A stretch of 64,000 bases of DNA from Pseudothauera nasutitermitis (GTDB lineage: Bacteria; Pseudomonadota; Gammaproteobacteria; Burkholderiales; Rhodocyclaceae), in NCBI RefSeq assembly GCF_004801295.1, contig NZ_SSOC01000001.1:124001-188000 (forward strand). The letters are read 5' to 3'. Each line of letters starts with the position of its first letter. Position 1 is the first letter of the stretch. This document shows, piece after piece, positions 1 to 64,000 of the stretch. Below the pieces are notes generated by a model. It did no database searches. It was not told the DNA's origin and was given only the letters and a program-made list of their open reading frames with translations. The position numbers and the translations under genes are program-made.

Positions 1-111
1 GGTGGGTGGTTCGTGGTGGGCGGCATTATGCCCCGGCGCGCGCGCCGGGGGCAGGGGTGTGCGCAGCTTGCCTCATAATCCGCCGGACGAATGGCAAAGG
101 GAGACAGGGCG

Positions 112-987
112 ATGGACGCCACGGTGCGCATGGTGAGCTGGAACATCCAGTGGGGGCGCGGCGCGGACGGGCGCGTGGATCTGCGCCGCAGCGCGGACGA
201 TCTGCGCCGCCTGGGCGGCGGCGCAGGGCCGGAAGTGATCTGCCTGCAGGAGGTGGCGAGCAACTTTGCCGGGCTGCCGGGCGGCGCGCGCGAGGACGAG
301 GTGGCCTTCTTCGCCGAGGCTTTTCCCGAACATGAGGCGGTGTTCGGCGCGGCCATCGACGCGCGCGACGATGAAGGCGGGCGGGCGCGCTTCGGCAACC
401 TGATCCTGTCGCGCCTGCCGGTGGATCAGGTATTCCGCCATGCCCTGCCGGCGCCGGCCGATCCCGGCCTGCCATCGATGCCGCGCGCCTGCCTGGAAGT
501 GGTGGTGGAGGCGCCATGGGGCTGGCTGCGGGTGATGACCACGCATCTGGAGTACTACTCCGGGCGCCAGCGCCGCGCCCAGGCCGAGGCCCTGCGGGAA
601 CTGCAGCGCGAGATCGCCGGGCGCGCGGGCAGCGTGGCCGGCAAGGAGGGCAACCCGGCCTTCGCCGCCCGTCCGCGTCCGCCTTCGGCAGTGCTGTGCG
701 GGGATTTCAACTGCACGCCGGACAGCGCCGAGCACGCCGCGCTGTGCCGATCGCCGGATGCCGCGCTGCCGGGCTGGCGCGACGCCTGGCCGCTGGTGCA
801 CGGCACGGCGGCGCATGCGCCCACGGTGGGGCTGCACGGCGCCGAATGGCCGGACCGGCCGTACTGCTGCGATTACTTCCTGGTCAGTGCCGATCTGGCC
901 GCGCGCGTGCGCGACCTGCAGGTGGATGCGCACAGCGCGGCGTCCGACCACCAGCCGGTGCTGCTGGTGCTGGGGGCGGACGCCTGA
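112..987 (+). CDS. Endonuclease/exonuclease/phosphatase (EEP) family hydrolase
   Basis: About 291 aa, predicted metal-dependent phosphodiesterase or phosphatase of the EEP superfamily; the actual substrate cannot be told from sequence. Visible EEP landmarks in order are SWNIQWGRG near the N-terminus (metal-site Asn), ICLQEV (metal-binding Glu), GNLILSRLP, TTHLEYY, CGDFNCTP (Asp-x-Asn), DYFLVS, and the terminal SDHQPVLL carrying the catalytic Asp-His pair. No signal peptide or membrane segment is seen, so it is probably cytoplasmic. ATG 112 is preferred over ATG 91 because an AAAGGGA ribosome site lies about 9 bases ahead of it, inside the codons that the longer form would use. It is convergent with the alpha/beta hydrolase gene, with only 6 bases between the stops. 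Confidence 0.85.
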   Translation: MDATVRMVSWNIQWGRGADGRVDLRRSADDLRRLGGGAGPEVICLQEVASNFAGLPGGAREDEVAFFAEAFPEHEAVFGAAIDARDDEGGRARFGNLILSRLPVDQVFRHALPAPADPGLPSMPRACLEVVVEAPWGWLRVMTTHLEYYSGRQRRAQAEALRELQREIAGRAGSVAGKEGNPAFAARPRPPSAVLCGDFNCTPDSAEHAALCRSPDAALPGWRDAWPLVHGTAAHAPTVGLHGAEWPDRPYCCDYFLVSADLAARVRDLQVDAHSAASDHQPVLLVLGADA

Positions 988-993
988 AGCGGC

Positions 994-1803
994 TCAGCGC
1001 GCGGCGAGGAAGCCGCGCAGCGCGTCGGTGACGCCGTCCGGCGCCTCGGCCATCAGCGCGTGGCCGGTGGCCGGCAGGGTGACCACGCGGGTGCCGCCGG
1101 GCACGGCGGTGAATGCCTCGCGCAGCGGGCGCGCGGCGCGCGCCGGGGTCATCTGGTCTCGTTCGCCGTAGATCAGCAGGGTGGGGCAGCGGATTTCCGC
1201 GGCGGCCTGCTGGCCGTGCTGGTAGGCGTTGCAGGCCGCCAGGTCGGTGGCCAGCACGCCGGCGTGCTGGTGCCCCATCAGCCGGGCATTGGCGCCGGGC
1301 AGCCACAGGCCGGGCGCCGGGCTGGCGCCCAGGTGCGAGGCCGGCGTGTAGGACCACTGGTTGATCATGCCGTGGGCCTTGGGGCGGTCGGTTTCGGCGG
1401 CTTCCTGCAGCACCGGGGCCACCGGCATCGGCGCGGCGCTGCCGATCAGCGCCAGCGCGGCGGCGCGCGCCGGGTGGCGGGCGGCGGCTTCCAGGGCGAT
1501 CAGCGAGCCCATGCTGTGGCCGGCCAGCGTGGCGCGTTCCACGCCCACAGCGTCGAGCACGGCGGCCAGCCAGTCGGCCAGGGCCTCGATGGAGGCCAGC
1601 GGCTGGCCGGCGGAGGCGCCGTGGCCGGGCAGGTCCGGGGCGAGCACGCCGAAGCCGTGATGGGCCAGGTGGCGGGCCTGATGGTTCCATACGCTGTGGT
1701 CGTGGCCGGCGCCATGCACCAGCACCACGGCGGGCAGGCGGCGGTCGAAGGCGCGCCCGCCTGTATACAGGCGCGTGCGCTGGCCGAGTACGTCTAGATC
1801 CAT
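994..1803 (-). CDS. Alpha/beta-fold hydrolase
   Basis: About 269 aa alpha/beta hydrolase. It shows the HG oxyanion region (VLVHGAG), the nucleophile elbow GHSMGS with Ser about residue 97, a late acid in YGERDQMTP and the catalytic His in ATGHALM, so the triad appears complete. The family covers esterases, haloperoxidase-like enzymes and C-C hydrolases; the substrate is unknown. The start ATG lies 5 bases after the stop of the upstream O-acetylhomoserine sulfhydrylase gene, so the two are almost certainly co-transcribed. That arrangement does not by itself define the reaction. It could process a thioester or ester from sulfur amino acid metabolism, but this is only a guess from position. Confidence 0.85.
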   Translation of the reverse strand: MDLDVLGQRTRLYTGGRAFDRRLPAVVLVHGAGHDHSVWNHQARHLAHHGFGVLAPDLPGHGASAGQPLASIEALADWLAAVLDAVGVERATLAGHSMGSLIALEAAARHPARAAALALIGSAAPMPVAPVLQEAAETDRPKAHGMINQWSYTPASHLGASPAPGLWLPGANARLMGHQHAGVLATDLAACNAYQHGQQAAAEIRCPTLLIYGERDQMTPARAARPLREAFTAVPGGTRVVTLPATGHALMAEAPDGVTDALRGFLAAR

Positions 1804-1808
1804 GGCGC

Positions 1809-3110
1809 TTACTCTTTCAACAGTTTGGCGACCGCGTGCAGGCCGCGGTCGAGGTCGGCGATCAGGTCCCCGGCCGATTCCAGGCCCACCGACAGGCGCA
1901 CCGTGCCTTCGCCGATGCCGGAAGCGGCCAGATCGGCTGCGGACATGCGGAAATGGGTAGTGCTGGCCGGGTGGATGACCAGTGATTTGGCGTCGCCGAC
2001 GTTGGCGAGATGGGAGAACAGCTTGAGCGCCTCGATGAAGGCACGCCCGGCCGGGCGCCCGCCCTTCAGTTCGAAGGACAGGATGGAGCCGCAGCCGAAG
2101 GGCAGCAGGCGGGCGGCCAGATCGTGGTCGGGGTGGCTTTCCAGGCCGGGGTAGGAGACGCGCTCGACCACCGCATGCCCATCCAGGTGGGCGACCACCG
2201 CGCGGGCGTTGTCCACGTGGGCGCGCATGCGCAGCGGCAGGGTTTCCAGGCCCTGCAGGAGCTGGAAGGCGTTCATCGGCGACAGGCAGGCGCCGAAGTC
2301 GCGCAGGCCCTCGCGCCGCGTGCGCAGCAGGAAGGCGGTGACCGGCGATTCCTCGGCGAAGTCCATGCCGTGGAAGCCGTCGTAGGGTTCGGTGAGGGTG
2401 GGGAACAGGCCGGAGGCTTCCCAGTCGAAGCGGCCGCCATCGACCACCACGCCGCCCACCGCCACGCCGTGGCCGCCGAGGAACTTGGTGGCCGAGTGCA
2501 TCACCAGATCGGCGCCCAGTTCCAGCGGGCGCTGCAGGCAGGGGCTGACCAGGGTGGCATCGACCAGCAGCGGCACGCGATGCTCGTGGGCGATGGCCGA
2601 GACGCTGGGAATGTCCAGCACGTCCAGCCCCGGGTTGCCCAGCGATTCGCCGAAGAACAGCCGGGTTTCCGGGCGCACGGCGGCGCGCCAGGCGTCCGGG
2701 TCGCGGGGATCGACGAAGGTGGTGGCGATGCCGAAACGCGGCAGGGTGTAGCCCAGCAGGTTGTGCGAGCCGCCGTACAGCGAGCGCGAGGCGACGATGT
2801 GCCCGCCGGCGCCCATCAGCGTGGCAATGGCCAGATGCAGCGCGGCCTGGCCGCTGGCGCAGGCCACCGCGCCGACGCCGTCTTCCAGCGCGGCGACGCG
2901 TTCTTCCAGCACCGCGTTGGTCGGGTTGGAGATGCGCGAATAGACGTGGCCGGGGCGTTCCAGATTGAACAGTTCGGCGGCGCGGTCCGCGTCGGGGAAC
3001 ACGTAGCTGGTGGTGAAGTGGATGGGCGCGGCGCGCGAGCCGTGGGTGGGGTCGGGGGATTGGCCCGCGTGCAGCGCGAGCGTCTCCCGTCCGTAAGGCG
3101 TGGTGGTCAT
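1809..3110 (-). CDS. metY: O-acetylhomoserine sulfhydrylase (PLP-dependent Cys/Met metabolism enzyme)
   Basis: 433 aa, the usual length for MetY-type O-acetylhomoserine aminocarboxypropyltransferase, which makes homocysteine directly from O-acetylhomoserine and sulfide. The N-terminal [17 protein letters not shown] (PLP phosphate and active-site region), ASGQAA, and [11 protein letters not shown] with the Schiff-base Lys at about residue 209 are all present. The C-terminal [11 protein letters not shown] is diagnostic of the Cys/Met metabolism PLP family. O-succinylhomoserine sulfhydrylase (MetZ) is the main alternative, but MetZ is usually nearer 390-400 aa. It is the first gene of a two-gene unit with the alpha/beta hydrolase downstream. 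No SAM or other riboswitch is evident in the 36 bases before the start. Confidence 0.93.
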
Positions 3111-3146
3111 GGGCGGATGGGTCCGGTGGGGCGTGGGTGGGGCGGA

Positions 3147-3362
3147 TCAGGCCAGTTCGTCGGGTTCCAGCGCGCGCTCCAGTGCGGTGATGCGGTCCTT
3201 GAGCGCGAGCTTGCGCTTCTTCAGGCGGCGCAGCAGCAGTTCGTCTTCCGCGGGCGCCTCGGAGAGGCGGGCGATGGCGTCGTCCAGATCGCGGTGCTCG
3301 GCGCGCAGGGCTTCGAGGCGGGCCTGCGGGCTGGTCGGTTCGTCGAAGGAGCTGTCGTTCAT
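3147..3362 (-). CDS. YdcH family (DUF465) small protein
   Basis: 71 aa acidic/basic helical protein matching the YdcH/DUF465 family. It has a short coiled coil with an EHRDLDDAIARL-like first helix and a LKKRKLALKDRI second helix. The family is widespread in proteobacteria and its function is unresolved. It is cytoplasmic with no membrane segment. It lies 36 bases upstream of metY on the same strand and may be its leader gene. The divergent greB starts 162 bases away. Confidence 0.8.
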   Translation of the reverse strand: MNDSSFDEPTSPQARLEALRAEHRDLDDAIARLSEAPAEDELLLRRLKKRKLALKDRITALERALEPDELA

Positions 3363-3524
3363 CGAAGGGCGATCCGGCGATGGCGCAGGGGCGCGGTTGA
3401 TCGGTTCGGTTCCGGGGCAATGGTATGCGCGTGCGCCGCGCGTGACAATGTGCGGCGCGGCTGCGCGGGATGCGGAGGGTGGATTACCATTCCGTTTCGA
3501 TCAGCGTTTTTTCAGGCTTTTCCC

Positions 3525-4079
3525 GTGAACAAGGCATTCGTCAAGGAAGGCGACGGCGAGGACGACGACGAAACCCTCGCCCCGGCCCTGCGCCTGCCGC
3601 CCGGCAGCAAGAACTACATGACCCGGCGCGGCCACCATGCGCTGCACGAGGAACTCGACCAGCTGGTGCGCGTCGAGCGTCCAAAACTGGTGGAAACCGT
3701 GTCCTGGGCGGCGGGCAATGGCGACCGCTCGGAAAACGGCGACTACATCTACGGCAAGAAGCGCCTGCGCGAGATCGACCGGCGCATCCGCTTCCTGATC
3801 AAGCGTCTGGAGAACGCCACGGTGGTCAATCCGGCCGATCAGGAGAATACCGATCAGGTGTTCTTCGGCGCCACGGTGACCATCTGCGACGTGGACGGCG
3901 GCGAGGAGCAGACCTGGCAGATCGTCGGCGTGGACGAGGCCGATGCCTCGGCCGGGCGCATCAGCTGGATCGCCCCGCTGGCGCGCGCATTGCTGAAGGC
4001 GCGCGAGGGCGAGGTGGTGCGTTTCATGAGTCCGGCCGGGCCGCGCGAGATCGAGGTGCTGGAGATCGCCTACCGCTGA
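3525..4079 (+). CDS. greB: Transcription elongation factor GreB
   Basis: 184 aa. GreB binds the RNA polymerase secondary channel and stimulates cleavage of backtracked transcripts. The N-terminal coiled coil is complete, with the NGDRSENGDYIYGKKRLREID tip region containing the two acidic residues that coordinate Mg2+ in the polymerase active site. It is followed by the FKBP-like C-terminal domain (FFGATVTI, ISWIAPLARALL). The start is GTG 3525, giving VNKAFVKEGD, which matches the typical GreB N-terminus MNKAF. A much longer upstream open frame exists, but it runs through the opposite-strand metY and is not coding. The N-terminus has an unusual acidic stretch (EGDGEDDDE). It is monocistronic, with the chemoreceptor gene following after 180 bases. 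Confidence 0.95.
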   Translation: MNKAFVKEGDGEDDDETLAPALRLPPGSKNYMTRRGHHALHEELDQLVRVERPKLVETVSWAAGNGDRSENGDYIYGKKRLREIDRRIRFLIKRLENATVVNPADQENTDQVFFGATVTICDVDGGEEQTWQIVGVDEADASAGRISWIAPLARALLKAREGEVVRFMSPAGPREIEVLEIAYR

Positions 4080-4172
4080 CGGAACGGCATGCGGCCGGGT
4101 GGATTGGTCTGCCTGAAGACGGATGGGCCGGTGGGAAACCGCGACATTTAAATGGTTTATCACCGGACAGGC

Positions 4173-4199
4173 TAAACTTATGTGCCATTTGGCCGTAAG
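4173..4199 (+). promoter_or_regulatory. Sigma28 (FliA)-type flagellar/chemotaxis promoter
   Basis: TAAA at 4173-4176, exactly 15 bases, then GCCGTAAG at 4192-4199. The FliA consensus is TAAA-N15-GCCGATAA, so the -35 and the GCCG core match perfectly and the last four bases partly. It sits about 60 bases ahead of the chemoreceptor start codon, the right distance, and chemoreceptor genes are classic sigma28 targets. Confidence 0.65.
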
Positions 4200-4259
4200 T
4201 CATAGAGCCTCGCGGCGTTTTCCGCGCCGTTGCAACGCCTCGCCGTGAAAGGAAGCATC

Positions 4260-5891
4260 ATGTTGTTCAAATCCATGTCGGTCATGCACCGCTTCGTGCT
4301 GGTGCTCGTCGTCGCGCTCGCCGGTACCCTGCTGCTTTCCGCGCTGGCCCTGCAGCAGTACCGCGCGCGCATGGTGGAAGACTATCAGCGCGCGGTGCGC
4401 AGCCTGGTGGAGGTCGCCCATGGCGTGGTGGCCCACTACCACGAGGAGGAGCGCACGGGCCGGCTGGGCCGCGCCGAGGCGCAGGAGGCCGCCAAGGCTG
4501 CGCTGCGTGGGCTGCGCTACGACGGCGTGGAATATTTCTGGATCAACGACAGCACGCCGCGCATGGTCATGCACCCGATCCGTCCGGAACTGGACGGGCG
4601 CGACCTGGGGGGTGATCGCGACCCGACCGGCAAATATCTGTTCCGTGAATTTGTCCGCGTGGCCAGCACCCAGGGCGCTGGCTTCGTCGATTACCTGTGG
4701 CCGAAGCCGGGCGCGGAGGCGCCGCAGCCCAAGCTGTCCTACGTGAAGCAGTTCCAGCCGTGGGATTGGGTGATCGGTTCCGGCATTTATGTGGACGACA
4801 TCCGCGCGACCTTCTTCGCCCATCTGTACCAGTTCGCCGCCGTCGTGCTGGGGCTGATGGTGCTGCTCGGCTTCTTCGTCTGGCGCGTGGTGCGCGGGGT
4901 GATCAATCAACTGGGCGGCGAGCCGGCCTACGCGGCCGAGGTGATGCGCAGCGTGGCCGGCGGCGATCTGACCGTGGACGTGCGCGCCGGCGGCGACCGC
5001 GACAGCCTGCTCGGCGCGCTGGCGCAGATGGTCGCCGGCCTGCGCGGCATGGTCGGCGAGATCGGCGCCAACGCCGAGCGCGTCACCGGCAACGCGCACG
5101 AATTGTCCGGGGTGTCGCGCTCGGTGGCCGAGGCCTCGCACGGGCAATCGTCGGCAGCCTCGTCGATTGCCGCGGCGGTGGAGCAGATGACCACCAGCAT
5201 TTCCCACATCTCCGACAGTGCGCGCGAGACCGAGGACAACTCCGCCCGCGCGGCGGTGCTCGCCGAGCAGGGCGAGGCGCGCGCCGACGAGGCGATGCGC
5301 GAGATGGAGGCGATGTCCGCCACCGTGGAACGCGCGGCGGAAAAGATCCGCGAACTGGTGGCGCGCGCCGACGAGATCGGCTCCATCGCCGGGGTGATCA
5401 AGGAGATCGCCACGCAGACCGACCTGCTCGCGCTCAACGCCGCCATCGAGGCCGCGCGCGCCGGCGAACAGGGGCGCGGCTTCGCCGTGGTGGCCGACGA
5501 GGTGCGCAGCCTGGCCGAGCGCACGGCGAACGCCACCGTGCAGATCGGCAGGATGATCGCCAGCATCCAGGCCGACACGCGCAGCGCGGTGGACGTCATG
5601 GGGCAGGCTGCCGGGCAGGTGCATGCCGGGGTGGAGTTGGTGCAGGGCGCGGCCGGCTCGCTGCGCGAAATCCGCAGCGGCACCGGGGTCGCGCTGGAAC
5701 GCATCCGCGCGGTGGCCGGCGCCACCAGGGAACAGACCGCCGTGTCCGCGGCCATCGGCGGGCAGGTCGAACACATCGCCCGCATGGTCGAAGGCACCAG
5801 TGACTCCATGGGTGCGGCAGTGGAAGTGGTCGATGAACTGGAGCGCCTGGCGGTGGCGCTGCGCGATCTGGTGGGGCGCTTCCGCTACTGA
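4260..5891 (+). CDS. Methyl-accepting chemotaxis protein with single Cache sensor
   Basis: 543 aa chemoreceptor. An N-terminal membrane helix (about residues 10-30) is followed by a periplasmic sCache_2-like domain: [22 protein letters not shown], then [13 protein letters not shown] near the end. A second membrane helix lies about 195-215, then a HAMP linker and the long cytoplasmic signalling helices. The hairpin tip is intact ([20 protein letters not shown] through [16 protein letters not shown]). The ligand is unknown; sCache_2 receptors often bind small carboxylates. Start ATG 4260 follows GAAAGGAAG at a proper distance. No C-terminal CheR-tethering pentapeptide is seen (the protein ends GRFRY). 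A sigma28-like promoter lies upstream. No che or fla genes are in the window. Confidence 0.93.
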
Positions 5892-5924
5892 GCGGCAGCG
5901 TTTCGCATGGGATGGCGGCGGGGG

Positions 5925-5953
5925 CTTGAAATACGCCCCCCGCGTACCCATCT
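5925..5953 (+). promoter_or_regulatory. Sigma32 heat-shock promoter of htpG
   Basis: CTTGAAA at 5925-5931 and CCCATCT at 5947-5953 with 15 bases between. This is a near-exact match to the RpoH consensus CTTGAAA-N13/15-CCCCATNT, 35 bases before the htpG start. htpG is a standard member of the heat-shock regulon, so sequence and gene agree. Confidence 0.75.
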
Positions 5954-5987
5954 GCGGCGCGTTCACCTGAAAAACGGAGTTTCATCG

Positions 5988-7916
<1,929 letters not shown>

Positions 7917-7944
7917 GCCGCGTAGCCATCGCGGCTTGAAGAAG

Positions 7945-7977
7945 GGGCCGGCGCCTGTGCGCCGGCCCTTGTTTTTT
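7945..7977 (+). terminator. Rho-independent terminator of htpG
   Basis: Perfect 10-bp GC stem (GGGCCGGCGC / GCGCCGGCCC) with a 4-base loop, then TTGTTTTTT. It lies 28 bases past the htpG stop. The T-tract touches the last base of the convergent nifV stop codon; it is oriented for htpG only. Confidence 0.9.
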
Positions 7978-9119
7978 CAGTTCAGCCGCGCCACGGCCGC
8001 CGTGTTGCTGGCGTCCAGGTGCAGCAGGCGCAGTTCGTCCGTCTCGGGTGGGCGCTTGTAACGCACCGCGAAGTCACGCACGGCGGTCAGCAGGCGTTCC
8101 GCCTGTGCCGCATCCAGTTCCGTGCCCAGCTCCCGGCAGGCGCGCATCAGCGCGCCGGTGCCGGAGTGCTTGCCGAGCACGACGGCGTGGCGGCGGCCGA
8201 GCAGGGCGGGGTCGAGCGACTGGTAGGTGGCGGGATGCTTGAACAGGCCGTCCACGTGGATGCCGGCCTCGTGGGTGAACACGCCGCTGCCGACGATGCT
8301 CTTGTTGGCCGCCACCGGCCGGCCGGAGGCCTGCGCGACGAGGTCGGACAGCGGCTGCAGGCGGTCCGGGCGCACGCCGGTGACGATGCCGTACAGCGTG
8401 CGCAGCGCCACCACCGATTCCTCCAGCGCAGCGTTGCCGGCACGTTCGCCCAGGCCATTCACCGTGGTGTTGATGTGGGTCGCTCCGCCGCGCACGGCGG
8501 CCAGCGTATTCGCGGTCGCCAGGCCGAGGTCGTCGTGGGCGTGCATCTCGATTTCCAGATCGCTGCGCGCGCGCAGCGCGACCACGCGCTCGTAGGTGGA
8601 AAACGGGTCGAGCACGCCGGTGGTGTCGGCGAAGCGGAAGCGCCGTGCGCCGGCACGCTGGGCGGTTTCCAGCACCTGGAAGAGGAATTCCGCATCGGCG
8701 CGCGAGCCGTCCTCGCCGCCCAGGCAGACCTCGGCGCCGCGCTCCAGCGCGCGCGGCACCAGTGCGCGGATGGTGTTCAGCACCCAGTCGCGGTCGCGGC
8801 GCAGCTTGTGGCCGATCTGGATGTCGGAAACCGGAATGGACAGGTTGAGCAGGTCGGCGCCGGTGGCCGCGCAACAGCCCAGGTCGGCCTCGCACAGCCG
8901 GCCCCAGACCATGGTGCGCGCGGGCAGGCGCTCGGCGACGATGGCGCGGATGACTTCCTGCTCGGCGGGGCCCATGGGCGGAATGCCGATCTCCAGTTCG
9001 GGCACGCCGGCCTCGGCCAGTCCGCGTGCGATGCGCAGTTTCTCATCGGCGGTGAAGGCCACGCCGGCGGTCTGCTCGCCGTCGCGCAGCGTGGTGTCGT
9101 TGATGGTGACGCTTGCCAT
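7977..9119 (-). CDS. nifV: Homocitrate synthase, NifV type
   Basis: 380 aa enzyme of the DRE-TIM metallolyase family, which condenses acetyl-CoA with 2-oxoglutarate. NifV homocitrate is an organic ligand of FeMo-co in nitrogenase. Motifs are NDTTLRDGEQTAGVAF at the N-terminus (metal-binding Asp and Arg), HAHDDLGLATANT (metal-binding His pair), NGLGERAGNA and THEAGIHVDGL. Length, the GEQTAGV variant and the short C-terminus (no regulatory LeuA domain) favour NifV over 2-isopropylmalate synthase or lysine-pathway homocitrate synthase. The start is ATG 9119; an in-frame ATG 33 bases upstream lacks a better site. No other nif genes are in the window, but a -24/-12 element precedes it. Confidence 0.85.
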   Translation of the reverse strand: MASVTINDTTLRDGEQTAGVAFTADEKLRIARGLAEAGVPELEIGIPPMGPAEQEVIRAIVAERLPARTMVWGRLCEADLGCCAATGADLLNLSIPVSDIQIGHKLRRDRDWVLNTIRALVPRALERGAEVCLGGEDGSRADAEFLFQVLETAQRAGARRFRFADTTGVLDPFSTYERVVALRARSDLEIEMHAHDDLGLATANTLAAVRGGATHINTTVNGLGERAGNAALEESVVALRTLYGIVTGVRPDRLQPLSDLVAQASGRPVAANKSIVGSGVFTHEAGIHVDGLFKHPATYQSLDPALLGRRHAVVLGKHSGTGALMRACRELGTELDAAQAERLLTAVRDFAVRYKRPPETDELRLLHLDASNTAAVARLN

Positions 9120-9158
9120 GAGGTCCGCCCCCGGGAATCGACCTGACGGCATCCATCT

Positions 9159-9173
9159 GCAAAAGCGATGCCA
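9159..9173 (-). promoter_or_regulatory. Sigma54 (-24/-12) promoter upstream of nifV
   Basis: On the minus strand the sequence reads TGGCATCGCTTTTGC. The invariant GG and GC are separated by the required 10 bases, and TGGCA and TTGC match the consensus TGGCACG-N4-TTGC. It lies 39 bases before the nifV ATG. An imperfect palindrome (CCAGTATT / AATACCGG, 9171-9191) overlaps its upstream edge. I did not find a TGT-N10-ACA NifA site in the 130 bases upstream. Confidence 0.6.
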
Positions 9174-9304
9174 GTATTGGCGGAATACCGGAAGCCGCGC
9201 GCGGCAAGGCGTTGGGTACGGCAGCGGGGAGGGGCGATGGTGGGGAATGCGACAGGCGGCGGTGCGCCGTGTCGGATTTGCGCCGCGTGATGGAACGGAG
9301 CCGT

Positions 9305-9916
9305 TCAGCGCGGCAGGCGCAGGGTGAAGTGGGCGCCGTGGTCGTTGTGCAGCAGCACCACGCCGCGCAGGCCGTCATGGGTGTGCAGGTCGGCGACCAG
9401 GCGGGCCAGGTACAGCCCGAGACCGGTGCCCTGGCCGGAAACGCCGGCGGGGCAGGCGGATTCGGCCAGTTGTTCGGACGGGAAGCCCGGCCCGTCGTCG
9501 GTGACGATGAATTCCAGCCAGCGCTCGTCGGCGCGCGCGCCGATGTACACCTCGTGCTGCGCATGGCGCAGCGCGTTGTGCAGCGCGCCGTTGACCGCCA
9601 GGCGCACCAGGTTCTCGTCGTAGAAGAACACCTCGCCGGGCACGTCGGGGCGCATGCGCACCGGCAGGCTGGCCAGGCGCGCCGAGTCGGCGGCCAGTTC
9701 CTCGATCAGGTCGATGGGGGCGTGGGCGTCGATGTCGGCGCCCAGCCAGCCGTTCTCGGCCTTGTAGCACACCAGCAGGGCAGTGAGCAGCTCGGCGGCG
9801 TTGAGGGCCTCGCGCACGGTATCCACGTCGCCGCGCGCCTGCGCCCGGTTGGCCAGCGTGGCCAGACGGTTCTTGACGTCGTGGATGGTCAGCGCGGCGT
9901 AGGCCTGAAAGCTCAC
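9305..9916 (-). CDS. Small soluble sensor histidine kinase
   Basis: 203 aa. It consists of little more than a dimerisation/phosphoacceptor helix and the ATPase domain: the H-box is IHDVKNRLATL, the N-box NGALHNALRHA, the G1 box DDGPGF and the G2 box GTGLGLYLAR. There is no sensor or membrane segment, so it must receive its signal from a partner protein. The start is GTG 9916, 2 bases after the stop of the receiver-TPR gene; this spacing indicates translational coupling and that the two form one signalling pair. The stop-to-nifV distance is 185 bases on the same strand, containing a possible separate nifV promoter. Confidence 0.82.
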   Translation of the reverse strand: MSFQAYAALTIHDVKNRLATLANRAQARGDVDTVREALNAAELLTALLVCYKAENGWLGADIDAHAPIDLIEELAADSARLASLPVRMRPDVPGEVFFYDENLVRLAVNGALHNALRHAQHEVYIGARADERWLEFIVTDDGPGFPSEQLAESACPAGVSGQGTGLGLYLARLVADLHTHDGLRGVVLLHNDHGAHFTLRLPR

Positions 9917-9918
9917 GG

Positions 9919-11541
9919 CTACTCCAGCGCGTTCTGCCTGGCGGCCAGCCGGGCCCACAGCGCGTCGATGTCGGCGAGCTTGCGGTGGTTGGGGGCGCGT
10001 TCGCGCACCGCCTGGCGGAAGCGTTCGGCCTCGCGCAGCTTGTCGGCGTCGTGGCCGTTGGCGAGCAGGGCCACCAGCAGGGCATAGGCCGCGTTGGCGA
10101 CGATCTGCAGGTTGCCGGGCAGGCGGTTGGCGGCCGCGGTGAGCATCTCCGCGGCTTCGCCGATGCGTCCTTCCTTGCCGAAGCGCACCGCGTCGTTGTT
10201 GAGCTGGATGACTTCCTCGACGCTGTCGGCGACCAGCTTGCGGGCCTGGTCCGCGCTGCCGTGGCGCTCCATCAGGCTGGTGACCCGGGCATGCACATCC
10301 TTGGCCTCGGGGTTGGTCTGCACCACCTGCTTGAGCAGGGCCTGGCCCTGGTCGGCGCGGCCGCTGTCCAGGCAGGCCTGCGCCAGCGTCAGCATCGCGC
10401 TGGCCGGCAGCAGGCCGAGGTCGCCGCCCTGCAGCGCGCGCTCCAGCGCGGCTTCAGCCTTGGCGGGATTGCCCAGCGAGTGGTGGGCGATGGCTTCCAC
10501 GGCGGCCAGCGCCGGATTCTCGGCCTCCCCGCGGAAGGCCTCGCGCGCCTCGTCGACCACGGCGAGCGCCTTGTCGGCCTGCCCGGTGGCGGTCAGCGCG
10601 CTGCCCAGGCGGGCGAAGTCCGAGGTTTCGCGCAGCGGGGTGTTGCGGGTCTTGTCCACCACCTGGCTGAGGCTCTTCTCCACGCGTTCGAAATCGCCGG
10701 CGCTCTCGGCGACTTCGGCGATGGCGCGCAGGCGGGCCAGCGAGTGGGGGGAGCGCCGCGAGGCGTCGTCGAGCACCTGCAGCGCGGCGGCCGAATCGCC
10801 CTCGGCGGCGTGGATGTGGCCGAGCAGGTCGTAGGCGGCCATCAGGTGCGGCGCCTCGGCGATCAGCGTGGTGAGCTGCTCGCGCGCCTCGTCCAGCTTG
10901 CCGGTTTCGCGCAGCGCGCGGCTCAGCCCCAGGCGCGCCCAGGGCAGCGGGCGCATGTCGTTGATCTTGCGGTAGTAGGCGGCGGCCTCTTCATGGCGCC
11001 CGGACTGGATCAGCGCGTTGCCCTTGATGCGCATGGCGTCCACCTGGTAGCGGTCGCGCGCGGAGATGATCTCGTCGCAGGTGGCGATCACCTCGGCCCA
11101 GCGCCCCTTGTCCTGCATGGCGTCGATCTCGGCCAGGCGCGCCTTGCGGTCGAGCAGGCGCTCGACGCGGGTCTTGAACAGCTCGGCGGTGAACGGCTTC
11201 AGCAGGTAGTCGTCCGGCATGCACTCGGCGGCGGTGATCACCGCGTCGTGGTTCTTCTCGGCGGTGATCATGATGAACAGCGTGCTGCGCGGAATCATCC
11301 TGCGGGTGCGCAGGTATTCGAGGAACTGCTGGCCGTTGGTGCCCGAACCGAGGTAGTAGTCGCACAGGATGATGTCGAACGGAGTCTGCCGGAGGGCGTC
11401 GAGCGCCTCGCGCAGATGGCCGCAGGCGGTCACCTTCTGGAAGCCGATGGAAGTGGCCTGGCTGCGCAGCGAACTGCGCATCTCCGGCATGTCGTCGATG
11501 ATCAACAGCCGCTTGCCGGCGTACTCGGTTACGGAAGCCAA
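9919..11541 (-). CDS. Response regulator receiver fused to TPR repeats
   Basis: 540 aa. An N-terminal CheY-like receiver (about residues 10-130) has acidic pair DD (16-17), phosphoacceptor Asp61 in ILCDYYLG, Thr in MITAEK and Lys in LLKPF. About 400 residues of helical tetratricopeptide-like repeats follow, with no DNA-binding or enzymatic output, so output is probably by protein interaction. The start appears to be TTG 11541, preceded by AGGAA at 8 bases; no ATG or GTG in frame fits the receiver N-terminus (KRLLIIDD). Similar receiver-TPR proteins in Pseudomonas-type genomes are poorly characterised. It is coupled to the small kinase gene downstream. Confidence 0.82.
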   Translation of the reverse strand: MASVTEYAGKRLLIIDDMPEMRSSLRSQATSIGFQKVTACGHLREALDALRQTPFDIILCDYYLGSGTNGQQFLEYLRTRRMIPRSTLFIMITAEKNHDAVITAAECMPDDYLLKPFTAELFKTRVERLLDRKARLAEIDAMQDKGRWAEVIATCDEIISARDRYQVDAMRIKGNALIQSGRHEEAAAYYRKINDMRPLPWARLGLSRALRETGKLDEAREQLTTLIAEAPHLMAAYDLLGHIHAAEGDSAAALQVLDDASRRSPHSLARLRAIAEVAESAGDFERVEKSLSQVVDKTRNTPLRETSDFARLGSALTATGQADKALAVVDEAREAFRGEAENPALAAVEAIAHHSLGNPAKAEAALERALQGGDLGLLPASAMLTLAQACLDSGRADQGQALLKQVVQTNPEAKDVHARVTSLMERHGSADQARKLVADSVEEVIQLNNDAVRFGKEGRIGEAAEMLTAAANRLPGNLQIVANAAYALLVALLANGHDADKLREAERFRQAVRERAPNHRKLADIDALWARLAARQNALE

Positions 11542-11631
11542 TTCGAGTTCCTATTACTTTGGTAGAGCGGAGTATGCCACCGCAGGGGCTGCCGGCCTAT
11601 GGCCCGCACGCCCCCCGCGCGCGGCACGGGC

Positions 11632-13044
11632 TCAGCGGGCCGTGCCGGCGCGCGCCGCCGCCTCGGCGGCCACTTCGGCCTCCGCCCTGCGCAGGGTCGG
11701 GAAGGCGAGCGCATGGTACAGCGACATGGGCGCCACCGTCTTGGAAAAGGCGTGGGCGACCACCGCCGTGGCCATCAGCGGCAGCAGCATCTGGTGGTTG
11801 GCGGTCATTTCCATGACGATCACGAAGGCGGTGATCGGCGTCTGCGTCATGCCGGCGAGGAAGCCCACCATGCCCAGCACCAGGATCGCCGAACCGTGCT
11901 CGGAGGGCAGCAGCAGCGCGATGTTGGCGCCCAGGCCGGCGCCCACCGCGAGCGCCGGGGCGAACACGCCGCCGGGAATGCGCGACAGGAAGGCCAGCCA
12001 GATCACCGCCATCTTGGCCAGCAGGAAATACACCGGCAGCGTGGCGCTGCCTTCCAGCGCGGCCTTGGATTCGGCGTAGCCGGTGCCGTAGGTCAGTCCG
12101 CCGGTGGCCAGGCCGATCAGCGCGGTGCCCAGTCCGCACAGCGCGGCGAAGGCCACCGGGCGGCTGGAGGAGAGTTCGCCGAGGCGGCCGGGCAGGCCGC
12201 GCGCGGAGACGATCAGCAGGCGGCTGAAGCCGCCGCCGAGCAGGCCGCCGATGGCGCCGCACAGCAGTACCGGCCAGAGTCCGTCCGGCCAGCTCACGGC
12301 GGCCGGCGTACGGCCGAAATAGGTGTAGTTGCCCAGCACGGCGAGCGACATCAGGCCGGCGAAGATCACCGCGATCAGCGTGGTGCTGTTGGCCTTGAAG
12401 GCGCGGTAGCGGCACAGTTCCTCGATGGCGAACATGATGCCGCCCAGCGGCGTGTTGAACGCCGCCGCCACCCCCGCGCCGCCGCCGGCCACCATCAGAT
12501 CCTGGCTGGAGGCCAGCCGGCGGATCTTCTTGCCGGCGATCATGCTCATCACCGAGGCGCCGATCTGCACCGAGGGGCCTTCGCGCCCGATCGACGCGCC
12601 CGACAGCAGCCCGCCCAGGGTCAGGAAGACCTTGGCGATCGCCAGGCGCAGGGAAAGCAGCTTCTTGCGTACCCGGCCGTCCTCGGTATCCATTGCCGCG
12701 ATGGTCTGCGGAATGCCGCTGCCCATCGCGCCGGGGAACCACCTGCGCGACAGCCAGGCCATCAGCGCGAAGCCGGCCGGTGCGATGATCAGTGCCAGCC
12801 AGGGCGCGGCGTTCATTACGCCGGCATGGGTCTCGATGGCCAGTTCGGCGCCGATGGCGAACAGGATGGCGATCAGGCCGGCGAGCAGGGCGGCACCGAC
12901 GAACTTCAGGCGCAGGGTCCAGCGCCGGACCGAAAGCCAGGGCAGAGCATAGCGCCGGCTGCCGCGGGCGATCTGGCGCAGGGCGCGGTCGGCGGCGCGA
13001 TCGCGCCGTTCACCACGCGCGGGGGACGGTGGGGGAGGCTCCAT
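11632..13044 (-). CDS. ClC-family chloride channel/transporter
   Basis: About 470 aa, roughly ten to twelve hydrophobic helices. The ClC selectivity motifs are present: GSGIPQ (helix D, Cl- binding Ser), GREGPSVQIG (helix F) and GGVFAPALAVGAGLG (helix N). The 'gating' position is the Glu of GREGP, which suggests a Cl-/H+ antiporter type. There are no C-terminal CBS domains. The protein sits in the inner membrane and probably works in acid or osmotic anion balance. Start ATG 13044 is chosen because upstream codons are low-complexity Arg/Thr sequence overlapping the intergenic region. It is divergent from the MarR regulator gene (179 bases apart). Confidence 0.9.
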   Translation of the reverse strand: MEPPPPSPARGERRDRAADRALRQIARGSRRYALPWLSVRRWTLRLKFVGAALLAGLIAILFAIGAELAIETHAGVMNAAPWLALIIAPAGFALMAWLSRRWFPGAMGSGIPQTIAAMDTEDGRVRKKLLSLRLAIAKVFLTLGGLLSGASIGREGPSVQIGASVMSMIAGKKIRRLASSQDLMVAGGGAGVAAAFNTPLGGIMFAIEELCRYRAFKANSTTLIAVIFAGLMSLAVLGNYTYFGRTPAAVSWPDGLWPVLLCGAIGGLLGGGFSRLLIVSARGLPGRLGELSSSRPVAFAALCGLGTALIGLATGGLTYGTGYAESKAALEGSATLPVYFLLAKMAVIWLAFLSRIPGGVFAPALAVGAGLGANIALLLPSEHGSAILVLGMVGFLAGMTQTPITAFVIVMEMTANHQMLLPLMATAVVAHAFSKTVAPMSLYHALAFPTLRRAEAEVAAEAAARAGTAR

Positions 13045-13177
13045 GGGGTGTGGATTGTGGATTCGTCGCAATGGGCAGGCAACGCGGGTTGCGCCGGGCG
13101 TTGTTTCCCGGCCACAGCCCCGGCGCGTGTGTTGCACCCGCCATACAATACGCTGTTACGGGGTTCTTGTTAATTTT

Positions 13178-13206
13178 TTGACAATCACAATTCGAGCAAA
13201 TATAGT
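13178..13206 (+). promoter_or_regulatory. Sigma70 promoter of the marR-type gene
   Basis: TTGACA at 13178-13183, 17-base spacer, TATAGT at 13201-13206. This is a near-ideal housekeeping promoter in an AT-rich pocket, with the MarR start codon 18 bases past the -10. The very short leader leaves room for autoregulation by occlusion, which is common in this family. Confidence 0.8.
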
Positions 13207-13223
13207 CCGGAGCGGCTCATCAG

Positions 13224-13736
13224 ATGCCTACCAAGCCTTCCTTGAAGAAAAATCAGACTTCCATCCAGTCTGGAATCTCTCCCTTGTCGGTGCTGCAGCG
13301 TTTCCGGGTGCTCATCCGCACCGCCCAGCGACACTCGCAATGGATCGAACGCCAGAGCGGCGTGACCGGCGCCCAGCTGTGGGCGATGCAGGAACTGGTG
13401 GAGGCTCCGGGGCTGCGGGTGGGCGAACTGGCCAACCGCATGGCATTGCATCAGTCCACCGCGTCGAACATGGTCGACCGGCTGGAAACCTCCGGGCTGA
13501 TCCGCAAGGAACGCACCAGTGCCGATCAGCGCGTGGTCCGGCTGTACCTGACCGAGGCGGGCACGCACCTGCTGGCGCGCGCGCCGTCTCCCGCGCGCGG
13601 GGTGCTGCCGGAGGCGCTGCGCAAGCTCGACGAGGAATCGCTGCTGCGCCTGCAGAACGAGCTGGACGGTCTGCTGGTGCAGATCAAGAATATGGATGAA
13701 GGCTTCGGCATGCAGCCGCTGCCGTTCACCGAATAG
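13224..13736 (+). CDS. MarR-family transcriptional regulator
   Basis: 170 aa winged-helix regulator. The recognition region is VGELANRMALHQSTASNMVDRLETSGLIRKERTSADQRVVRLYLTEAG, given here in pieces: helix LHQSTASNMVDRLE, wing RTSADQRVVRLYLT. Flanking helices form the dimer interface. MarR proteins are usually repressors relieved by small phenolic or oxidant ligands; the ligand here is unknown. It has its own strong sigma70 promoter and a rho-independent terminator. The divergent neighbour is the ClC channel, a candidate target but unproven. Confidence 0.9.
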   Translation: MPTKPSLKKNQTSIQSGISPLSVLQRFRVLIRTAQRHSQWIERQSGVTGAQLWAMQELVEAPGLRVGELANRMALHQSTASNMVDRLETSGLIRKERTSADQRVVRLYLTEAGTHLLARAPSPARGVLPEALRKLDEESLLRLQNELDGLLVQIKNMDEGFGMQPLPFTE

Positions 13737-13800
13737 GCATTACCCCCGCCGGCGGGTCAAGTCGGCAAACGGTTTCGCACATGTGCGGACAGCAGTTTGA

Positions 13801-13827
13801 AAGCGGCCCCAGGGCCGCTTCTTTTTT
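13801..13827 (+). terminator. Rho-independent terminator after the marR-type gene
   Basis: Nine-base perfect stem AAGCGGCCC / GGGCCGCTT with a 2-base minimal centre, immediately followed by CTTTTTT. It is 64 bases past the MarR stop. Confidence 0.88.
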
Positions 13828-13889
13828 GCCGCCGGGCCATCCCAAACAAGGCAAAAAGCCGCGCAGTGGCACAGCAGGGGGTGGTTTTT

Positions 13890-13903
13890 TTGATCGAGGT
13901 CAA
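13890..13903 (+). promoter_or_regulatory. FNR/ANR-like anaerobic regulator box
   Basis: TTGAT-CGAG-GTCAA, one mismatch from the FNR consensus TTGAT-N4-ATCAA. It precedes the ODP-like diiron gene by 116 bases. A TAGAGT hexamer at 13945-13950 would place the box near -61 of a start site, an accepted FNR activation position. The promoter assignment is inference. Confidence 0.5.
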
Positions 13904-14019
13904 GTTATCGCGGCATGGCACACACGGGCCATGGGGCGCTCCGGTAGAGTTACGCCGGCTTCATGACGGCGTCCCGCCCGCGCGGCGGCGGCTTCCCTAG
14001 TCTTCCCTGCGATAGCGAA

Positions 14020-14790
14020 ATGGCGGTCGAACTCTTCAACGACGGCAAGCACGTTTGCCTGGCCTTCTACGATCTGGTACACGAGGGGGCCGATTACGCG
14101 GTGCAGTCCAACCAGTTCCTGGTGGTGGACGGCGATCACGGCGCGCTGATCGATCCCGGCGGCAACATGACCTACAACGGTCTGCTGATGGGCATGCAGC
14201 GTTTCTTCCCGATCCGCAACCTCGACTACATTCTCGCCTCGCATCCCGACCCGGACATCATCGCCTCGCTGAACAAATGGATGGTGACCACCAATGCGCG
14301 GGTGCTGATTTCCAAGCTGTGGACGCGCTTCCTGCCGCACTTCACCACCGGGCGCGACTATTCCGCGCGCACCATCGGCATTCCCGACGAGGGCATGCTG
14401 ATCCCGCTGGGCAGCTGCAGGCTGAAGGCGGTGCCCGGCCATTTCATGCACTCCGAGGGCAACTTCCAGTTCTACGATCCGGTGTCGCGCATCCTGTTCT
14501 CCGGCGACCTGGGCGCCTCGCTGGTGGACCACGGACACGCCTCCGAGCCGGTCAGCGATTTCGAGCAGCACCTGCCGCTGATGGAAGGCTTCCACCGCCG
14601 CTACATGGTGTCCAACAAGGTCTGCCGGCTGTGGGCGAACATGGTGCGCGAGCTGGACATCGAGATGATCGTGCCGCAGCATGGCGCGCGCTTCGTCGGC
14701 AAGGAGATGGTCAACCGCTTCATCGACTGGGTCGAGCAGCTCGAATGCGGTGTGGACCTGATGACCCAGCAGAATTACCGCGCACCCTGA
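14020..14790 (+). CDS. Metallo-beta-lactamase-fold protein, ODP/flavodiiron-like
   Basis: 256 aa MBL-fold protein resembling the diiron domain of flavodiiron proteins and the oxygen-binding diiron protein (ODP) group. There is no flavodoxin domain. Visible metal-site elements are ASHPDPDI (a His-x-Asp-x-Asp variant of the usual HxHxDH), VPGHFMHSEGNF (His), LFSGDLGAS (bridging Asp) and PQHGARF (His). Such proteins bind or reduce O2 or NO, or serve as oxygen sensors for signalling partners. Start ATG 14020 is preferred because the sequence before it is Arg/Gly-rich and intergenic in character. An FNR-like box lies upstream, and the convergent neighbour is an HD-GYP phosphodiesterase. Confidence 0.8.
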   Translation: MAVELFNDGKHVCLAFYDLVHEGADYAVQSNQFLVVDGDHGALIDPGGNMTYNGLLMGMQRFFPIRNLDYILASHPDPDIIASLNKWMVTTNARVLISKLWTRFLPHFTTGRDYSARTIGIPDEGMLIPLGSCRLKAVPGHFMHSEGNFQFYDPVSRILFSGDLGASLVDHGHASEPVSDFEQHLPLMEGFHRRYMVSNKVCRLWANMVRELDIEMIVPQHGARFVGKEMVNRFIDWVEQLECGVDLMTQQNYRAP

Positions 14791-14821
14791 GCGCGCGGCG
14801 CCTTCCCGCCAGAAAGGGAGG

Positions 14822-16048
14822 TCAGGCGACGTCCCGCCACAGCTGATCCAGATTCTTGAAGTGCCAGCGCGTCGGGTCTTCGGTGGCGACGATGCGTTCG
14901 GCGCAGCCCGGGCGCGCCAGATCGACGATCTCCGGCTGGATGTGCGCATCGGCGCGGGTGGAGTAGAACACCCGCAGGCGCGGCTTGAGCAGTGACTTGC
15001 TGCCCTGGTCCATGACCACGCCGAGGCGTCCCGACTCCAGGCGCACCAGCGAACCCACCGGGTAGATGCCCACGCTGCGCACGAAGGCCTGGAAGACCTT
15101 CTCGTCGAAGTGCCCCTTGCTCCATTCCACCATGCGGCGGATCGACTCGCCGGGATCCCAGCCGGCCTTGTAGGGCCGGTTGGAGGTGATCGCGTCATAT
15201 ACGTCGCACACCGCGCCCATCTTGGCGAACAGGCTGATCTGTTCGCCGTTCAGGCGGTGCGGGTAGCCCGTGCCGTCCATCTTCTCGTGGTGGTGCAGGC
15301 AGACGTCCAGGGCCACCGCGTCGGCGCCGGCGGCCTCGAGCAGCATCTCGTGGCCCTTCACCGGATGGGCCTTGACGATGTCGAACTCGGTGTCGGTGAG
15401 CTTGCCCGGCTTGTTCAGCACTTCATTGGGAATCAGCGCCTTGCCCAGGTCGTGCAGCAGTCCGGCCAGCCCGGCCTGGCGTACCTGGTCCTCGGTCATG
15501 TCGAACTGGCGGGCCAGGGCGATCATCAGCGCGCACACCGCCACCGAGTGCATGTAGGTGTAGTCGTCGGCGGTCTTCAGGCGCGCCAGGCTGATCAGCG
15601 CGCCGGGGTTGCGCGACACCGAGCGGGAGATTTCATCGACCAGCGGCAGCGCCGCCTCGGCCTCGATGGCGCGGCCCATGCGCGCCTCGCCGAACATCGA
15701 CACCACTGCGCCGCGCGCACGCGCGCAGATCTGCGTGGCGCGCTCCACTTCCTCGCGCATGGAGGCGCGCTGCACCGCCGGGGCCGCCGCCGCGCGCTGC
15801 AGTTCGTCCTCGACCTCGCGGTCGCGGCTGGCCTTGTCCACCGCGCCCTCGATTTCGCCGAGCGCGTCCAGCCCCTTGTCCGTGTCGATCCACACTTCAT
15901 GGATGCCGCATTCGGCGATGCGCCGGATGTCGCCCGGGTCGTCGAGCAGGAAGGAGTTGCGCCAGAACGGATGCTCCATCCAGGAGCCGCAGAGTTCCTG
16001 GATGTACATGCCGGGTCGGAGGTGGGTGATGGGGATGCGCTTGAGCAT
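14822..16048 (-). CDS. HD-GYP cyclic-di-GMP phosphodiesterase with DUF3391 N-terminus
   Basis: 408 aa. The N-terminal DUF3391 domain (KRIPITHLRPGMYI... to about residue 130) is followed by an HD-GYP domain. The metal-binding HDLGK, HHHEKMDGTGYP (HHE and GYP signatures) and DVYDAITSNRPYK are intact, so it should hydrolyse c-di-GMP. No membrane segment is seen, so it is cytoplasmic. It is last in a same-strand series moxR - HDOD - VWA - HD-GYP, starting 23 bases after the VWA stop, and is therefore probably co-transcribed with that chaperone/VWA pair. Confidence 0.9.
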   Translation of the reverse strand: MLKRIPITHLRPGMYIQELCGSWMEHPFWRNSFLLDDPGDIRRIAECGIHEVWIDTDKGLDALGEIEGAVDKASRDREVEDELQRAAAAPAVQRASMREEVERATQICARARGAVVSMFGEARMGRAIEAEAALPLVDEISRSVSRNPGALISLARLKTADDYTYMHSVAVCALMIALARQFDMTEDQVRQAGLAGLLHDLGKALIPNEVLNKPGKLTDTEFDIVKAHPVKGHEMLLEAAGADAVALDVCLHHHEKMDGTGYPHRLNGEQISLFAKMGAVCDVYDAITSNRPYKAGWDPGESIRRMVEWSKGHFDEKVFQAFVRSVGIYPVGSLVRLESGRLGVVMDQGSKSLLKPRLRVFYSTRADAHIQPEIVDLARPGCAERIVATEDPTRWHFKNLDQLWRDVA

Positions 16049-16071
16049 GATGGGGACGGAGGACGCGCGGC

Positions 16072-17250
16072 TCAGTGCCGCCGGTTGAGCCGGGCGGTGG
16101 CTTGCGCCAGGCCCGACAGGGTGAGTGGATACATGCGGTCGCCCAGCATGTCGCGGACGATCTCGATGGATTTGCGGTAGGGCCACAGGCGCTCGGGCTC
16201 GGGGTTGAGCCAGGCGGCGGCCGGGTAGGCGTCGAGCAGGCGGCGCAGCCAGGCCGCGCCGGGTTCGGCGTTCATGTGTTCGACGGAGCCGTGCGGGTGC
16301 AGGATCTCGTACGGGCTCATGGTGGCGTCGCCGACGAAGATCAGCTTGTAGTCCGGGCCGTAGCGGTGGATCACGTCGGACAGCGGAATGCGTTCGGTGT
16401 GCCGCCGGGCGCCGTCGCGCCACACGCTCTCGTACACGCAATTGTGGAAGTAGTAGTGCTCCAGATGCTTGAATTCGGTGCGGCAGGCGGAGAACAATTC
16501 CTCGCACACGCGGATGTGGTCGTCCATGGAACCGCCCACGTCGAGGAACAGCAGCACCTTCACGGCGTTGTGGCGCTCCGGGCGCATCAGCAGGTCCAGC
16601 CAGCCGGCGTTCCTGGCGGTGGCGGCGATGGTGCCGTCCAGGTCGAGCTCCTCGGCTGCGCCGCTGCGCGCGAAGCGGCGCAGCCGGCGCAAGGCCACCT
16701 TGATGTTGCGCGTGCCCAGTTCCACGCTGTCGTCGAGGTTGCGGAATTCGCGCTGGTCCCACACTTTGACCGCCGTGCGGTTGCCGGCGGATGGGCCGCC
16801 CACGCGGATGCCTTCCGGGTGGAAGCCGCTGTTGCCGAACGGCGAGGAACCGCCGGTGCCGATCCATTTGCTGCCGCCCTGGTGGCGCGCCTTCTGCTCT
16901 TCCAGGCGCTTGCGGAATTCGTCCATCAAGCGGTCCCAGCCGAGCTTTTCCAGGCGTGCGCGCTCGGCGTCGGAGAGGTGGCGGCGTACCGCCGCGCGCA
17001 GCCAGTCCTCGGGCAGATCGGCCTCCAGGCCGGGCAGGGCCTCGATGCCCTTGAAGTACTCGCCGAAGGCGCGGTCGAAACGGTCGAACAGCGCTTCGTC
17101 CTTGATCAGGCAGGCGCGCGCGAAGTAGTAGAAGGATTCGGTGTCGTGCCCGCACACCCGTGCGCGCAGACCTTCGAGCAGGGTCAGGTATTCGCGCGTG
17201 GAAACCGGCAGCCCGCGCTCCTTGAGGTGCAGGAAGAAGTCGATCAGCAC
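16072..17250 (-). CDS. VWA-domain protein, CoxE-like
   Basis: 392 aa. The N-terminal half (MLIDFFLHLKERGLPV...) is the CoxE/DUF58-like helical region that accompanies MoxR ATPases. The C-terminal von Willebrand A domain has MIDAS motif LFLDVGGSMDDH (D-x-G-x-S, where most VWA proteins have DxSxS), with IFVGDATMSPYE further on. A basic Gly/Ser-rich linker lies around residue 140. MoxR-CoxE pairs act as chaperones that insert metals or assemble large complexes; the client is unknown here. It lies in the same operon as the moxR gene, separated by the HDOD gene. No carbon monoxide dehydrogenase or RuBisCO genes are in the window. Confidence 0.85.
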   Translation of the reverse strand: MLIDFFLHLKERGLPVSTREYLTLLEGLRARVCGHDTESFYYFARACLIKDEALFDRFDRAFGEYFKGIEALPGLEADLPEDWLRAAVRRHLSDAERARLEKLGWDRLMDEFRKRLEEQKARHQGGSKWIGTGGSSPFGNSGFHPEGIRVGGPSAGNRTAVKVWDQREFRNLDDSVELGTRNIKVALRRLRRFARSGAAEELDLDGTIAATARNAGWLDLLMRPERHNAVKVLLFLDVGGSMDDHIRVCEELFSACRTEFKHLEHYYFHNCVYESVWRDGARRHTERIPLSDVIHRYGPDYKLIFVGDATMSPYEILHPHGSVEHMNAEPGAAWLRRLLDAYPAAAWLNPEPERLWPYRKSIEIVRDMLGDRMYPLTLSGLAQATARLNRRH

Positions 17251-17287
17251 GGGGCATGCTCCCGCCGCGGGACGGCCATGTGGCGGT

Positions 17288-18673
17288 TCATGCCTGCAGC
17301 TCCATGGCCCACATCACCGCTTCCAGGTGGCGGATCGAGGCCTGGTGCGGCGCGACGCCGCAGCGTTCGGCGGCGCACCGTACGCGCTGCGCGTCGGCGT
17401 GTCCGTTCTCGGTGGCGATGGCCAGTTCGAGCAGCGGATACAGCGGGCCTTCCGCGTTCAGCAGCGCCGTCCGGATTGCCGGCGCCAGTGCCAGCTGGGC
17501 GAGGATCTTGCCGAGCGGCGCCCGCATGATGACATCGGCCAGCGACAGCAGGCCGACCAGGAACAGTTCCTCGCGTTCCGCCGGCGCGCGCCGGGCCGCC
17601 AGCAGTTCCATCATGCGCGCGCGGATCAGCGCGGCCTCCAGCGCGGCGGCGGAGCGTCCGCCGCGTTGTGCCGTGCCGCAGTTCAGCAGGATCAGCCAGC
17701 GTTGCAGCGGCGCACGGCCGAGGATCAGCAGCGCGTGTTCGATGGACTGGATGGGCTCCGGCAGCGCGTTGGCGGCCGAATTGATGTAGCGCAGCAGGCG
17801 CAGGGCCAGCGCGGCATCCTGCTTGATCAGCGCGGCGATCTTGCGGGTGTCGGCGTCCTCGCGCAGATGCTTGATCAGCGCGGCGATGCGCAGCGTGTCG
17901 GGGCTCAGTTCGCCTTCGCTCCAGTCTTCCCGGCTGGTGATGAAGGGGCCCTGGAACAGCGCGCCGCCCATCTTGTAGGCGAAGCGGAAATCCTCCAGCG
18001 CCGGCAGGTCGCGCACCAGCAGGCGCGCGTTGGGGGCGCTGGCGGCGATCAGGCGGCCGAGTTCGACGTGGCGCAGGGCATCCAGGGTGGGCGCGCGCGC
18101 GACCACCACGTCGGCCTGGGGCAGCAGCGCGGCATGCTCCGGCACGGCCTGCGGATTGGGCAGGCCGATGCGGAAGCCCGCCTGGCGCAGGCCACGCACG
18201 GTTTCCACCAGCGCTTCCGGCGCCGGCGCGCCCGGATCGGGGTGGGGCATGATCTCCAGCACCACGTTGCCCGCCGGCAGGTCCGCCAGGCAGGGGTGGG
18301 CGAGGAAGGAATCCGGCACCTGGATGAAGGCCAGGCGATGGCCGAGCAGGCGGCCGATGTCGGCATGGATCAGGTTGCGCACCAGCACTTCGGCGTACAC
18401 GTGGTGGATGCGCCGGCTGCTGTTGCGGATGTTGCCGCGCGTGCCCTCGTGCAGCATGAACTGGTAGCCGGCGACGTGCTGGTCGCGCCCCAGCACGGCC
18501 TCGCGGCACAGGTAGGAGAGCGAGGCCGCGGCGCTGTCTTCTCCCGTGGCGGTTCCGGCGCGCAGCGGCGCGTTGCGGTTCAATTGAGCGAATGCCTGCG
18601 CGCCGGCCGGAGGGGGTGTGGGTCCTGGGGGTTCGCGACGGTCGCTCAGCCAGTCGCGCAGCGCCTTCAGCAT
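17288..18673 (-). CDS. Degenerate EAL-HDOD signalling protein
   Basis: 461 aa. The N-terminal region (about residues 50-240) aligns with the YuxH-type EAL fold: REAVLGRDQHVAGYQFML in place of the usual RQPIFD...YELLFR. The catalytic EAL and metal ligands are not recognisable (VLEIMP in place of an acidic motif), so it is unlikely to cleave c-di-GMP. The C-terminal HDOD domain includes IKQDAALALRLLRYINSAA and lacks a full HD metal site, as expected for the family. The low-complexity Pro-rich stretch after residue 14 suggests a flexible N-terminal tail. It sits between moxR (14 bases upstream) and the VWA gene (37 bases downstream), an unusual insertion of a signalling gene into a chaperone pair. 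Confidence 0.82.
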   Translation of the reverse strand: MLKALRDWLSDRREPPGPTPPPAGAQAFAQLNRNAPLRAGTATGEDSAAASLSYLCREAVLGRDQHVAGYQFMLHEGTRGNIRNSSRRIHHVYAEVLVRNLIHADIGRLLGHRLAFIQVPDSFLAHPCLADLPAGNVVLEIMPHPDPGAPAPEALVETVRGLRQAGFRIGLPNPQAVPEHAALLPQADVVVARAPTLDALRHVELGRLIAASAPNARLLVRDLPALEDFRFAYKMGGALFQGPFITSREDWSEGELSPDTLRIAALIKHLREDADTRKIAALIKQDAALALRLLRYINSAANALPEPIQSIEHALLILGRAPLQRWLILLNCGTAQRGGRSAAALEAALIRARMMELLAARRAPAEREELFLVGLLSLADVIMRAPLGKILAQLALAPAIRTALLNAEGPLYPLLELAIATENGHADAQRVRCAAERCGVAPHQASIRHLEAVMWAMELQA

Positions 18674-18687
18674 GATGGCCGTCCGGG

Positions 18688-19566
<879 letters not shown>

Positions 19567-19872
19567 GATTATAGATGTGCCCGGCCCGGCACCGCTGTGC
19601 GGAACGAGCCGGAACATCCGCCCTGCGGGTATCTGCCGCCGGACGGTGCGTTCTCTGCAATGCCCCGGTTTCCTTGTGGATGCTGGGAAATCGTGCCGGC
19701 CGGGCACGGCTGGACGGAGCGGACTGGAACATTGTCAATTGTTGATACATTTGCCGATTCCGTGCTTGCCGGCAGGGCCCTTGCCGATACCCGCATTGCA
19801 ACACAAAGGTAATAGGCGCGGGCTGCGCCGGCGATCGCCCGGTGCTGCCGGTGCCGGCGTGCGAGCTTTCGT
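19567..19872. other. Intergenic region, no gene seen
   Basis: About 300 bases between the divergent moxR start and the riboswitch promoter. It contains a locally AT-rich segment (TTGTCAATTGTTGATACATT, about 19733-19752) that may hold the moxR promoter, but no convincing -35/-10 pair was found on the minus strand. No open frame with coding character. Confidence 0.5.
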
Positions 19873-19901
19873 TTGCCGCGCCGCGCCGGCTTGCGTAGAA
19901 T
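19873..19901 (+). promoter_or_regulatory. Sigma70 promoter feeding the Mn riboswitch
   Basis: TTGCCG at 19873-19878, 17-base spacer, TAGAAT at 19896-19901. The predicted transcript would begin about 19908, directly at the 5' edge of the aptamer, as is normal for riboswitch leaders. Confidence 0.65.
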
Positions 19902-19909
19902 CCGCCCCC

Positions 19910-20068
19910 GTCATTGGGGAGTAGCCGCCCGGCAACGCGACCGGGGCCTGCGTCAACAGACTTGCCCGTCCGGGCATGGCGCAGACAGTGGCGGGCGCGA
20001 TGCGCCCGCGGGCCTGGCGAGACCTTTGACCGTGCCACCCCGCGAGGGCCGGGGGGCGGCGCGGTCAA
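19910..20068 (+). promoter_or_regulatory. yybP-ykoY (manganese) riboswitch with expression platform
   Basis: The conserved yybP-ykoY landmarks occur in order: GGGGAGTAG at 19916-19924, a GC stem, AACAGACTTGCCCG at about 19954-19967, a variable helix, and GCGAGACCTTTGAC at 20017-20030. GTCA (19910-19913) can pair with TGAC (20027-20030) as P1. TTGACCG (20026-20032) can instead pair with CGGTCAA (20062-20068) across a GC-rich hairpin, giving a mutually exclusive expression platform. The family senses Mn2+ and usually turns on Mn exporters; the gene downstream is a UPF0016 protein, a known Mn/Ca exporter family, so aptamer and gene fit. Confidence 0.9.
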
Positions 20069-20105
20069 TGGTTCCAACCTGCCGGCCCGGAGTTCGTCCC
20101 CGTTC

Positions 20106-20669
20106 ATGGAAGCCTTTCTCGTCTCCACCGGCATCGTCGCGCTCGCTGAAATCGGCGACAAGACGCAACTGCTGTCCTTCGTGCTCGCCGCGCGTTTCCG
20201 CAAACCCTGGCCGATCGTGCTGGGCATCCTCGTGGCCACGCTGGCCAACCACGCCTTCGCCGCCGCCGTCGGCACCTGGATCACCAGCGTGCTCGGCCCC
20301 GACGTGCTGCGCTGGGTGCTCGGCCTTTCGTTCATCGCCATGGCGGCGTGGATCCTGGTGCCCGACAAGCTGGACGAGGAGGAGGTCAAACCGCTGCGCT
20401 ACGGCATCTTCGGCACCACCTTGCTGGCCTTCTTCCTGGCCGAGATGGGCGACAAGACGCAGGTTGCCACGGTGGCCCTGGCGGCGCAGTACGACGCCTT
20501 CTTCTGGGTGGTCTGTGGCACCACGCTCGGCATGATGCTGGCCAACGCGCCGGCCGTGCTGATCGGCGACCGGCTGGCGCACCGCATGCCGGTGCGCCTG
20601 GTGCACGGCATCGCCGCGCTGATCTTCCTGGTGCTCGGCCTGCTGGCACTGTTCGGCGCAGGCAGCTGA
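20106..20669 (+). CDS. UPF0016/GDT1 (TMEM165) family Mn2+ exporter
   Basis: 187 aa inner-membrane protein with six hydrophobic helices in two inverted repeats. Each repeat carries the signature: EIGDKTQ at about residues 15-21 and EMGDKTQ at about residues 111-117. Homologues (Vibrio MneA, Synechocystis Mnx, human TMEM165) transport Mn2+ or Ca2+. ATG 20106 begins the first helix (MEAFLVSTGIVALAEIGDKTQ, split here as MEAFLVSTG then IVALAEIGDKTQ). The ribosome site GGAG is about 13 bases away and could be masked by the riboswitch. It is regulated by the yybP-ykoY element upstream, which supports Mn2+ as the physiological ion. Confidence 0.93.
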   Translation: MEAFLVSTGIVALAEIGDKTQLLSFVLAARFRKPWPIVLGILVATLANHAFAAAVGTWITSVLGPDVLRWVLGLSFIAMAAWILVPDKLDEEEVKPLRYGIFGTTLLAFFLAEMGDKTQVATVALAAQYDAFFWVVCGTTLGMMLANAPAVLIGDRLAHRMPVRLVHGIAALIFLVLGLLALFGAGS

Positions 20670-20691
20670 TGCGCGGCGAACCGGTCTCCTG

Positions 20692-22554
20692 TCAGCCCTG
20701 ACCCGGCGGAGCGCCCCGGTCCACGCCGGGCAGCGCCGGCAGCGGGCATTCCAGCGCTTCGCAGAGCGCGCGCAGAATTTCCATCTCGGCCGCCTCGATG
20801 CGCCCGTCGTGCAGCACGGTGGCGGCGCAGGCCTGTACCAGCCGGCGGCGGAACGGCGGGGCGGTGCCAGCCAGGCGGTCGAGGGCGTGGTCGACGCGCT
20901 CGGGGCGCACGTCGGCCTGCGCGAAGATGCGCCATGGACCGTCCAGCGGCGCTTCGCGCGCGCCGGCGGTGAAGGCGGCTTCCACCTGTTGCTCGTCGGC
21001 ATGGCCGGCGCGCGCCAGCAGGCTGAGCAGCAGGCCGATGTCCTCGCGCAGCGCGGCCGGCGAAGCCGGCAGGCTCAGGCCGCGCCGGGCCGCGCGCAGG
21101 CCGTCGCCGAGCAGGCGGCGCACGGCGAATTCGAACAGCGAGACCCGGCCATCGGCGCGGATCAGCGCATCCACGGTTTCCAGCGTGCGCTGGCGGGCTT
21201 CGTCGCCGAGTTCCTTGAGCGTCGGCAGGGCCAGATCGAGCAGCGGCAGGCGGGCCTCGCGGCCGGCCGCGCGCACGCTGTCGCGCAGTTCTTCGGTGCG
21301 CCGCGCGCACGGGTCGCCGTGCGCGGCCCGCACCGCTTCCAGCTGCTGGGCGGCGATGGCCCGCAGATCGCTGAGCAGCAGGGCGAATACCACGGCCTGC
21401 GCCTCGCCGGGACGGTGCGCACTGTCGACCAGGCCGGCGGGCAGGGTGGACAGCAGGTCGCGGGCGTGGTCGACGTCTTCCGGGCGCACGGTGCCCACCG
21501 CGTCGGCCAGGGTGCCGGCGGAAAAACCCGCCGCGCCCTCCGGCACCGTGGCGGCTTGCGGCGCCGGCGTGCCCGCGCGGGTTTCCCGGCCCCCATCGAA
21601 GGACGGATCGATGCGGCGGATGCGCTCCTCGATCGGCGGATGGGTGGCGAACGCGGCCGATAGCGCCATGCCGCTGCCGAAGAACATGTGGCTGGCTTCC
21701 TCGGCGCGCGGGTGGGCGAGGGTGGAGCCGAAACCGGCGATGCGCTTGAGCGCGCCGGCGATGCCGGACGGATTGCGGGTGAATTGCACCGCCGCGGCGT
21801 CGGCGAGGAACTCGCGCTGGCGCGACACGGCGGCCTTGATGATCTTGCCGAACAGCACGCCGATGTAGCCCACCACGATCAGCACCAGGCCCATCAGGAT
21901 CATCGGCGCGGCGCCCTTGTCGGAACCGCGCGCGCCGCGCGCCAGGATGCGGCCGATGATGGTCAGCAGCAGGATGCCGTGCAGCACGCCGATCAGGCGC
22001 AGGTTGAGGCGCATGTCGCCGTTGAGGATGTGGCTGAACTCGTGCGCGATCACGCCCTGCAGTTCGTCGCGCGAGAGCTTTTCCAGCGTGCCGCGGGTCA
22101 CCGCCACCACGCCCTCGGTGCTGCGCGTGCCGGCGGCGAAGGCGTTGATGCCTTGCTCGGCGTCGAGGATGTACACCGGCGGGGCGGGCATGCCGGCGGC
22201 GATGGCCATCTCGTCCACCACGTTGATCAGCCGGCGTTCCAGCGCATCGGTGCTGGCGCGCGGCACCAGCCGCCCGCCCAGCGACTCGGCCACCGCCTTG
22301 CCGCCCCCGGAAGCCAGCACGATGATCTTGTACAGCGAACCGAGCAGGATGAAGCCGCCCACCACCACCGCCGTGCCCAGCAGCAGATCCGGCTGCCACA
22401 GGCGGGTGGGCTGGCCGGGCGGCCCGTCCATGCCGAGCAGGAAGGCGAGCACCACGTAGATGACCAGGATGATCGCCGCCACGGCGGCGGCGAACCAGCC
22501 CACCAGTTGCCGGCTGGCGCGGCGGGCGTGGTCCTGTGCGGCGAAGAAGTCCAT
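20692..22554 (-). CDS. M48 family metallopeptidase, HtpX-like, with C-terminal extension
   Basis: 620 aa. Two N-terminal membrane helices (about residues 18-40 and 58-82) are followed by an M48 peptidase domain with zinc motif HEFSH (171-175). Further membrane segments lie about 188-205 and 220-240, then REFLADAAAVQFTRNP carrying the third zinc ligand. The C-terminal ~270 residues are helical, soluble and not recognised. Catalytic residues are intact, so it is a probable inner-membrane protease of the HtpX quality-control type, but HtpX is about 290 aa, so the extension is notable. It sits 10 bases after lemA on the same strand, a recurrent pairing. Confidence 0.88.
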   Translation of the reverse strand: MDFFAAQDHARRASRQLVGWFAAAVAAIILVIYVVLAFLLGMDGPPGQPTRLWQPDLLLGTAVVVGGFILLGSLYKIIVLASGGGKAVAESLGGRLVPRASTDALERRLINVVDEMAIAAGMPAPPVYILDAEQGINAFAAGTRSTEGVVAVTRGTLEKLSRDELQGVIAHEFSHILNGDMRLNLRLIGVLHGILLLTIIGRILARGARGSDKGAAPMILMGLVLIVVGYIGVLFGKIIKAAVSRQREFLADAAAVQFTRNPSGIAGALKRIAGFGSTLAHPRAEEASHMFFGSGMALSAAFATHPPIEERIRRIDPSFDGGRETRAGTPAPQAATVPEGAAGFSAGTLADAVGTVRPEDVDHARDLLSTLPAGLVDSAHRPGEAQAVVFALLLSDLRAIAAQQLEAVRAAHGDPCARRTEELRDSVRAAGREARLPLLDLALPTLKELGDEARQRTLETVDALIRADGRVSLFEFAVRRLLGDGLRAARRGLSLPASPAALREDIGLLLSLLARAGHADEQQVEAAFTAGAREAPLDGPWRIFAQADVRPERVDHALDRLAGTAPPFRRRLVQACAATVLHDGRIEAAEMEILRALCEALECPLPALPGVDRGAPPGQG

Positions 22555-22564
22555 TGCCGCGCGT

Positions 22565-23152
22565 TTAGTTGAAGCTCACCTTCACCGGCTGGCGCGCCGC
22601 GTTGTCGTCCAGCGTCCATTGTTCGGCGGCCTTGAAGCCGAAGCTGTTGGCGATCAGGCCGTCGGGGAACTGCTCGCGCTTGATGTTGTAGGCGGTCACC
22701 GCGTCGTTGTAGGCCTGGCGGGCGAAGGCGATGCGGTTTTCGGTGCTGGCCAGTTCTTCCTGCAGCTGCGCCATGTTCTGGTTGGCCTTGAGGTCCGGAT
22801 AGGCCTCGGCCAGTGCGAAGAAGCGCCCCAGCGCGCCGCCCAGCACGTTCTCCGCGCCCACCAGGGCCTGGATGGCGGCGGCATCGGCCGGGTCACCCTC
22901 GGCGCGACGCGCGGCGGACTGCGCCTGGTTGCGCGCGTTGATCACCGCTTCCAGGGTGTCGCGCTCGTGCTGCATGTAGCCCTTGGCGGTTTCCACCAGA
23001 TTGGGAATCAGGTCGTAGCGGCGCTGCAACTGCACGTCGATCTGCGAGAAGGCGTTCTTGACCCGGTTGCGCAGGGCCACCAGGCCGTTGTAGATGGCGA
23101 TCAGGTAGATCGCCAGCACGATCAGGATGCCGGGGATGATCCAGGTACTCAT
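22565..23152 (-). CDS. lemA: LemA family protein
   Basis: 195 aa. An N-terminal membrane helix (STWIIPGILIVLAIYLIAIY) is followed by NGLVALRNRVKNAFSQIDVQLQRRYDLIPNLV, the LemA hallmark (split: NRVKNAFSQIDVQL, RRYDLIPNLVE), and then three long helices. It is an inner-membrane protein with helical cytoplasmic or periplasmic domain. The function is uncertain; it is commonly found with M48 proteases or TPM-domain proteins, and here the M48 gene follows after 10 bases. The ATG at 23152 starts directly at the membrane helix. Confidence 0.92.
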   Translation of the reverse strand: MSTWIIPGILIVLAIYLIAIYNGLVALRNRVKNAFSQIDVQLQRRYDLIPNLVETAKGYMQHERDTLEAVINARNQAQSAARRAEGDPADAAAIQALVGAENVLGGALGRFFALAEAYPDLKANQNMAQLQEELASTENRIAFARQAYNDAVTAYNIKREQFPDGLIANSFGFKAAEQWTLDDNAARQPVKVSFN

Positions 23153-23306
23153 GACAGGGTACTCCAGAGGCGGGTGGGCGAAGCCCGCATGCTACCGTGG
23201 AATCGGCCGCGGCGGCAGCACGCCGGCCGGATGGCGCCGGGGCGGGGCGCTTGTGGGCGTGCGGCAGCGGGGCTATGCTGGGACAGTGACCTCACCGCTT
23301 GCCGCC

Positions 23307-23537
23307 ATGCGCTTCCCATCCGTCCCCGTGCTGCTCGCCGCGTTCGTCCTGGCCGCCGCCGTGCCGGCCGGTGCCGCGCCTGCGCCCTGGTACGTATGGC
23401 GCAGCACCCTGGATGGCGCGGAGCATTGCGCGCAGACTTCGCCGGGGCCGGCCTGGGAGCGCGTGCGCGGGCCGTTCCGCGATGTGCACTGTTCGCGCCC
23501 GCTGCGCACATCACCGGCGGCGATGCCCAGAAACTGA
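23307..23537 (+). CDS. Small exported protein of unknown function
   Basis: 76 aa. A Sec-type signal peptide (RFPSVPVLLAAFVLAAAVPAGA) is followed by a short mature part with PWYVWRSTLDGAEHCAQTSPG and a second Cys near DVHC. The two cysteines could form a disulfide in the periplasm. It looks like the short Cys-containing exported proteins sometimes annotated as hypothetical in Betaproteobacteria; no function is assigned. It stands alone between lemA (divergent) and the sirtuin gene (convergent). Confidence 0.6.
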   Translation: MRFPSVPVLLAAFVLAAAVPAGAAPAPWYVWRSTLDGAEHCAQTSPGPAWERVRGPFRDVHCSRPLRTSPAAMPRN

Positions 23538-23584
23538 TTTGATCGTGGGCCGGTGATTGTGGGCATCGGCCTGTGGGGCTTTGC

Positions 23585-24361
23585 TCATCCACACAACAGC
23601 GCAGGCAGCACAGTCGCGGCGGATCCCCTGAGGTTGAAGCGCGCCAGCGCATCGAAGGCGGTGCGTCCCGGATTCACCTGCACCAGCAGGGCGCCCGCGC
23701 GCACCGCCCGTTCCGGTAGCGCGGCCGCCGGGTAGACCAGCGCCGAAGTGCCCACGCACAGCACCAGATCGCAATCGCCCAGCGCGGCCGACGCGGCGGC
23801 CCACGCCGCTTCCGGCAAACCCTCGCCGAACCACACTACGCCTGGCCGTATCGTTCCCCCGCAGTGTGCGCAATGGGGTGGTTCCAGGTGGCGGCCGTCT
23901 TCCGGCTCCAGCGGATCGGCCTCGGCGAATGCCCCCGGTGCTGCGCAGGCGCTGCAGCGCGGGGCGAACAGGCTGCCGTGAAGATGCACCGCCGCCGGCG
24001 TGCCCGCGCGTTCATGCAGATCGTCCACGTTCTGCGTCACCACCGTCACGCAGCCGCCGTCGTCCGCCGCGCGGTGGGCGGCGAATGCGGCGATTGCCCG
24101 GTGCCCCGCATTCGGCTGTGCGGCCCGCACCCTCGCCCTGCGCCATTCGTACCAGCCCCAGACCAGCGCCGGATCGCGCGCGAAGGCTTCCGGCGTGGCC
24201 AGCGCCTCGGCGGAAAAGCGCGCCCACAGGCCGGTCAGCGCATCGCGGAAGGTGGGGACGCCGCTTTCCGCGGACATGCCGGCACCGGTGAACACGACGA
24301 TGCGGCGGGCCTGCATCAGTGCCTTGCGGGCCTCGTGCAGCATCGCGTCGTCCTGGTCCAT
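23585..24361 (-). CDS. Sir2-family NAD-dependent protein deacylase
   Basis: 258 aa sirtuin. The NAD-binding GAGMSAESGVPTFRD (about residues 26-40), TQNVDDLHERAG with Asn/Asp, and the catalytic His in VHLHGSLF are present. A four-Cys zinc site (CSAC and CAHC), PGVVWFGEGLP and VGTSALVYPAA complete the fold. It probably removes acyl groups from lysines in the cytosol. In CobB-type desuccinylases Tyr and Arg follow the GAG motif; the Arg/Tyr pair is not obvious here, so acyl preference is open. Start ATG 24361 has CAGGAG just upstream. Confidence 0.92.
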   Translation of the reverse strand: MDQDDAMLHEARKALMQARRIVVFTGAGMSAESGVPTFRDALTGLWARFSAEALATPEAFARDPALVWGWYEWRRARVRAAQPNAGHRAIAAFAAHRAADDGGCVTVVTQNVDDLHERAGTPAAVHLHGSLFAPRCSACAAPGAFAEADPLEPEDGRHLEPPHCAHCGGTIRPGVVWFGEGLPEAAWAAASAALGDCDLVLCVGTSALVYPAAALPERAVRAGALLVQVNPGRTAFDALARFNLRGSAATVLPALLCG

Positions 24362-24426
24362 GGGGCTCCTGCAAACCATCGTGTCGGTGGGAGCCCCGAT
24401 CTTATCGCCAGCCGCCGCGGGCAGGC

Positions 24427-26901
24427 TTACAGTTTGTACTCCAGCGTCAGCATCACGTTGCGCGGTTCGCCATAGATGTTGGCGAAGCCGGTGCCGCTCA
24501 CCAGTTCGAAGTAGCGGCGGTCGAACAGGTTGTTCACCGCCAGCGTGGCGTTCCAGTGGCGATTCGCCCGGTAGCCGACCTGCAGCGCAGCCACCGCGTA
24601 GCCCGGCTGTTCGCGGCGCTTCACCGTGGCGGTGGAGGTGCCGAAATAGATGCCGCTCTGGGCGCGCAGGCCGGCGCCCACGCTCCAGCCGGCCAGGGCG
24701 CCGTCGAACGGACGGTGGTCGAAGCGGTAGTGCGCCCACAGCTTGAGCAGATGCCTGGGCGTGGCGCTGTTGAAGCGTTCGCCGACGTTGGCGGCGCTGG
24801 TGTCGCGCAGATATTCGGTCTGGTTGTAGGTATAGCCGGCGCTGAGGTCCCAGCCCGGCGCCGGGCTGCCGCTCACCTCGGCTTCCCAGCCCTGGCTCTG
24901 CACCAGGCCGGCGGCAGTGTAGCAGGTGCCGGTGGACGTGCCGCCGCAACCGATGTGGGTGGTATCGGTCATCGCGCGGTTCTTGTCGCGGATGCGGAAC
25001 GCCGCCAGCGAGGCATTCAGTGCGCCGTCGAAGAACTCTCCCTTCACGCCGACCTCGCCCTGCCAGCCCACCCGCGGGTCCAGCACCTTGCCGCCGACGT
25101 CCATCTGGGTCTGCGGCACGAAGATGTCGGTGTAGCTGGCATACAGCGATATTGCCCTGCTGAAGTCCCAGATCAGCCCGCCGTACGGGGTGAACTCGCC
25201 GTCCGCCTCGGCCTTGCTGCGCGTCCATGCGGCCTTCGCCGGCCGTACCGCGCGGCTCTTGCTCTCGTAGTCGGTCCAGCGCCCGCCGAGCACCAGGGTG
25301 AGCGGGTCGGCCAGTTTGATGCGCGCCATGCCGTAGTAGCCGGACTGCTCGGTCACCGTCTGGCTCTTGTTGATGACGCGGGTGGGCAGCAAGGCGTCGA
25401 AATCGTGGTCGTTGAACAGGTCCACGTTGCCGGCGCTGACGTAGTTGGCCCCGCCGGTGTAGTCCTGGATGGCCTTGTTGTAACCGAAGGCCAGCACATG
25501 GCTGCGTCCGAACAGCTCCACCGGACCACTGACACTGATGTCGGCGCCGTCGCGCCGCGTCGTCGACTGGATCAGGCCGATGGCCAGGCCACCCAGGCCG
25601 GTGGCGCGATCCACGCCGCCGGTGTTGTTGTAGGCGCCGTAGCCATCGAAGCGGTGCGCCCGCTTGGACAGCGCGCCCTTGGCTTCCCAGCCGTTGTCGA
25701 AGCGGTGCCGGATGTCCACCGAGCTTTCCTCGACCTTCATCAGGTAGCCGGTGTCCGGGCCGACGAAGGCGGAGCGCGACTTCACGAAACTGCCGTCGGT
25801 ATAGGTCGGCAGCCCCCAGAAGGCATGGCCGTCGCGTTTCACGTAGGTGTGGGAAGCGCCGATCGTGGTGCGCGGCGTGAGGTCGTACTCCAGCGTGATG
25901 AAGGTGGTGCTGCGGCGGTTGTGGGCGACGTCGTAGAAGAAATCGCGTTCCTGGTAGGCGCCGACCACGCGGCCGCGGAAGGAACCGTCTTCGCTCAGGG
26001 GCACATTCACATCCACGGTGGCGCGGCGGTTGTTCCAGCTGCCGGCGGCCAGCGCGGCGCCGACGCCGAATTCGGCCTGCGGGCGCTTACGCACGTAGTT
26101 CACTGCGCCGCCCGGTTCGCCGCTGCCGGACAGCAGGCCGGAAGAGCCGCGCAGGATCTCGATGCGGTCGTAGATCGCCAGGTCCGGCGCCAGTCCGCTG
26201 CTGCCGCCCTGCTGGGGCACGCCGTCGTGCTGTTCGTTCATGTTGAAGCCGCGCGCGGAAGGTGCTTCCTGGTCGTAGTAGCCGGTGGAGATGACGCCGG
26301 TGGCGGTGCGCAGCGCGCTGGTCACGCTGGTGAGCTGCTGGTCGTCCATGCGCTGGCGGGTGATCACGCTGACCGACTGGGGAATCTCGCGCAGGGTCTG
26401 GGCGGTCTTGCCGATGGTGGCCGCCCGGGCGGCGTAGCTGCCGCTGCCCTCGCTGGTGGCGGAGCGTTCGGCGCTGGCCGTGACCCGCAGTTCCGCCAGC
26501 AGGGTGGCGGACACGTTGACCGGCGCCAGCGAGGTTTCGCCCTGGCGTACGCTCAGTGCGCCGCTGGGCGTCACCACCAGCTCCAGACCGCTGCCGGCCA
26601 GCGCCAGGCGCGCGGCTTCCTCGGCGCTGTAGTGGCCGCGCAGCGCCGGTGCGCTGCGGCCGGCGAGCAGTTCCGGGGCCACCGAGATGCCGCGTCCGCT
26701 CTCGCGGGCGATGCGGGTCAGCGTGTCGCCCAGCGGGCCGGCGGGAATGTCGTACTGGAACAGCGCGGCGGAGGATTCCGCGGGCTGGGCGAGGGCACCG
26801 GGTGCGGTGGCAAGCGCGCCGCAGCCCAATGCGAGGGCAAGGGCGAAGGGCAGCAGGCGGACGCGGGGGCCGCGTTCGCGGCGGGAGGGCAAGGGATGCA
26901 T
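24427..26901 (-). CDS. TonB-dependent siderophore receptor with STN signalling domain
   Basis: 824 aa outer-membrane receptor. A signal peptide (to about residue 39) is followed by an STN domain (about 48-118, FQYDIPAGPLGDTL), a TonB-box/linker region, and a plug (TLREIPQSVSVITRQRMDDQQ, GAVNYVRKRPQ). A 22-strand barrel ends in NVMLTLEYKL. Siderophore receptors with PQSVSVI and [12 protein letters not shown] plug motifs are of the FpvA/FhuE/FecA kind, so the substrate is probably a ferric siderophore. The STN domain indicates transmembrane signalling to the FecR/FecI genes immediately upstream. It is third in the FecI-FecR-receptor order on the minus strand. Everything looks intact, in contrast with the second receptor in the window. 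Confidence 0.93.
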   Translation of the reverse strand: MHPLPSRRERGPRVRLLPFALALALGCGALATAPGALAQPAESSAALFQYDIPAGPLGDTLTRIARESGRGISVAPELLAGRSAPALRGHYSAEEAARLALAGSGLELVVTPSGALSVRQGETSLAPVNVSATLLAELRVTASAERSATSEGSGSYAARAATIGKTAQTLREIPQSVSVITRQRMDDQQLTSVTSALRTATGVISTGYYDQEAPSARGFNMNEQHDGVPQQGGSSGLAPDLAIYDRIEILRGSSGLLSGSGEPGGAVNYVRKRPQAEFGVGAALAAGSWNNRRATVDVNVPLSEDGSFRGRVVGAYQERDFFYDVAHNRRSTTFITLEYDLTPRTTIGASHTYVKRDGHAFWGLPTYTDGSFVKSRSAFVGPDTGYLMKVEESSVDIRHRFDNGWEAKGALSKRAHRFDGYGAYNNTGGVDRATGLGGLAIGLIQSTTRRDGADISVSGPVELFGRSHVLAFGYNKAIQDYTGGANYVSAGNVDLFNDHDFDALLPTRVINKSQTVTEQSGYYGMARIKLADPLTLVLGGRWTDYESKSRAVRPAKAAWTRSKAEADGEFTPYGGLIWDFSRAISLYASYTDIFVPQTQMDVGGKVLDPRVGWQGEVGVKGEFFDGALNASLAAFRIRDKNRAMTDTTHIGCGGTSTGTCYTAAGLVQSQGWEAEVSGSPAPGWDLSAGYTYNQTEYLRDTSAANVGERFNSATPRHLLKLWAHYRFDHRPFDGALAGWSVGAGLRAQSGIYFGTSTATVKRREQPGYAVAALQVGYRANRHWNATLAVNNLFDRRYFELVSGTGFANIYGEPRNVMLTLEYKL

Positions 26902-26972
26902 CGAACAATTCTCCGGGCTCGGGATTCACAGGGGCTTCCTGCAAGGGTTGTGTAACGAGCCGGAAAATGTGT

Positions 26973-27950
26973 TCAGCGCAGATCGACGACGATCAGCCAG
27001 GGGCCGTAATACTGCACGCGCAGCGGCAGGGTTTCGGCCAGCGAGGCCAGCGCCGCCTGGGGATCGTCCAGAGAATAGACGCCCAGCACCCGCAGCCGGG
27101 CCGCCTCCGGGGAGACGCGCAGATAGGCGCCCAGATAGGGCCGCAGGCCGTCGGCGACGCGGGCCAGCGGCTCGTCGTGTACCTCCAGCATGCCGCCGGT
27201 CCAGGCGGCCAGGGACTCGGCCGGTGCCGGATGGGCTTCGACCCGGCCGGCGTCGAACCAGGCGGATTCGCCCTCCCCGACCCGGTGCCGGACGCCGTTG
27301 CGGGTCTCCACCGCCACCGCATGCTCCAGTACCGCTACCTGGAACCCTTCGGCTTGCTGCCGCACGAGGAAGCGGGTGCCCAGTGCGCGCACCGTGCCGT
27401 GCGCGGTACGAACGACGAAAGGGGCCGGCTGCCCGGGTGCCACGGTGGCGATCAGTTCGCCGCTGCGCAGGCGCAGTTCGCGGCGGCCGGCGGAGAAGTC
27501 GATGTCCACCGCCGAGCGTGCGTTGAGCATCACGCTGCTGCCGTCCGGCAAGGCATAGCTGCGCCGCTCGCCGGTACTGGTGCGCAGATCGGCGGTGAGC
27601 TGGGCGAGCGGCAGGCGGCGGTCCAGTATCGCGCCGGCCCCCAGGCCGAGACCGGCAAGGGCCAGGGCGCCGCGGATGATCCGGCGGCGGTCGCCGCGGT
27701 AAAGAAGGATGTGGCGGGCAAGGCCATCGCGTTCCGCCCCGCGCGACTGGATCGCCTGCACCGGAGCGAAGGTGCCGTCCAAGGCTCCGGCGATGCGCCG
27801 CCAGGCCGCGGCATGCCGGGCGTCCGCCGCCTGCCAGGCGGCGAAGGCATCGCGCTGTGCCCCGGAGGCCTCGCCGGAGCGCAGCAGCACCATCCAGTCG
27901 ATGGCATCGCGGGTGATGTCGTCCAGCGCCAGGCCGTCGTTTTCGTTCAT
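26973..27950 (-). CDS. FecR-type anti-sigma/sigma regulator
   Basis: 325 aa. The N-terminal cytoplasmic domain (DUF4880-like: DAIDWMVLLRSGEASGAQRDAFAAW) is followed by a membrane helix at about residues 93-110, then a periplasmic FecR domain (LPDGSSVMLNARSAVDIDF, RSGELIATVAPGQPAPFVVRTAHG). It relays receptor occupancy through the inner membrane to the ECF sigma factor. Its ATG overlaps the sigma-factor TGA by one base (TGATG), so translation is coupled. Confidence 0.92.
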   Translation of the reverse strand: MNENDGLALDDITRDAIDWMVLLRSGEASGAQRDAFAAWQAADARHAAAWRRIAGALDGTFAPVQAIQSRGAERDGLARHILLYRGDRRRIIRGALALAGLGLGAGAILDRRLPLAQLTADLRTSTGERRSYALPDGSSVMLNARSAVDIDFSAGRRELRLRSGELIATVAPGQPAPFVVRTAHGTVRALGTRFLVRQQAEGFQVAVLEHAVAVETRNGVRHRVGEGESAWFDAGRVEAHPAPAESLAAWTGGMLEVHDEPLARVADGLRPYLGAYLRVSPEAARLRVLGVYSLDDPQAALASLAETLPLRVQYYGPWLIVVDLR

Positions 27951-28456
27951 CACAGGGTGGCCGCCACGCACCTGGCGATGCCCTGGGTCACATAGCGCCG
28001 TACCGACATCGCCGAAATGCTCAGCCGCTCGGCGATTTCGCGGTAAGTCAGTTCGTCCAGCTGGCTGTACAGGAAGGCCTGCTTGGCCACCGGCGGCATG
28101 CCGGCCAGCGCCTGGTCGATGCGCAACAGGGCTTCCATCAGCAGCGCGCGCTCTTCTTCCGAGGGCAGGGCGGGCTCGGGCAGGCCGGCGATGGAATCCA
28201 GATAGGCCTGTTCCAGATCGCGCCGGCGCCAGAAATGGAACACCAGACGCTTGGCGATGGTGGTGAGGAAGGCCTTGGGCTCGACGATGGTGGACGGGTC
28301 GGGATGGGCCACCACATGCGCGAAGGTTTCGGCGGCAAGGTCTTCCGCATCTGCCGCGTTGCCCAGGCGTCGCCTCAGGCGGTCCAGCAGCCAGGACTGG
28401 TGGCCGGCATAGAGGTGGTGCAGCAGGCTGGCGTGGCGATGCGTTTCATTGCCCAT
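27950..28456 (-). CDS. FecI-family ECF sigma factor
   Basis: 168 aa. It has sigma-70 region 2 (NAADAEDLAAETFAHVV, PKAFLTTIAKRLVFHFWRR) and region 4 (LDELTYREIAERLSISAMSVRRYVTQGI). It directs transcription of its cognate TonB receptor gene after the receptor-FecR cascade is triggered. ATG 28456 (MGNETHRHASLL) is chosen over an upstream ATG at 28510. The upstream ATG lies inside a Fur-like box and would give an N-terminus that the family does not have. It is expected to be repressed by Fur under iron sufficiency. Confidence 0.9.
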   Translation of the reverse strand: MGNETHRHASLLHHLYAGHQSWLLDRLRRRLGNAADAEDLAAETFAHVVAHPDPSTIVEPKAFLTTIAKRLVFHFWRRRDLEQAYLDSIAGLPEPALPSEEERALLMEALLRIDQALAGMPPVAKQAFLYSQLDELTYREIAERLSISAMSVRRYVTQGIARCVAATL

Positions 28457-28489
28457 CGCGGCGGTTCCATCGGGGTAAAGGAGTTGATT

Positions 28490-28508
28490 ATAATCGCAAT
28501 CAATTCTC
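28490..28508 (-). promoter_or_regulatory. Fur-like box before fecI-type gene
   Basis: On the minus strand GAGAAT TGATTGC GATTAT. The outer hexamers are 5/6 matches to the GATAAT unit of the Fur box, in an AT-rich island within GC-rich DNA, 34 bases before the sigma-factor start. Confidence 0.6.
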
Positions 28509-28745
28509 ATTTACAAAAAGTGGGCAAATAGGCGGCGCGGGTGCATGAACCATCGGGGGAAGGCATGGTTGCCTGGGGCGTGTGATCGGAGATTTCGCCA
28601 CTACACCGCCTGGCCCGCTACGGGGGACAGCAGCAGGCCGCGCGTGGGGAGATCCCCGGCGTGGCTGGGGTGCGGAATGTCGGCAACCGCGGAAAGGTCG
28701 GCGGCGGGCGGGGGCGCGGACCTTCCCCGCGCTGCAGGAATACGC

Positions 28746-29174
28746 TCAGCTGCCGCCGCGCCGGCGGATGCACGCCAGGTAGGCCGTGCCGTCCGGCTGG
28801 GTGTTGTTGCGCTGGGCGTTGAACATGGTTTCGCCCAGGCATTCCAGCACCTCGTGCAGGGCGTCGTGGCGGTTGCCACGCGCCAGTTGCAGCGTGGCGG
28901 TAGCCGCGCGGATGCCCGGCGGCTGGTCGATGGAGAGCTGTTCCTCGATGGCCAGGTGCAGCGACAGGTGCAGGAAGGGGTTGATCTGCCCGTCGTCCGG
29001 GCTGAACTCGCGCTGGATGGCCTCGGGGTCTTCGAGCACCGCGTGGTATTCGGGATGCAGGCCGATGATGTCCACCGCCATGCTTTCCATCGCGGTCAGG
29101 GGTTCGGCGGCGCGCTGCTTGCGCCAGGATTCGATGAAGAAGCTGCGTACCTGGTCGCGGGTGGGGTTGAACAT
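28746..29174 (-). CDS. DUF1841 family protein
   Basis: 142 aa, soluble. It matches DUF1841: MFNPTRDQVRSFFIESWRK, EAIQREFSPDDGQINPFLHL and LSLHLAIEEQLSID with several conserved His/Glu, ending in ARGNRHDALHEVLECLGE. The function is unknown; the conserved His/Glu pattern would suit a metal site, but that is inference. It is 14 bases after nth, and probably the last gene of the rnf-nth operon. Confidence 0.85.
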   Translation of the reverse strand: MFNPTRDQVRSFFIESWRKQRAAEPLTAMESMAVDIIGLHPEYHAVLEDPEAIQREFSPDDGQINPFLHLSLHLAIEEQLSIDQPPGIRAATATLQLARGNRHDALHEVLECLGETMFNAQRNNTQPDGTAYLACIRRRGGS

Positions 29175-29188
29175 GGGGGCTCCGGGTC

Positions 29189-29821
29189 TCAGTCGGTCTT
29201 GTCGCGGAAGTCGCACAGGTCGCGCACGATACAGGCGCCGCAGGCGGGCTTGCGCGCGGTGCATACGTAGCGGCCGTGCAGGATCAGCCAGTGGTGGGCG
29301 TCCTGCAGGTATTCCCTGGGCACGCGGCGCATCAGCGCCTGTTCCACCGCCAGCACGTCCTTGCCGGGCGCCAGCCCGGTGCGGTTGGAGAGGCGGAAGA
29401 TGTGCGTGTCGACCGCCATCACCGGATCGCCGAACACGGTGTTGAGCACCACGTTGGCGGTCTTGCGGCCGACGCCGGGCAGGGCCTCCAGCGCGGCGCG
29501 GTCGTGCGGCACCTCGCCGCCGTGGCGTTCGAGCAGCAGGCGCGAGAGCGCCACGGTGTTCTTCGCCTTGTTGCGGAACAGGCCGATGGTCTTGATGTGT
29601 CCGGCCACGCCGTCCTCGCCCAGCGCGATCATCGCCTCGGGCGTGGGCGCCACGGCGAACAGCTTGCGGGTGGCGAGGTTCACGCTCTTGTCGGTGGCCT
29701 GCGCGGAGAGCACCACGGCCACCAGCAGCTGGTAGGGCGAACCGTATTCCAGTTCGGTGGTGGGCTGCGGATTGGCCGCCGCGAGGCGGCGGAAGAATTC
29801 GTGGATGGCTGCGCGTTTCAT
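29189..29821 (-). CDS. nth: Endonuclease III
   Basis: 210 aa bifunctional DNA glycosylase/AP lyase. The helix-hairpin-helix LEALPGVGRKTANVVLN carries the catalytic Lys, and VDTHIFRLSNR provides the catalytic Asp. The C-terminal [4Fe-4S] loop reads CTARKPACGACIVRDLC (Cys-x7-Cys-x2-Cys-x5-Cys). It excises oxidised pyrimidines. It starts 7 bases after rnfE, the usual rsx/rnf-nth arrangement in proteobacteria. ATG 29821 (MKRAAIHEFF) is the standard N-terminus. Confidence 0.96.
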   Translation of the reverse strand: MKRAAIHEFFRRLAAANPQPTTELEYGSPYQLLVAVVLSAQATDKSVNLATRKLFAVAPTPEAMIALGEDGVAGHIKTIGLFRNKAKNTVALSRLLLERHGGEVPHDRAALEALPGVGRKTANVVLNTVFGDPVMAVDTHIFRLSNRTGLAPGKDVLAVEQALMRRVPREYLQDAHHWLILHGRYVCTARKPACGACIVRDLCDFRDKTD

Positions 29822-29828
29822 CGGGTCA

Positions 29829-30515
29829 TCAGCCGGCGGCCGGCGCTTCGGCGGCATCGTCGGTACGCGCGTGCCGGTGTTCCCCGGCGCGCTGGTTGAT
29901 CCAGTTGAACGCGGCGATCAGCACGCCCAGGGCGAAGAAGGCGCCGGGCGGCAGGATGGCCAGCAGGAAACCGGGGTAGTCCTCGCCGAACAACTGGATG
30001 GCCGACAGGCCGGGCACGATCATGTCGATGCCGGAGAGCAGCGTGCCGCTGCCGATCAGTTCGCGCAGGCCGCCCAGCACGGCGAGCACCCAGACCAGGC
30101 CGAAGCCCATCATCAGCCCGTCCACGGTGGAACTGAGCGGGTCGTTCTTGGCAGCGTAGGCTTCCACGCGGGCGAGCACGATGCAGTTGGTGGTGATGAG
30201 CGGGATGAAGATGCCCAGCACCAGGTACAGGTCGTGCAGCCAGGCGTTGAAGGCCAGATCCACCATGGTGACCAGCGCGGCGATGATCAGCACGAACACC
30301 GGAATGCGGATCTCGAAGGGGATGAAGTTGCGCAGGCTGGCGATGGTGAAGTTGACCACGGCCATCACCAGCACGGTGGCCAGCCCCAGGCTGACGGCGT
30401 TGACCATGCTGGTGCTGATCGCCAGGATCGGGCACAGGCCGAGGATCTGCACCAGGCCGGGGTTCTGCTTCCACAGGCCGTTCCAGGCGTTCTCGCGGAA
30501 TCTCTGCAGGTTCAT
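29829..30515 (-). CDS. rnfE: Rnf/Rsx electron transport complex subunit E
   Basis: 228 aa inner-membrane protein with about six helices. Family landmarks include NGLWKQNPGLVQILGLCPILA, FEIRIPVFVLIIAALVT and LGIFIPLITTNCIVLARVEAYA (each ≤20 residues shown). RnfE pairs with RnfA around the membrane iron-sulfur cluster. Its ATG overlaps the rnfG stop (ATGA). Confidence 0.95.
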   Translation of the reverse strand: MNLQRFRENAWNGLWKQNPGLVQILGLCPILAISTSMVNAVSLGLATVLVMAVVNFTIASLRNFIPFEIRIPVFVLIIAALVTMVDLAFNAWLHDLYLVLGIFIPLITTNCIVLARVEAYAAKNDPLSSTVDGLMMGFGLVWVLAVLGGLRELIGSGTLLSGIDMIVPGLSAIQLFGEDYPGFLLAILPPGAFFALGVLIAAFNWINQRAGEHRHARTDDAAEAPAAG

Positions 30516-31198
30516 GGGGTGGGCTCCTTGGGCGCGTCCAGCGTGTCGCCCGCCGCGGCGGCGAACAGCGCGTCGCGGTGCGCCAGCGTCCAGGCCAGCG
30601 CGCGCGCCGTGGCATGGGTGACCGCGCGCGCGCTGATGGTGGCGCCGGTGGGGGCGTCGAACACGCCGCCGTCGCGTTTGACCTTCCAGTCTGCCCGGGC
30701 GATCCCGTCGAAGCCCGCGCCGTTGAACTGGCCGATCCACGGGCGTTCCTTGTTGCGGTCCTTGCGCGGGTCGATGTAGTCGCCCAGGCCGGGGGTTTCC
30801 TTGTGCGCGGTGACGCGCACGCCGCCGATGCGGCCGTCGGCGGCGACCGCCAGCACCAGCTGGATGCGCCCGGCGTAGCCGTCCGGGGCCTCGGCTTCCA
30901 GCACCAGCGCCGCCGCCTCGCCGCCCAGGCGGGCGCGATAGACGGTGCCGCCGCGTGCGAGGCCGAGCGCCGGGGTCGGACCGAGGGCGACGGAATCGTC
31001 GAGCAGGGCGTTGTCGTAGCTGCCGGGCGGCAGCACCTCGTTGATCAGGCGCATCTTCTCCTGCAGCTCGGAGGCCTCGATGGCCGGGCGGGTGAGCTGG
31101 TGGATGAAGGCCATGGCGGCGGTGAACACCAGGGTGAACACCAGCATGATCACGGCGGTGCGCAGGGAACTGCGGGCCGCGCTGTAGCGGGCGCTCAT
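30512..31198 (-). CDS. rnfG: Rnf complex subunit G (flavoprotein)
   Basis: 228 aa. An N-terminal membrane anchor (about residues 14-32) is followed by a periplasmic FMN-binding domain. The flavinylation motif is PTGATIS, where the Thr after GA is covalently linked to FMN by ApbE. KETPGLGDYID upstream is conserved. It overlaps both neighbours by ATGA, so rnfD-rnfG-rnfE are translationally coupled. Confidence 0.95.
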   Translation of the reverse strand: MSARYSAARSSLRTAVIMLVFTLVFTAAMAFIHQLTRPAIEASELQEKMRLINEVLPPGSYDNALLDDSVALGPTPALGLARGGTVYRARLGGEAAALVLEAEAPDGYAGRIQLVLAVAADGRIGGVRVTAHKETPGLGDYIDPRKDRNKERPWIGQFNGAGFDGIARADWKVKRDGGVFDAPTGATISARAVTHATARALAWTLAHRDALFAAAAGDTLDAPKEPTP

Positions 31199-32199
31199 GA
31201 ACGATCCCCGCGATGCCCGAACACCTTGGGCTGGGTCTTCATGTCGATCAGCGGCACGCACAGGTTCATCAGCAGCACGGCAAAGGCGACGCCTTCCGGG
31301 TAGGCGCCGAAGTTGCGGATCAGCCAGGCGAGGATGCCTGCCCCGGCAGCGAAGATCAGCTTGCCGCGCGGCGTGGTGGCGCCGCTGACCGGGTCGGTGA
31401 CGATGAAGAAGGCCGCCAGCATGGCGCCGCCGCTGGCGAGGTGGAACAGCGGCGAGGCGAACTGCTCCGGGTGCACGGCCCAGAACAGCGCGGCGATGCC
31501 CGCCAGCGCGGCGGTGAAGGCCACCGGCATGTGCCAGGTGATCACCCCGCGCGCGAGCAGGTACAGCCCGCCGATGAGATAGCCCAGTGCTACCCACTCG
31601 AAGCCGCGTCCGCCCAGCGCGCCGAAGGCCTCCTGGCCGAGCAGGGTGGCGACGTCGGTGCCGCCGCCGCGCAGGCCGGTGCGCAGCGCGTCCAGCGCGG
31701 TGGCGCCGGTGATGGCGTCCACATCGCGCGAGCCGCCGAGAATCAGCGCGAGCTGGGTGGAGAAGTCGAGCTGGCCGGCCGACGGCCATTGGGACATCAG
31801 CGCCGGGTAGGCGACGATCATCGCGCAGTAGGCGGCCATCGCCGGGTTGAACGGGTTCTGCCCCAGGCCGCCGTACAGGTGCTTGACCGCGACGATGGCG
31901 GTCAGCACGCCCAGCGCGGTGACCCACCAGGGCACGATGAGCGGAAAGCACAGCGCCACCAGCCAGGCGGTGACCACCGCCGACAGGTCGCCCAGGGCGA
32001 GGCCCACGGGGCGGCGGCGCAGGCGCAGCACGAACGCCTCGGCGGCCAGCGCGACCACGGTGGCGATGGCCAGATTGACCAGGATGCCGGCGCCGATCTG
32101 CCAGACGTAGGCGGCGATGCCCGGCAGCAGTGCGACCAGCACGGTGAACATCACCTGCCGGACGCTGACGGGTTTGCGGAGGTAGGGGGAATGGATCAT
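31195..32199 (-). CDS. rnfD: Rnf complex subunit D
   Basis: 334 aa inner-membrane protein, about nine to ten helices. It has the covalent FMN site VSGATTPRGK and the GGLGQNPFNPAMAAY and DAITGATALDALR stretches of the family. It carries electrons across the membrane and couples to Na+ or H+ flux. It starts 15 bases after rnfC. Confidence 0.95.
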   Translation of the reverse strand: MIHSPYLRKPVSVRQVMFTVLVALLPGIAAYVWQIGAGILVNLAIATVVALAAEAFVLRLRRRPVGLALGDLSAVVTAWLVALCFPLIVPWWVTALGVLTAIVAVKHLYGGLGQNPFNPAMAAYCAMIVAYPALMSQWPSAGQLDFSTQLALILGGSRDVDAITGATALDALRTGLRGGGTDVATLLGQEAFGALGGRGFEWVALGYLIGGLYLLARGVITWHMPVAFTAALAGIAALFWAVHPEQFASPLFHLASGGAMLAAFFIVTDPVSGATTPRGKLIFAAGAGILAWLIRNFGAYPEGVAFAVLLMNLCVPLIDMKTQPKVFGHRGDRS

Positions 32200-32214
32200 C
32201 GCGGCTCGGGGCGG

Positions 32215-33906
32215 TCAGGCGTCACGGGCAGGGGTGTCGGGCGCCGCCGTGCCGTCGGCCGTTTCGGCCAGCCCGAGCGCGCGGCGGCGGCGTTCGATCT
32301 CGTCGATCTCGGCCTGTGTGCCGGCGCTCAGCCCTTCGGTGTTCTTCGGCGCGGCAGCGGCTTGCTGCGCCTTGGCACGTGCCAGCGCGGCGGCGATCAG
32401 CGCCTTCTTGGGGTCTTCGGCGGCGGGCGGGGCGTCGGCCGCCACCGCTTCGCCGCCTTCGGCCGCCAGTCTGGCGCGCGTCTCGGCGGCCTTGGCAGCC
32501 AGTTTGGCGGCCTTCTCCTCCTTCTCGCGCTCCTGGCGCCAGTTGCGGAATTCGAAGCGTTCGCGGGCCTGGTCGGCGGCGCTCTTGTCGCGTTCGCGCG
32601 CCCAGATCTCGCTCTTGGCGAAGCGGTAGTAATCCACCAGCGGAATGTGGGCGGGGCACACGTAGGCGCAGCAGCCGCACTCGATGCAGTCGAACAGGTG
32701 GTATTCCTGCGCCTTGCCGAAGTTCTTCGAACGCGCGAACCAGTACAGCTCGAAGGGCTGCAGCTCGGCCGGGCAGGCGCGCGCGCAGGCGCCGCAGCGG
32801 ATGCACGCCTGTTCCGGCGGCGCGGGCGGGAACAGGCGGGGCGAGGCGGCGATCAGGCAGTTGGTGGCCTTGAGCACCGGCACGGTGAGCGAGGGCAGGG
32901 CGAAGCCCATCATCGGCCCACCCATCAGCACGCGGTCGGTATCGGCGCGGCGCGGGCCGGCGAGCGCCAGCAGGTCTTCGATGGGCGTGCCGATGAGCGC
33001 CTCGACGTTGCCCGGCCGGTCCACGTTGCCGGTCAGCGTGACCACGCGCGACACCATCGGCTCGCCGAAGGCCATGGCGCGATACACCGCGTGCGCGGTG
33101 GCCACGTTGAAGCACTGCACGCCGAACTCGCCGCCCAGGCGGCCGTAGGGAATCTCGATGCCGGTGAGGGTGCGGATCAGCTGCTTCTCGCCGCCCGCCG
33201 GGTAGCGCGCGGGCACCGGCACGACCGCCACGCCGCCGTCCAGTCCGGCGGCGGCCGCGTGCATGGCCTCGATGGCTTCCGGCTTGTTGTCCTCGATGCC
33301 CACCACCAGCCGGCCGGCGCCGATCAGTTCGCGCAGGATCTGCGCGCCGGCGAGGATGTCGGCGGCGCGCTCGCGCATCAGGCGGTCGTCGCAGGTGATC
33401 CACGGCTCGCATTCCGCGCCGTTGAGGATCAGCACCTCGATACCGGTACCCGTGCCCAGCTTGACGTGGCTGGGGAAGGTGGCCCCGCCCAGGCCGACGA
33501 TGCCGCAGTCGCGCAGATGGGCCAGCGCCTCGTTGCGCGGGCGCGCGCGCCAGTCGAAGGGGTGCAGCGCGGTCCAGCGCTCCTCGCCGTCCGGCTCGAT
33601 GACCACCGACAGCGTGCTGAGCCCCGAAGGGTGCGGCATGGGGTATTCGGCCACCTCGATTACGGTGCCGGAGGTGGGCGCATGCACGGCCGTGCCCAGC
33701 ACGCCCTCGGGGGCGCCGATGCGTTCGCCCTTGAGCACCTGCTGGCCGGGCGCCACCAGGCATTCGGCCACTGCCCGCGCGCTCTGGCGCAGCGGCACCA
33801 CCAGGCGGGCGGGCAGCGGCGCGGGCACGATGGGCGCGCCGGACGATTCGTGCTTGTGGGCATCGGGCTCGATGCCGCCGTGGAAGCCGGACAGGCGCAT
33901 GGTCAT
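32215..33906 (-). CDS. rnfC: Rnf complex subunit C (NADH/ferredoxin side)
   Basis: 563 aa. The N-terminal barrel-sandwich domain is followed by an NADH/FMN-binding domain (GLGGATFPSHVKL, NGAECEPWITCDD) and a SLBB-like segment. Two [4Fe-4S] motifs, CIRCGACARACP and CIECGCCAYVCP, follow. The last about 120 residues are an Ala/Lys/Glu-rich coiled region (AKLAAKAAETRARLAAEGGE), typical of proteobacterial RnfC. Start ATG 33906 (MTMRLSGFHGG); ATG 33900 is also possible. The gap to rnfB is unusually long for this operon (148 bases) and holds inverted repeats. Confidence 0.95.
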   Translation of the reverse strand: MTMRLSGFHGGIEPDAHKHESSGAPIVPAPLPARLVVPLRQSARAVAECLVAPGQQVLKGERIGAPEGVLGTAVHAPTSGTVIEVAEYPMPHPSGLSTLSVVIEPDGEERWTALHPFDWRARPRNEALAHLRDCGIVGLGGATFPSHVKLGTGTGIEVLILNGAECEPWITCDDRLMRERAADILAGAQILRELIGAGRLVVGIEDNKPEAIEAMHAAAAGLDGGVAVVPVPARYPAGGEKQLIRTLTGIEIPYGRLGGEFGVQCFNVATAHAVYRAMAFGEPMVSRVVTLTGNVDRPGNVEALIGTPIEDLLALAGPRRADTDRVLMGGPMMGFALPSLTVPVLKATNCLIAASPRLFPPAPPEQACIRCGACARACPAELQPFELYWFARSKNFGKAQEYHLFDCIECGCCAYVCPAHIPLVDYYRFAKSEIWARERDKSAADQARERFEFRNWRQEREKEEKAAKLAAKAAETRARLAAEGGEAVAADAPPAAEDPKKALIAAALARAKAQQAAAAPKNTEGLSAGTQAEIDEIERRRRALGLAETADGTAAPDTPARDA

Positions 33907-34021
33907 TGGACTGCCCTCCTGTCGCTGCGCGACGGAGGGCCGGCTTTGCATGGCCGGTCCGCTGCGCAGGCGCCCAGCAGTGCTGGGCGAAACCCCTGCT
34001 CCGCCCTCCCCGGGGGAGGAT

Positions 34022-34056
34022 GAGCGCCCCCTTCGGGCGGCCGGGCGGGGGCGCTC
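34022..34056. repeat. 10-bp inverted repeat in the rnfB-rnfC gap
   Basis: GAGCGCCCCC (34022-34031) and GGGGGCGCTC (34047-34056) pair perfectly with a 15-base GC-rich loop. The right arm overlaps the rnfB stop codon. There is no T-tract on the minus strand, so it is more likely an mRNA stability or processing hairpin than a terminator. Confidence 0.6.
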
Positions 34057-34606
34057 ATGCCGCCCTCCTGATATCGACCACCGGGTACTTCCACTTCCAG
34101 GTCTCGACCGTTTCGGGCAGCGCTTCCATGGTGATGCAATCCACCGGACAGGGTGCGATGCACAGTTCGCAGCCCGTGCACAGTGGCGCCACCACGGTGT
34201 GCATCTGCTTGGCCGCGCCGACGATGGCGTCCACCGGACAGGCCTGGATGCACAAGGTACAGCCGATGCAGCGCTGCTCGTCGATGAAGGCCACCGATTT
34301 GGGCTTTTCGACGCCGTGTTCCTCGGACAGCGGCTTGAATTCGCGGCCGAGCAGGTCGGCCAGCTTGCGGATGCCTTCCTCGCCGCCCGGCGGGCACTGG
34401 TTGATGTCGGCCTCGCCGTTGGCGATGGCCTGCGCATAGGGCTTGCAGCCGGGGTAGCCGCACTGGCCGCACTGGGTCTGCGGCAGGATGGCGTCGATCT
34501 TCTCCACCAGCGGATCGCCTTCCACCTTGAAGCGGATGGCGGCGTAGCCGAGCACGGCGCCCAGCGCGACGGCGATGCTGGCCATGATCAGCAGCGCGCT
34601 CAGCAT
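34055..34606 (-). CDS. rnfB: Rnf complex subunit B (ferredoxin-like)
   Basis: 183 aa. A short N-terminal membrane helix is followed by the Fe-S domain [16 protein letters not shown] with a fourth Cys in INQCPPGG, and then two ferredoxin motifs, [12 protein letters not shown] and [12 protein letters not shown]. It accepts electrons from ferredoxin. It starts 19 bases after rnfA. Confidence 0.96.
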
Positions 34607-34625
34607 GCGCGGAACCCTCCGCCGC

Positions 34626-35210
34626 TCACTGGAAGCGGTCCAGGCCGGCGAAGCCCATGAAGGCCAGGCTCATGAAACCGGCGGTGATCATGGCGATGGA
34701 GACCCCGCGGAAGGGCTTCGGCACGTCCGCGCCTTCCAGGCGCTCGCGGATGCCGGCGAACAGCACCAGCGCCAGCGTGAAACCGAGGGAGGAGCCGAAG
34801 CCGAACAGCAGCGATTCGAGCAGGTCGTGGCCCAGCCCGATGTTGAGCAGCGGCACGCCCAGCACCGCGCAGTTGGTGGTGATCAGCGGCAGATAGATGC
34901 CCAGCACCTGGTGCAGCAGCGGGCTGGTCTTCTGGATCACCAGTTCGGTGACCTGCACGATGGCGGCAATCACCACGATGAAGGCCAGCGTGCGCAGATA
35001 GCCCAGATCGTTGGGGGCGAGCAGGTACTGGTCGATCAGATAGCTGGTGCCGGCGCCCAGGGTGAGCACGAAGGTGGTCGCCACGCCCATGCCGATGGCC
35101 GTCTCCAGCTTCCTGGACACGCCCATGAACGGACAGAGGCCCAGGATGCGGATGAACACCACGTTGTTCACCAGGACCGCGCCGATGACGATGAAGAGGT
35201 AGCTGCTCAT
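34626..35210 (-). CDS. rnfA: Rnf complex subunit A
   Basis: 194 aa, about six membrane helices. It shows [20 protein letters not shown] and [17 protein letters not shown], homologous to the equivalent parts of rnfE and carrying the Cys residues of the membrane [2Fe-2S] cluster. First gene of rnfABCDGE-nth. pyrD ends 125 bases upstream on the same strand; an 8-bp inverted repeat (GGCCACGC / GCGTGGCC, 35284-35311) lies in that gap. Confidence 0.95.
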
Positions 35211-35335
35211 GATTCAATGGCCGGCTGCAATCGCGAAATTATCCCCTGCCCCCGGAAGCGGCTCAAGCCTGCGGGGGAGAGGGGGCCACGCAGGCGCAGA
35301 AAAGCGTGGCCTCGTGGGCCGGTCCGTCCGGGTTG

Positions 35336-36361
35336 CTAAGCGGCAGCGGCCGGGGGGAGGTCGGTGGCGCGCACGCATTCGCGCACCAGCGCCGGGCCGC
35401 GATAGATCAGCCCGCTGTACACCTGCACCAGCGTGGCCCCGGCGTCCAGCTTGGCGCGCGCCGCGCGCCCGTCGAGGATGCCGCCGGCGGCGATGATCGG
35501 CAGTTCGTTGCCCAGGCGCGCGGCCAGCTTGCCGACCACCGCCGTGGACGCCTCCAGCACCGGCGCGCCGGACAGCCCGCCCTGCTGCTCGGCGTAGCGC
35601 ACGCCCTGCACCTTGTCGCGCGAGATCGTCGTGTTGGTGGCGATCACCGCATCCACGCGGTGGCGGCGCAGCGCGTCGGCGATGCCGGCGATCTGCGGGT
35701 CGTCCAGGTCGGGGGCGATCTTCAGCGCCAGCGGCACGTAGCGCCCGTGCGCATCGGCCAGGCGCTCCTGCGCGGCCTTCAGCCGGCCGAGCAGGTCGTC
35801 CAGCTCGGATTCGCCCTGCAACTGGCGCAGGTTCTGCGTGTTCGGCGAAGAAATGTTCACCGTCACGTAGCTTGCCAGCGCATAGACCTTCTCCAGGCAG
35901 GCCAGGTAATCGTCGGCGGCGCGCTCGATCGGCGTATCGAAGTTCTTGCCGATGTTGATGCCCAGCACGCCCCGGAACCGGGCCGCCTTCACGTTGGCCA
36001 CCAGCGCATCCACGCCGTGGTTGTTGAAGCCCATGCGGTTGATGATGCCGCGCACCTCGGGCAGGCGGAACAGGCGCGGGCGCGGATTGCCCGGCTGGCC
36101 GCGCGGGGTCACCGTGCCGATCTCGATGAAGCCGAAGCCCATGCGCGCCAGGCCGTCGATGGCCTCGCCGTTCTTGTCCAGCCCGGCGGCCAGGCCGACG
36201 CGGTTCGGAAAGGTGATGCCCATGGCCTGCACCGGCTCGGCCGGTTCGGGGCGGCCGGCGGGCAGCACGCGGCCGGCTACGTTGAGGGCGGCAAGGGAGA
36301 ATTCGTGGGCGGTTTCCGCGTCGAGCGAAAACAGCAGGGGGCGGGCGAGGTCGTAGAGCAT
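35336..36361 (-). CDS. pyrD: Dihydroorotate dehydrogenase (quinone), class 2
   Basis: 341 aa. It is the fourth step of pyrimidine synthesis, at the inner-membrane face with quinone as acceptor. The N-terminal amphipathic helices ([20 protein letters not shown]) mark class 2. FMN and substrate motifs are [26 protein letters not shown] and the catalytic Ser region [14 protein letters not shown]. It is followed downstream on the same strand by the rnf operon. Confidence 0.96.
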
Positions 36362-36842
36362 CGGCGGATTCTACCGCCGTGGCGGGGGAATGGGGCGTCG
36401 GCAGACCACGCCGCACCGTGGCGCGGCTGTCGGGAATGGGCAACGGATCGCGGCAGAGGCCTGGCGGAGCGTGCCGGCCGGTGGATTCTCCCGGGCTGTG
36501 CAACGGGATGGCCCAGCTCTGCGGCGGCTGCGGGCCGCCGCAGTTGTCGCCTGACGGCGACGGCCCGGCTCCGGCGCAGGCGCCGGATGCTGCCGGCCTG
36601 CCAGCGCGGCTGTCGTCCCACGGGAACAGTACCGCAAGCTCCGCAAAGGCCCCCGGCGGCGTGCCGCGGGCGCTCGTGAAGCCCGGAAACCCCCGGCATA
36701 CGGGGCATTGCGGCCCGCCGGAGAACGCATCCGGGCGGGCTGGCACAGCCCTTGCAGAAAGTGGCCCAGGGCGATGTCCCGGCGCATCCGCCGCACGGCG
36801 GTGCAACCCTGTTCAATCGATGCCGCAAGGCAGGAGGACCAG
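36362..36842. other. 481-base intergenic region with three tandem hairpins
   Basis: No convincing gene. Within 36519-36587 three adjacent perfect stem-loops occur: CTGCGGCGGC / GCCGCCGCAG (10 bp, 5-base loop), GTCGCC / GGCGAC (6 bp, TGAC loop) and TCCGGCG / CGCCGGA (7 bp, CAGG loop). The last 12 bases before 36843 hold the strong ribosome site CAGGAGGACC of the PRC-barrel gene. Confidence 0.45.
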
Positions 36843-37367
36843 ATGAACACGAAACTGCGCAATACCCTGATGGGCGGTGCGATCGCACTGCTGGCGGCCT
36901 CGCCGGTGTGGGCCGCCGAGGAATCACCGGGCACCTACGGCGAGCCCATCCCGCGTTCCGACACGGTGGTGCCGCAGGAAAGCGCCCCGGCACAAGGCGG
37001 CATGGTGGGCCCCGCTCCGGCGGTGAGTGCCAACCCGTTGTATGCACGCACGCCGGCAGACCTGCGCGGCCTCGACGTGGTCGATGCGGCCGGCAACCGA
37101 GTCGGCAAGCTGAAGACCCTGCTGCTTGGTCCGGACGGGCAAAGTGCGCATGTGGTGATCTCGTCCGGCGGCTTCCTCGGCCTGGGGGCGAGCGAGAACA
37201 TCGTGCCGCTCGACCAGCTGCAGCTGCTCGAAGGCCGTCTGCAGGCCAATTTCCTGGGCGAGGATCTCGTGGCCGGCGACGACTACGATCCGGGGCAGTA
37301 TGTCGAGCTGAGGCCCGACCGGCCGATCAGCGAGTTCTCGGCCTTCGAACCGGTGCTGCGAGACTGA
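36843..37367 (+). CDS. Exported PRC-barrel domain protein
   Basis: 174 aa. A Sec signal peptide ends at about residue 25 (SPVWAAEES), then a Pro/Ala-rich linker, then a PRC-barrel: LRGLDVVDAAGNRVGKLKTLL...SAHVVISSGGFLGLG...NIVPLDQLQLL. PRC-barrels occur in photosynthetic reaction centres and in RNA-processing or stress proteins; exported single-domain forms are frequent in Betaproteobacteria, and the role is unknown. AGGAGG precedes the ATG at a good distance. A 17-bp inverted repeat lies downstream. Confidence 0.85.
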   Translation: MNTKLRNTLMGGAIALLAASPVWAAEESPGTYGEPIPRSDTVVPQESAPAQGGMVGPAPAVSANPLYARTPADLRGLDVVDAAGNRVGKLKTLLLGPDGQSAHVVISSGGFLGLGASENIVPLDQLQLLEGRLQANFLGEDLVAGDDYDPGQYVELRPDRPISEFSAFEPVLRD

Positions 37368-37417
37368 GCCAGGCCGGAACGGTGATGGCCCGGCGCGCCG
37401 TGCTTGTTGGTGCGGCG

Positions 37418-37464
37418 TAGGGCGTGTTCCCACGCTCCGCGGCGGATCGTGGGAACACGCCCTA
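37418..37464. repeat. TA-bounded 17-bp perfect inverted repeat
   Basis: TAGGGCGTGTTCCCACG (37418-37434) and CGTGGGAACACGCCCTA (37448-37464) are exact reverse complements with a 13-base loop. It lies between convergent genes. No T-tract is present, so it is not a standard terminator. Ends TAGGG...CCCTA are the same as those of the larger element at 38275-38544, suggesting a REP/MITE-like palindrome rather than chance. Confidence 0.75.
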
Positions 37465-37478
37465 GCGGGCCTGTTCGT

Positions 37479-37988
37479 TCAGTCCGTCCGCAGTCCGGCC
37501 AGTTCCGCCGTCTCCAGGGGGGTGGTGCTGTCGCAGTTGCTGAGTACCAGGCGCGGCGGTTCGAACGAGAAGATGAACGGAGCGGCGCGCTGCAGCACGT
37601 TGAGGCCGAGGATGGGGCGGGTGTTGCCCGGGAACACCGCGGCTTCCACATCATGCAGCCAGCAGGCGTCGCCGATGCTCACCGATTCGAGCAGGTACAC
37701 CGGCACCTCCAGTTCGCTGCCGTTGGCCAGCCGGCCGCGCAGCGTGCGCAGGAAGCGCACCTGGCCGCCGACCTGCAGGGCCGCGAGGATTTCCTCGTTG
37801 ATGGTCATGTAGCCCGAGCCGGTATCGACCATCAGTTCCACCGTCCCGGCGCCGGCGATCTGCCCGGGCACGTAGTAGGTCGTCCCGCCCTTGGCGTGCA
37901 TGTCGATCGGCGTGTTGAAGTCGCCGGCGGAGGCGGCGGTGCACAGACCGGCCAGCAGCGGAGCGAGGAGGCGGATGAAACGGCGCAT
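37479..37988 (-). CDS. Exported retropepsin-like aspartic protease
   Basis: 169 aa. A signal peptide (RRFIRLLAPLLAGLCTAASA) is followed by a single-domain aspartyl protease fold with VELMVDTGSGYMTI (Asp-Thr-Gly active site) and ILGLNVLQR at the end, as in the clan AA retropepsin-like proteins that dimerise to form an active site. It is periplasmic. Two Cys (DACW, SNCD) may form a disulfide. Similar proteins are often annotated TIGR02281 or gag-polyprotease-like; the substrate is unknown. It is convergent with the PRC-barrel gene. Confidence 0.8.
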   Translation of the reverse strand: MRRFIRLLAPLLAGLCTAASAGDFNTPIDMHAKGGTTYYVPGQIAGAGTVELMVDTGSGYMTINEEILAALQVGGQVRFLRTLRGRLANGSELEVPVYLLESVSIGDACWLHDVEAAVFPGNTRPILGLNVLQRAAPFIFSFEPPRLVLSNCDSTTPLETAELAGLRTD

Positions 37989-38274
37989 GGTGAGGCACTC
38001 CGGCTGACGGTGCTGACCGAGGGGCAAACGGGGCCGGCAGTCGGGCCGGTACCCCGGAGTGCCACGCGGCGGGGCGGAGGTTGGAAACGGCGGGGACGGC
38101 GTTTTGCGCCGCTTGCGGGCAAGTATCCGTGGTGCCGCGGCCGGGGGTCAAGGGCTGCGCCGTGCCGGTCGCGGGCCGCGAGCCATGGCGCGAAATCGGG
38201 ATTCGGCGCAAAGCCGCGGCCGTGCTGCATCGCCGGGATTGCATTTGATTACTGCGGGCGGAATTGCAGGCGGC

Positions 38275-38544
38275 TAGGGTCTGTTGACATCCGTTTCATG
38301 GGTCGCGCTCGGCCGGGTGGGCTTCCAGTGCAAGGCGCGGCGACGCGGATTGGGTGGTTCCCAATCGAGGAGCCGCAACGCGGCAATGGAGGCCCACCCG
38401 GCCGAGCCCTTCGGGTTGTGTCCAAACGCCCCCGCTACGGCGTTGCGCGCCTTGCCAAGGGAACCACCCTTGCGGCGGCGTGCGCCTTGTAGCGAGAGCG
38501 TTTGGACACAACGCGACCCATGAAACGGATGTCAACAGACCCTA
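38275..38544. mobile_element. MITE-like element with 31-bp perfect terminal inverted repeats
   Basis: TA dinucleotides (38275-38276 and 38543-38544) flank 31-bp perfect terminal inverted repeats (38277-38307 and 38512-38542, beginning GGGTCTGTTGACATCC). Inside are two further long stems: 38308-38327 with 38387-38406 (20 bp, one mismatch) and 38415-38429 with 38498-38512 (15 bp perfect). The two loops also contain complementary 11-mers (38352-38362 with 38459-38469). No transposase is encoded; the short open frames on either strand are products of palindromy. TA target duplication suggests mobilisation by an IS630/Tc1-type transposase, which is inference. Confidence 0.85.
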
Positions 38545-38556
38545 AACTGAAAAACG

Positions 38557-40050
38557 GTGTCCATCGACCGCTGGCCGATGTTCGCCACGGCGCCGCGGCC
38601 GTGCGGTGCGCCTCTCGACCCCACTCCTTGCCTGGCTGCCTGCGTGTCCCGCCTGTCGTTCAGTCACACCCTGTTGGCAAGCTTCCTGTTGATCGCCGCG
38701 ATCCTCGGCTCGGCGGCGCTCAACGGGCTGCTCGCCTTCGAAGAATTCGCCGCGCGCAGCCACGAGGACGCGCGCAGCGGCCTGTACGCCACCGCGGCGG
38801 TGCAGCAACTGGCCGAACGCACGGTGGACATGGAGCGCAGCGCGCGGCAGTACCTGGTGCTCGAGAACCCGGAGCTGCTGAAGCATTTCGCCGAAGCCCA
38901 CCGCGAGTCGCTCGGCGCCCTCGAGCGCATCGAGGCGTTCGGCCTGCCGCATGCCGCGGCCCTGGTCGCCGGCTGGCGCGAGGCCGCCGCCGAGGCCGCC
39001 GGGGCGCTCGCCCGCCCGGCCCGGCAGGACGGCGAAGTCACCCTGCCGCTCACCCGGCTCACGCCGCTCAACGAACAACTGGCGACCGCACTGCGGGTGC
39101 ACCTGGGGCGCAACAGCCAGGGCCTGCTCGCCGACCTGGAAGCGCATCGGGCCATCCTGGCGTGGCATGTACTGGCCGCGTTCGTGGCCGCCGGGTTGTT
39201 CGCCGCGCTCACCGGATGGTGGATGCTGCGCCCGCTGAAGGCGGTGGAGAACGCCATCGAGCACCTGGGGGAAAGCCGCTTCGACCAGCCGGTGGCGATC
39301 GCCGGGCCGGCCGACCTGCGCCGCCTCGGCCGCCGCCTGGACTGGCTGCGCGAACGCCTGGCCGATCTCGAGGCCAACCGCGCGCGCCTGCTGCGCCACG
39401 TCTCGCACGAACTCAAGACGCCGCTCGCCGCGCTGCGCGAGGGCATTGCGCTGCTCGACGATCACGTGGTGGGGGAACTGAGCGGCGAGCAGCACGAGGT
39501 GGTGGCGATCCTGGAGAACAACGTCAGGGTGCTGCAGGCACGCATCGAGAGCCTGCTCGGCTACAACGCCGCGGTGTTCGACGCGCGCAGCCTGAAGCGG
39601 CGGAGCGTCGCGCTTGATACGCTGCTTGGCGCCGTGCTGGCCGGGCAGCGCCTGCAACTGCAGGCGCGCGGCCTGCGCGCCACGGTGAGCGGCACGGCGC
39701 CGCAGATCGATGCCGATCCGGACAAGCTGCAGATCGTGTTCGCGAACCTGGTGGGCAACGCGGTGTCCTTCAGTCCGGACGGCGGCGAGATCCGCCTGCA
39801 ACTGTCGCGCGTGCCGGGCTGGGTGAGGGTGGATTGCATCGACGAAGGGCCGGGCGTGCCCGCCGAGGAGGCCGCGCGCATCTTCGAGCCCTTCTTCCAG
39901 GGCAGCCGCCAGCCGTCGGCCCCGCGTCACGGCAGCGGGCTGGGGCTGTCGATCGTGCGCGAATTCGTGCTTGCCCACGGTGGCCGGGTGCACTGGATGC
40001 CGGCTGCGCGCGGCGCGCATTTCCGTGTGGAGTTGCCTCATGACTTTTGA
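38557..40050 (+). CDS. glrK: Sensor histidine kinase, GlrK/QseE-like
   Basis: Up to 497 aa. A membrane helix (about residues 33-55) is followed by a periplasmic four-helix sensor domain, a second helix (about 202-222) and HAMP. The HisKA box is RHVSHELKTPLAALREG, and the ATPase has NLVGNAVSFSPDGG, DEGPGVPAEE and GSGLGLSIVREF. The order kinase - lipoprotein - sigma54 regulator matches E. coli glrK-qseG-glrR. The start is uncertain: GTG 38557 (only 13 bases from the MITE-like element), ATG 38578 or GTG 38644 are in frame and none has a clear ribosome site; GTG 38644 begins just before the first membrane helix. Confidence 0.88.
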   Translation: MSIDRWPMFATAPRPCGAPLDPTPCLAACVSRLSFSHTLLASFLLIAAILGSAALNGLLAFEEFAARSHEDARSGLYATAAVQQLAERTVDMERSARQYLVLENPELLKHFAEAHRESLGALERIEAFGLPHAAALVAGWREAAAEAAGALARPARQDGEVTLPLTRLTPLNEQLATALRVHLGRNSQGLLADLEAHRAILAWHVLAAFVAAGLFAALTGWWMLRPLKAVENAIEHLGESRFDQPVAIAGPADLRRLGRRLDWLRERLADLEANRARLLRHVSHELKTPLAALREGIALLDDHVVGELSGEQHEVVAILENNVRVLQARIESLLGYNAAVFDARSLKRRSVALDTLLGAVLAGQRLQLQARGLRATVSGTAPQIDADPDKLQIVFANLVGNAVSFSPDGGEIRLQLSRVPGWVRVDCIDEGPGVPAEEAARIFEPFFQGSRQPSAPRHGSGLGLSIVREFVLAHGGRVHWMPAARGAHFRVELPHDF

Positions 40051-40677
40051 ACTGCCCGGGCGCCCGTCCGCCCCCCGCCGGTACGCCGTGGCGCTGGCGG
40101 CCGTCGCACTGGCCGGCTGCAGCCCGTTCGGCCAACTGGCCGCGCGCGACGAGATGCCCGCCGACCCGCCGGCGAGTCCGCCTGTGGCCGCTCCGCCCGC
40201 CTGCCCGGCCGCCGGTGCACGCGGTCCGGCGCCGGTCGATGCGCTGCTCGCCTACCATAGCGCGCTACGCGGCTACACGGGCTTCGACCGGCTGCGCGCC
40301 CAGGCGCTGGCCGCACCGGGCGGGCACGCGTTTGCGCGCCTGTGCCAGGCGATGGTGCTCAGCCGGCCGGGCGGGCAAGCCGACCTGACGCGTGCGCGTG
40401 CGCTGCTCGACGCGGTGCTGGCCGGCGAGGACGAAGACGCGCTGGCGGTGCGTCAACTGGCGCGCCTGCTCGCCGACAACGTCGGCGAACGCCAGCGTCT
40501 GGGTCGCCTGATCGAACGCCTGGAGGCCCGGCTGGCAGCCAGCGAGCAGGCGCGCGCCACCCTGCAGGAAAAGCTCGACGCGCTCACCGAGATCGAACGC
40601 AGCCTGCCTACCCGCCCGACGCCGGACTCCAGCCTGCCGCCGCCTGCCGAGCCGGTGCCGCCACGGAGAGAAAGCCA

Positions 40678-40681
<4 letters not shown>
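40040..40681 (+). CDS. Lipoprotein of the GlrK/GlrR operon, QseG-like
   Basis: 213 aa. The signal peptide ends in lipobox VALAGC, so it is a lipoprotein. The middle helical region has tandem helices that end in [20 protein letters not shown], a coiled coil, and a Pro-rich tail. Position and type match QseG, the outer-membrane lipoprotein that stimulates GlrK in E. coli; sequence similarity is low, so the assignment rests on context. It overlaps the kinase by 11 bases and the regulator by ATGA. Confidence 0.72.
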
Positions 40682-42090
<1,409 letters not shown>

Positions 42091-42118
42091 GCATCGCGGC
42101 GTGGAGGCGGTGGACACC

Positions 42119-43066
42119 TCATCCCGGCGCGCCGGAGGCATTGAAGACACAGTACGCGGAGCGTGCGCGCTTGGCCTGGTACATGGCCTGGTCCGCGTGG
42201 CGCAGCAGGGCGTCGGGGCTGTCCGGATCGGTGGGATAGAAGGTCACGCCGATGCTGGCGCTGATGTGGGTGTCTTCCAGGCCGTCGATGGGGCTGGCGA
42301 TGATGGCGCCGATGCGTTGCAGGGCGGGGCCGATCTGTTCCGGCCCGTCCAGTCCGGTCAGCAGCAGGGCGAACTCGTCGCCGCCGAGGCGGGCGACGGT
42401 GTCGCCCTCGCGGACGGCATGCTGCAGGCGGCGGGAAATCACCGTCAGCACGTGATCGCCGCAGTGGTGTCCCCCACGGTCGTTGATGTCCTTGAAGCCG
42501 TCCAGGTCGACGTAGCAGACGGCGACCTGGCGGCCGCTGCGCCTGGCAAGGGCCAGCGTCTGGCGCATCCGCTCCATCAGGAACACCCGGTTGGGCAGGC
42601 CGGTGAGCGGATCGGTGTAGGCCAGCAGTTCCAGTTGCTGCTGTTTTTGCCGCAGTGGCGCGATATCGAGGAAAACGCCCAGATAGTAGCTTGGGGCCCC
42701 GTCGTCATCGAAGACGGTGCTGATTGTCAGGTATTCGGTGGTGAGATGGCCGTTCTTGTGGCGATTGACGATTTCCCCCTGCCACGTGCCGCTTTCGCGC
42801 AGGGCGTTCCAGAGACGCGCGTAGAAACCGGCGCCCTGCTTGCCGGATTGCAGCAGGCGTGGATTGCGGCCGACCAGTTCCGCGTGCGCGTATCCCGTGC
42901 GTTGGGTGACCGCGGGGTTGACGTAGAGGATGTTGCCCCCGGCATCCGTGATGATGACGCCGTCGCGTGCCTGATCGATTGCGCGGGCAATGTGTTCCTG
43001 CGTGGATGGGTCTGGCAGAAGAGGGCGTTTCCACTGCTGGCCGGGCTTTTCCTTCCGTCGACTCAT
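42119..43066 (-). CDS. PAS-GGDEF diguanylate cyclase
   Basis: 315 aa, soluble. A PAS domain ([20 protein letters not shown] to about residue 125, with PAC-like [18 protein letters not shown]) is followed by a GGDEF domain. [12 protein letters not shown] is intact, so it should make c-di-GMP, and REGD five residues before GGDEF is a complete inhibitory I-site (RxxD). The PAS could bind a cofactor or ligand, but no heme or flavin signature is decisive. It is convergent with glrR, 28 bases apart. Confidence 0.92.
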
Positions 43067-43179
43067 GATGGAACCGGTCAGTACGATGTGCTATCGAAGT
43101 TTCGATTGTGACGTAAACACAGCTGACTTAAAAGCGACTTCCCATAAGGATTGGCCTCCCCTTTCCCGGAGCCGTCCTC

Positions 43180-43437
43180 ATGACGCCACAGCATCCGCCG
43201 GTCCCCGGGGTTTCCGCACGCCAGGTGTTGGCCCGCAACATCAAGAGGCTACGGGGCGAGAAGGGATGGTCGCAGGAGGCGCTGGCCTTCGAGGCCGGCC
43301 TGCACCGGACCTTCATCGCCCACGTCGAGCGCGCGGGGCGCAACATCTCCATCGACAACATCGAGCGGATTGCCAGGGCGCTCGGCGTGGAGCCCGCGTA
43401 TCTGCTCACCTGTCACGGGGCGAGTGGAGCGACGTGA
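43180..43437 (+). CDS. Small XRE-family helix-turn-helix protein
   Basis: 85 aa. It consists of a single lambda-Cro/XRE HTH: LARNIKRLRGEKGWSQEALAFEAGLHRTFIAHVERAGRNISIDNIERIARALGVEP, here in parts GWSQEALAFEAGLHRTFIA and NISIDNIERIARAL. It probably represses transcription as a dimer. There is no toxin partner or phage gene beside it. The short distance (67 bases) to the downstream sigma-factor start and the shared strand suggest it might be read through, but a Fur-like box lies between. Confidence 0.85.
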   Translation: MTPQHPPVPGVSARQVLARNIKRLRGEKGWSQEALAFEAGLHRTFIAHVERAGRNISIDNIERIARALGVEPAYLLTCHGASGAT

Positions 43438-43448
43438 TCACGTTGTTG

Positions 43449-43467
43449 AGATTGATTATCGATTACA
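43449..43467 (+). promoter_or_regulatory. Fur-like box before the second fecI-type gene
   Basis: GAGATTGATTATCGATTAC in an AT-rich pocket, about 12 of 19 matches to the Fur consensus by eye. It is 37 bases before the GTG start of the sigma gene. Confidence 0.5.
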
Positions 43468-43504
43468 ATGCAGGCCATACTCAATCCACCTGTCTGCCGA
43501 CACC

Positions 43505-44011
43505 GTGACGGACGTCAACCGAAAGCTCGATCTGTACCTGACGCACCGCAGCGCACTGATCGATTACGCCGCTTCGATCGCGGGGGCGCGGGCCACGGCC
43601 GAGGATGTCGTCCAGGAGGCCTGGCTGCGCTTCGAGCATGCGGCGGGGGGAAACTTCCACAACCCGGTGGGCTATCTGTACCGCATCGTGCGCAACCTGG
43701 CACTGGATCTGGCCCGGCGGACGGCCAGCGAGCAGCATGTGCCCGACGGCGACGAGGAACTGGAGGTGCTGCCGGCCAACACGCCCTCGCCGGAAACCCA
43801 GGTCTGCGACAGCAACGCCCTGCGGATCGTCGCCGAGGCGCTGGCCGAACTGCCGGCACGCACCCGCACCGCGTTCGAGATGCACCGCCTGGGCGGCCAC
43901 ACCCTGCAGGAGATTGCCGGACACCTGGGCATATCGGTCGGCCTGGCCCATGGCCTGGTGCGCGATGCCCTGACCCACTGTGCGGAGCGTTTGGGCGATG
44001 ATGACGATTGA
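43505..44011 (+). CDS. FecI-family ECF sigma factor (second system)
   Basis: 168 aa. It has region 2 (ATAEDVVQEAWLRFE, NPVGYLYRIVRNLALDLARR) and region 4 (LPARTRTAFEMHRLGGHTLQEIAGHLGIS). GTG 43505 (VTDVNRKLDLYLTHRSALIDY) gives the standard FecI length and N-terminus. It should transcribe the receptor operon downstream. Coupled to the FecR gene, whose start overlaps its 3' end. Confidence 0.9.
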   Translation: MTDVNRKLDLYLTHRSALIDYAASIAGARATAEDVVQEAWLRFEHAAGGNFHNPVGYLYRIVRNLALDLARRTASEQHVPDGDEELEVLPANTPSPETQVCDSNALRIVAEALAELPARTRTAFEMHRLGGHTLQEIAGHLGISVGLAHGLVRDALTHCAERLGDDDD

Positions 44012-45029
44012 TGCGACACTTGCCGCCCGTTTTGCCGATGAAGCGCTAGCCATGGAAGACAGCAGACCGGACCGTCTGGCGGAAGACCCGAGCTGGCAGG
44101 CCGCGCTGGACTGGCACCTGCGCCTGCAGGCCGCGCCGGAAGACGCCGCGCTGAAGCGGGCCTGCGCAGCCTGGCAGGCGGAGGATGCGCGCCATGCGCG
44201 GGCCTGGCGCAGGCTTCAGCGCGTCTGGCGGCTGACCGGAGAGCTGCCCGCCACGCAGGCCGTGCCGGACCAGCCCGCCGCGCCGGTGCTGCGCTTTCCC
44301 CGCCGCTTCCAGGGGCGCCGTGCGGTCTGGGGCGGCGCGCTGGCCGCCTGTCTGTGCCTGGCCCTGCTGCCTTTGCTGATCGACGGGCCGGGTGGCGATT
44401 TTTCCAGTCCGCCGGGCCAGGTCAGCGAGCTGACCCTGGAGGACGGCAGCCAGGTGACGCTGGACGGCGATAGCGCGCTGGCCAGCCGTTTCGACGACAC
44501 GGGACGCCGCGTGCAACTGCTGCGCGGGCGCGCCTACTTCCAGGTGGTAGCCGACCAGGGCCGGCCCTTCACGGTGGAAGCCGGCAGCAGCCGGGTGGTG
44601 GTGACCGGCACGGCCTTCAATGTGCGCTGGAACAAGCGCCAACTGGAAGTCGCCGTCGAGCACGGCTCCGTCGAGGTCGCGGACCCCGGTCTCGGCCAGC
44701 GCTCCGTGCTGAAGCCGGGCGATCGCCTGCAACTCGACCAGGCGGACGGGAACGCGCGGCGCACCCGCCAGCCGGCCGCGCAGATGGGGGCCTGGCGCAA
44801 GGGGCTGCTGGTCGCCAACGGCACGCCGCTGGCCGAACTGGTCGAAGCGCTGGAAAGCCGCCAGCGTGGCGTGATCCTGCTGGATGACGAGCAACTGGGG
44901 CGCCAGCAGGTGACCGGCGTTTTCGATCTGAACGATCCGCGCCAGGCATTGCAGGCGATGGTGGCCCCGCACGGCGGCCGGATCAAGACCTACGGGCCCT
45001 GGCTGACCCGCATTTCCAGGGAGCCCTGA
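43998..45029 (+). CDS. FecR-type regulator (second system)
   Basis: 343 aa. The N-terminal DUF4880-like domain (DPSWQAALDWHLRLQAAPEDAALKRACAAW) is followed by a membrane helix (about residues 111-128, WGGALAACLCLALLPLLI), then the periplasmic FecR domain (LEDGSQVTLDGDSAL, LLRGRAYFQV, VTGTAFNVRW). It should contact the STN domain of the receptor encoded next. Start ATG 43998 or the adjacent ATG 44001, overlapping the sigma gene by 14 bases. It appears intact, so the regulatory pair survives although the receptor is broken. Confidence 0.88.
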   Translation: MMTIDATLAARFADEALAMEDSRPDRLAEDPSWQAALDWHLRLQAAPEDAALKRACAAWQAEDARHARAWRRLQRVWRLTGELPATQAVPDQPAAPVLRFPRRFQGRRAVWGGALAACLCLALLPLLIDGPGGDFSSPPGQVSELTLEDGSQVTLDGDSALASRFDDTGRRVQLLRGRAYFQVVADQGRPFTVEAGSSRVVVTGTAFNVRWNKRQLEVAVEHGSVEVADPGLGQRSVLKPGDRLQLDQADGNARRTRQPAAQMGAWRKGLLVANGTPLAELVEALESRQRGVILLDDEQLGRQQVTGVFDLNDPRQALQAMVAPHGGRIKTYGPWLTRISREP

Positions 45030-45087
45030 GCCCCGGCGCAGCGCGGGTCTGCGCGGCGCCCATCCACCCTGCCGGGCGGCCGAAGCA

Positions 45088-45118
45088 GAAAATTTCCGGA
45101 TTCTGCTGAAAATTTCCG
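45088..45118 (+). repeat. Tandem 11-bp direct repeats 20 bases apart
   Basis: GAAAATTTCCG at 45088-45098 and again at 45108-45118, one helical face (two turns) apart, in the 182-base gap between the FecR and receptor genes. This layout is typical of a protein-binding site or a duplicated promoter element. The FecI-dependent receptor promoter is expected in this gap. Confidence 0.6.
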
Positions 45119-45211
45119 CTCTCCCAACGTCTTGTGTCAACGACGCAGTCGCAATTGATAGTCGTTCGCAAAACGTGGCGCATTCGCGCGCCCGCTGGGA
45201 GAGAACAACCG

Positions 45212-46051
45212 ATGAAGTGCAACCCGAACCGGACCGCGGCCTTCGCGCCCCGCCGGCACACCGCCCGATGGCTCGGCACCATGGGCCTGTCCGCATTGCT
45301 GCTGATCCAGCCCGCGCGTGCGCAGGAAGGCAGCGTGGAACAACGTCTGGAACAGCGCCAGTCGTTCGCCGTGGCCGCGCAGCCGCTGGCCGACGCACTG
45401 ACCGAATTCGCCTTGCAGGCCGGCGTGCAGATCGCCGTCGATAGTGCGCTGGTGAAGGGGCTGGACTCCCCCGGCGTGGCCGGCGAATGGTCCGCTCGCC
45501 AGGCCCTGCAGCGCCTGCTCGGCGGCACCCGCCTGCGCTGGCGGCCGAGCGACGGCAACAGCCTGACCCTGGAGCCGGACCCGAGGGCAGCCGACGAAGA
45601 GGCTCCCTTGCTGCTCCCGGACATCGTGGTGCTTTCCAGCGCGGAGCAGAACTACCAGGGCGAGGCGGTGATCGACCGGCGCGCCATCGAGCACTTCCCC
45701 GGCGCCAACGGCGACCTCACCACGCTGCTGAAGATGCACCCCAGCGTGCGCTTCGACACCACCCAGCAGAGTTCCAGCACGCCCGGCGAGATCAGCCCGG
45801 CGGACATCAGCATCAACGGCGCCAAGTTCTACCAGAACAACTTCATGAACAAGGTCGGCCGCGTCGGCGCGGCGCTGACCTGGGACACCCGCATCAAGTT
45901 CGACTTGCCGCTGCGGCGCGGCGAGTCCGCCTATGCGGCCGTGACCATCACCAACCTCACCAATCGCGTCAACGAGATTCTCGGCGACAGCGGCACGCTG
46001 AGCTACGAGGTGGGTCGCCAGTACTGGCTCGAACTCGGCTACCAGTTCTGA
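45212..46051 (+). pseudogene. TonB-dependent receptor with internal in-frame deletion
   Basis: 279 aa where a full YddB/FusA-type receptor would be about 750-900 aa. It retains the signal peptide (to about residue 38), the whole STN signalling domain (about 48-120) and the start of the plug (DIVVLSSAEQNYQGEAVIDR to ADISINGAKFYQNNFM). It then jumps at about residue 212-214 (near base 45847) to sequence typical of the final barrel strands (RVGAALTWDTRIKFDLPLRRG to VGRQYWLELGYQF), including the terminal aromatic needed for outer-membrane insertion. The frame is preserved across the junction. It cannot form a 22-strand barrel or transport. It might be dead, or could survive as a small STN carrier. 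FecI/FecR upstream and protease/transporter downstream look intact. Confidence 0.85.
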
Positions 46052-46060
46052 GGCATCCCG

Positions 46061-48829
46061 ATGATTTCTCGTTTTCTGGCAGGCCTGGCGGCCTGCCTGC
46101 TGCTTTCCGCGTGCGCGTCCACCCCGGCCGCGCTGGAATGGGATGCGCGGGTGATCCGCGGCGAACTGGCCAACGGCCTGCGCTATCAGCTCATTCCCGA
46201 CCATGCCGACGCCGGTCGGCTCGACCTGCGGCTGACCGTGCATGCCGGCTCGGTGGACGAGGACGACGATCAGGTCGGCGTCGCCCACCTGGTCGAACAT
46301 CTGGCCTTCTACAGCCACGGCGGCCATCCCGAGGACGTGCGTGCCCGGCTGCAGGCCGCCGGCTTCCAGCAGGGCAGCCACTACAACGCGGTGACCAACC
46401 ACGAGCGCACCCAGTACCTGCTCAGCCCGCCGGCCGGCGGCAAGCAGGCCGAACTGGCCCTGCAGGCCCTGGCCACGCTGGCGTTCGCCGCCGACTACGA
46501 GGCCGCCGACCTGGAGCGCGAGCGCCCCATCGTCATCGAGGAATGGCGCGGCGGCTTGGGCGTAGCCGAGCGCATGAACGGGCAGCGCATCGCTGCGCAG
46601 CGCGTCGGGTCGCGCTATCCGGCGCACCGCAGCATCGGCAACCGCGAGGCCATCGAAGGCGCTGCGCTGGAACGGCTCAAGGCCTACCAGCAACGCTGGT
46701 ACAAGCCGAACAACATGGTGCTCAGCGTAGTCGGCGACTTCGACCCGCAGATTCTGCGCGCACAGATCGAGCGGGCCTTCGGTGCCGCCGAGGCCGCAGC
46801 GCTGCCGGACCGCGAGCACCTGGAACTGCCGCTGGACGACCACCTGAAGGTGTTCCGCGTGCAGGACAGCCAGAGCGGCAGCAATCAGGTGGTGCTGCTG
46901 TTCCGCTTCCATGACCCCGCCAGCCGCCGGCAGGACGAACTGGGGGTGCGCGAGCGCTTGATCGACCGTCTGACCCTCGCCGCGCTCAAGCGCCAGTTGC
47001 GCCGCCAGGCGCGGCCCGAAGGCGTGACCAGCCTGACCGCGGTGAAGACGCAGATCGGCCGCCGCAGCGAGGTGTTCGGCGTGGCCGCCGGGCTGCGCGG
47101 CGATGCGCATGAGCAGGGGCTGAGCACCCTGCTGCGCGAACTGGAGCGCCTGCGCCGCCACGGCTTGCACCCCGAGGACGTCGAGGCGGCGCGTACCGAG
47201 GTGCGCGAGTTGGCGGAGCGCATGCTGGCCGGCAGCGCCGAAGCGGATTTCGCCGCTTGGGTGCGCAAGCTCAACGACGCCACCATCGCCGAGCGGCCGC
47301 TGCTCCATCCGCATGCCATCGCCCGCCACACCCTGGCCGCGCTGCAGGACATCGACGGCGCCGACCTGCTGGCCCGCCTGCGGCGCTGGAGCGGCAGCCC
47401 CGACCGCGTGCTGCAACTCAGCGCGCCGGGGGAGCGCCCGCTGGTGTTGCCCACGGAAGAAGAAGTGCTGGCGCTGGACCGGCGCATCGCCGCCGAACCA
47501 CTCGAACCGCCCGCCGTGCCGCGTGCGGAAAGCGCCGAAACGCCGGTCGAGCCGCCGCCCGCCGCACAGGCCGGCATCATCCGGGAAGAACGCAGCTTCC
47601 CGGAACAGCGGGTGGAGTACTGGACGCTCGGCAACGGCGACCGCCTGGTCTGGCTGCGCCAGCCGGGGGAGGGCGGGCGCATCCGCTTGCAGGTGGAAAC
47701 GGCGGCCGGTTTCGCCGATGCCGAAGTGCCGGCCTGGCAGGCGCAGTTCGCCAGCCAGCTGGCCGCGCAGGCCCTGCCGCCGTTCTGGAGCGCCGCCCAG
47801 CAGAAAGCCTGGCAGGAGGCCGCCGGCCTGCGCCTGTCGGTCGATCAGCAGGCCCGCCGGCGGGTGCTCGTGGCCAGCGCGCCGCCCGACCGCCTGGGGG
47901 AACTGCTGGCGCTGTACCGCGTACGCCAGACCCTGGTCGAACTCGACCCGGACGGTCTGGACGAGGCGCGGGGCGAGTTCGGCGAAGCCTTGCGCCGGCG
48001 GGTGGACAGCCGGCGTGCCGAGCAGGATCGCGTCTGGCAGCGTTTGAAGACGGGGCGTGCCGAGGATCGCCTGCCCACCGCCGAGGCGCTCGACGCGTTG
48101 ACCGCGGAGCGCGTGCGCGAGCTGTGGCAGCGCCAGCTCGGTGCGCCGGCGACCTACTACCTGATGGCCGACGTGGAGCCCGAGCGCCTGCGCGAACTGG
48201 TACGCCGCGAACTGGCCGGCATCCCGCGCGGGACGGTGCCGCGCATGAAGGCCGACGAGCGTCTGGCCGGCAGGCGCGAGGCCAGCCTGGCCGGCGCCCT
48301 GGAGCCGCGCACCAGCCTGCAGGCGGTGAGCTTCGCCGAACAGCCGTGGACGCCCGAGGACGCCGTGCACGTGGCGATGCTCCGCGAACTGGCGCGCGAG
48401 GCCCTGAAGGCCCGGCTGCGCGGCGAGGCCGCCGGCGTCTATCGGCTGGACTTCGATGCCGAACTGTCGCCCGACGAGCAGCGCATCCTCAGCGAACTGC
48501 GCTTCGTCAGCGCGCCGCAGCGCTTCGAGGAATTGTGGGCGCTGGCACAGGAAACCCTGGCGGAGCTGCCCGCCAGCCTGGACGAAAGCCGCCTCGCGCC
48601 CTTGCGCGAACGCCTGCGCCGGCAGGAAGCCGAGCGTCTGCGCGACCCGGCTACCCAGTTCCACCGGCTGGTGCTCAGCGACCGCGCCTGGGGCGACCCG
48701 CGCTATCTGGCGCGTCAGGCGCACCTGGCCGACGCGCTGCAACTGGCGCCGATGCGGACGCTGGCACAGCGCCTGTTCTCCGCCGACAACCGCGCCGTGC
48801 TCAAGGTGCTGCCACAGGCGGCGCAATGA
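46061..48829 (+). CDS. pqqL: M16 zinc metalloprotease, PqqL/FusC-like
   Basis: 922 aa lipoprotein-type M16 protease. The signal sequence ends in lipobox LLSAC (residues 14-18). The inverted zinc motif HLVEH is at 76-80 with a downstream Glu in VIEEWRGG, about residue 160. The C-terminal half is a second, catalytically inactive M16 module, as in PqqL and FusC, which cleave imported ferredoxin in the periplasm to free its iron. The two halves are joined by a Pro-rich linker (about 485-510). It starts 9 bases after the receptor remnant and overlaps the ABC gene by ATGA. Ferredoxin as substrate is inference from gene order. Confidence 0.85.
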   Translation: MISRFLAGLAACLLLSACASTPAALEWDARVIRGELANGLRYQLIPDHADAGRLDLRLTVHAGSVDEDDDQVGVAHLVEHLAFYSHGGHPEDVRARLQAAGFQQGSHYNAVTNHERTQYLLSPPAGGKQAELALQALATLAFAADYEAADLERERPIVIEEWRGGLGVAERMNGQRIAAQRVGSRYPAHRSIGNREAIEGAALERLKAYQQRWYKPNNMVLSVVGDFDPQILRAQIERAFGAAEAAALPDREHLELPLDDHLKVFRVQDSQSGSNQVVLLFRFHDPASRRQDELGVRERLIDRLTLAALKRQLRRQARPEGVTSLTAVKTQIGRRSEVFGVAAGLRGDAHEQGLSTLLRELERLRRHGLHPEDVEAARTEVRELAERMLAGSAEADFAAWVRKLNDATIAERPLLHPHAIARHTLAALQDIDGADLLARLRRWSGSPDRVLQLSAPGERPLVLPTEEEVLALDRRIAAEPLEPPAVPRAESAETPVEPPPAAQAGIIREERSFPEQRVEYWTLGNGDRLVWLRQPGEGGRIRLQVETAAGFADAEVPAWQAQFASQLAAQALPPFWSAAQQKAWQEAAGLRLSVDQQARRRVLVASAPPDRLGELLALYRVRQTLVELDPDGLDEARGEFGEALRRRVDSRRAEQDRVWQRLKTGRAEDRLPTAEALDALTAERVRELWQRQLGAPATYYLMADVEPERLRELVRRELAGIPRGTVPRMKADERLAGRREASLAGALEPRTSLQAVSFAEQPWTPEDAVHVAMLRELAREALKARLRGEAAGVYRLDFDAELSPDEQRILSELRFVSAPQRFEELWALAQETLAELPASLDESRLAPLRERLRRQEAERLRDPATQFHRLVLSDRAWGDPRYLARQAHLADALQLAPMRTLAQRLFSADNRAVLKVLPQAAQ

Positions 48830-50508
48830 GGCTGCTGCGCGTCTTCCTCGCCCTGGCCCGGCCGTTCTGGTGGAGCCGGGCGGGCTGGCCGGGCTGGCTG
48901 CTGCTGGCCGCGGTGTTCGCCATGGGCATGGGCATCGTCCAGGTCAATGTGCACATCAACGCCTGGAGCAAGACCTTCTACGACACCCTGGCGACCTTCG
49001 ACGGTGCCGCGCTGCTCGACCTGATGGGGGAGTACGCGCTGGCCATCGTGGTGCTGATCCTGGTGGTGGTGTCCAAGGACTGGCTGACCAAGGCGCTGAT
49101 CCTGCGCTGGCGCCAGCACCTCAACGACCACCTGCTCGAAGCCTGGTTCGCCGACCGCAGCTACTACCGCCTGGGGCTGGAAGGGGAGCCGGACCACCCC
49201 GACCAGCGCATCGCCGAGGATGCCCGCCTGCTGGCCGAAAGCAGCGTCGGCCTGCTGGTGTCCTTCTTCATCAACACCTTGCAGATCGGCGCCTTCGTCG
49301 GCGTGCTGTGGGGGCTTTCCGGCACGCAGACCTTCAGCCTCGGCGGCTACAGCCTGACGCTGGACGGCTACCTGGTGTGGGCCGCCGTGCTCTACACTTT
49401 GATCGGGACGCTGCTCACCCACTGGCTGGGGCGTCCGCTGCACGGCCTCAACTACGAGCGCCAGCGCCACGAGGCGGCGTTCCGCGCCGACCTGCTGCGT
49501 AAGCGCGACCACGCCGAACAGATCGCCCTCTACGCCGGTGAAGCCGCCGAGCGGCAGGGCCTCGGCGAACGCTTCGCGGCCATCGCCGGCAACTGGCGGG
49601 CACTGATGCACCGCGAGTTCAATCTGGGCCTGTTCACCGTCGGCTACAGCCGCTTCAGCAACATCGTGCCGGTGTTCGTCGCGCTGCCGGCCTTCCTCGC
49701 CAAGACCATCACCCTGGGCGGGCTGATGCAGATCCGCACCGCCTTCGGCGCGGTGCAGGGCTCGCTGAGCTGGTTCATCTCCGCCTACCGCGAACTGGCG
49801 GCGTGGAGCGCCACGGTGGAGCGTCTCGGGCAGTTCCAGCAGGCGCTGGAGCGCAGCCACCGGACGCGGGTCGAAATACGCCGGGGCGAGATCTTTGCTA
49901 CCTGTGCGCTGGATGTGCTGAAGCCGAGCGGCGAGGTACTGCTGCACCGCCTGAACCTGCACGCGGCACCGGGCGAATGGCTGCTGCTGGCCGGCGCCAG
50001 CGGCCTGGGCAAATCGACCCTGCTGCGCACCCTGGGCGGGCTGTGGCCCTACTACAGTGGAGACTGGCAGCTCCCGGCCGGGCGCTGCCTGCTGCTACCG
50101 CAACGTCCATATCTGGCCGGCGGGCGGCTGGATCGCGTGCTGGCCTATCCGGGGCTCGAAGTGCCGGACGAGGCGACCTTGCGCGTGGCGCTGGCGGTGG
50201 TCGGCCTGGAACGTCTGGGCGATGGGCTGGCGCGCGAGGCGGAATGGTCGCGCGAACTCTCCGGCGGCGAGCAGCAGCGGCTGTCGCTGGCGCGCGCGCT
50301 GCTGTGGCGTCCGGACACGCTGTTTCTCGACGAGGCCACCAACCAGCTGGAAGAGCAGGCCGCGCGCGGTCTGCTGCAGTGCCTGCGCGAATGGCTGCCG
50401 ACCTGTACGGTGATCGCGGTCAGCCACCAGCCGGGCGTGCAGACGCTGTTCGCGCGCCGCGTGGAACTGTCGATGGTCGCCGGAAGACTGGCCGCGGTAC
50501 CGGCCTGA
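48826..50508 (+). CDS. yddA: SbmA/YddA-type ABC transporter with fused ATPase
   Basis: 560 aa. The N-terminal SbmA/BacA-like transmembrane domain has about six helices (VHINAWSKTFYDTLATFDGA, LTKALILRWRQHLNDHLL). The C-terminal ATPase has Walker A GASGLGKSTL, signature LSGGEQQRLSLARAL and Walker B TLFLDEATNQLEEQA. This fused type (YddA in E. coli, FusD in Pectobacterium) lies beside PqqL/FusC and a TonB receptor and is proposed to take peptides or cleaved products across the inner membrane. ATG 48826 overlaps the protease TGA. Confidence 0.87.
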   Translation: MRLLRVFLALARPFWWSRAGWPGWLLLAAVFAMGMGIVQVNVHINAWSKTFYDTLATFDGAALLDLMGEYALAIVVLILVVVSKDWLTKALILRWRQHLNDHLLEAWFADRSYYRLGLEGEPDHPDQRIAEDARLLAESSVGLLVSFFINTLQIGAFVGVLWGLSGTQTFSLGGYSLTLDGYLVWAAVLYTLIGTLLTHWLGRPLHGLNYERQRHEAAFRADLLRKRDHAEQIALYAGEAAERQGLGERFAAIAGNWRALMHREFNLGLFTVGYSRFSNIVPVFVALPAFLAKTITLGGLMQIRTAFGAVQGSLSWFISAYRELAAWSATVERLGQFQQALERSHRTRVEIRRGEIFATCALDVLKPSGEVLLHRLNLHAAPGEWLLLAGASGLGKSTLLRTLGGLWPYYSGDWQLPAGRCLLLPQRPYLAGGRLDRVLAYPGLEVPDEATLRVALAVVGLERLGDGLAREAEWSRELSGGEQQRLSLARALLWRPDTLFLDEATNQLEEQAARGLLQCLREWLPTCTVIAVSHQPGVQTLFARRVELSMVAGRLAAVPA

Positions 50509-50513
50509 GCGCG

Positions 50514-51275
50514 CTAATCGGCCGGCGGCGCGGGCGCTTCGGGAAACTCGCCGACGAATTCCCCGTACGCCCGCCATTCCCCCCGCACCCGTCCTTCCAG
50601 CGGGTGGAAGCGCGATTTGTAGGACATCTTGGGGCTTTCGGCGATCCAGTAGCCCAGGTACAGGTAGGGCAGGTGGAGGCGTCGGCAGGCCTCGATCTGC
50701 CAGAGGATGCCGTAGGTGCCCAGGCTGCCCCGGGGCAGATCGGGGTCGTAGAAGGTGTAGACGCTGGACAGCCCGTCGGTGAGCCGGTCGATGACGCTGA
50801 CCATGCGCAGCGCGCCGCGCTCGCGGAATTCCACCAGGCGGGTATCCACGTGGCTTTGCAGCAGGAAGTGGGCGTACTGCTCGCGGTTGTCCTGGTCCAT
50901 GCCGCCGCCGGCGTGGCGGGCGGTCTGGTAGCGCTGGTAGAGCGCGTAGTGCTCTTCCTGGAAGGCGAGCGGGGCTTCGCTGGCGTGCAGGCCGGCGTGG
51001 CGGCGCATGGCGCGGCGCTGGCCGCGGTCGGGCTGGAAGCCTTCCACCGCCACGCGCACCGGCACGCAGGCACGGCAGTTGTCGCAGTACGGGCGGTAGG
51101 TGAAGGTGCCGCTGCGGCGGAAGCCGTTGCGCACCAGTTCGCTGTAGATGTGCGGGTCGATCAGGTGGCCGGGGGTGGCGACCTGCGAGCGCGCCATGCG
51201 CTCGGGCAGGTAGGAACAGGCGTAGGGCGCCGTGGCGTAGAACTGGATCAGCGCGTAGGGATAGTCTTTCTGCAT
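50514..51275 (-). CDS. bpt: Aspartate/glutamate leucyltransferase
   Basis: 253 aa. Bpt (ATE-like) adds Leu from Leu-tRNA to proteins with N-terminal Asp or Glu, marking them for ClpS/ClpAP. The N-terminal [14 protein letters not shown] and the [12 protein letters not shown] Cys cluster, and [20 protein letters not shown] near the C-terminus match the family. It is 26 bases after aat on the same strand. Convergent with the YddA-type transporter, 5 bases apart. Confidence 0.94.
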
Positions 51276-51301
51276 GGCGGTCCCCGGTGCGGTCGGTTCG
51301 G

Positions 51302-52009
51302 CTATCCCCAGTCGATCCCGCGCGCAGCCTCGGCGGGCCAGCGCGCGGGGGGCGGACCGCTGCGGGTCCAGGTCTCCAGACCGGCGGCGAACACGGCCCG
51401 GGGAATCTCCCGCGCGCCCATCGACAGCAGGTGTGGCGTGGTCATCTGGCAATCTATCACGGCGTAATCGCGCGCCTCAAGGAAGCGCGCCAGGTGGGCG
51501 AGAGCGACCTTGGAGGCGTCGGTGGCGCGGCTGAACATCGATTCGCCGAAGAACGCGCGGCCCAGTCCGATGCCGTACAGCCCGCCGACCAGTTCGCCGT
51601 CGAGCCAGCTTTCGACACTGTGGGCGTACCCCAGTTCGTGCATGGCGAGGTAGGCGGCGCGCATCTCGGCGGTGATCCAGGTGCTGCCGCCGGGTTCGCG
51701 CGGCGCGGCGCAGTGCTCGACGACTTCGGCGAAGGCGGTGTCCAGGCGGATTTCGAAGCGCCGCCGGCGCAGCGTCCGGCGCAGCGAGCGAGTGATGTGG
51801 ATTTCGGCGGGAAGCAGCACCAGGCGCGGGTTCGGGCTCCACCACAGGATGGGTTCGCCGGCGCTGTACCAGGGGAAGATGCCGCGCCGGTAGGCGGCCA
51901 GCAGCCAGTCCGGGGTGAGTTCGCCGCCGGCCGCGAGCAGGCCGGCGGGTTCGGCGAGCGCGCGTTCGACCGGCGGGAACTGCGGACGGCCGACCAGCCA
52001 GGGGATCAT
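51302..52009 (-). CDS. aat: Leucyl/phenylalanyl-tRNA-protein transferase
   Basis: 235 aa. Aat transfers Leu or Phe to N-terminal Lys/Arg/Met proteins. Landmarks are [61 protein letters not shown] and [18 protein letters not shown]. Its ATG overlaps the fbpC stop (ATGA), so an N-end-rule enzyme is translationally coupled to an iron-transport ATPase. Confidence 0.95.
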
Positions 52010-53127
52010 GAAACGGCCCGGGCGGGCTGGACGCCCCGGGAGGCAGTGCCCGGGCCGGCCGGCGCCTCCTGGTGGAAGGTCACCACGTGGTCCGCCGCCA
52101 GGCGGATGCCGATGGCTTCGCCGATGGCGTGGTCGTGGTGGCTGGGCACCAGCGAAAGCACGCGCGTGCCGCTGGGCAGTGCCAGCGTGTACAGGATGTC
52201 CGCGCCGCGAAAGGCCTTCTTGAGCACACGCGCGCGCAGCGGGCTGGCGTCGTCATGCACGATGTCGTCGGGGCGCAGCAGCACGTCCACCGGGCAGGGT
52301 TCGCCGCGCTCGCTGCAGCCGTTGCAGCATTCCACCGGGGTGCTGCTGTGCAGGGTGCCCAGTTCCACGTGCACGCGGCGGTCGTCGAGCACGGTGCCGT
52401 GCAGCAGCACGCCCTGGCCGATGAAGTCGGCGACGAAGCGATTGGCCGGGCGGTGGTAGAGGTTGTACGGGGTGTCCCACTGCTGGATGCGGCCTTCGTG
52501 CATGATGCCGATCTCGTCGGCCACGGCGAAGGCTTCGTGCTGGTCGTGGGTGACCAGGATGGCGGTGGTGCCGCTGGCCTTGATGATGTCGCGCACCTCG
52601 TGCGAGAGGCGTTCGCGCAGATCGACGTCCAGATTGGAGAACGGCTCGTCGAGCAGCAGCAGGGCGGGGCGGGGGGCCAGCGCGCGGGCCAGCGCCACGC
52701 GCTGCTGCTGGCCGCCGGACATTTCGTGGGGATACTTGCGGCCCTGGTCGGCCAGGCCCACGGTGGCGAGCAGTTCATCGACCCGCGCGCGCCTGTCCGC
52801 CGCCGGCAGGCCGCGCAGGCCGAAGGCGATGTTCTCGGCGACGGTGAGATGGGGGAACAGCGCGTAATCCTGGAACACCATGCCGATGCGGCGCTGTTCG
52901 GGCGGGCGATGCACCTGTGTGCTGCTGACCAGTTCGCCGTCCAGGCGGATCTCGCCGCCGGCCACGCGTTCGAAGCCGGCGATGCAGCGCAGCACGGTGG
53001 TCTTGCCGCAGCCCGAAGGGCCGAGCAGGCAGCCGATGCGGCCCTGGTCGAGACGCAGGCCGAGCCGGCGGACCACGCGTTGGCCGGCGAAGGCGAGGTC
53101 GATGTCGGCGAGTTCCAGGTGGGACAT
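52006..53127 (-). CDS. fbpC: Ferric iron ABC transporter ATPase
   Basis: 373 aa. ABC ATPase with Walker A GPSGCGKTT (36-44), Q-loop VFQDYALFPHLT, signature MSGGQQQR (136-143), Walker B LLLLDEP (156-162) and H-loop VTHDQHEA. The C-terminal TOBE-like domain holds an unusual Cys cluster CCNGCSERGEPC (Cys267, 268, 271, 278). It energises the divergent FbpB permease. The C-terminal domain is of FbpC type. No fbpA binding protein is present nearby, so the periplasmic partner must be elsewhere. Confidence 0.9.
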   Translation of the reverse strand: MSHLELADIDLAFAGQRVVRRLGLRLDQGRIGCLLGPSGCGKTTVLRCIAGFERVAGGEIRLDGELVSSTQVHRPPEQRRIGMVFQDYALFPHLTVAENIAFGLRGLPAADRRARVDELLATVGLADQGRKYPHEMSGGQQQRVALARALAPRPALLLLDEPFSNLDVDLRERLSHEVRDIIKASGTTAILVTHDQHEAFAVADEIGIMHEGRIQQWDTPYNLYHRPANRFVADFIGQGVLLHGTVLDDRRVHVELGTLHSSTPVECCNGCSERGEPCPVDVLLRPDDIVHDDASPLRARVLKKAFRGADILYTLALPSGTRVLSLVPSHHDHAIGEAIGIRLAADHVVTFHQEAPAGPGTASRGVQPARAVS

Positions 53128-53212
53128 GGGTACAACCTTGTGCGGGGGCGGGCAGGCGGGAAACGATTATTGCATCGCGGCCCCCCAAATGCGATCCATT
53201 ACAATTCCCCGC

Positions 53213-54928
53213 ATGGCCGATCCGATTCCTTCACCCGCGGGCAGCGCCCCGCTTGCAGCCCCCGCGGCGCCCGGCCTGGGCGCGCGCCTGCGCCAGCGCT
53301 GGTCGTGGCTGACCGTGCTGGCGGTGCTGATCGCCGCGCTGATTTCCCTGCCGGTGCTGTCGGTGTTCTCCAACGTGCTCAGCGGCGGCACCTCGGAGAC
53401 CTGGCGCCATCTGGCCGACACCGTGCTCGGCGAGTTCGTCTGGAACACGGTGATCCTGTGTGTGGGCGTGGGCCTGGGGGCGGCCAGCATCGGCGTGACC
53501 GCCGCGTGGCTGACCGCCATGCACGATTTTCCCGGCCGGCGCTTCTTCGAGTGGGCGCTGGTGCTGCCGCTGGCGGTGCCGGCCTACGTGATGGCCTACG
53601 TGTATACCGACACCCTGCAGTTCGTCGGCCCGGTGCAGAGCTGGCTGCGCGAGACCTTCGAATGGCGGCGCGGGGACTACTGGTTTCCCGACGTGCGCTC
53701 GGTGGGCGGCGCGGTGGCCATGTTCACCTTCGTACTCTACCCGTACGTGTACATGCTGGCGCGCACCGCCTTCCTGGAGCGCGCCGCCGGCATGCTGGAG
53801 GCCGGGCGCTCGCTGGGGCTGGGGCCGTGGGGCAGCTTCTTCCGCGTGTCGCTGCCGCTGGCCCGTCCGGCGGTGGTGGCCGGCACCGCGCTGGCGCTGA
53901 TGGAAACCCTGGCGGATTTCGGCACGGTGTCCTACTTCGGCGTGCAGACCTTCACCACCGGCATCTACCGTGCGTGGTTCTCGCTGGGCGACCGGGTGGC
54001 CGCCGCGCAGCTGTCGGCCTCGCTGCTCGCCTTCGTGATCCTGGTGCTGCTGCTGGAACGCGCCAGCCGGGGCCGCGCGCGCTTCAACAACACCTCGCGC
54101 AATGCCGGAGGCGCGCCGCGCAGGCGCCTGTCGCCGCCGGCCGGCGCGCTGGCGGCGCTGGCCTGCTTCCTGCCGCTGTTCCTTGGTTTCCTGCTGCCGG
54201 GCTATCTGCTGCTGAGCATGGCGATCACCCAGGGCGACGCGCAGTTCGGCCCGCGCTTCGTGCAGTTGTCGCGCAACAGTTTCGTGCTTGCGGCGGTCAC
54301 CGCCGTGCTGGCGGTGCTGCTCGCCGTGCTGCTGGCCTACGCCGCGCGGCTGGCGCGCTCGCGCCTGCCGGAGATGCTCAACCGCATCGTCGCCCTGGGC
54401 TATGCGGTGCCCGGTTCGGTGATCGCCGTGGGCGTGCTGATTCCGGTGACCCGGCTGGACACGCGCATCGCCGCGTGGTGGGAAGGTGCCTTCGGGGTGA
54501 ATCCGGGGCTGATCCTCACCGGCGGCATCGCCGCGCTGGTGTATGCCTACCTGAGCCGCTTCCTGGCCGTGGCGCTGCACACCGTGGAGGCCAGCCTGGG
54601 CAAGATCACCCCCAGCATGGACGATGCCGCGCGCAGCCTGGGGCACGGCAAGTGGGCCACGCTGGGCCGCGTGCACGTGCCCATCCTGCGCGGCAGCCTG
54701 CTCACCGCCGGCCTGCTGGTGTTCGTCGATGTGATGAAGGAACTGCCGGCCACCCTGGTGATGCGGCCGTTCAACTTCGACACGCTGGCCACCCAGGCGC
54801 ATACGCTGGCGGCCGACGAGCGCCTGGCGGAGGCTTCCACCTCGGCGCTGAGCATCGTCGTGGTGGGCCTGCTGCCGATGTTCATCATTTCCCGGCAGAT
54901 CGTGAAGGGCGCGCGCGGCAAGGGTTGA
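53213..54928 (+). CDS. fbpB: Ferric iron ABC transporter permease
   Basis: 571 aa inner-membrane permease with about 12 helices, the double-length BPD-type permease (two EAA loops: ERAAGMLEAGRSLGLGPWG and DDAARSLGHGKWATLGRVHV). It is homologous to FbpB/SfuB for Fe3+ uptake with FbpC. The N-terminal 25 residues are Pro/Ala-rich and cytoplasmic. Start ATG 53213 follows an 85-base divergent region shared with fbpC, with a TACAAT hexamer at 53200. The two components are transcribed apart. Confidence 0.92.
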   Translation: MADPIPSPAGSAPLAAPAAPGLGARLRQRWSWLTVLAVLIAALISLPVLSVFSNVLSGGTSETWRHLADTVLGEFVWNTVILCVGVGLGAASIGVTAAWLTAMHDFPGRRFFEWALVLPLAVPAYVMAYVYTDTLQFVGPVQSWLRETFEWRRGDYWFPDVRSVGGAVAMFTFVLYPYVYMLARTAFLERAAGMLEAGRSLGLGPWGSFFRVSLPLARPAVVAGTALALMETLADFGTVSYFGVQTFTTGIYRAWFSLGDRVAAAQLSASLLAFVILVLLLERASRGRARFNNTSRNAGGAPRRRLSPPAGALAALACFLPLFLGFLLPGYLLLSMAITQGDAQFGPRFVQLSRNSFVLAAVTAVLAVLLAVLLAYAARLARSRLPEMLNRIVALGYAVPGSVIAVGVLIPVTRLDTRIAAWWEGAFGVNPGLILTGGIAALVYAYLSRFLAVALHTVEASLGKITPSMDDAARSLGHGKWATLGRVHVPILRGSLLTAGLLVFVDVMKELPATLVMRPFNFDTLATQAHTLAADERLAEASTSALSIVVVGLLPMFIISRQIVKGARGKG

Positions 54929-54966
54929 GGATTGGGAGAGGCGGGAAGGCCGGGGAGAGGCTGCCC

Positions 54967-57069
54967 TCAGGCGTTGATGGTGAAGCGGGCGACGCGGGTT
55001 TCCAGACTGTCGGCCAGTTGTTTGAGCTGCTCCGCATAGCCGGCCGAGTGCTGCACCAGCTGGTAGTTCTCGTCGGCCATCTGGGCGATCTGCTCGACGT
55101 TGCGGGCGATGTCGGCCGAGGCGGCACTCTGTTCGGCAAGTGCCGTGGATATGTCGGCCACGGCCCGGGTGACCTGGCCGGCGCCGTGGCGGATGTCGGC
55201 GATGCTGCTGCCGGCCTGGGTGGCGCAGAGCATGCCTTCCTCCACCTGATGCACGCCGGTTTCCATGTTGTTGACCGCGTCGGTGGTGCCGCTCTGGATG
55301 CGGCCGATCATGTCTTCGATCTCCTGCGTGGACAACGAGGTGCGCTCGGCCAGCTTGCGCACTTCGTCGGCCACCACGGAGAAGCCCCGCCCGCTTTCGC
55401 CGGCGCGTGCGGCCTCGATCGCGGCGTTGAGGGCGAGCAGGTTGGTCTGGTCGGCGATTTCCTTGATGGCGTACACGATGGCGGAGATGGCCTGGGACTG
55501 CTCGCCGAGCTGGGCGACCGCCTGTGAAGCCTCGCGCACGGTGTCGGCGATGCGGGTCATGTTGGCCGCCGCCTGGCCGATGATCTCGCCGCCGGTGCTG
55601 GAGACCTGCGCCGAAGAGGCGGAGATGTTCTGCGCGGTGCGTGCGTTGTCGGCGATCTGGGAGATGCTGGCGTTCATCTGTTCGATGATCGCGGCCATCG
55701 CCGCGGCGGAGCCGCTTTGCTGCGAGGAGCGGGCGGACAGTTGCACGGACGTGGTGGACAGGTGCTCCGCGCAGTCCACCAGGCGGTGCGCGGCGGTCTT
55801 GATGTCGGCGATGGCCTCACCCATGCGGGCGGCCATGGTCCGGGTGGCCCCCACCAGACGGCCGATCTCGTCGTCGCCGCGCGGTTCGATGGCCACCGTG
55901 AGGTCGCCCTCGGCAATACGCTGCATCGCCGCCACTGTGGCGCTGAGGGGGCGGCCGACCCAGCGGCGCACACTGTACGACATCAGCCCGAACAGCAGCG
56001 CGGCCAGGCCCAGGGCAGCCAGGATCAGCCGGTCGCGCAGCGCGGCGGCTTCCTCGGCCAGTTCGTCGCGGTAGGTGCCGGCAGCGACCACCCAGTCCCA
56101 GGGGGCGAAGTGGGCGAAGGCCACCACCTTGTCCCGCGGCCGGGTCTCGCCGCGTGCGGTGTTGGCGAACTGATAGTCGAGGATGCCGGTCCGGCGCTCG
56201 ATCATCTCCTGGATGAAGGCGATGCCGTTGGCGTCCACGGCGCCGAGCAGATTGCTCCCTTCCTCGCCCGGATGCACCACCAGAGTGCCCCTGTCCCGCC
56301 CCGCATCGACCGCGAAGAGGTAGCCGCTGCGGCCGAACGCGATGCCGAGCAGGCGCTCCTTGAGGGTGTGCAGCTCGGCGGTGAAATCCAGGCCGATGAA
56401 CAGCACCGCGACCACCTGCCCGGCCGCGTCGAGCTGGGGCTGGTAGTGGGTCATGTAATCGCGCCCGAACAGGTGGGCCCTGCCGGTGTAGGACTCGCCC
56501 TTGAGCAGCCGGACATGGGCCGGGTGCGCGGCGCCTAGCAGCGTGCCCACCGCGCGGTCGCCGTTCTCCTGGCGCAGCGAGGTGCTCACCCGCACGAAAT
56601 CGTCCCCGTCCCGTGCGAACACCGTGGCGACCGCGCCGGTGACGGCGGTGAAGGCGTCCACGCCGTCGAAGTGGCTGTTGAGCACGGTCTCGCCGGAACG
56701 CAGCAGCGGGGTGGGGCGGCCGTCCACGTCGATGCTCGTCCGCTCGTCCAGTGCGAAGCCGGCCGGGTAGCCGCTCGCCAGTACTCCGCCCAGGCGCTGT
56801 GCGGTGCTTTCCAGCAACTGGTTGGAGACCGACAGCATGTCGATGGCCTGCCGGTTGGCCTGCTCGATGGCAGCCAGGCTCTTCTGCTCCAGCTTGTCGC
56901 CCAGCCACGGCACCAGCGCAATGACGGCCGCGCTGAATACCATGCCGAGCACCAGCAGTTGCACGACGCCGAGCTTGGTGGCGATCGGCCAGTTGCGGAA
57001 ATCGTCCATGTCCAGCCGGCTGGGGGGCAGCGCTGCTGCCCTGGATGAAGCTGAAGCGTTTCTTTTCAC
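54967..57069 (-). CDS. Methyl-accepting chemotaxis protein with large Cache sensor
   Basis: 700 aa. The start is GTG 57069 (VKRNASASS), supported by GGGGGGATC 6 bases away; a longer form from ATG 57129 would run through the operator region. It has membrane helix 1 (about residues 32-52), a large periplasmic Cache_3/Cache_2 sensor (QLLESTAQRLGGVL, TLVVHPGEEGSNLLG, APWDWVVAAGTYRDE), membrane helix 2 (about 345-365), HAMP and signalling helices with intact tip ([20 protein letters not shown]). It ends RVARFTINA, without a CheR pentapeptide. Divergent from an XRE regulator with shared repeats. Ligand unknown. Confidence 0.92.
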   Translation of the reverse strand: MKRNASASSRAAALPPSRLDMDDFRNWPIATKLGVVQLLVLGMVFSAAVIALVPWLGDKLEQKSLAAIEQANRQAIDMLSVSNQLLESTAQRLGGVLASGYPAGFALDERTSIDVDGRPTPLLRSGETVLNSHFDGVDAFTAVTGAVATVFARDGDDFVRVSTSLRQENGDRAVGTLLGAAHPAHVRLLKGESYTGRAHLFGRDYMTHYQPQLDAAGQVVAVLFIGLDFTAELHTLKERLLGIAFGRSGYLFAVDAGRDRGTLVVHPGEEGSNLLGAVDANGIAFIQEMIERRTGILDYQFANTARGETRPRDKVVAFAHFAPWDWVVAAGTYRDELAEEAAALRDRLILAALGLAALLFGLMSYSVRRWVGRPLSATVAAMQRIAEGDLTVAIEPRGDDEIGRLVGATRTMAARMGEAIADIKTAAHRLVDCAEHLSTTSVQLSARSSQQSGSAAAMAAIIEQMNASISQIADNARTAQNISASSAQVSSTGGEIIGQAAANMTRIADTVREASQAVAQLGEQSQAISAIVYAIKEIADQTNLLALNAAIEAARAGESGRGFSVVADEVRKLAERTSLSTQEIEDMIGRIQSGTTDAVNNMETGVHQVEEGMLCATQAGSSIADIRHGAGQVTRAVADISTALAEQSAASADIARNVEQIAQMADENYQLVQHSAGYAEQLKQLADSLETRVARFTINA

Positions 57070-57088
57070 TTTGATCCCCCCTTTTTGT

Positions 57089-57163
57089 TCAACCTTTTGG
57101 GGTGATTGTCGGTCTATTGGGTCCTTCATGTCAAAAGGTTGATAGACCACCATTCAGGTTGAA
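57089..57163. promoter_or_regulatory. Inverted-repeat operator region between chemoreceptor and XRE gene
   Basis: TCAACCTTTTG (57089-57099) and CAAAAGGTTGA (57132-57142) are a perfect 11-bp inverted repeat with a 32-base gap; a third GGTTGAA lies at 57157-57163. On the minus strand TTGACA (57134-57129) with 18 bases to GACAAT (57110-57105) forms a plausible chemoreceptor promoter, and one arm overlaps its -35. The neighbouring XRE protein is a candidate binder. Confidence 0.6.
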
Positions 57164-57174
57164 TGGAGGTCGCC

Positions 57175-57519
57175 GTGAAGATGGACGAACGCACTTTGGC
57201 GAAAGTGGTCGGCAAGGCCATCTCGAAAAGAAGACTGGCCTGCGGGCTCACCCAGGAAGAAGTTGCCGAGCGCATCGGCGTCGGCAACGAAGCAGTGTCG
57301 CGCATGGAGCGGGGTTTGGTGATGCCAACCGTTGCGCGCTTGGTGGAACTGGCGGGGATCTTCGGCTGCGCGGCCGGCGATCTGCTGGTGGAATCGAGCA
57401 ACAGGGCCGATGACCAGGGGCGTGCGATCTCGAACCTGATCGCCACGCTGTCCGAACGCGATCGGGCGTTCGTGGTGGAAATTGTCGAGAGCCTGTCGCT
57501 GCACCTGGCCGCTCCGTAG
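57175..57519 (+). CDS. XRE-family transcriptional regulator
   Basis: 114 aa. The N-terminal HTH (LAKVVGKAISKRRLACGLTQEEVAERIGVGNEAVSRMERGLVMPTVARLVELAGIF in parts: GLTQEEVAERIGVGNEAVSR and MPTVARLVELAGIF) is followed by a helical tail ending in FVVEIVESLSLHLA. GTG 57175 (VKMDERTL) is chosen because GGAGGT at 57165-57170 sits 4 bases ahead of it; ATG 57181 is equally possible at 10 bases, while ATG 57163 would overlap the ribosome site. It probably regulates itself and the divergent chemoreceptor. Confidence 0.85.
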   Translation: MKMDERTLAKVVGKAISKRRLACGLTQEEVAERIGVGNEAVSRMERGLVMPTVARLVELAGIFGCAAGDLLVESSNRADDQGRAISNLIATLSERDRAFVVEIVESLSLHLAAP

Positions 57520-57702
57520 CGCACCCGGCTGATTCCGCCATGAATGGCGGAGCTTGCGTTCGACCCTGGTCAATGTGCGGTCCGCTCTGCTGGTGTTCGT
57601 CGATCCAGCCGGGCCGGCGGTTTCGGCGGCGGACGCGGTATGCTGTGCGTGGTGCGCCACCCGGGTGGCGCGCCTTCCCGTGCATCGAATCCTCTCCACC
57701 CC

Positions 57703-58587
57703 ATGATCGAACTGGAAAAACTGCTCGCCGTGCTCCCCGGCAACTGGGAGCGCTTCATCGCCACGGTGATCCTGCTGCTGGCCGGCGTCGCGCTGTCGCA
57801 GCTGTGGGCGCGCTATCTGGCGCGCGAGGAGCTGTCCACCGAGAAGCGCCGCCAGCGCCTGGTGTGGGCGCGCAACGTGATCTGGGCGTTCACCTTCTTC
57901 ACTGTGGTGTCGGTGTGGGCCTCCACCATCGCCGGCTTCGCGCTGTCACTGGCGGCGGTGGCGGGCGCCATGCTCATCGTCAGCAAGGAATTGCTGATGT
58001 GCGTGCTGGGCTACGCCTATCTCACCCTGGTGCGCCCGTTCCGCATCGGCGACATGATCGAACTGGGTGCGGTCAGCGGGCGGGTCATCGACGTGGACAT
58101 GTTCGCCACCACGCTCGCCGAGTTCGGCCACGCCGGGCAACTCACCGGCAAGACCACCGGGTTCCCCAACGGCCTGCTGCTCACCCAGCCGCTGAAGAAC
58201 AATTCCGCCACCGGCGAGTACATCATCCATCTGTTCCGCATGCCCCTGCCGGCCGGCGCCGAGCGCGATCTGGAGCGTGCCGAACGCGCTGCGACGGCCG
58301 CCGCCGACCACGCCACCGAGGCCTGGCGCGGCAAGGCGGAGGTGCATTTCCGCAAGCTCTCGGACGACAGCTTCATCTCGCTGCCGTCCGGGCGCACCAA
58401 GATCCTGTGGGATTTCTCCGATCCCAAGCATTTGCTCATCGTGGTGCGCGTGGCCTGCCCGCCGATGGAGCGGCTGAACGTGGAGCAGGCGGTGTTCCGC
58501 GAAACCTGGAAGCGCCTGTCGGCGGTGGTGGAGGCCGAATCGCCGGCCGAAACGGCTGGCCCCGCGGAGCCGGTGCCGAGCACGTAA
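57703..58587 (+). CDS. MscS-family mechanosensitive channel-like protein
   Basis: 294 aa. It has about three membrane helices (about residues 20-38, 64-84 and 86-108), then an MscS-like beta domain: LTLVRPFRIGDMIELGAVSGRVIDVDMFATTL, here in parts VRPFRIGDMIELG and VSGRVIDVDMF, and FPNGLLLTQPLKN. The conserved pore-lining helix is present but the length and C-terminus are shorter than E. coli MscS subfamily members with large extensions. It likely opens under osmotic downshift. ATG 57703 follows no clear ribosome site, so the start is moderately uncertain. Confidence 0.85.
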   Translation: MIELEKLLAVLPGNWERFIATVILLLAGVALSQLWARYLAREELSTEKRRQRLVWARNVIWAFTFFTVVSVWASTIAGFALSLAAVAGAMLIVSKELLMCVLGYAYLTLVRPFRIGDMIELGAVSGRVIDVDMFATTLAEFGHAGQLTGKTTGFPNGLLLTQPLKNNSATGEYIIHLFRMPLPAGAERDLERAERAATAAADHATEAWRGKAEVHFRKLSDDSFISLPSGRTKILWDFSDPKHLLIVVRVACPPMERLNVEQAVFRETWKRLSAVVEAESPAETAGPAEPVPST

Positions 58588-58670
58588 GGCATCGGGTATT
58601 CCGAGCGGCCGGCGGGCGCCCGAGGCGGGCCTCGCGGGCCATATCCTTCTGATCGACGACGGGAGCCTCC

Positions 58671-59006
58671 ATGGCGATCGAGCTCATTCCCATCATCAAG
58701 GCGGTGCTGCCCTACGTGGCCCAGGTGGCCACGGCCGCCATTCCGGTGTTTTCCTCGAAGTCCGACAAGACCGCCAAGGCGGATCCGGTGGTCGCCCGGC
58801 AGATCGAGGAACTGCAGTCCGCGGTGACGCAGAACGCCGAGTCCATCCACGTGCTGGCGGACAACCTGCGGCGCGCCATCCAGGGCATCGAGGGCGCGGC
58901 GCAGGAGGCCAGGCGCCAGGCCGCGGCCTACCGGACGATGCTGTTCGTGGCGCTCGGGCTGTCGGTCGCTTCCTTGCTGATTGCCTTGTTCCTGCTCGTC
59001 CGCTGA
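58671..59006 (+). CDS. Small membrane protein with coiled coil, unknown function
   Basis: 111 aa. An N-terminal hydrophobic stretch (IIKAVLPYVAQVATAAIPVF, about 8-27) is followed by a coiled-coil middle (about 42-82, QIEELQSAVTQNAESIHVLA then RRAIQGIEGAAQEARRQ) and a C-terminal membrane helix (about 89-110). It ends VR. GGGAG precedes the ATG at 5 bases. It is not recognised; the double-hydrophobic/coil layout resembles small scaffold or stress membrane proteins. It is 83 bases after the MscS-like gene on the same strand. Confidence 0.7.
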   Translation: MAIELIPIIKAVLPYVAQVATAAIPVFSSKSDKTAKADPVVARQIEELQSAVTQNAESIHVLADNLRRAIQGIEGAAQEARRQAAAYRTMLFVALGLSVASLLIALFLLVR

Positions 59007-59093
59007 GCACGGGCCGGGTGTTCCGGGCGATCCGTGGGCAGGCCGAAGCGCGCTTGGCTTGGCGGGCGATCACGATTCCCAGGCAGAAATCTC

Positions 59094-59891
59094 ATGAAAC
59101 TCCCGTACTGGCCGGCCTTGCTCTGCGCCGCGCTGTTTTCCGCATCCGTCCTTGCGCAGGAGACGGTGCGCGAACGCGCGGACTGGGCGCGCCATTTCGA
59201 TGCATTCGATGCGCGCGGCACGATGGTCGTCGAAGATGCGCGGGGCGAGGTGCCGGCCACCTTGGTCTTCGACGCGCGACGGGCTGCGCAACGCTATTCG
59301 CCGGCGTCCACGTTCAAGATTCCACACACCCTGTTCGCGCTCGACGCGGGCGTGCTGCGCGATGAATTCCAGGTGTTCGCATGGGATGGTGCCGTGGGCG
59401 GCATCCCCGCCCACAACCGCGACCAGCGCCTGCGCTCGGCAATGGCCGCTTCGGTCGTGTGGGTGTACCGCCAGCTTGCTGGCGCGATCGGCGAAGACGG
59501 CGCGCGACGCTATCTCGCGGCCCTGGACTACGGCAACGGGGCCTCGGCGGACGTGGCCGGCGATTACTGGCTCGACGGCAAGCTCGCCATCTCCGCACAC
59601 GAGCAGGTCGCCTTCCTGAAGCGTCTGTACCGGAACGAGCTGCCATTCCGGGTGGCGCATCAGCGCCTGGTCAAGGACGTCACCATCGTGGAAGCGGGAC
59701 GCGACTGGATCTTGCGTGCGAAGACCGGCTGGGATGGACGGATAGGCTGGTGGGTCGGCTGGGTGGAGCGGCCCGAGGGCCCGGTGTTCTTCGCGCTCAA
59801 CATCGATACGCCGGAACGCGTCGCCGATCTGCCCAAACGCGAGGCCATCGCGCGCGCCGTGCTGCGCTCCCTGGAGGCGCTGCCCGAGTAG
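59094..59891 (+). CDS. Class D (OXA-type) beta-lactamase
   Basis: 265 aa, exported (signal peptide to about residue 22, ASVLAQ). All class D active-site motifs are present: STFK (Ser72, the carbamylated-Lys75), SVV (Ser120), YGN (146-148), YWLDG (conserved Trp), and KTG (210-212). It hydrolyses beta-lactams through a serine acyl-enzyme in the periplasm. No integron attC site, ISCR or insertion sequence is next to it, so it looks like a resident chromosomal gene. Which antibiotics it hydrolyses cannot be said from sequence. Confidence 0.95.
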   Translation: MKLPYWPALLCAALFSASVLAQETVRERADWARHFDAFDARGTMVVEDARGEVPATLVFDARRAAQRYSPASTFKIPHTLFALDAGVLRDEFQVFAWDGAVGGIPAHNRDQRLRSAMAASVVWVYRQLAGAIGEDGARRYLAALDYGNGASADVAGDYWLDGKLAISAHEQVAFLKRLYRNELPFRVAHQRLVKDVTIVEAGRDWILRAKTGWDGRIGWWVGWVERPEGPVFFALNIDTPERVADLPKREAIARAVLRSLEALPE

Positions 59892-59901
59892 CGGCGGACG
59901 C

Positions 59902-60528
59902 TCAGGTGGTTTTCCCCGTGCGTTCCCGGCGCACGCGCGCGGCGAATTCCGCCGCCTCCGGAAGAAAGGCCAGAAAGTCTTCCTCGAAGCCGGCGTAGTG
60001 CTCCAGCAGTTCTCCGCCGGCGCCCTGCAAGGCATTGGGCTGGCGCAGGCGGTAGGCGCCGATGCGGTCGAGCGCGAGGCTGACGTTGGCCGGGTCGCGG
60101 TAGCTGGCCAGCCAGTCCTGCGCGGCCATGCGCGCGAACACCGTGGTGAACCCGGGCGGCAGCGGTTCCGGGTGGGCGGCGATGAGCCGGTAGGTGTTGG
60201 CGGTGAAGGTTTCCAGCTCGCCTTCGCCCGGCAATCGGGCCGCCAGCCGCTGCCAATGCACGGCGAGGAAGTGGTCGTAGAACAGGTCGACCATGATGCC
60301 GGCCACGCGGCGGCGCGGCGCGCTGATGCGTGCGCGGCTGCGCTGGAAGGCGGGATGGGTGTCGGCGTAGGCGTCGATGCGCCGGTGCAGCATGACCCCG
60401 GCGGCGAGCAGGGGGCCGATGCCCTCCGGTAGCGGGACCAGCCTTCCCTTGACGAAGTCGCCGGCCACGCCGCCGACACGGTCGGCGGGCAAGGGGCCGG
60501 CGAGGTAGGCGTGGGCCAGATAGTTCAT
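59902..60528 (-). CDS. acpH: Acyl carrier protein phosphodiesterase
   Basis: 208 aa. It belongs to the AcpH/DUF479 family, which removes 4'-phosphopantetheine from ACP. It shows MNYLAHAYLAGPLP, GVAGDFVKGR (metal-binding His and Asp), LHRRIDAYADTHPAF and DLFYDHFLAVHW (HD-like metal residues). ATG 60528 is the canonical N-terminus. Convergent with the OXA gene, 10 bases apart. Confidence 0.9.
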   Translation of the reverse strand: MNYLAHAYLAGPLPADRVGGVAGDFVKGRLVPLPEGIGPLLAAGVMLHRRIDAYADTHPAFQRSRARISAPRRRVAGIMVDLFYDHFLAVHWQRLAARLPGEGELETFTANTYRLIAAHPEPLPPGFTTVFARMAAQDWLASYRDPANVSLALDRIGAYRLRQPNALQGAGGELLEHYAGFEEDFLAFLPEAAEFAARVRRERTGKTT

Positions 60529-60891
60529 GCCGCATTGTGCGCCGGATCGCCGCCGCCGGGGAACGGCGCCGATCCGGAGGCGGTGGCGCTTCGGGCGTGC
60601 GGCGATGGTCCGGCCCCGTGCGATGGGGGAGGCCTGTCCGCCCATGTCCGGCGTGCGCGGGCCTTCCACCGGCACGGCCTGGAGGGCTTCGAGGGATGGC
60701 GCCGCCGGCCGGCGGCAGCGCCGGTACGGCGCAGGGGACGGCGAGCCGGGAAAGGCTCGGGAGCCTGTGTGACTTTTCGCATGCGTCGCGTCGAAGTTGC
60801 CTCGTTCGCCGTTCTTGCAGTACGCGCCGCGCATGATAGGCTGATATTGTCGCGGTCGAGAGGCCGTGCGCCTGGCGGCGGGAGAGCCACG
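60529..60891. other. Intergenic region, no gene recognised
   Basis: About 360 bases between divergent acpH and the small downstream open frame. GC-rich with several frames but none with family features. A locally AT-richer patch (TGATATTGTC at about 60842-60851) may hold a promoter. Confidence 0.4.
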
Positions 60892-61176
60892 ATGAAGATC
60901 GTATTCGGCATCTGCATGGGCCTGCTGTGGATTCCTTCGCCGGGTGCGCCGGGCGGCATCGTCGGCGTGCGCTTCGTGGCCAAGGCGGAGGACGGAGCGA
61001 TGCGCGCTCCTTCACGCCTTTCCCGTGTGCTGGCAACGGCCGGCGGCGGATGCATCGACCAGCGGCCATACCGATACCGTCGGCGGTGCCGGGGACGACC
61101 GAGTGCCGGCGATGGTGCCCACGGCGGACGATACGCCGGAACCCCGCAACCGGCGTCTGGCAGTCTCCTGCGCTGA
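60892..61176 (+). CDS. Possible small exported protein
   Basis: Candidate gene of 94 aa with a strong ribosome site (GGGAGAG at about 10 bases) and a hydrophobic N-terminus (MKIVFGICMGLLWIPSPG), but the rest is Arg/Gly-rich and looks like random GC-rich translation. It could be a short leader, a decayed gene or noise. It ends 43 bases before the HD-GYP gene. Confidence 0.3.
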   Translation: MKIVFGICMGLLWIPSPGAPGGIVGVRFVAKAEDGAMRAPSRLSRVLATAGGGCIDQRPYRYRRRCRGRPSAGDGAHGGRYAGTPQPASGSLLR

Positions 61177-61219
61177 TGCACGGCCTCCTTTCCATTTCGA
61201 CCGCGTCATCGGAATCCGC

Positions 61220-64000
61220 ATGCCGCACCGACTGAACATCCGTTTCCAGCACTGGGTGCTGGGGTCCACCTTCCTGGTGGTGTCCGTGCTGTCGGCGGCG
61301 GTGTTGCTCACCGTGTTCCAGACCTTCCGCCAGATGGCCGAGGATGGCGCCTCCGGGCGCTTTTCGCTGATCGCCAACCGGGCCTGGAGCGAACTGGACG
61401 GCATGATCGGGCAGAACACCCGGTTCACCGCCGCGCAGGCCGATGCCGAACCCGCATTGTTCGTGACCCCCGGGGGACGCCTCAATACGCGCGACATGGT
61501 GCCCCTGTTCATCGGCTCGCTGAGCGCCCATCCCAGCACGTATTCGCATTTCTTCGGCTTGCCCAACGAGGAGTTCCTGCAGGTCATCGGTGTGCGCGGG
61601 CAACCCGGCGTGGCGGCGGCGCTGGGCGCGCCGGCGGGTACCGAATACGCGGTACGGCGCATCCTGCTGGAAGGCGGCGGACGCGGCGAATCCTGGGAAT
61701 TTCTGGACCGCCGCCGCAAGCTGCTCGGCGAAGCGCGCCGGCCGGTCACCTTCGTGCCCACCGAGCGGCCGTGGTTCGCCGAGACCATGCAGCAAGACGG
61801 GCTGGTGATCACCGCACCCTACCTGTTCGCCTCCAGCGGCGCGCCGGGCGTCACCGTGGCGGCGCCGCTGCCCGGCCGCATCGGCGTGCTGGGGACCGAT
61901 GTCAGCCTGGAGGCGCTGCAGACCCTGGTTGAAACCCTGCCCCTGCCGGACAACGGCGCCATCGCGGTGTTCGATGTCGATGACCAGTTGCTGGCCTTCG
62001 AAGGCCGCGGCAAGTACTTCGGGCACCTGAGGATCTTGCCGCTGGAGCGCATCGGCAGCATCGGCAGCCCCTACCTGCGCCCGGTGCATGAACGTACCGG
62101 CTCGAACGAATCGTCCATCGTCGAACTCGGCGCGGAGCGCGAGCAGTTCGTGCTCACCCGCTTCGAGTCGGGGCCGCCGGACGGGCGGCGCTTCGGCGTG
62201 GTGGTACTGGCGCCGCTGAGCGACTTTCTCGGCCCCTTCGCGCAGGCCAAGGACAATGTGATCGTGGTCACCGTGCTGATCATGCTGGTGTTCGCGCCGC
62301 TGTCCTGGATCGGCTCGCGCCAGGTGGTCAACGCGCTGAGCGTGCTGGCGGCCGATTCCGAGCGCCTCAAGCGCATGGATTTCTCCCGCAAGCCGCATCC
62401 GCCGGAAACCTTCCTGTACGAGGTCAATGCGCTGGGCGAGGCGCAGTGCGTGATGCAGGAGGCCATCGAACAACGCACCAGGCAACGCGACAGGGCGCAG
62501 CTCAAGCTTGCCCGCCTGGTCGATAACGGCATCCGCCTGTCGCGCCAGCAGGACCGCGACGCGCTGCTGCGCCACATCCTGTTCGGCGCGCGCGAGATCG
62601 CCAACTGCGCCGCCGCCACGCTGTACCTGAAGACCGAGCGCAATACCCTGATGCTCGCCCACCGCACTCAGGAAGACACCTTGCCGGTGGCGGAAATTCC
62701 GCTCTACGACGAAGCCGGCCAGCCCAACGAGCGCTTTCTGGCGGCCCACGTCGTCCTGCACGGCGAGAGCGTGGCGATCGACGACGTGCATGCGGAAACG
62801 CGTTTCGACCTGACCGGCACGCGCAGCTTCAGCGAGGCCAGCGGTTTCCGTACCGTATCCATGCTGGCCGTGCCGCTGAGCCCGCGCGCGGGCGAGGTGA
62901 GCGGGGTGATCCAGCTGCTCGACGCGCTGGACCCGGACACCGGCGAGGCGGTTTCCTTCGCCCCGGACATCGTCGGCTTCGTCGATGCGCTGGCCGCGCA
63001 GTCCGCCGTGGCGCTGGAGAACCGCAACCTGGTCGATGCCCAGCGCGAGCTGATGGATGCGCTGATCAAACTGCTGGCCGGCGCCATCGACGCCAAGAGC
63101 GCCTACACCGGCGGGCACTGCGAACGCGTGCCGGAACTCGCGCTGATGCTCGCGCGCGCGGCGGAAGACACCACGCACGGCCCGCTGGCCGATTTCCGCT
63201 TCCGTTCCGAGGACGAGCGCCGCGAGTTCCGCATCGGCGCCTGGCTGCACGACTGCGGCAAGGTCACCACGCCGGAATACGTGGTGGACAAGGCCACCAA
63301 GCTGGAAACCCTGTACAACCGCATCCACGAGATCCGCACGCGTTTCGAGGTGCTGCTGCGCGACGCGCGCATCGAGCAACTGGAGGCGGTGCATCTGCGC
63401 GGCGAGGATGCGGCGTGGGCCGAAGCGCGCTTCCAGGCCTGCCGTGCGCAGCTGATCGAGGATTTCGCCTTCATCGCCACGGCCAACATCGGCGGCGAGT
63501 CCATGGCGCCCGAGGACATCGAGCGCGTGCGCCGCATCGGCGCGCGGGTGTGGCTGCGCCATTTCGACGACCGCCTGGGGCTCTCGCAGGACGAACTGCG
63601 CCGCCGCGCCGCGCATCCCGCGCCTGCGCTGCCCGTGCCCGAGCCGCTGCTGGCCGACCAGCCCTGGCACGCGGTGCCACGCGAGACGCACTCGCGCGCC
63701 TACGACGCCAGCCACGGCTGGAAGCTGCGCATCCCGGAAAAGCTCTACGACTTCGGCGAGGTGTACAACCTGACGATCACGCGCGGCACGTTGACCGACG
63801 AAGAGCGCTTCAAGATCAACGAGCACATCATGCAGACCATCCTGATGCTCGAAAGCCTGCCGCTGCCGGGCAATCTGCGCCGCGTGCCGGAGTACGCCGG
63901 CACCCATCACGAAACCATGATCGGCACCGGCTATCCGCGCGGCCTGAGCGCCGAGCAGCTGTCGGTGCCCTCGCGCATCATGGCGGTGGCCGACATCTTC
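61220..64000 (+). CDS. Membrane Cache-GAF-HD-GYP protein, 3' end beyond window
   Basis: 927 codons are visible with no stop before the window edge. An N-terminal membrane helix (about residues 12-36, VLGSTFLVVSVLSAAVLLTV) is followed by a large periplasmic dCache-like sensor (about 40-340, including WFAETMQQDGLVITAPYLFA) and a second membrane helix (about 343-363). A HAMP-like/coiled linker follows, then a GAF domain (about 430-590) and an HD-GYP domain from about 610. GAWLHDCGK and THHETMIGTGYPRGL are intact, so it should hydrolyse c-di-GMP. An insertion of about 190 residues separates the HD and GYP halves. Start ATG 61220 follows GGAATCC. Confidence 0.88.
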   Translation, partial: MPHRLNIRFQHWVLGSTFLVVSVLSAAVLLTVFQTFRQMAEDGASGRFSLIANRAWSELDGMIGQNTRFTAAQADAEPALFVTPGGRLNTRDMVPLFIGSLSAHPSTYSHFFGLPNEEFLQVIGVRGQPGVAAALGAPAGTEYAVRRILLEGGGRGESWEFLDRRRKLLGEARRPVTFVPTERPWFAETMQQDGLVITAPYLFASSGAPGVTVAAPLPGRIGVLGTDVSLEALQTLVETLPLPDNGAIAVFDVDDQLLAFEGRGKYFGHLRILPLERIGSIGSPYLRPVHERTGSNESSIVELGAEREQFVLTRFESGPPDGRRFGVVVLAPLSDFLGPFAQAKDNVIVVTVLIMLVFAPLSWIGSRQVVNALSVLAADSERLKRMDFSRKPHPPETFLYEVNALGEAQCVMQEAIEQRTRQRDRAQLKLARLVDNGIRLSRQQDRDALLRHILFGAREIANCAAATLYLKTERNTLMLAHRTQEDTLPVAEIPLYDEAGQPNERFLAAHVVLHGESVAIDDVHAETRFDLTGTRSFSEASGFRTVSMLAVPLSPRAGEVSGVIQLLDALDPDTGEAVSFAPDIVGFVDALAAQSAVALENRNLVDAQRELMDALIKLLAGAIDAKSAYTGGHCERVPELALMLARAAEDTTHGPLADFRFRSEDERREFRIGAWLHDCGKVTTPEYVVDKATKLETLYNRIHEIRTRFEVLLRDARIEQLEAVHLRGEDAAWAEARFQACRAQLIEDFAFIATANIGGESMAPEDIERVRRIGARVWLRHFDDRLGLSQDELRRRAAHPAPALPVPEPLLADQPWHAVPRETHSRAYDASHGWKLRIPEKLYDFGEVYNLTITRGTLTDEERFKINEHIMQTILMLESLPLPGNLRRVPEYAGTHHETMIGTGYPRGLSAEQLSVPSRIMAVADIF

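Follow-up and report, generated by a model that had tools for sequence, protein, structure and literature searches.

The 64,000-nucleotide stretch of the Pseudothauera nasutitermitis genome analysed here (hereafter, the window) carries an operon in which the gene for an STN-bearing, FusA/YddB-type receptor appears to have lost about 690 internal codons through one deletion that kept the reading frame. With a probability that we put at roughly two in three, this is no new device but an ordinary recent loss-of-function deletion in an operon of a known kind. The remaining open reading frame is, judged from the alignments, a remnant of the FusA/YddB family by descent and not a working member of it. 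A recent deletion of this kind would constitute a natural experiment, in which a complete signalling and processing operon has lost the gate alone and a free STN domain is left. The features concerned, all on the forward strand of the window, are as follows.

43370..44011, plus strand: fecI-type ECF sigma factor (Pfam Sigma70_r2 and r4)
43980..45029, plus strand: fecR-type regulator (Pfam FecR and DUF4880)
45107..45131, plus strand: promoter-like motif TGAAAA-N15-CGTC, between fecR and the receptor gene
45212..46051, plus strand: gutted receptor frame, ATG start, 279 residues, with a signal-peptide-like start, STN domain, linker, plug stump and last barrel strands
45425..45577, plus strand: STN domain (Pfam, residues 72–122; confident fold at about 41–120 in the model)
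45845..45850, plus strand: deletion junction, following Met212 (base 45847), to within a few codons
46061..48829, plus strand: M16 protease, FusC/PqqL-like (Pfam Peptidase_M16 and M16_C; 56% identity to the nearest relative, L046)
48826..50508, plus strand: fused ABC transporter, presumably FusD/YddA-like (NCBIfam SbmA-like and ABC matches; 76% identity to L046)

Within the receptor frame, Pfam detects the STN domain only, and the signal peptide and TonB box were assigned by eye. Residues up to 212 correspond to the N-terminal part of full-length receptors, and residues from about 213 to 279 to their last 67 residues. Aligned to the nearest full-length relative fetched, that of Pseudomonas cuatrocienegasensis (locus L046), the two halves use residues 1–194 and 883–949 of 949, with identities of 67% and 59%, respectively, and about 690 residues (about 688 counted against this relative) are missing, comprising most of the plug and the barrel except for about its last three strands. 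The joint after Met212 is clean in an alignment with 15 relatives, for which the DNA was also compared; because the 3′ partner differs among relatives, it is placed only to within a few codons. When the frame was searched against the host genome and 60 relatives, several genomes gave two matches on one long receptor frame, with residues up to about 212 near the frame start, those from about 217 at the frame end, and about 2 kb between them. This two-ended match to full-length receptors confirms the in-frame fusion near base 45847 proposed in the initial annotation, whose figure of 500–600 missing residues falls short of the loss measured against L046. Its account of the retained N-terminal part holds for the signal peptide (by eye) and the STN domain, and what it had taken for the first plug strand is a stump of about 60 plug residues (roughly 151–212).

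The frame thus does not encode the complete plug and barrel of a FusA/YddB-type receptor, and the AlphaFold model of the remnant (mean pLDDT 61.6) contains no barrel; the block means are 86–97 for residues 41–120 (STN) and 33–46 for residues 131–220 (plug stump), and the tail forms three weak strands (48–75). A search for the missing middle across the host assembly returned distant paralogues alone, with 37% and 30% identity as the best matches, which rules out its translocation to another contig.

The genes on either side show no lesions, in agreement with the initial annotation: the FecI, FecR, M16 and ABC frames are open, match Pfam or NCBIfam families, and each align to relatives over most of their length. 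The names FusD and YddA are applied to the ABC gene provisionally, from its position. The true start of fecI is probably nearer 43508 (by eye), relatives aligning from about residue 50, and a small Cro/C1-type HTH gene (43180–43437) lies directly upstream of it. The receptor frame adjoins an M16 protease and a fused ABC transporter, as in a Fus-like protease-associated import operon, and the ECF sigma factor, the FecR regulator and the STN-bearing receptor form a single cluster, as in FecA-type signalling, with the same order in relatives. From its gene content, we regard the fecI–fecR–receptor–M16–ABC operon as a known kind, that of Fus-like protease-associated import.

The relationship to FusA is found across plug and barrel by way of the L046 receptor, which aligns with the two halves of the window frame; this receptor matches FusA (4zgv) with an E-value of 1.9e-97 over residues 120–948 and 6ofr, whose entry reads 'TonB-dependent outer membrane receptor' and which we take to be YddB, with an E-value of 6.5e-73, and its STN region matches the STN structures of FecA and PupB. 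The window has the same kinds of genes together as the Fus system of Pectobacterium (FusA, FusC, FusD) and the YddB-PqqL-YddA system of Escherichia coli, but its operon adds an STN domain and fecI/fecR, and its receptor is without the middle. It shares with FecIRA and PupB-PupR an ECF sigma factor, a FecR-type regulator and an STN-bearing receptor; in contrast to these systems, its receptor lacks a complete plug or barrel, and a ligand-driven signal would not be expected. In the Fus system, the genes for the receptor, M16 protease and ABC transporter are described in PMC5095587 as occurring together. A Pseudomonas cluster of protease-associated import systems is likewise described in PMC6793856, and from genus and gene content, we infer that the relatives with the full gene set belong to this cluster. 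Compared with the cluster as presented there, the window copy is gutted and its host is of another family; furthermore, the terms 'sigma factor' and 'FecR' are absent from the main text of that paper. An open-access literature search for natural barrel-less or deleted receptors, itself of little weight, gave nothing on point.

The distribution of the lesion was examined in 49 related loci, obtained by a scan with one genome per species and mostly named Pseudomonas. All 49 contain long stop-to-stop frames (820–1097 residues), the N-terminal match stops at residue 212 in each, and the C-terminal end was detected in 47 with composition correction off. FecI, FecR, both receptor ends, M16 and ABC are all found in 34 of the 49 loci, in the order of the window; six (L054, L057, L063, L071, L072 and L090) have M16 and ABC with FecI or FecR unmatched in the retrieved stretch, and in the remaining nine, M16 and ABC of this kind are lacking or weakly matched. 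In scans of wider sets, in which at most six candidates were scored per genome under strict E-value limits, 21 of the 395 genomes of the host's family matched at E ≤ 1e-15 (host included), the only short frames being that of the window and a TAA-broken paralogue in the same genome, and 38 of the 398 Pseudomonas genomes matched at E ≤ 1e-35, giving 39 matches with frames of 770–1005 residues and no short form. A widespread short form, which the initial annotation had suggested looking for in other genomes, is accordingly rejected within the 49 relatives and the 395 family and 398 Pseudomonas genomes scanned, and the short form is known from one genome. The lesion is private to one lineage and the gene is intact in the relatives examined, as befits a pseudogene; of the two circumstances that had been coupled beforehand, a junction absent from every relative and frameshifts elsewhere in their genes, the former was found in every relative examined and the latter was not, their genes being open. 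Because M16 matches in the host's five congeneric species reach only 27–32% identity, versus 56% in L046, the operon probably came from, or is held in common with, a Pseudomonas-like lineage, as far as an unrooted tree permits such a reading.

How far the remnant has decayed was assessed at alignment columns at least 90% conserved in 47 relatives. The window carries one change among the 17 such columns of the STN domain, one among the 3 of the linker, none among the 27 of the plug stump and six among the 27 of the C-terminal strands. In the same test, nine relatives gave 0–5 changes of 27 in the C-terminal strands, the window thus being highest, and 0–2 in the STN domain, except for the outlying Azonexus locus L087 (11/19); some tail changes of the window also occur in L066. 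The window branch accounts for 5.2% of gene-tree length in the N part and 9.9% in the C part (62 columns), as compared with 5.5% for FecI, 12.2% for FecR, 7.5% for M16 and 4.4% for ABC, and by this measure the N part of the receptor does not appear accelerated relative to the neighbouring genes. Only these shares are usable, as the window falls between two groups of relatives in the unrooted tree; sister-branch ratios (FecI 0.55, FecR 1.2, N part 1.22, M16 5.45, ABC 4.54) are not readable there, and that of the C part is meaningless, its sister branch being zero. With protein identities of the operon to L046 of 47–76%, synonymous sites would be saturated for a dN/dS comparison.

The initial annotation had offered as its second reading that a 279-residue, barrel-less STN carrier has been kept by selection to fix the state of FecR, thereby shutting or setting the operon. 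This is mechanistically plausible, and a retained protein would also fit the exact frame (1 in 3 by chance) and the intact motif, sigma factor, FecR, M16 and ABC; moreover, the STN domain is well conserved and confidently modelled, and the C-terminal strands show slight drift. A protein kept for its STN domain alone, however, should drift in both stump and tail, and the tail may have drifted slightly, whereas the stump, which would serve no purpose there, keeps all 27 of its conserved positions. The stump being as well kept as the STN domain fits a recent deletion and lends no support to selection on the STN domain alone, and the form occurs in one genome among all those scanned. We therefore hold selective retention to be improbable, without positive support from these comparisons; it is equally doubtful that a natural barrel-less STN receptor, transcribed from the sigma promoter of the operon itself, clamps FecR in a dominant, ligand-blind manner and so provides a ferredoxin-type import operon with a built-in fixed switch. 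Were the remnant under selection, this would represent a new way to fix a cell-surface signalling switch.

Recent loss of the uptake gate, the first reading of the initial annotation, is the best supported, since there is little decay, no relative examined has the junction or any other short form, the motif is kept, and four other receptors of the genome look broken. Either the deletion would be young, or too few changes have accumulated so far to tell; against this reading, the 6 of 27 changes and the 9.9% tree share would fit a tail beginning to drift. With the larger part of the plug and almost the whole barrel absent, uptake would be lost, and import is not expected from the remnant. Its secreted product, if made and stable, would be a soluble periplasmic STN domain that could still dock on FecR yet receive no ligand signal, so that the sigma factor would be uninducible and M16 and ABC would remain at a basal level. 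According to a review (PMC9249621), an excess of STN domain made on its own competitively inhibits the induction of fecA, and the STN domain of PupB stabilizes the periplasmic part of PupR; both observations are also compatible with a retained STN carrier. Because a free STN form reportedly inhibits induction of the FecA type, the likely outcome is an operon that cannot be induced and gives no uptake, and by analogy, the remnant, if made and stable, should hold FecR uninduced.

The window receptor is not the only one that looks broken in the genome, which contains about 40 STN receptors (41 matches, two of which are the ends of one paralogue) and matches the TonB barrel family 60 times. About five of the 40 look broken, with the pairing of STN and barrel made by eye, namely, that of the window and the following four.

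C4 paralogue, 315247-318039 (L009:7245-10061), minus strand in L009: interrupted about 300 codons in by a single in-frame TAA
L107, C1:307260-309470: broken by an in-frame TAA
L108, C9:110643-112867: broken by a frameshift
L109, C2:113775-116133: broken by a frameshift

Of the full-length paralogues in this genome, that on C4 is the nearest; it lies, by eye, 3′ of its own fecI/fecR-like genes and 5′ of a cytochrome-c-peroxidase-like gene. Two FusA-like receptors of one genome are, by their reading frames, disabled through different lesions. The counts suggest that receptors may be decaying in this genome. As a control for assembly quality, RND pumps were examined; all 12 found at full length have open frames, a 13th match being partial, and the difference from the receptors is not significant (p = 0.58, Fisher test, run with 41 receptors where 40 is correct). 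The two frameshifts and two in-frame stops could likewise be errors, and both ends of the window receptor and its neighbours resemble a working gene, as they would if the gene were full length in the organism and its middle had gone missing in the assembly or in a subpopulation of the culture, an artefact of which assembly collapse, the third reading of the initial annotation, is one form. The open pumps speak against such an artefact, as do the quality of the assembly (completeness 100, contamination 0.29, 20 contigs) and the finding that L046, a relative and not the ancestor of the window, has no repeat of at least 12 bases shared by the two breakpoints; we consider it unlikely, though less so than retention by selection.

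The motif between fecR and the receptor gene was sought, with spacings of 14–18, in the 41 relatives having FecR, and it was found upstream of the receptor in 36. None of the five loci without a match (L083–L087) has M16 and ABC of this kind; the motif is present, however, in L055 and L082, where these genes are likewise missing. In mononucleotide shuffles, the motif occurred in 2 of 8200, a control that covers chance only in part, as the form of the motif was adjusted to these very sequences (a wider earlier pattern matched 20 of 41 and the TGAAAA form 36 of 41). The match is the only one on either strand of the window, and a stricter form has a single match in the 4.7-Mb host genome. From its position and conservation, we infer that it may be the FecI-type promoter of the operon; as a candidate signature of this ECF sigma group, it is a small and directly testable result.
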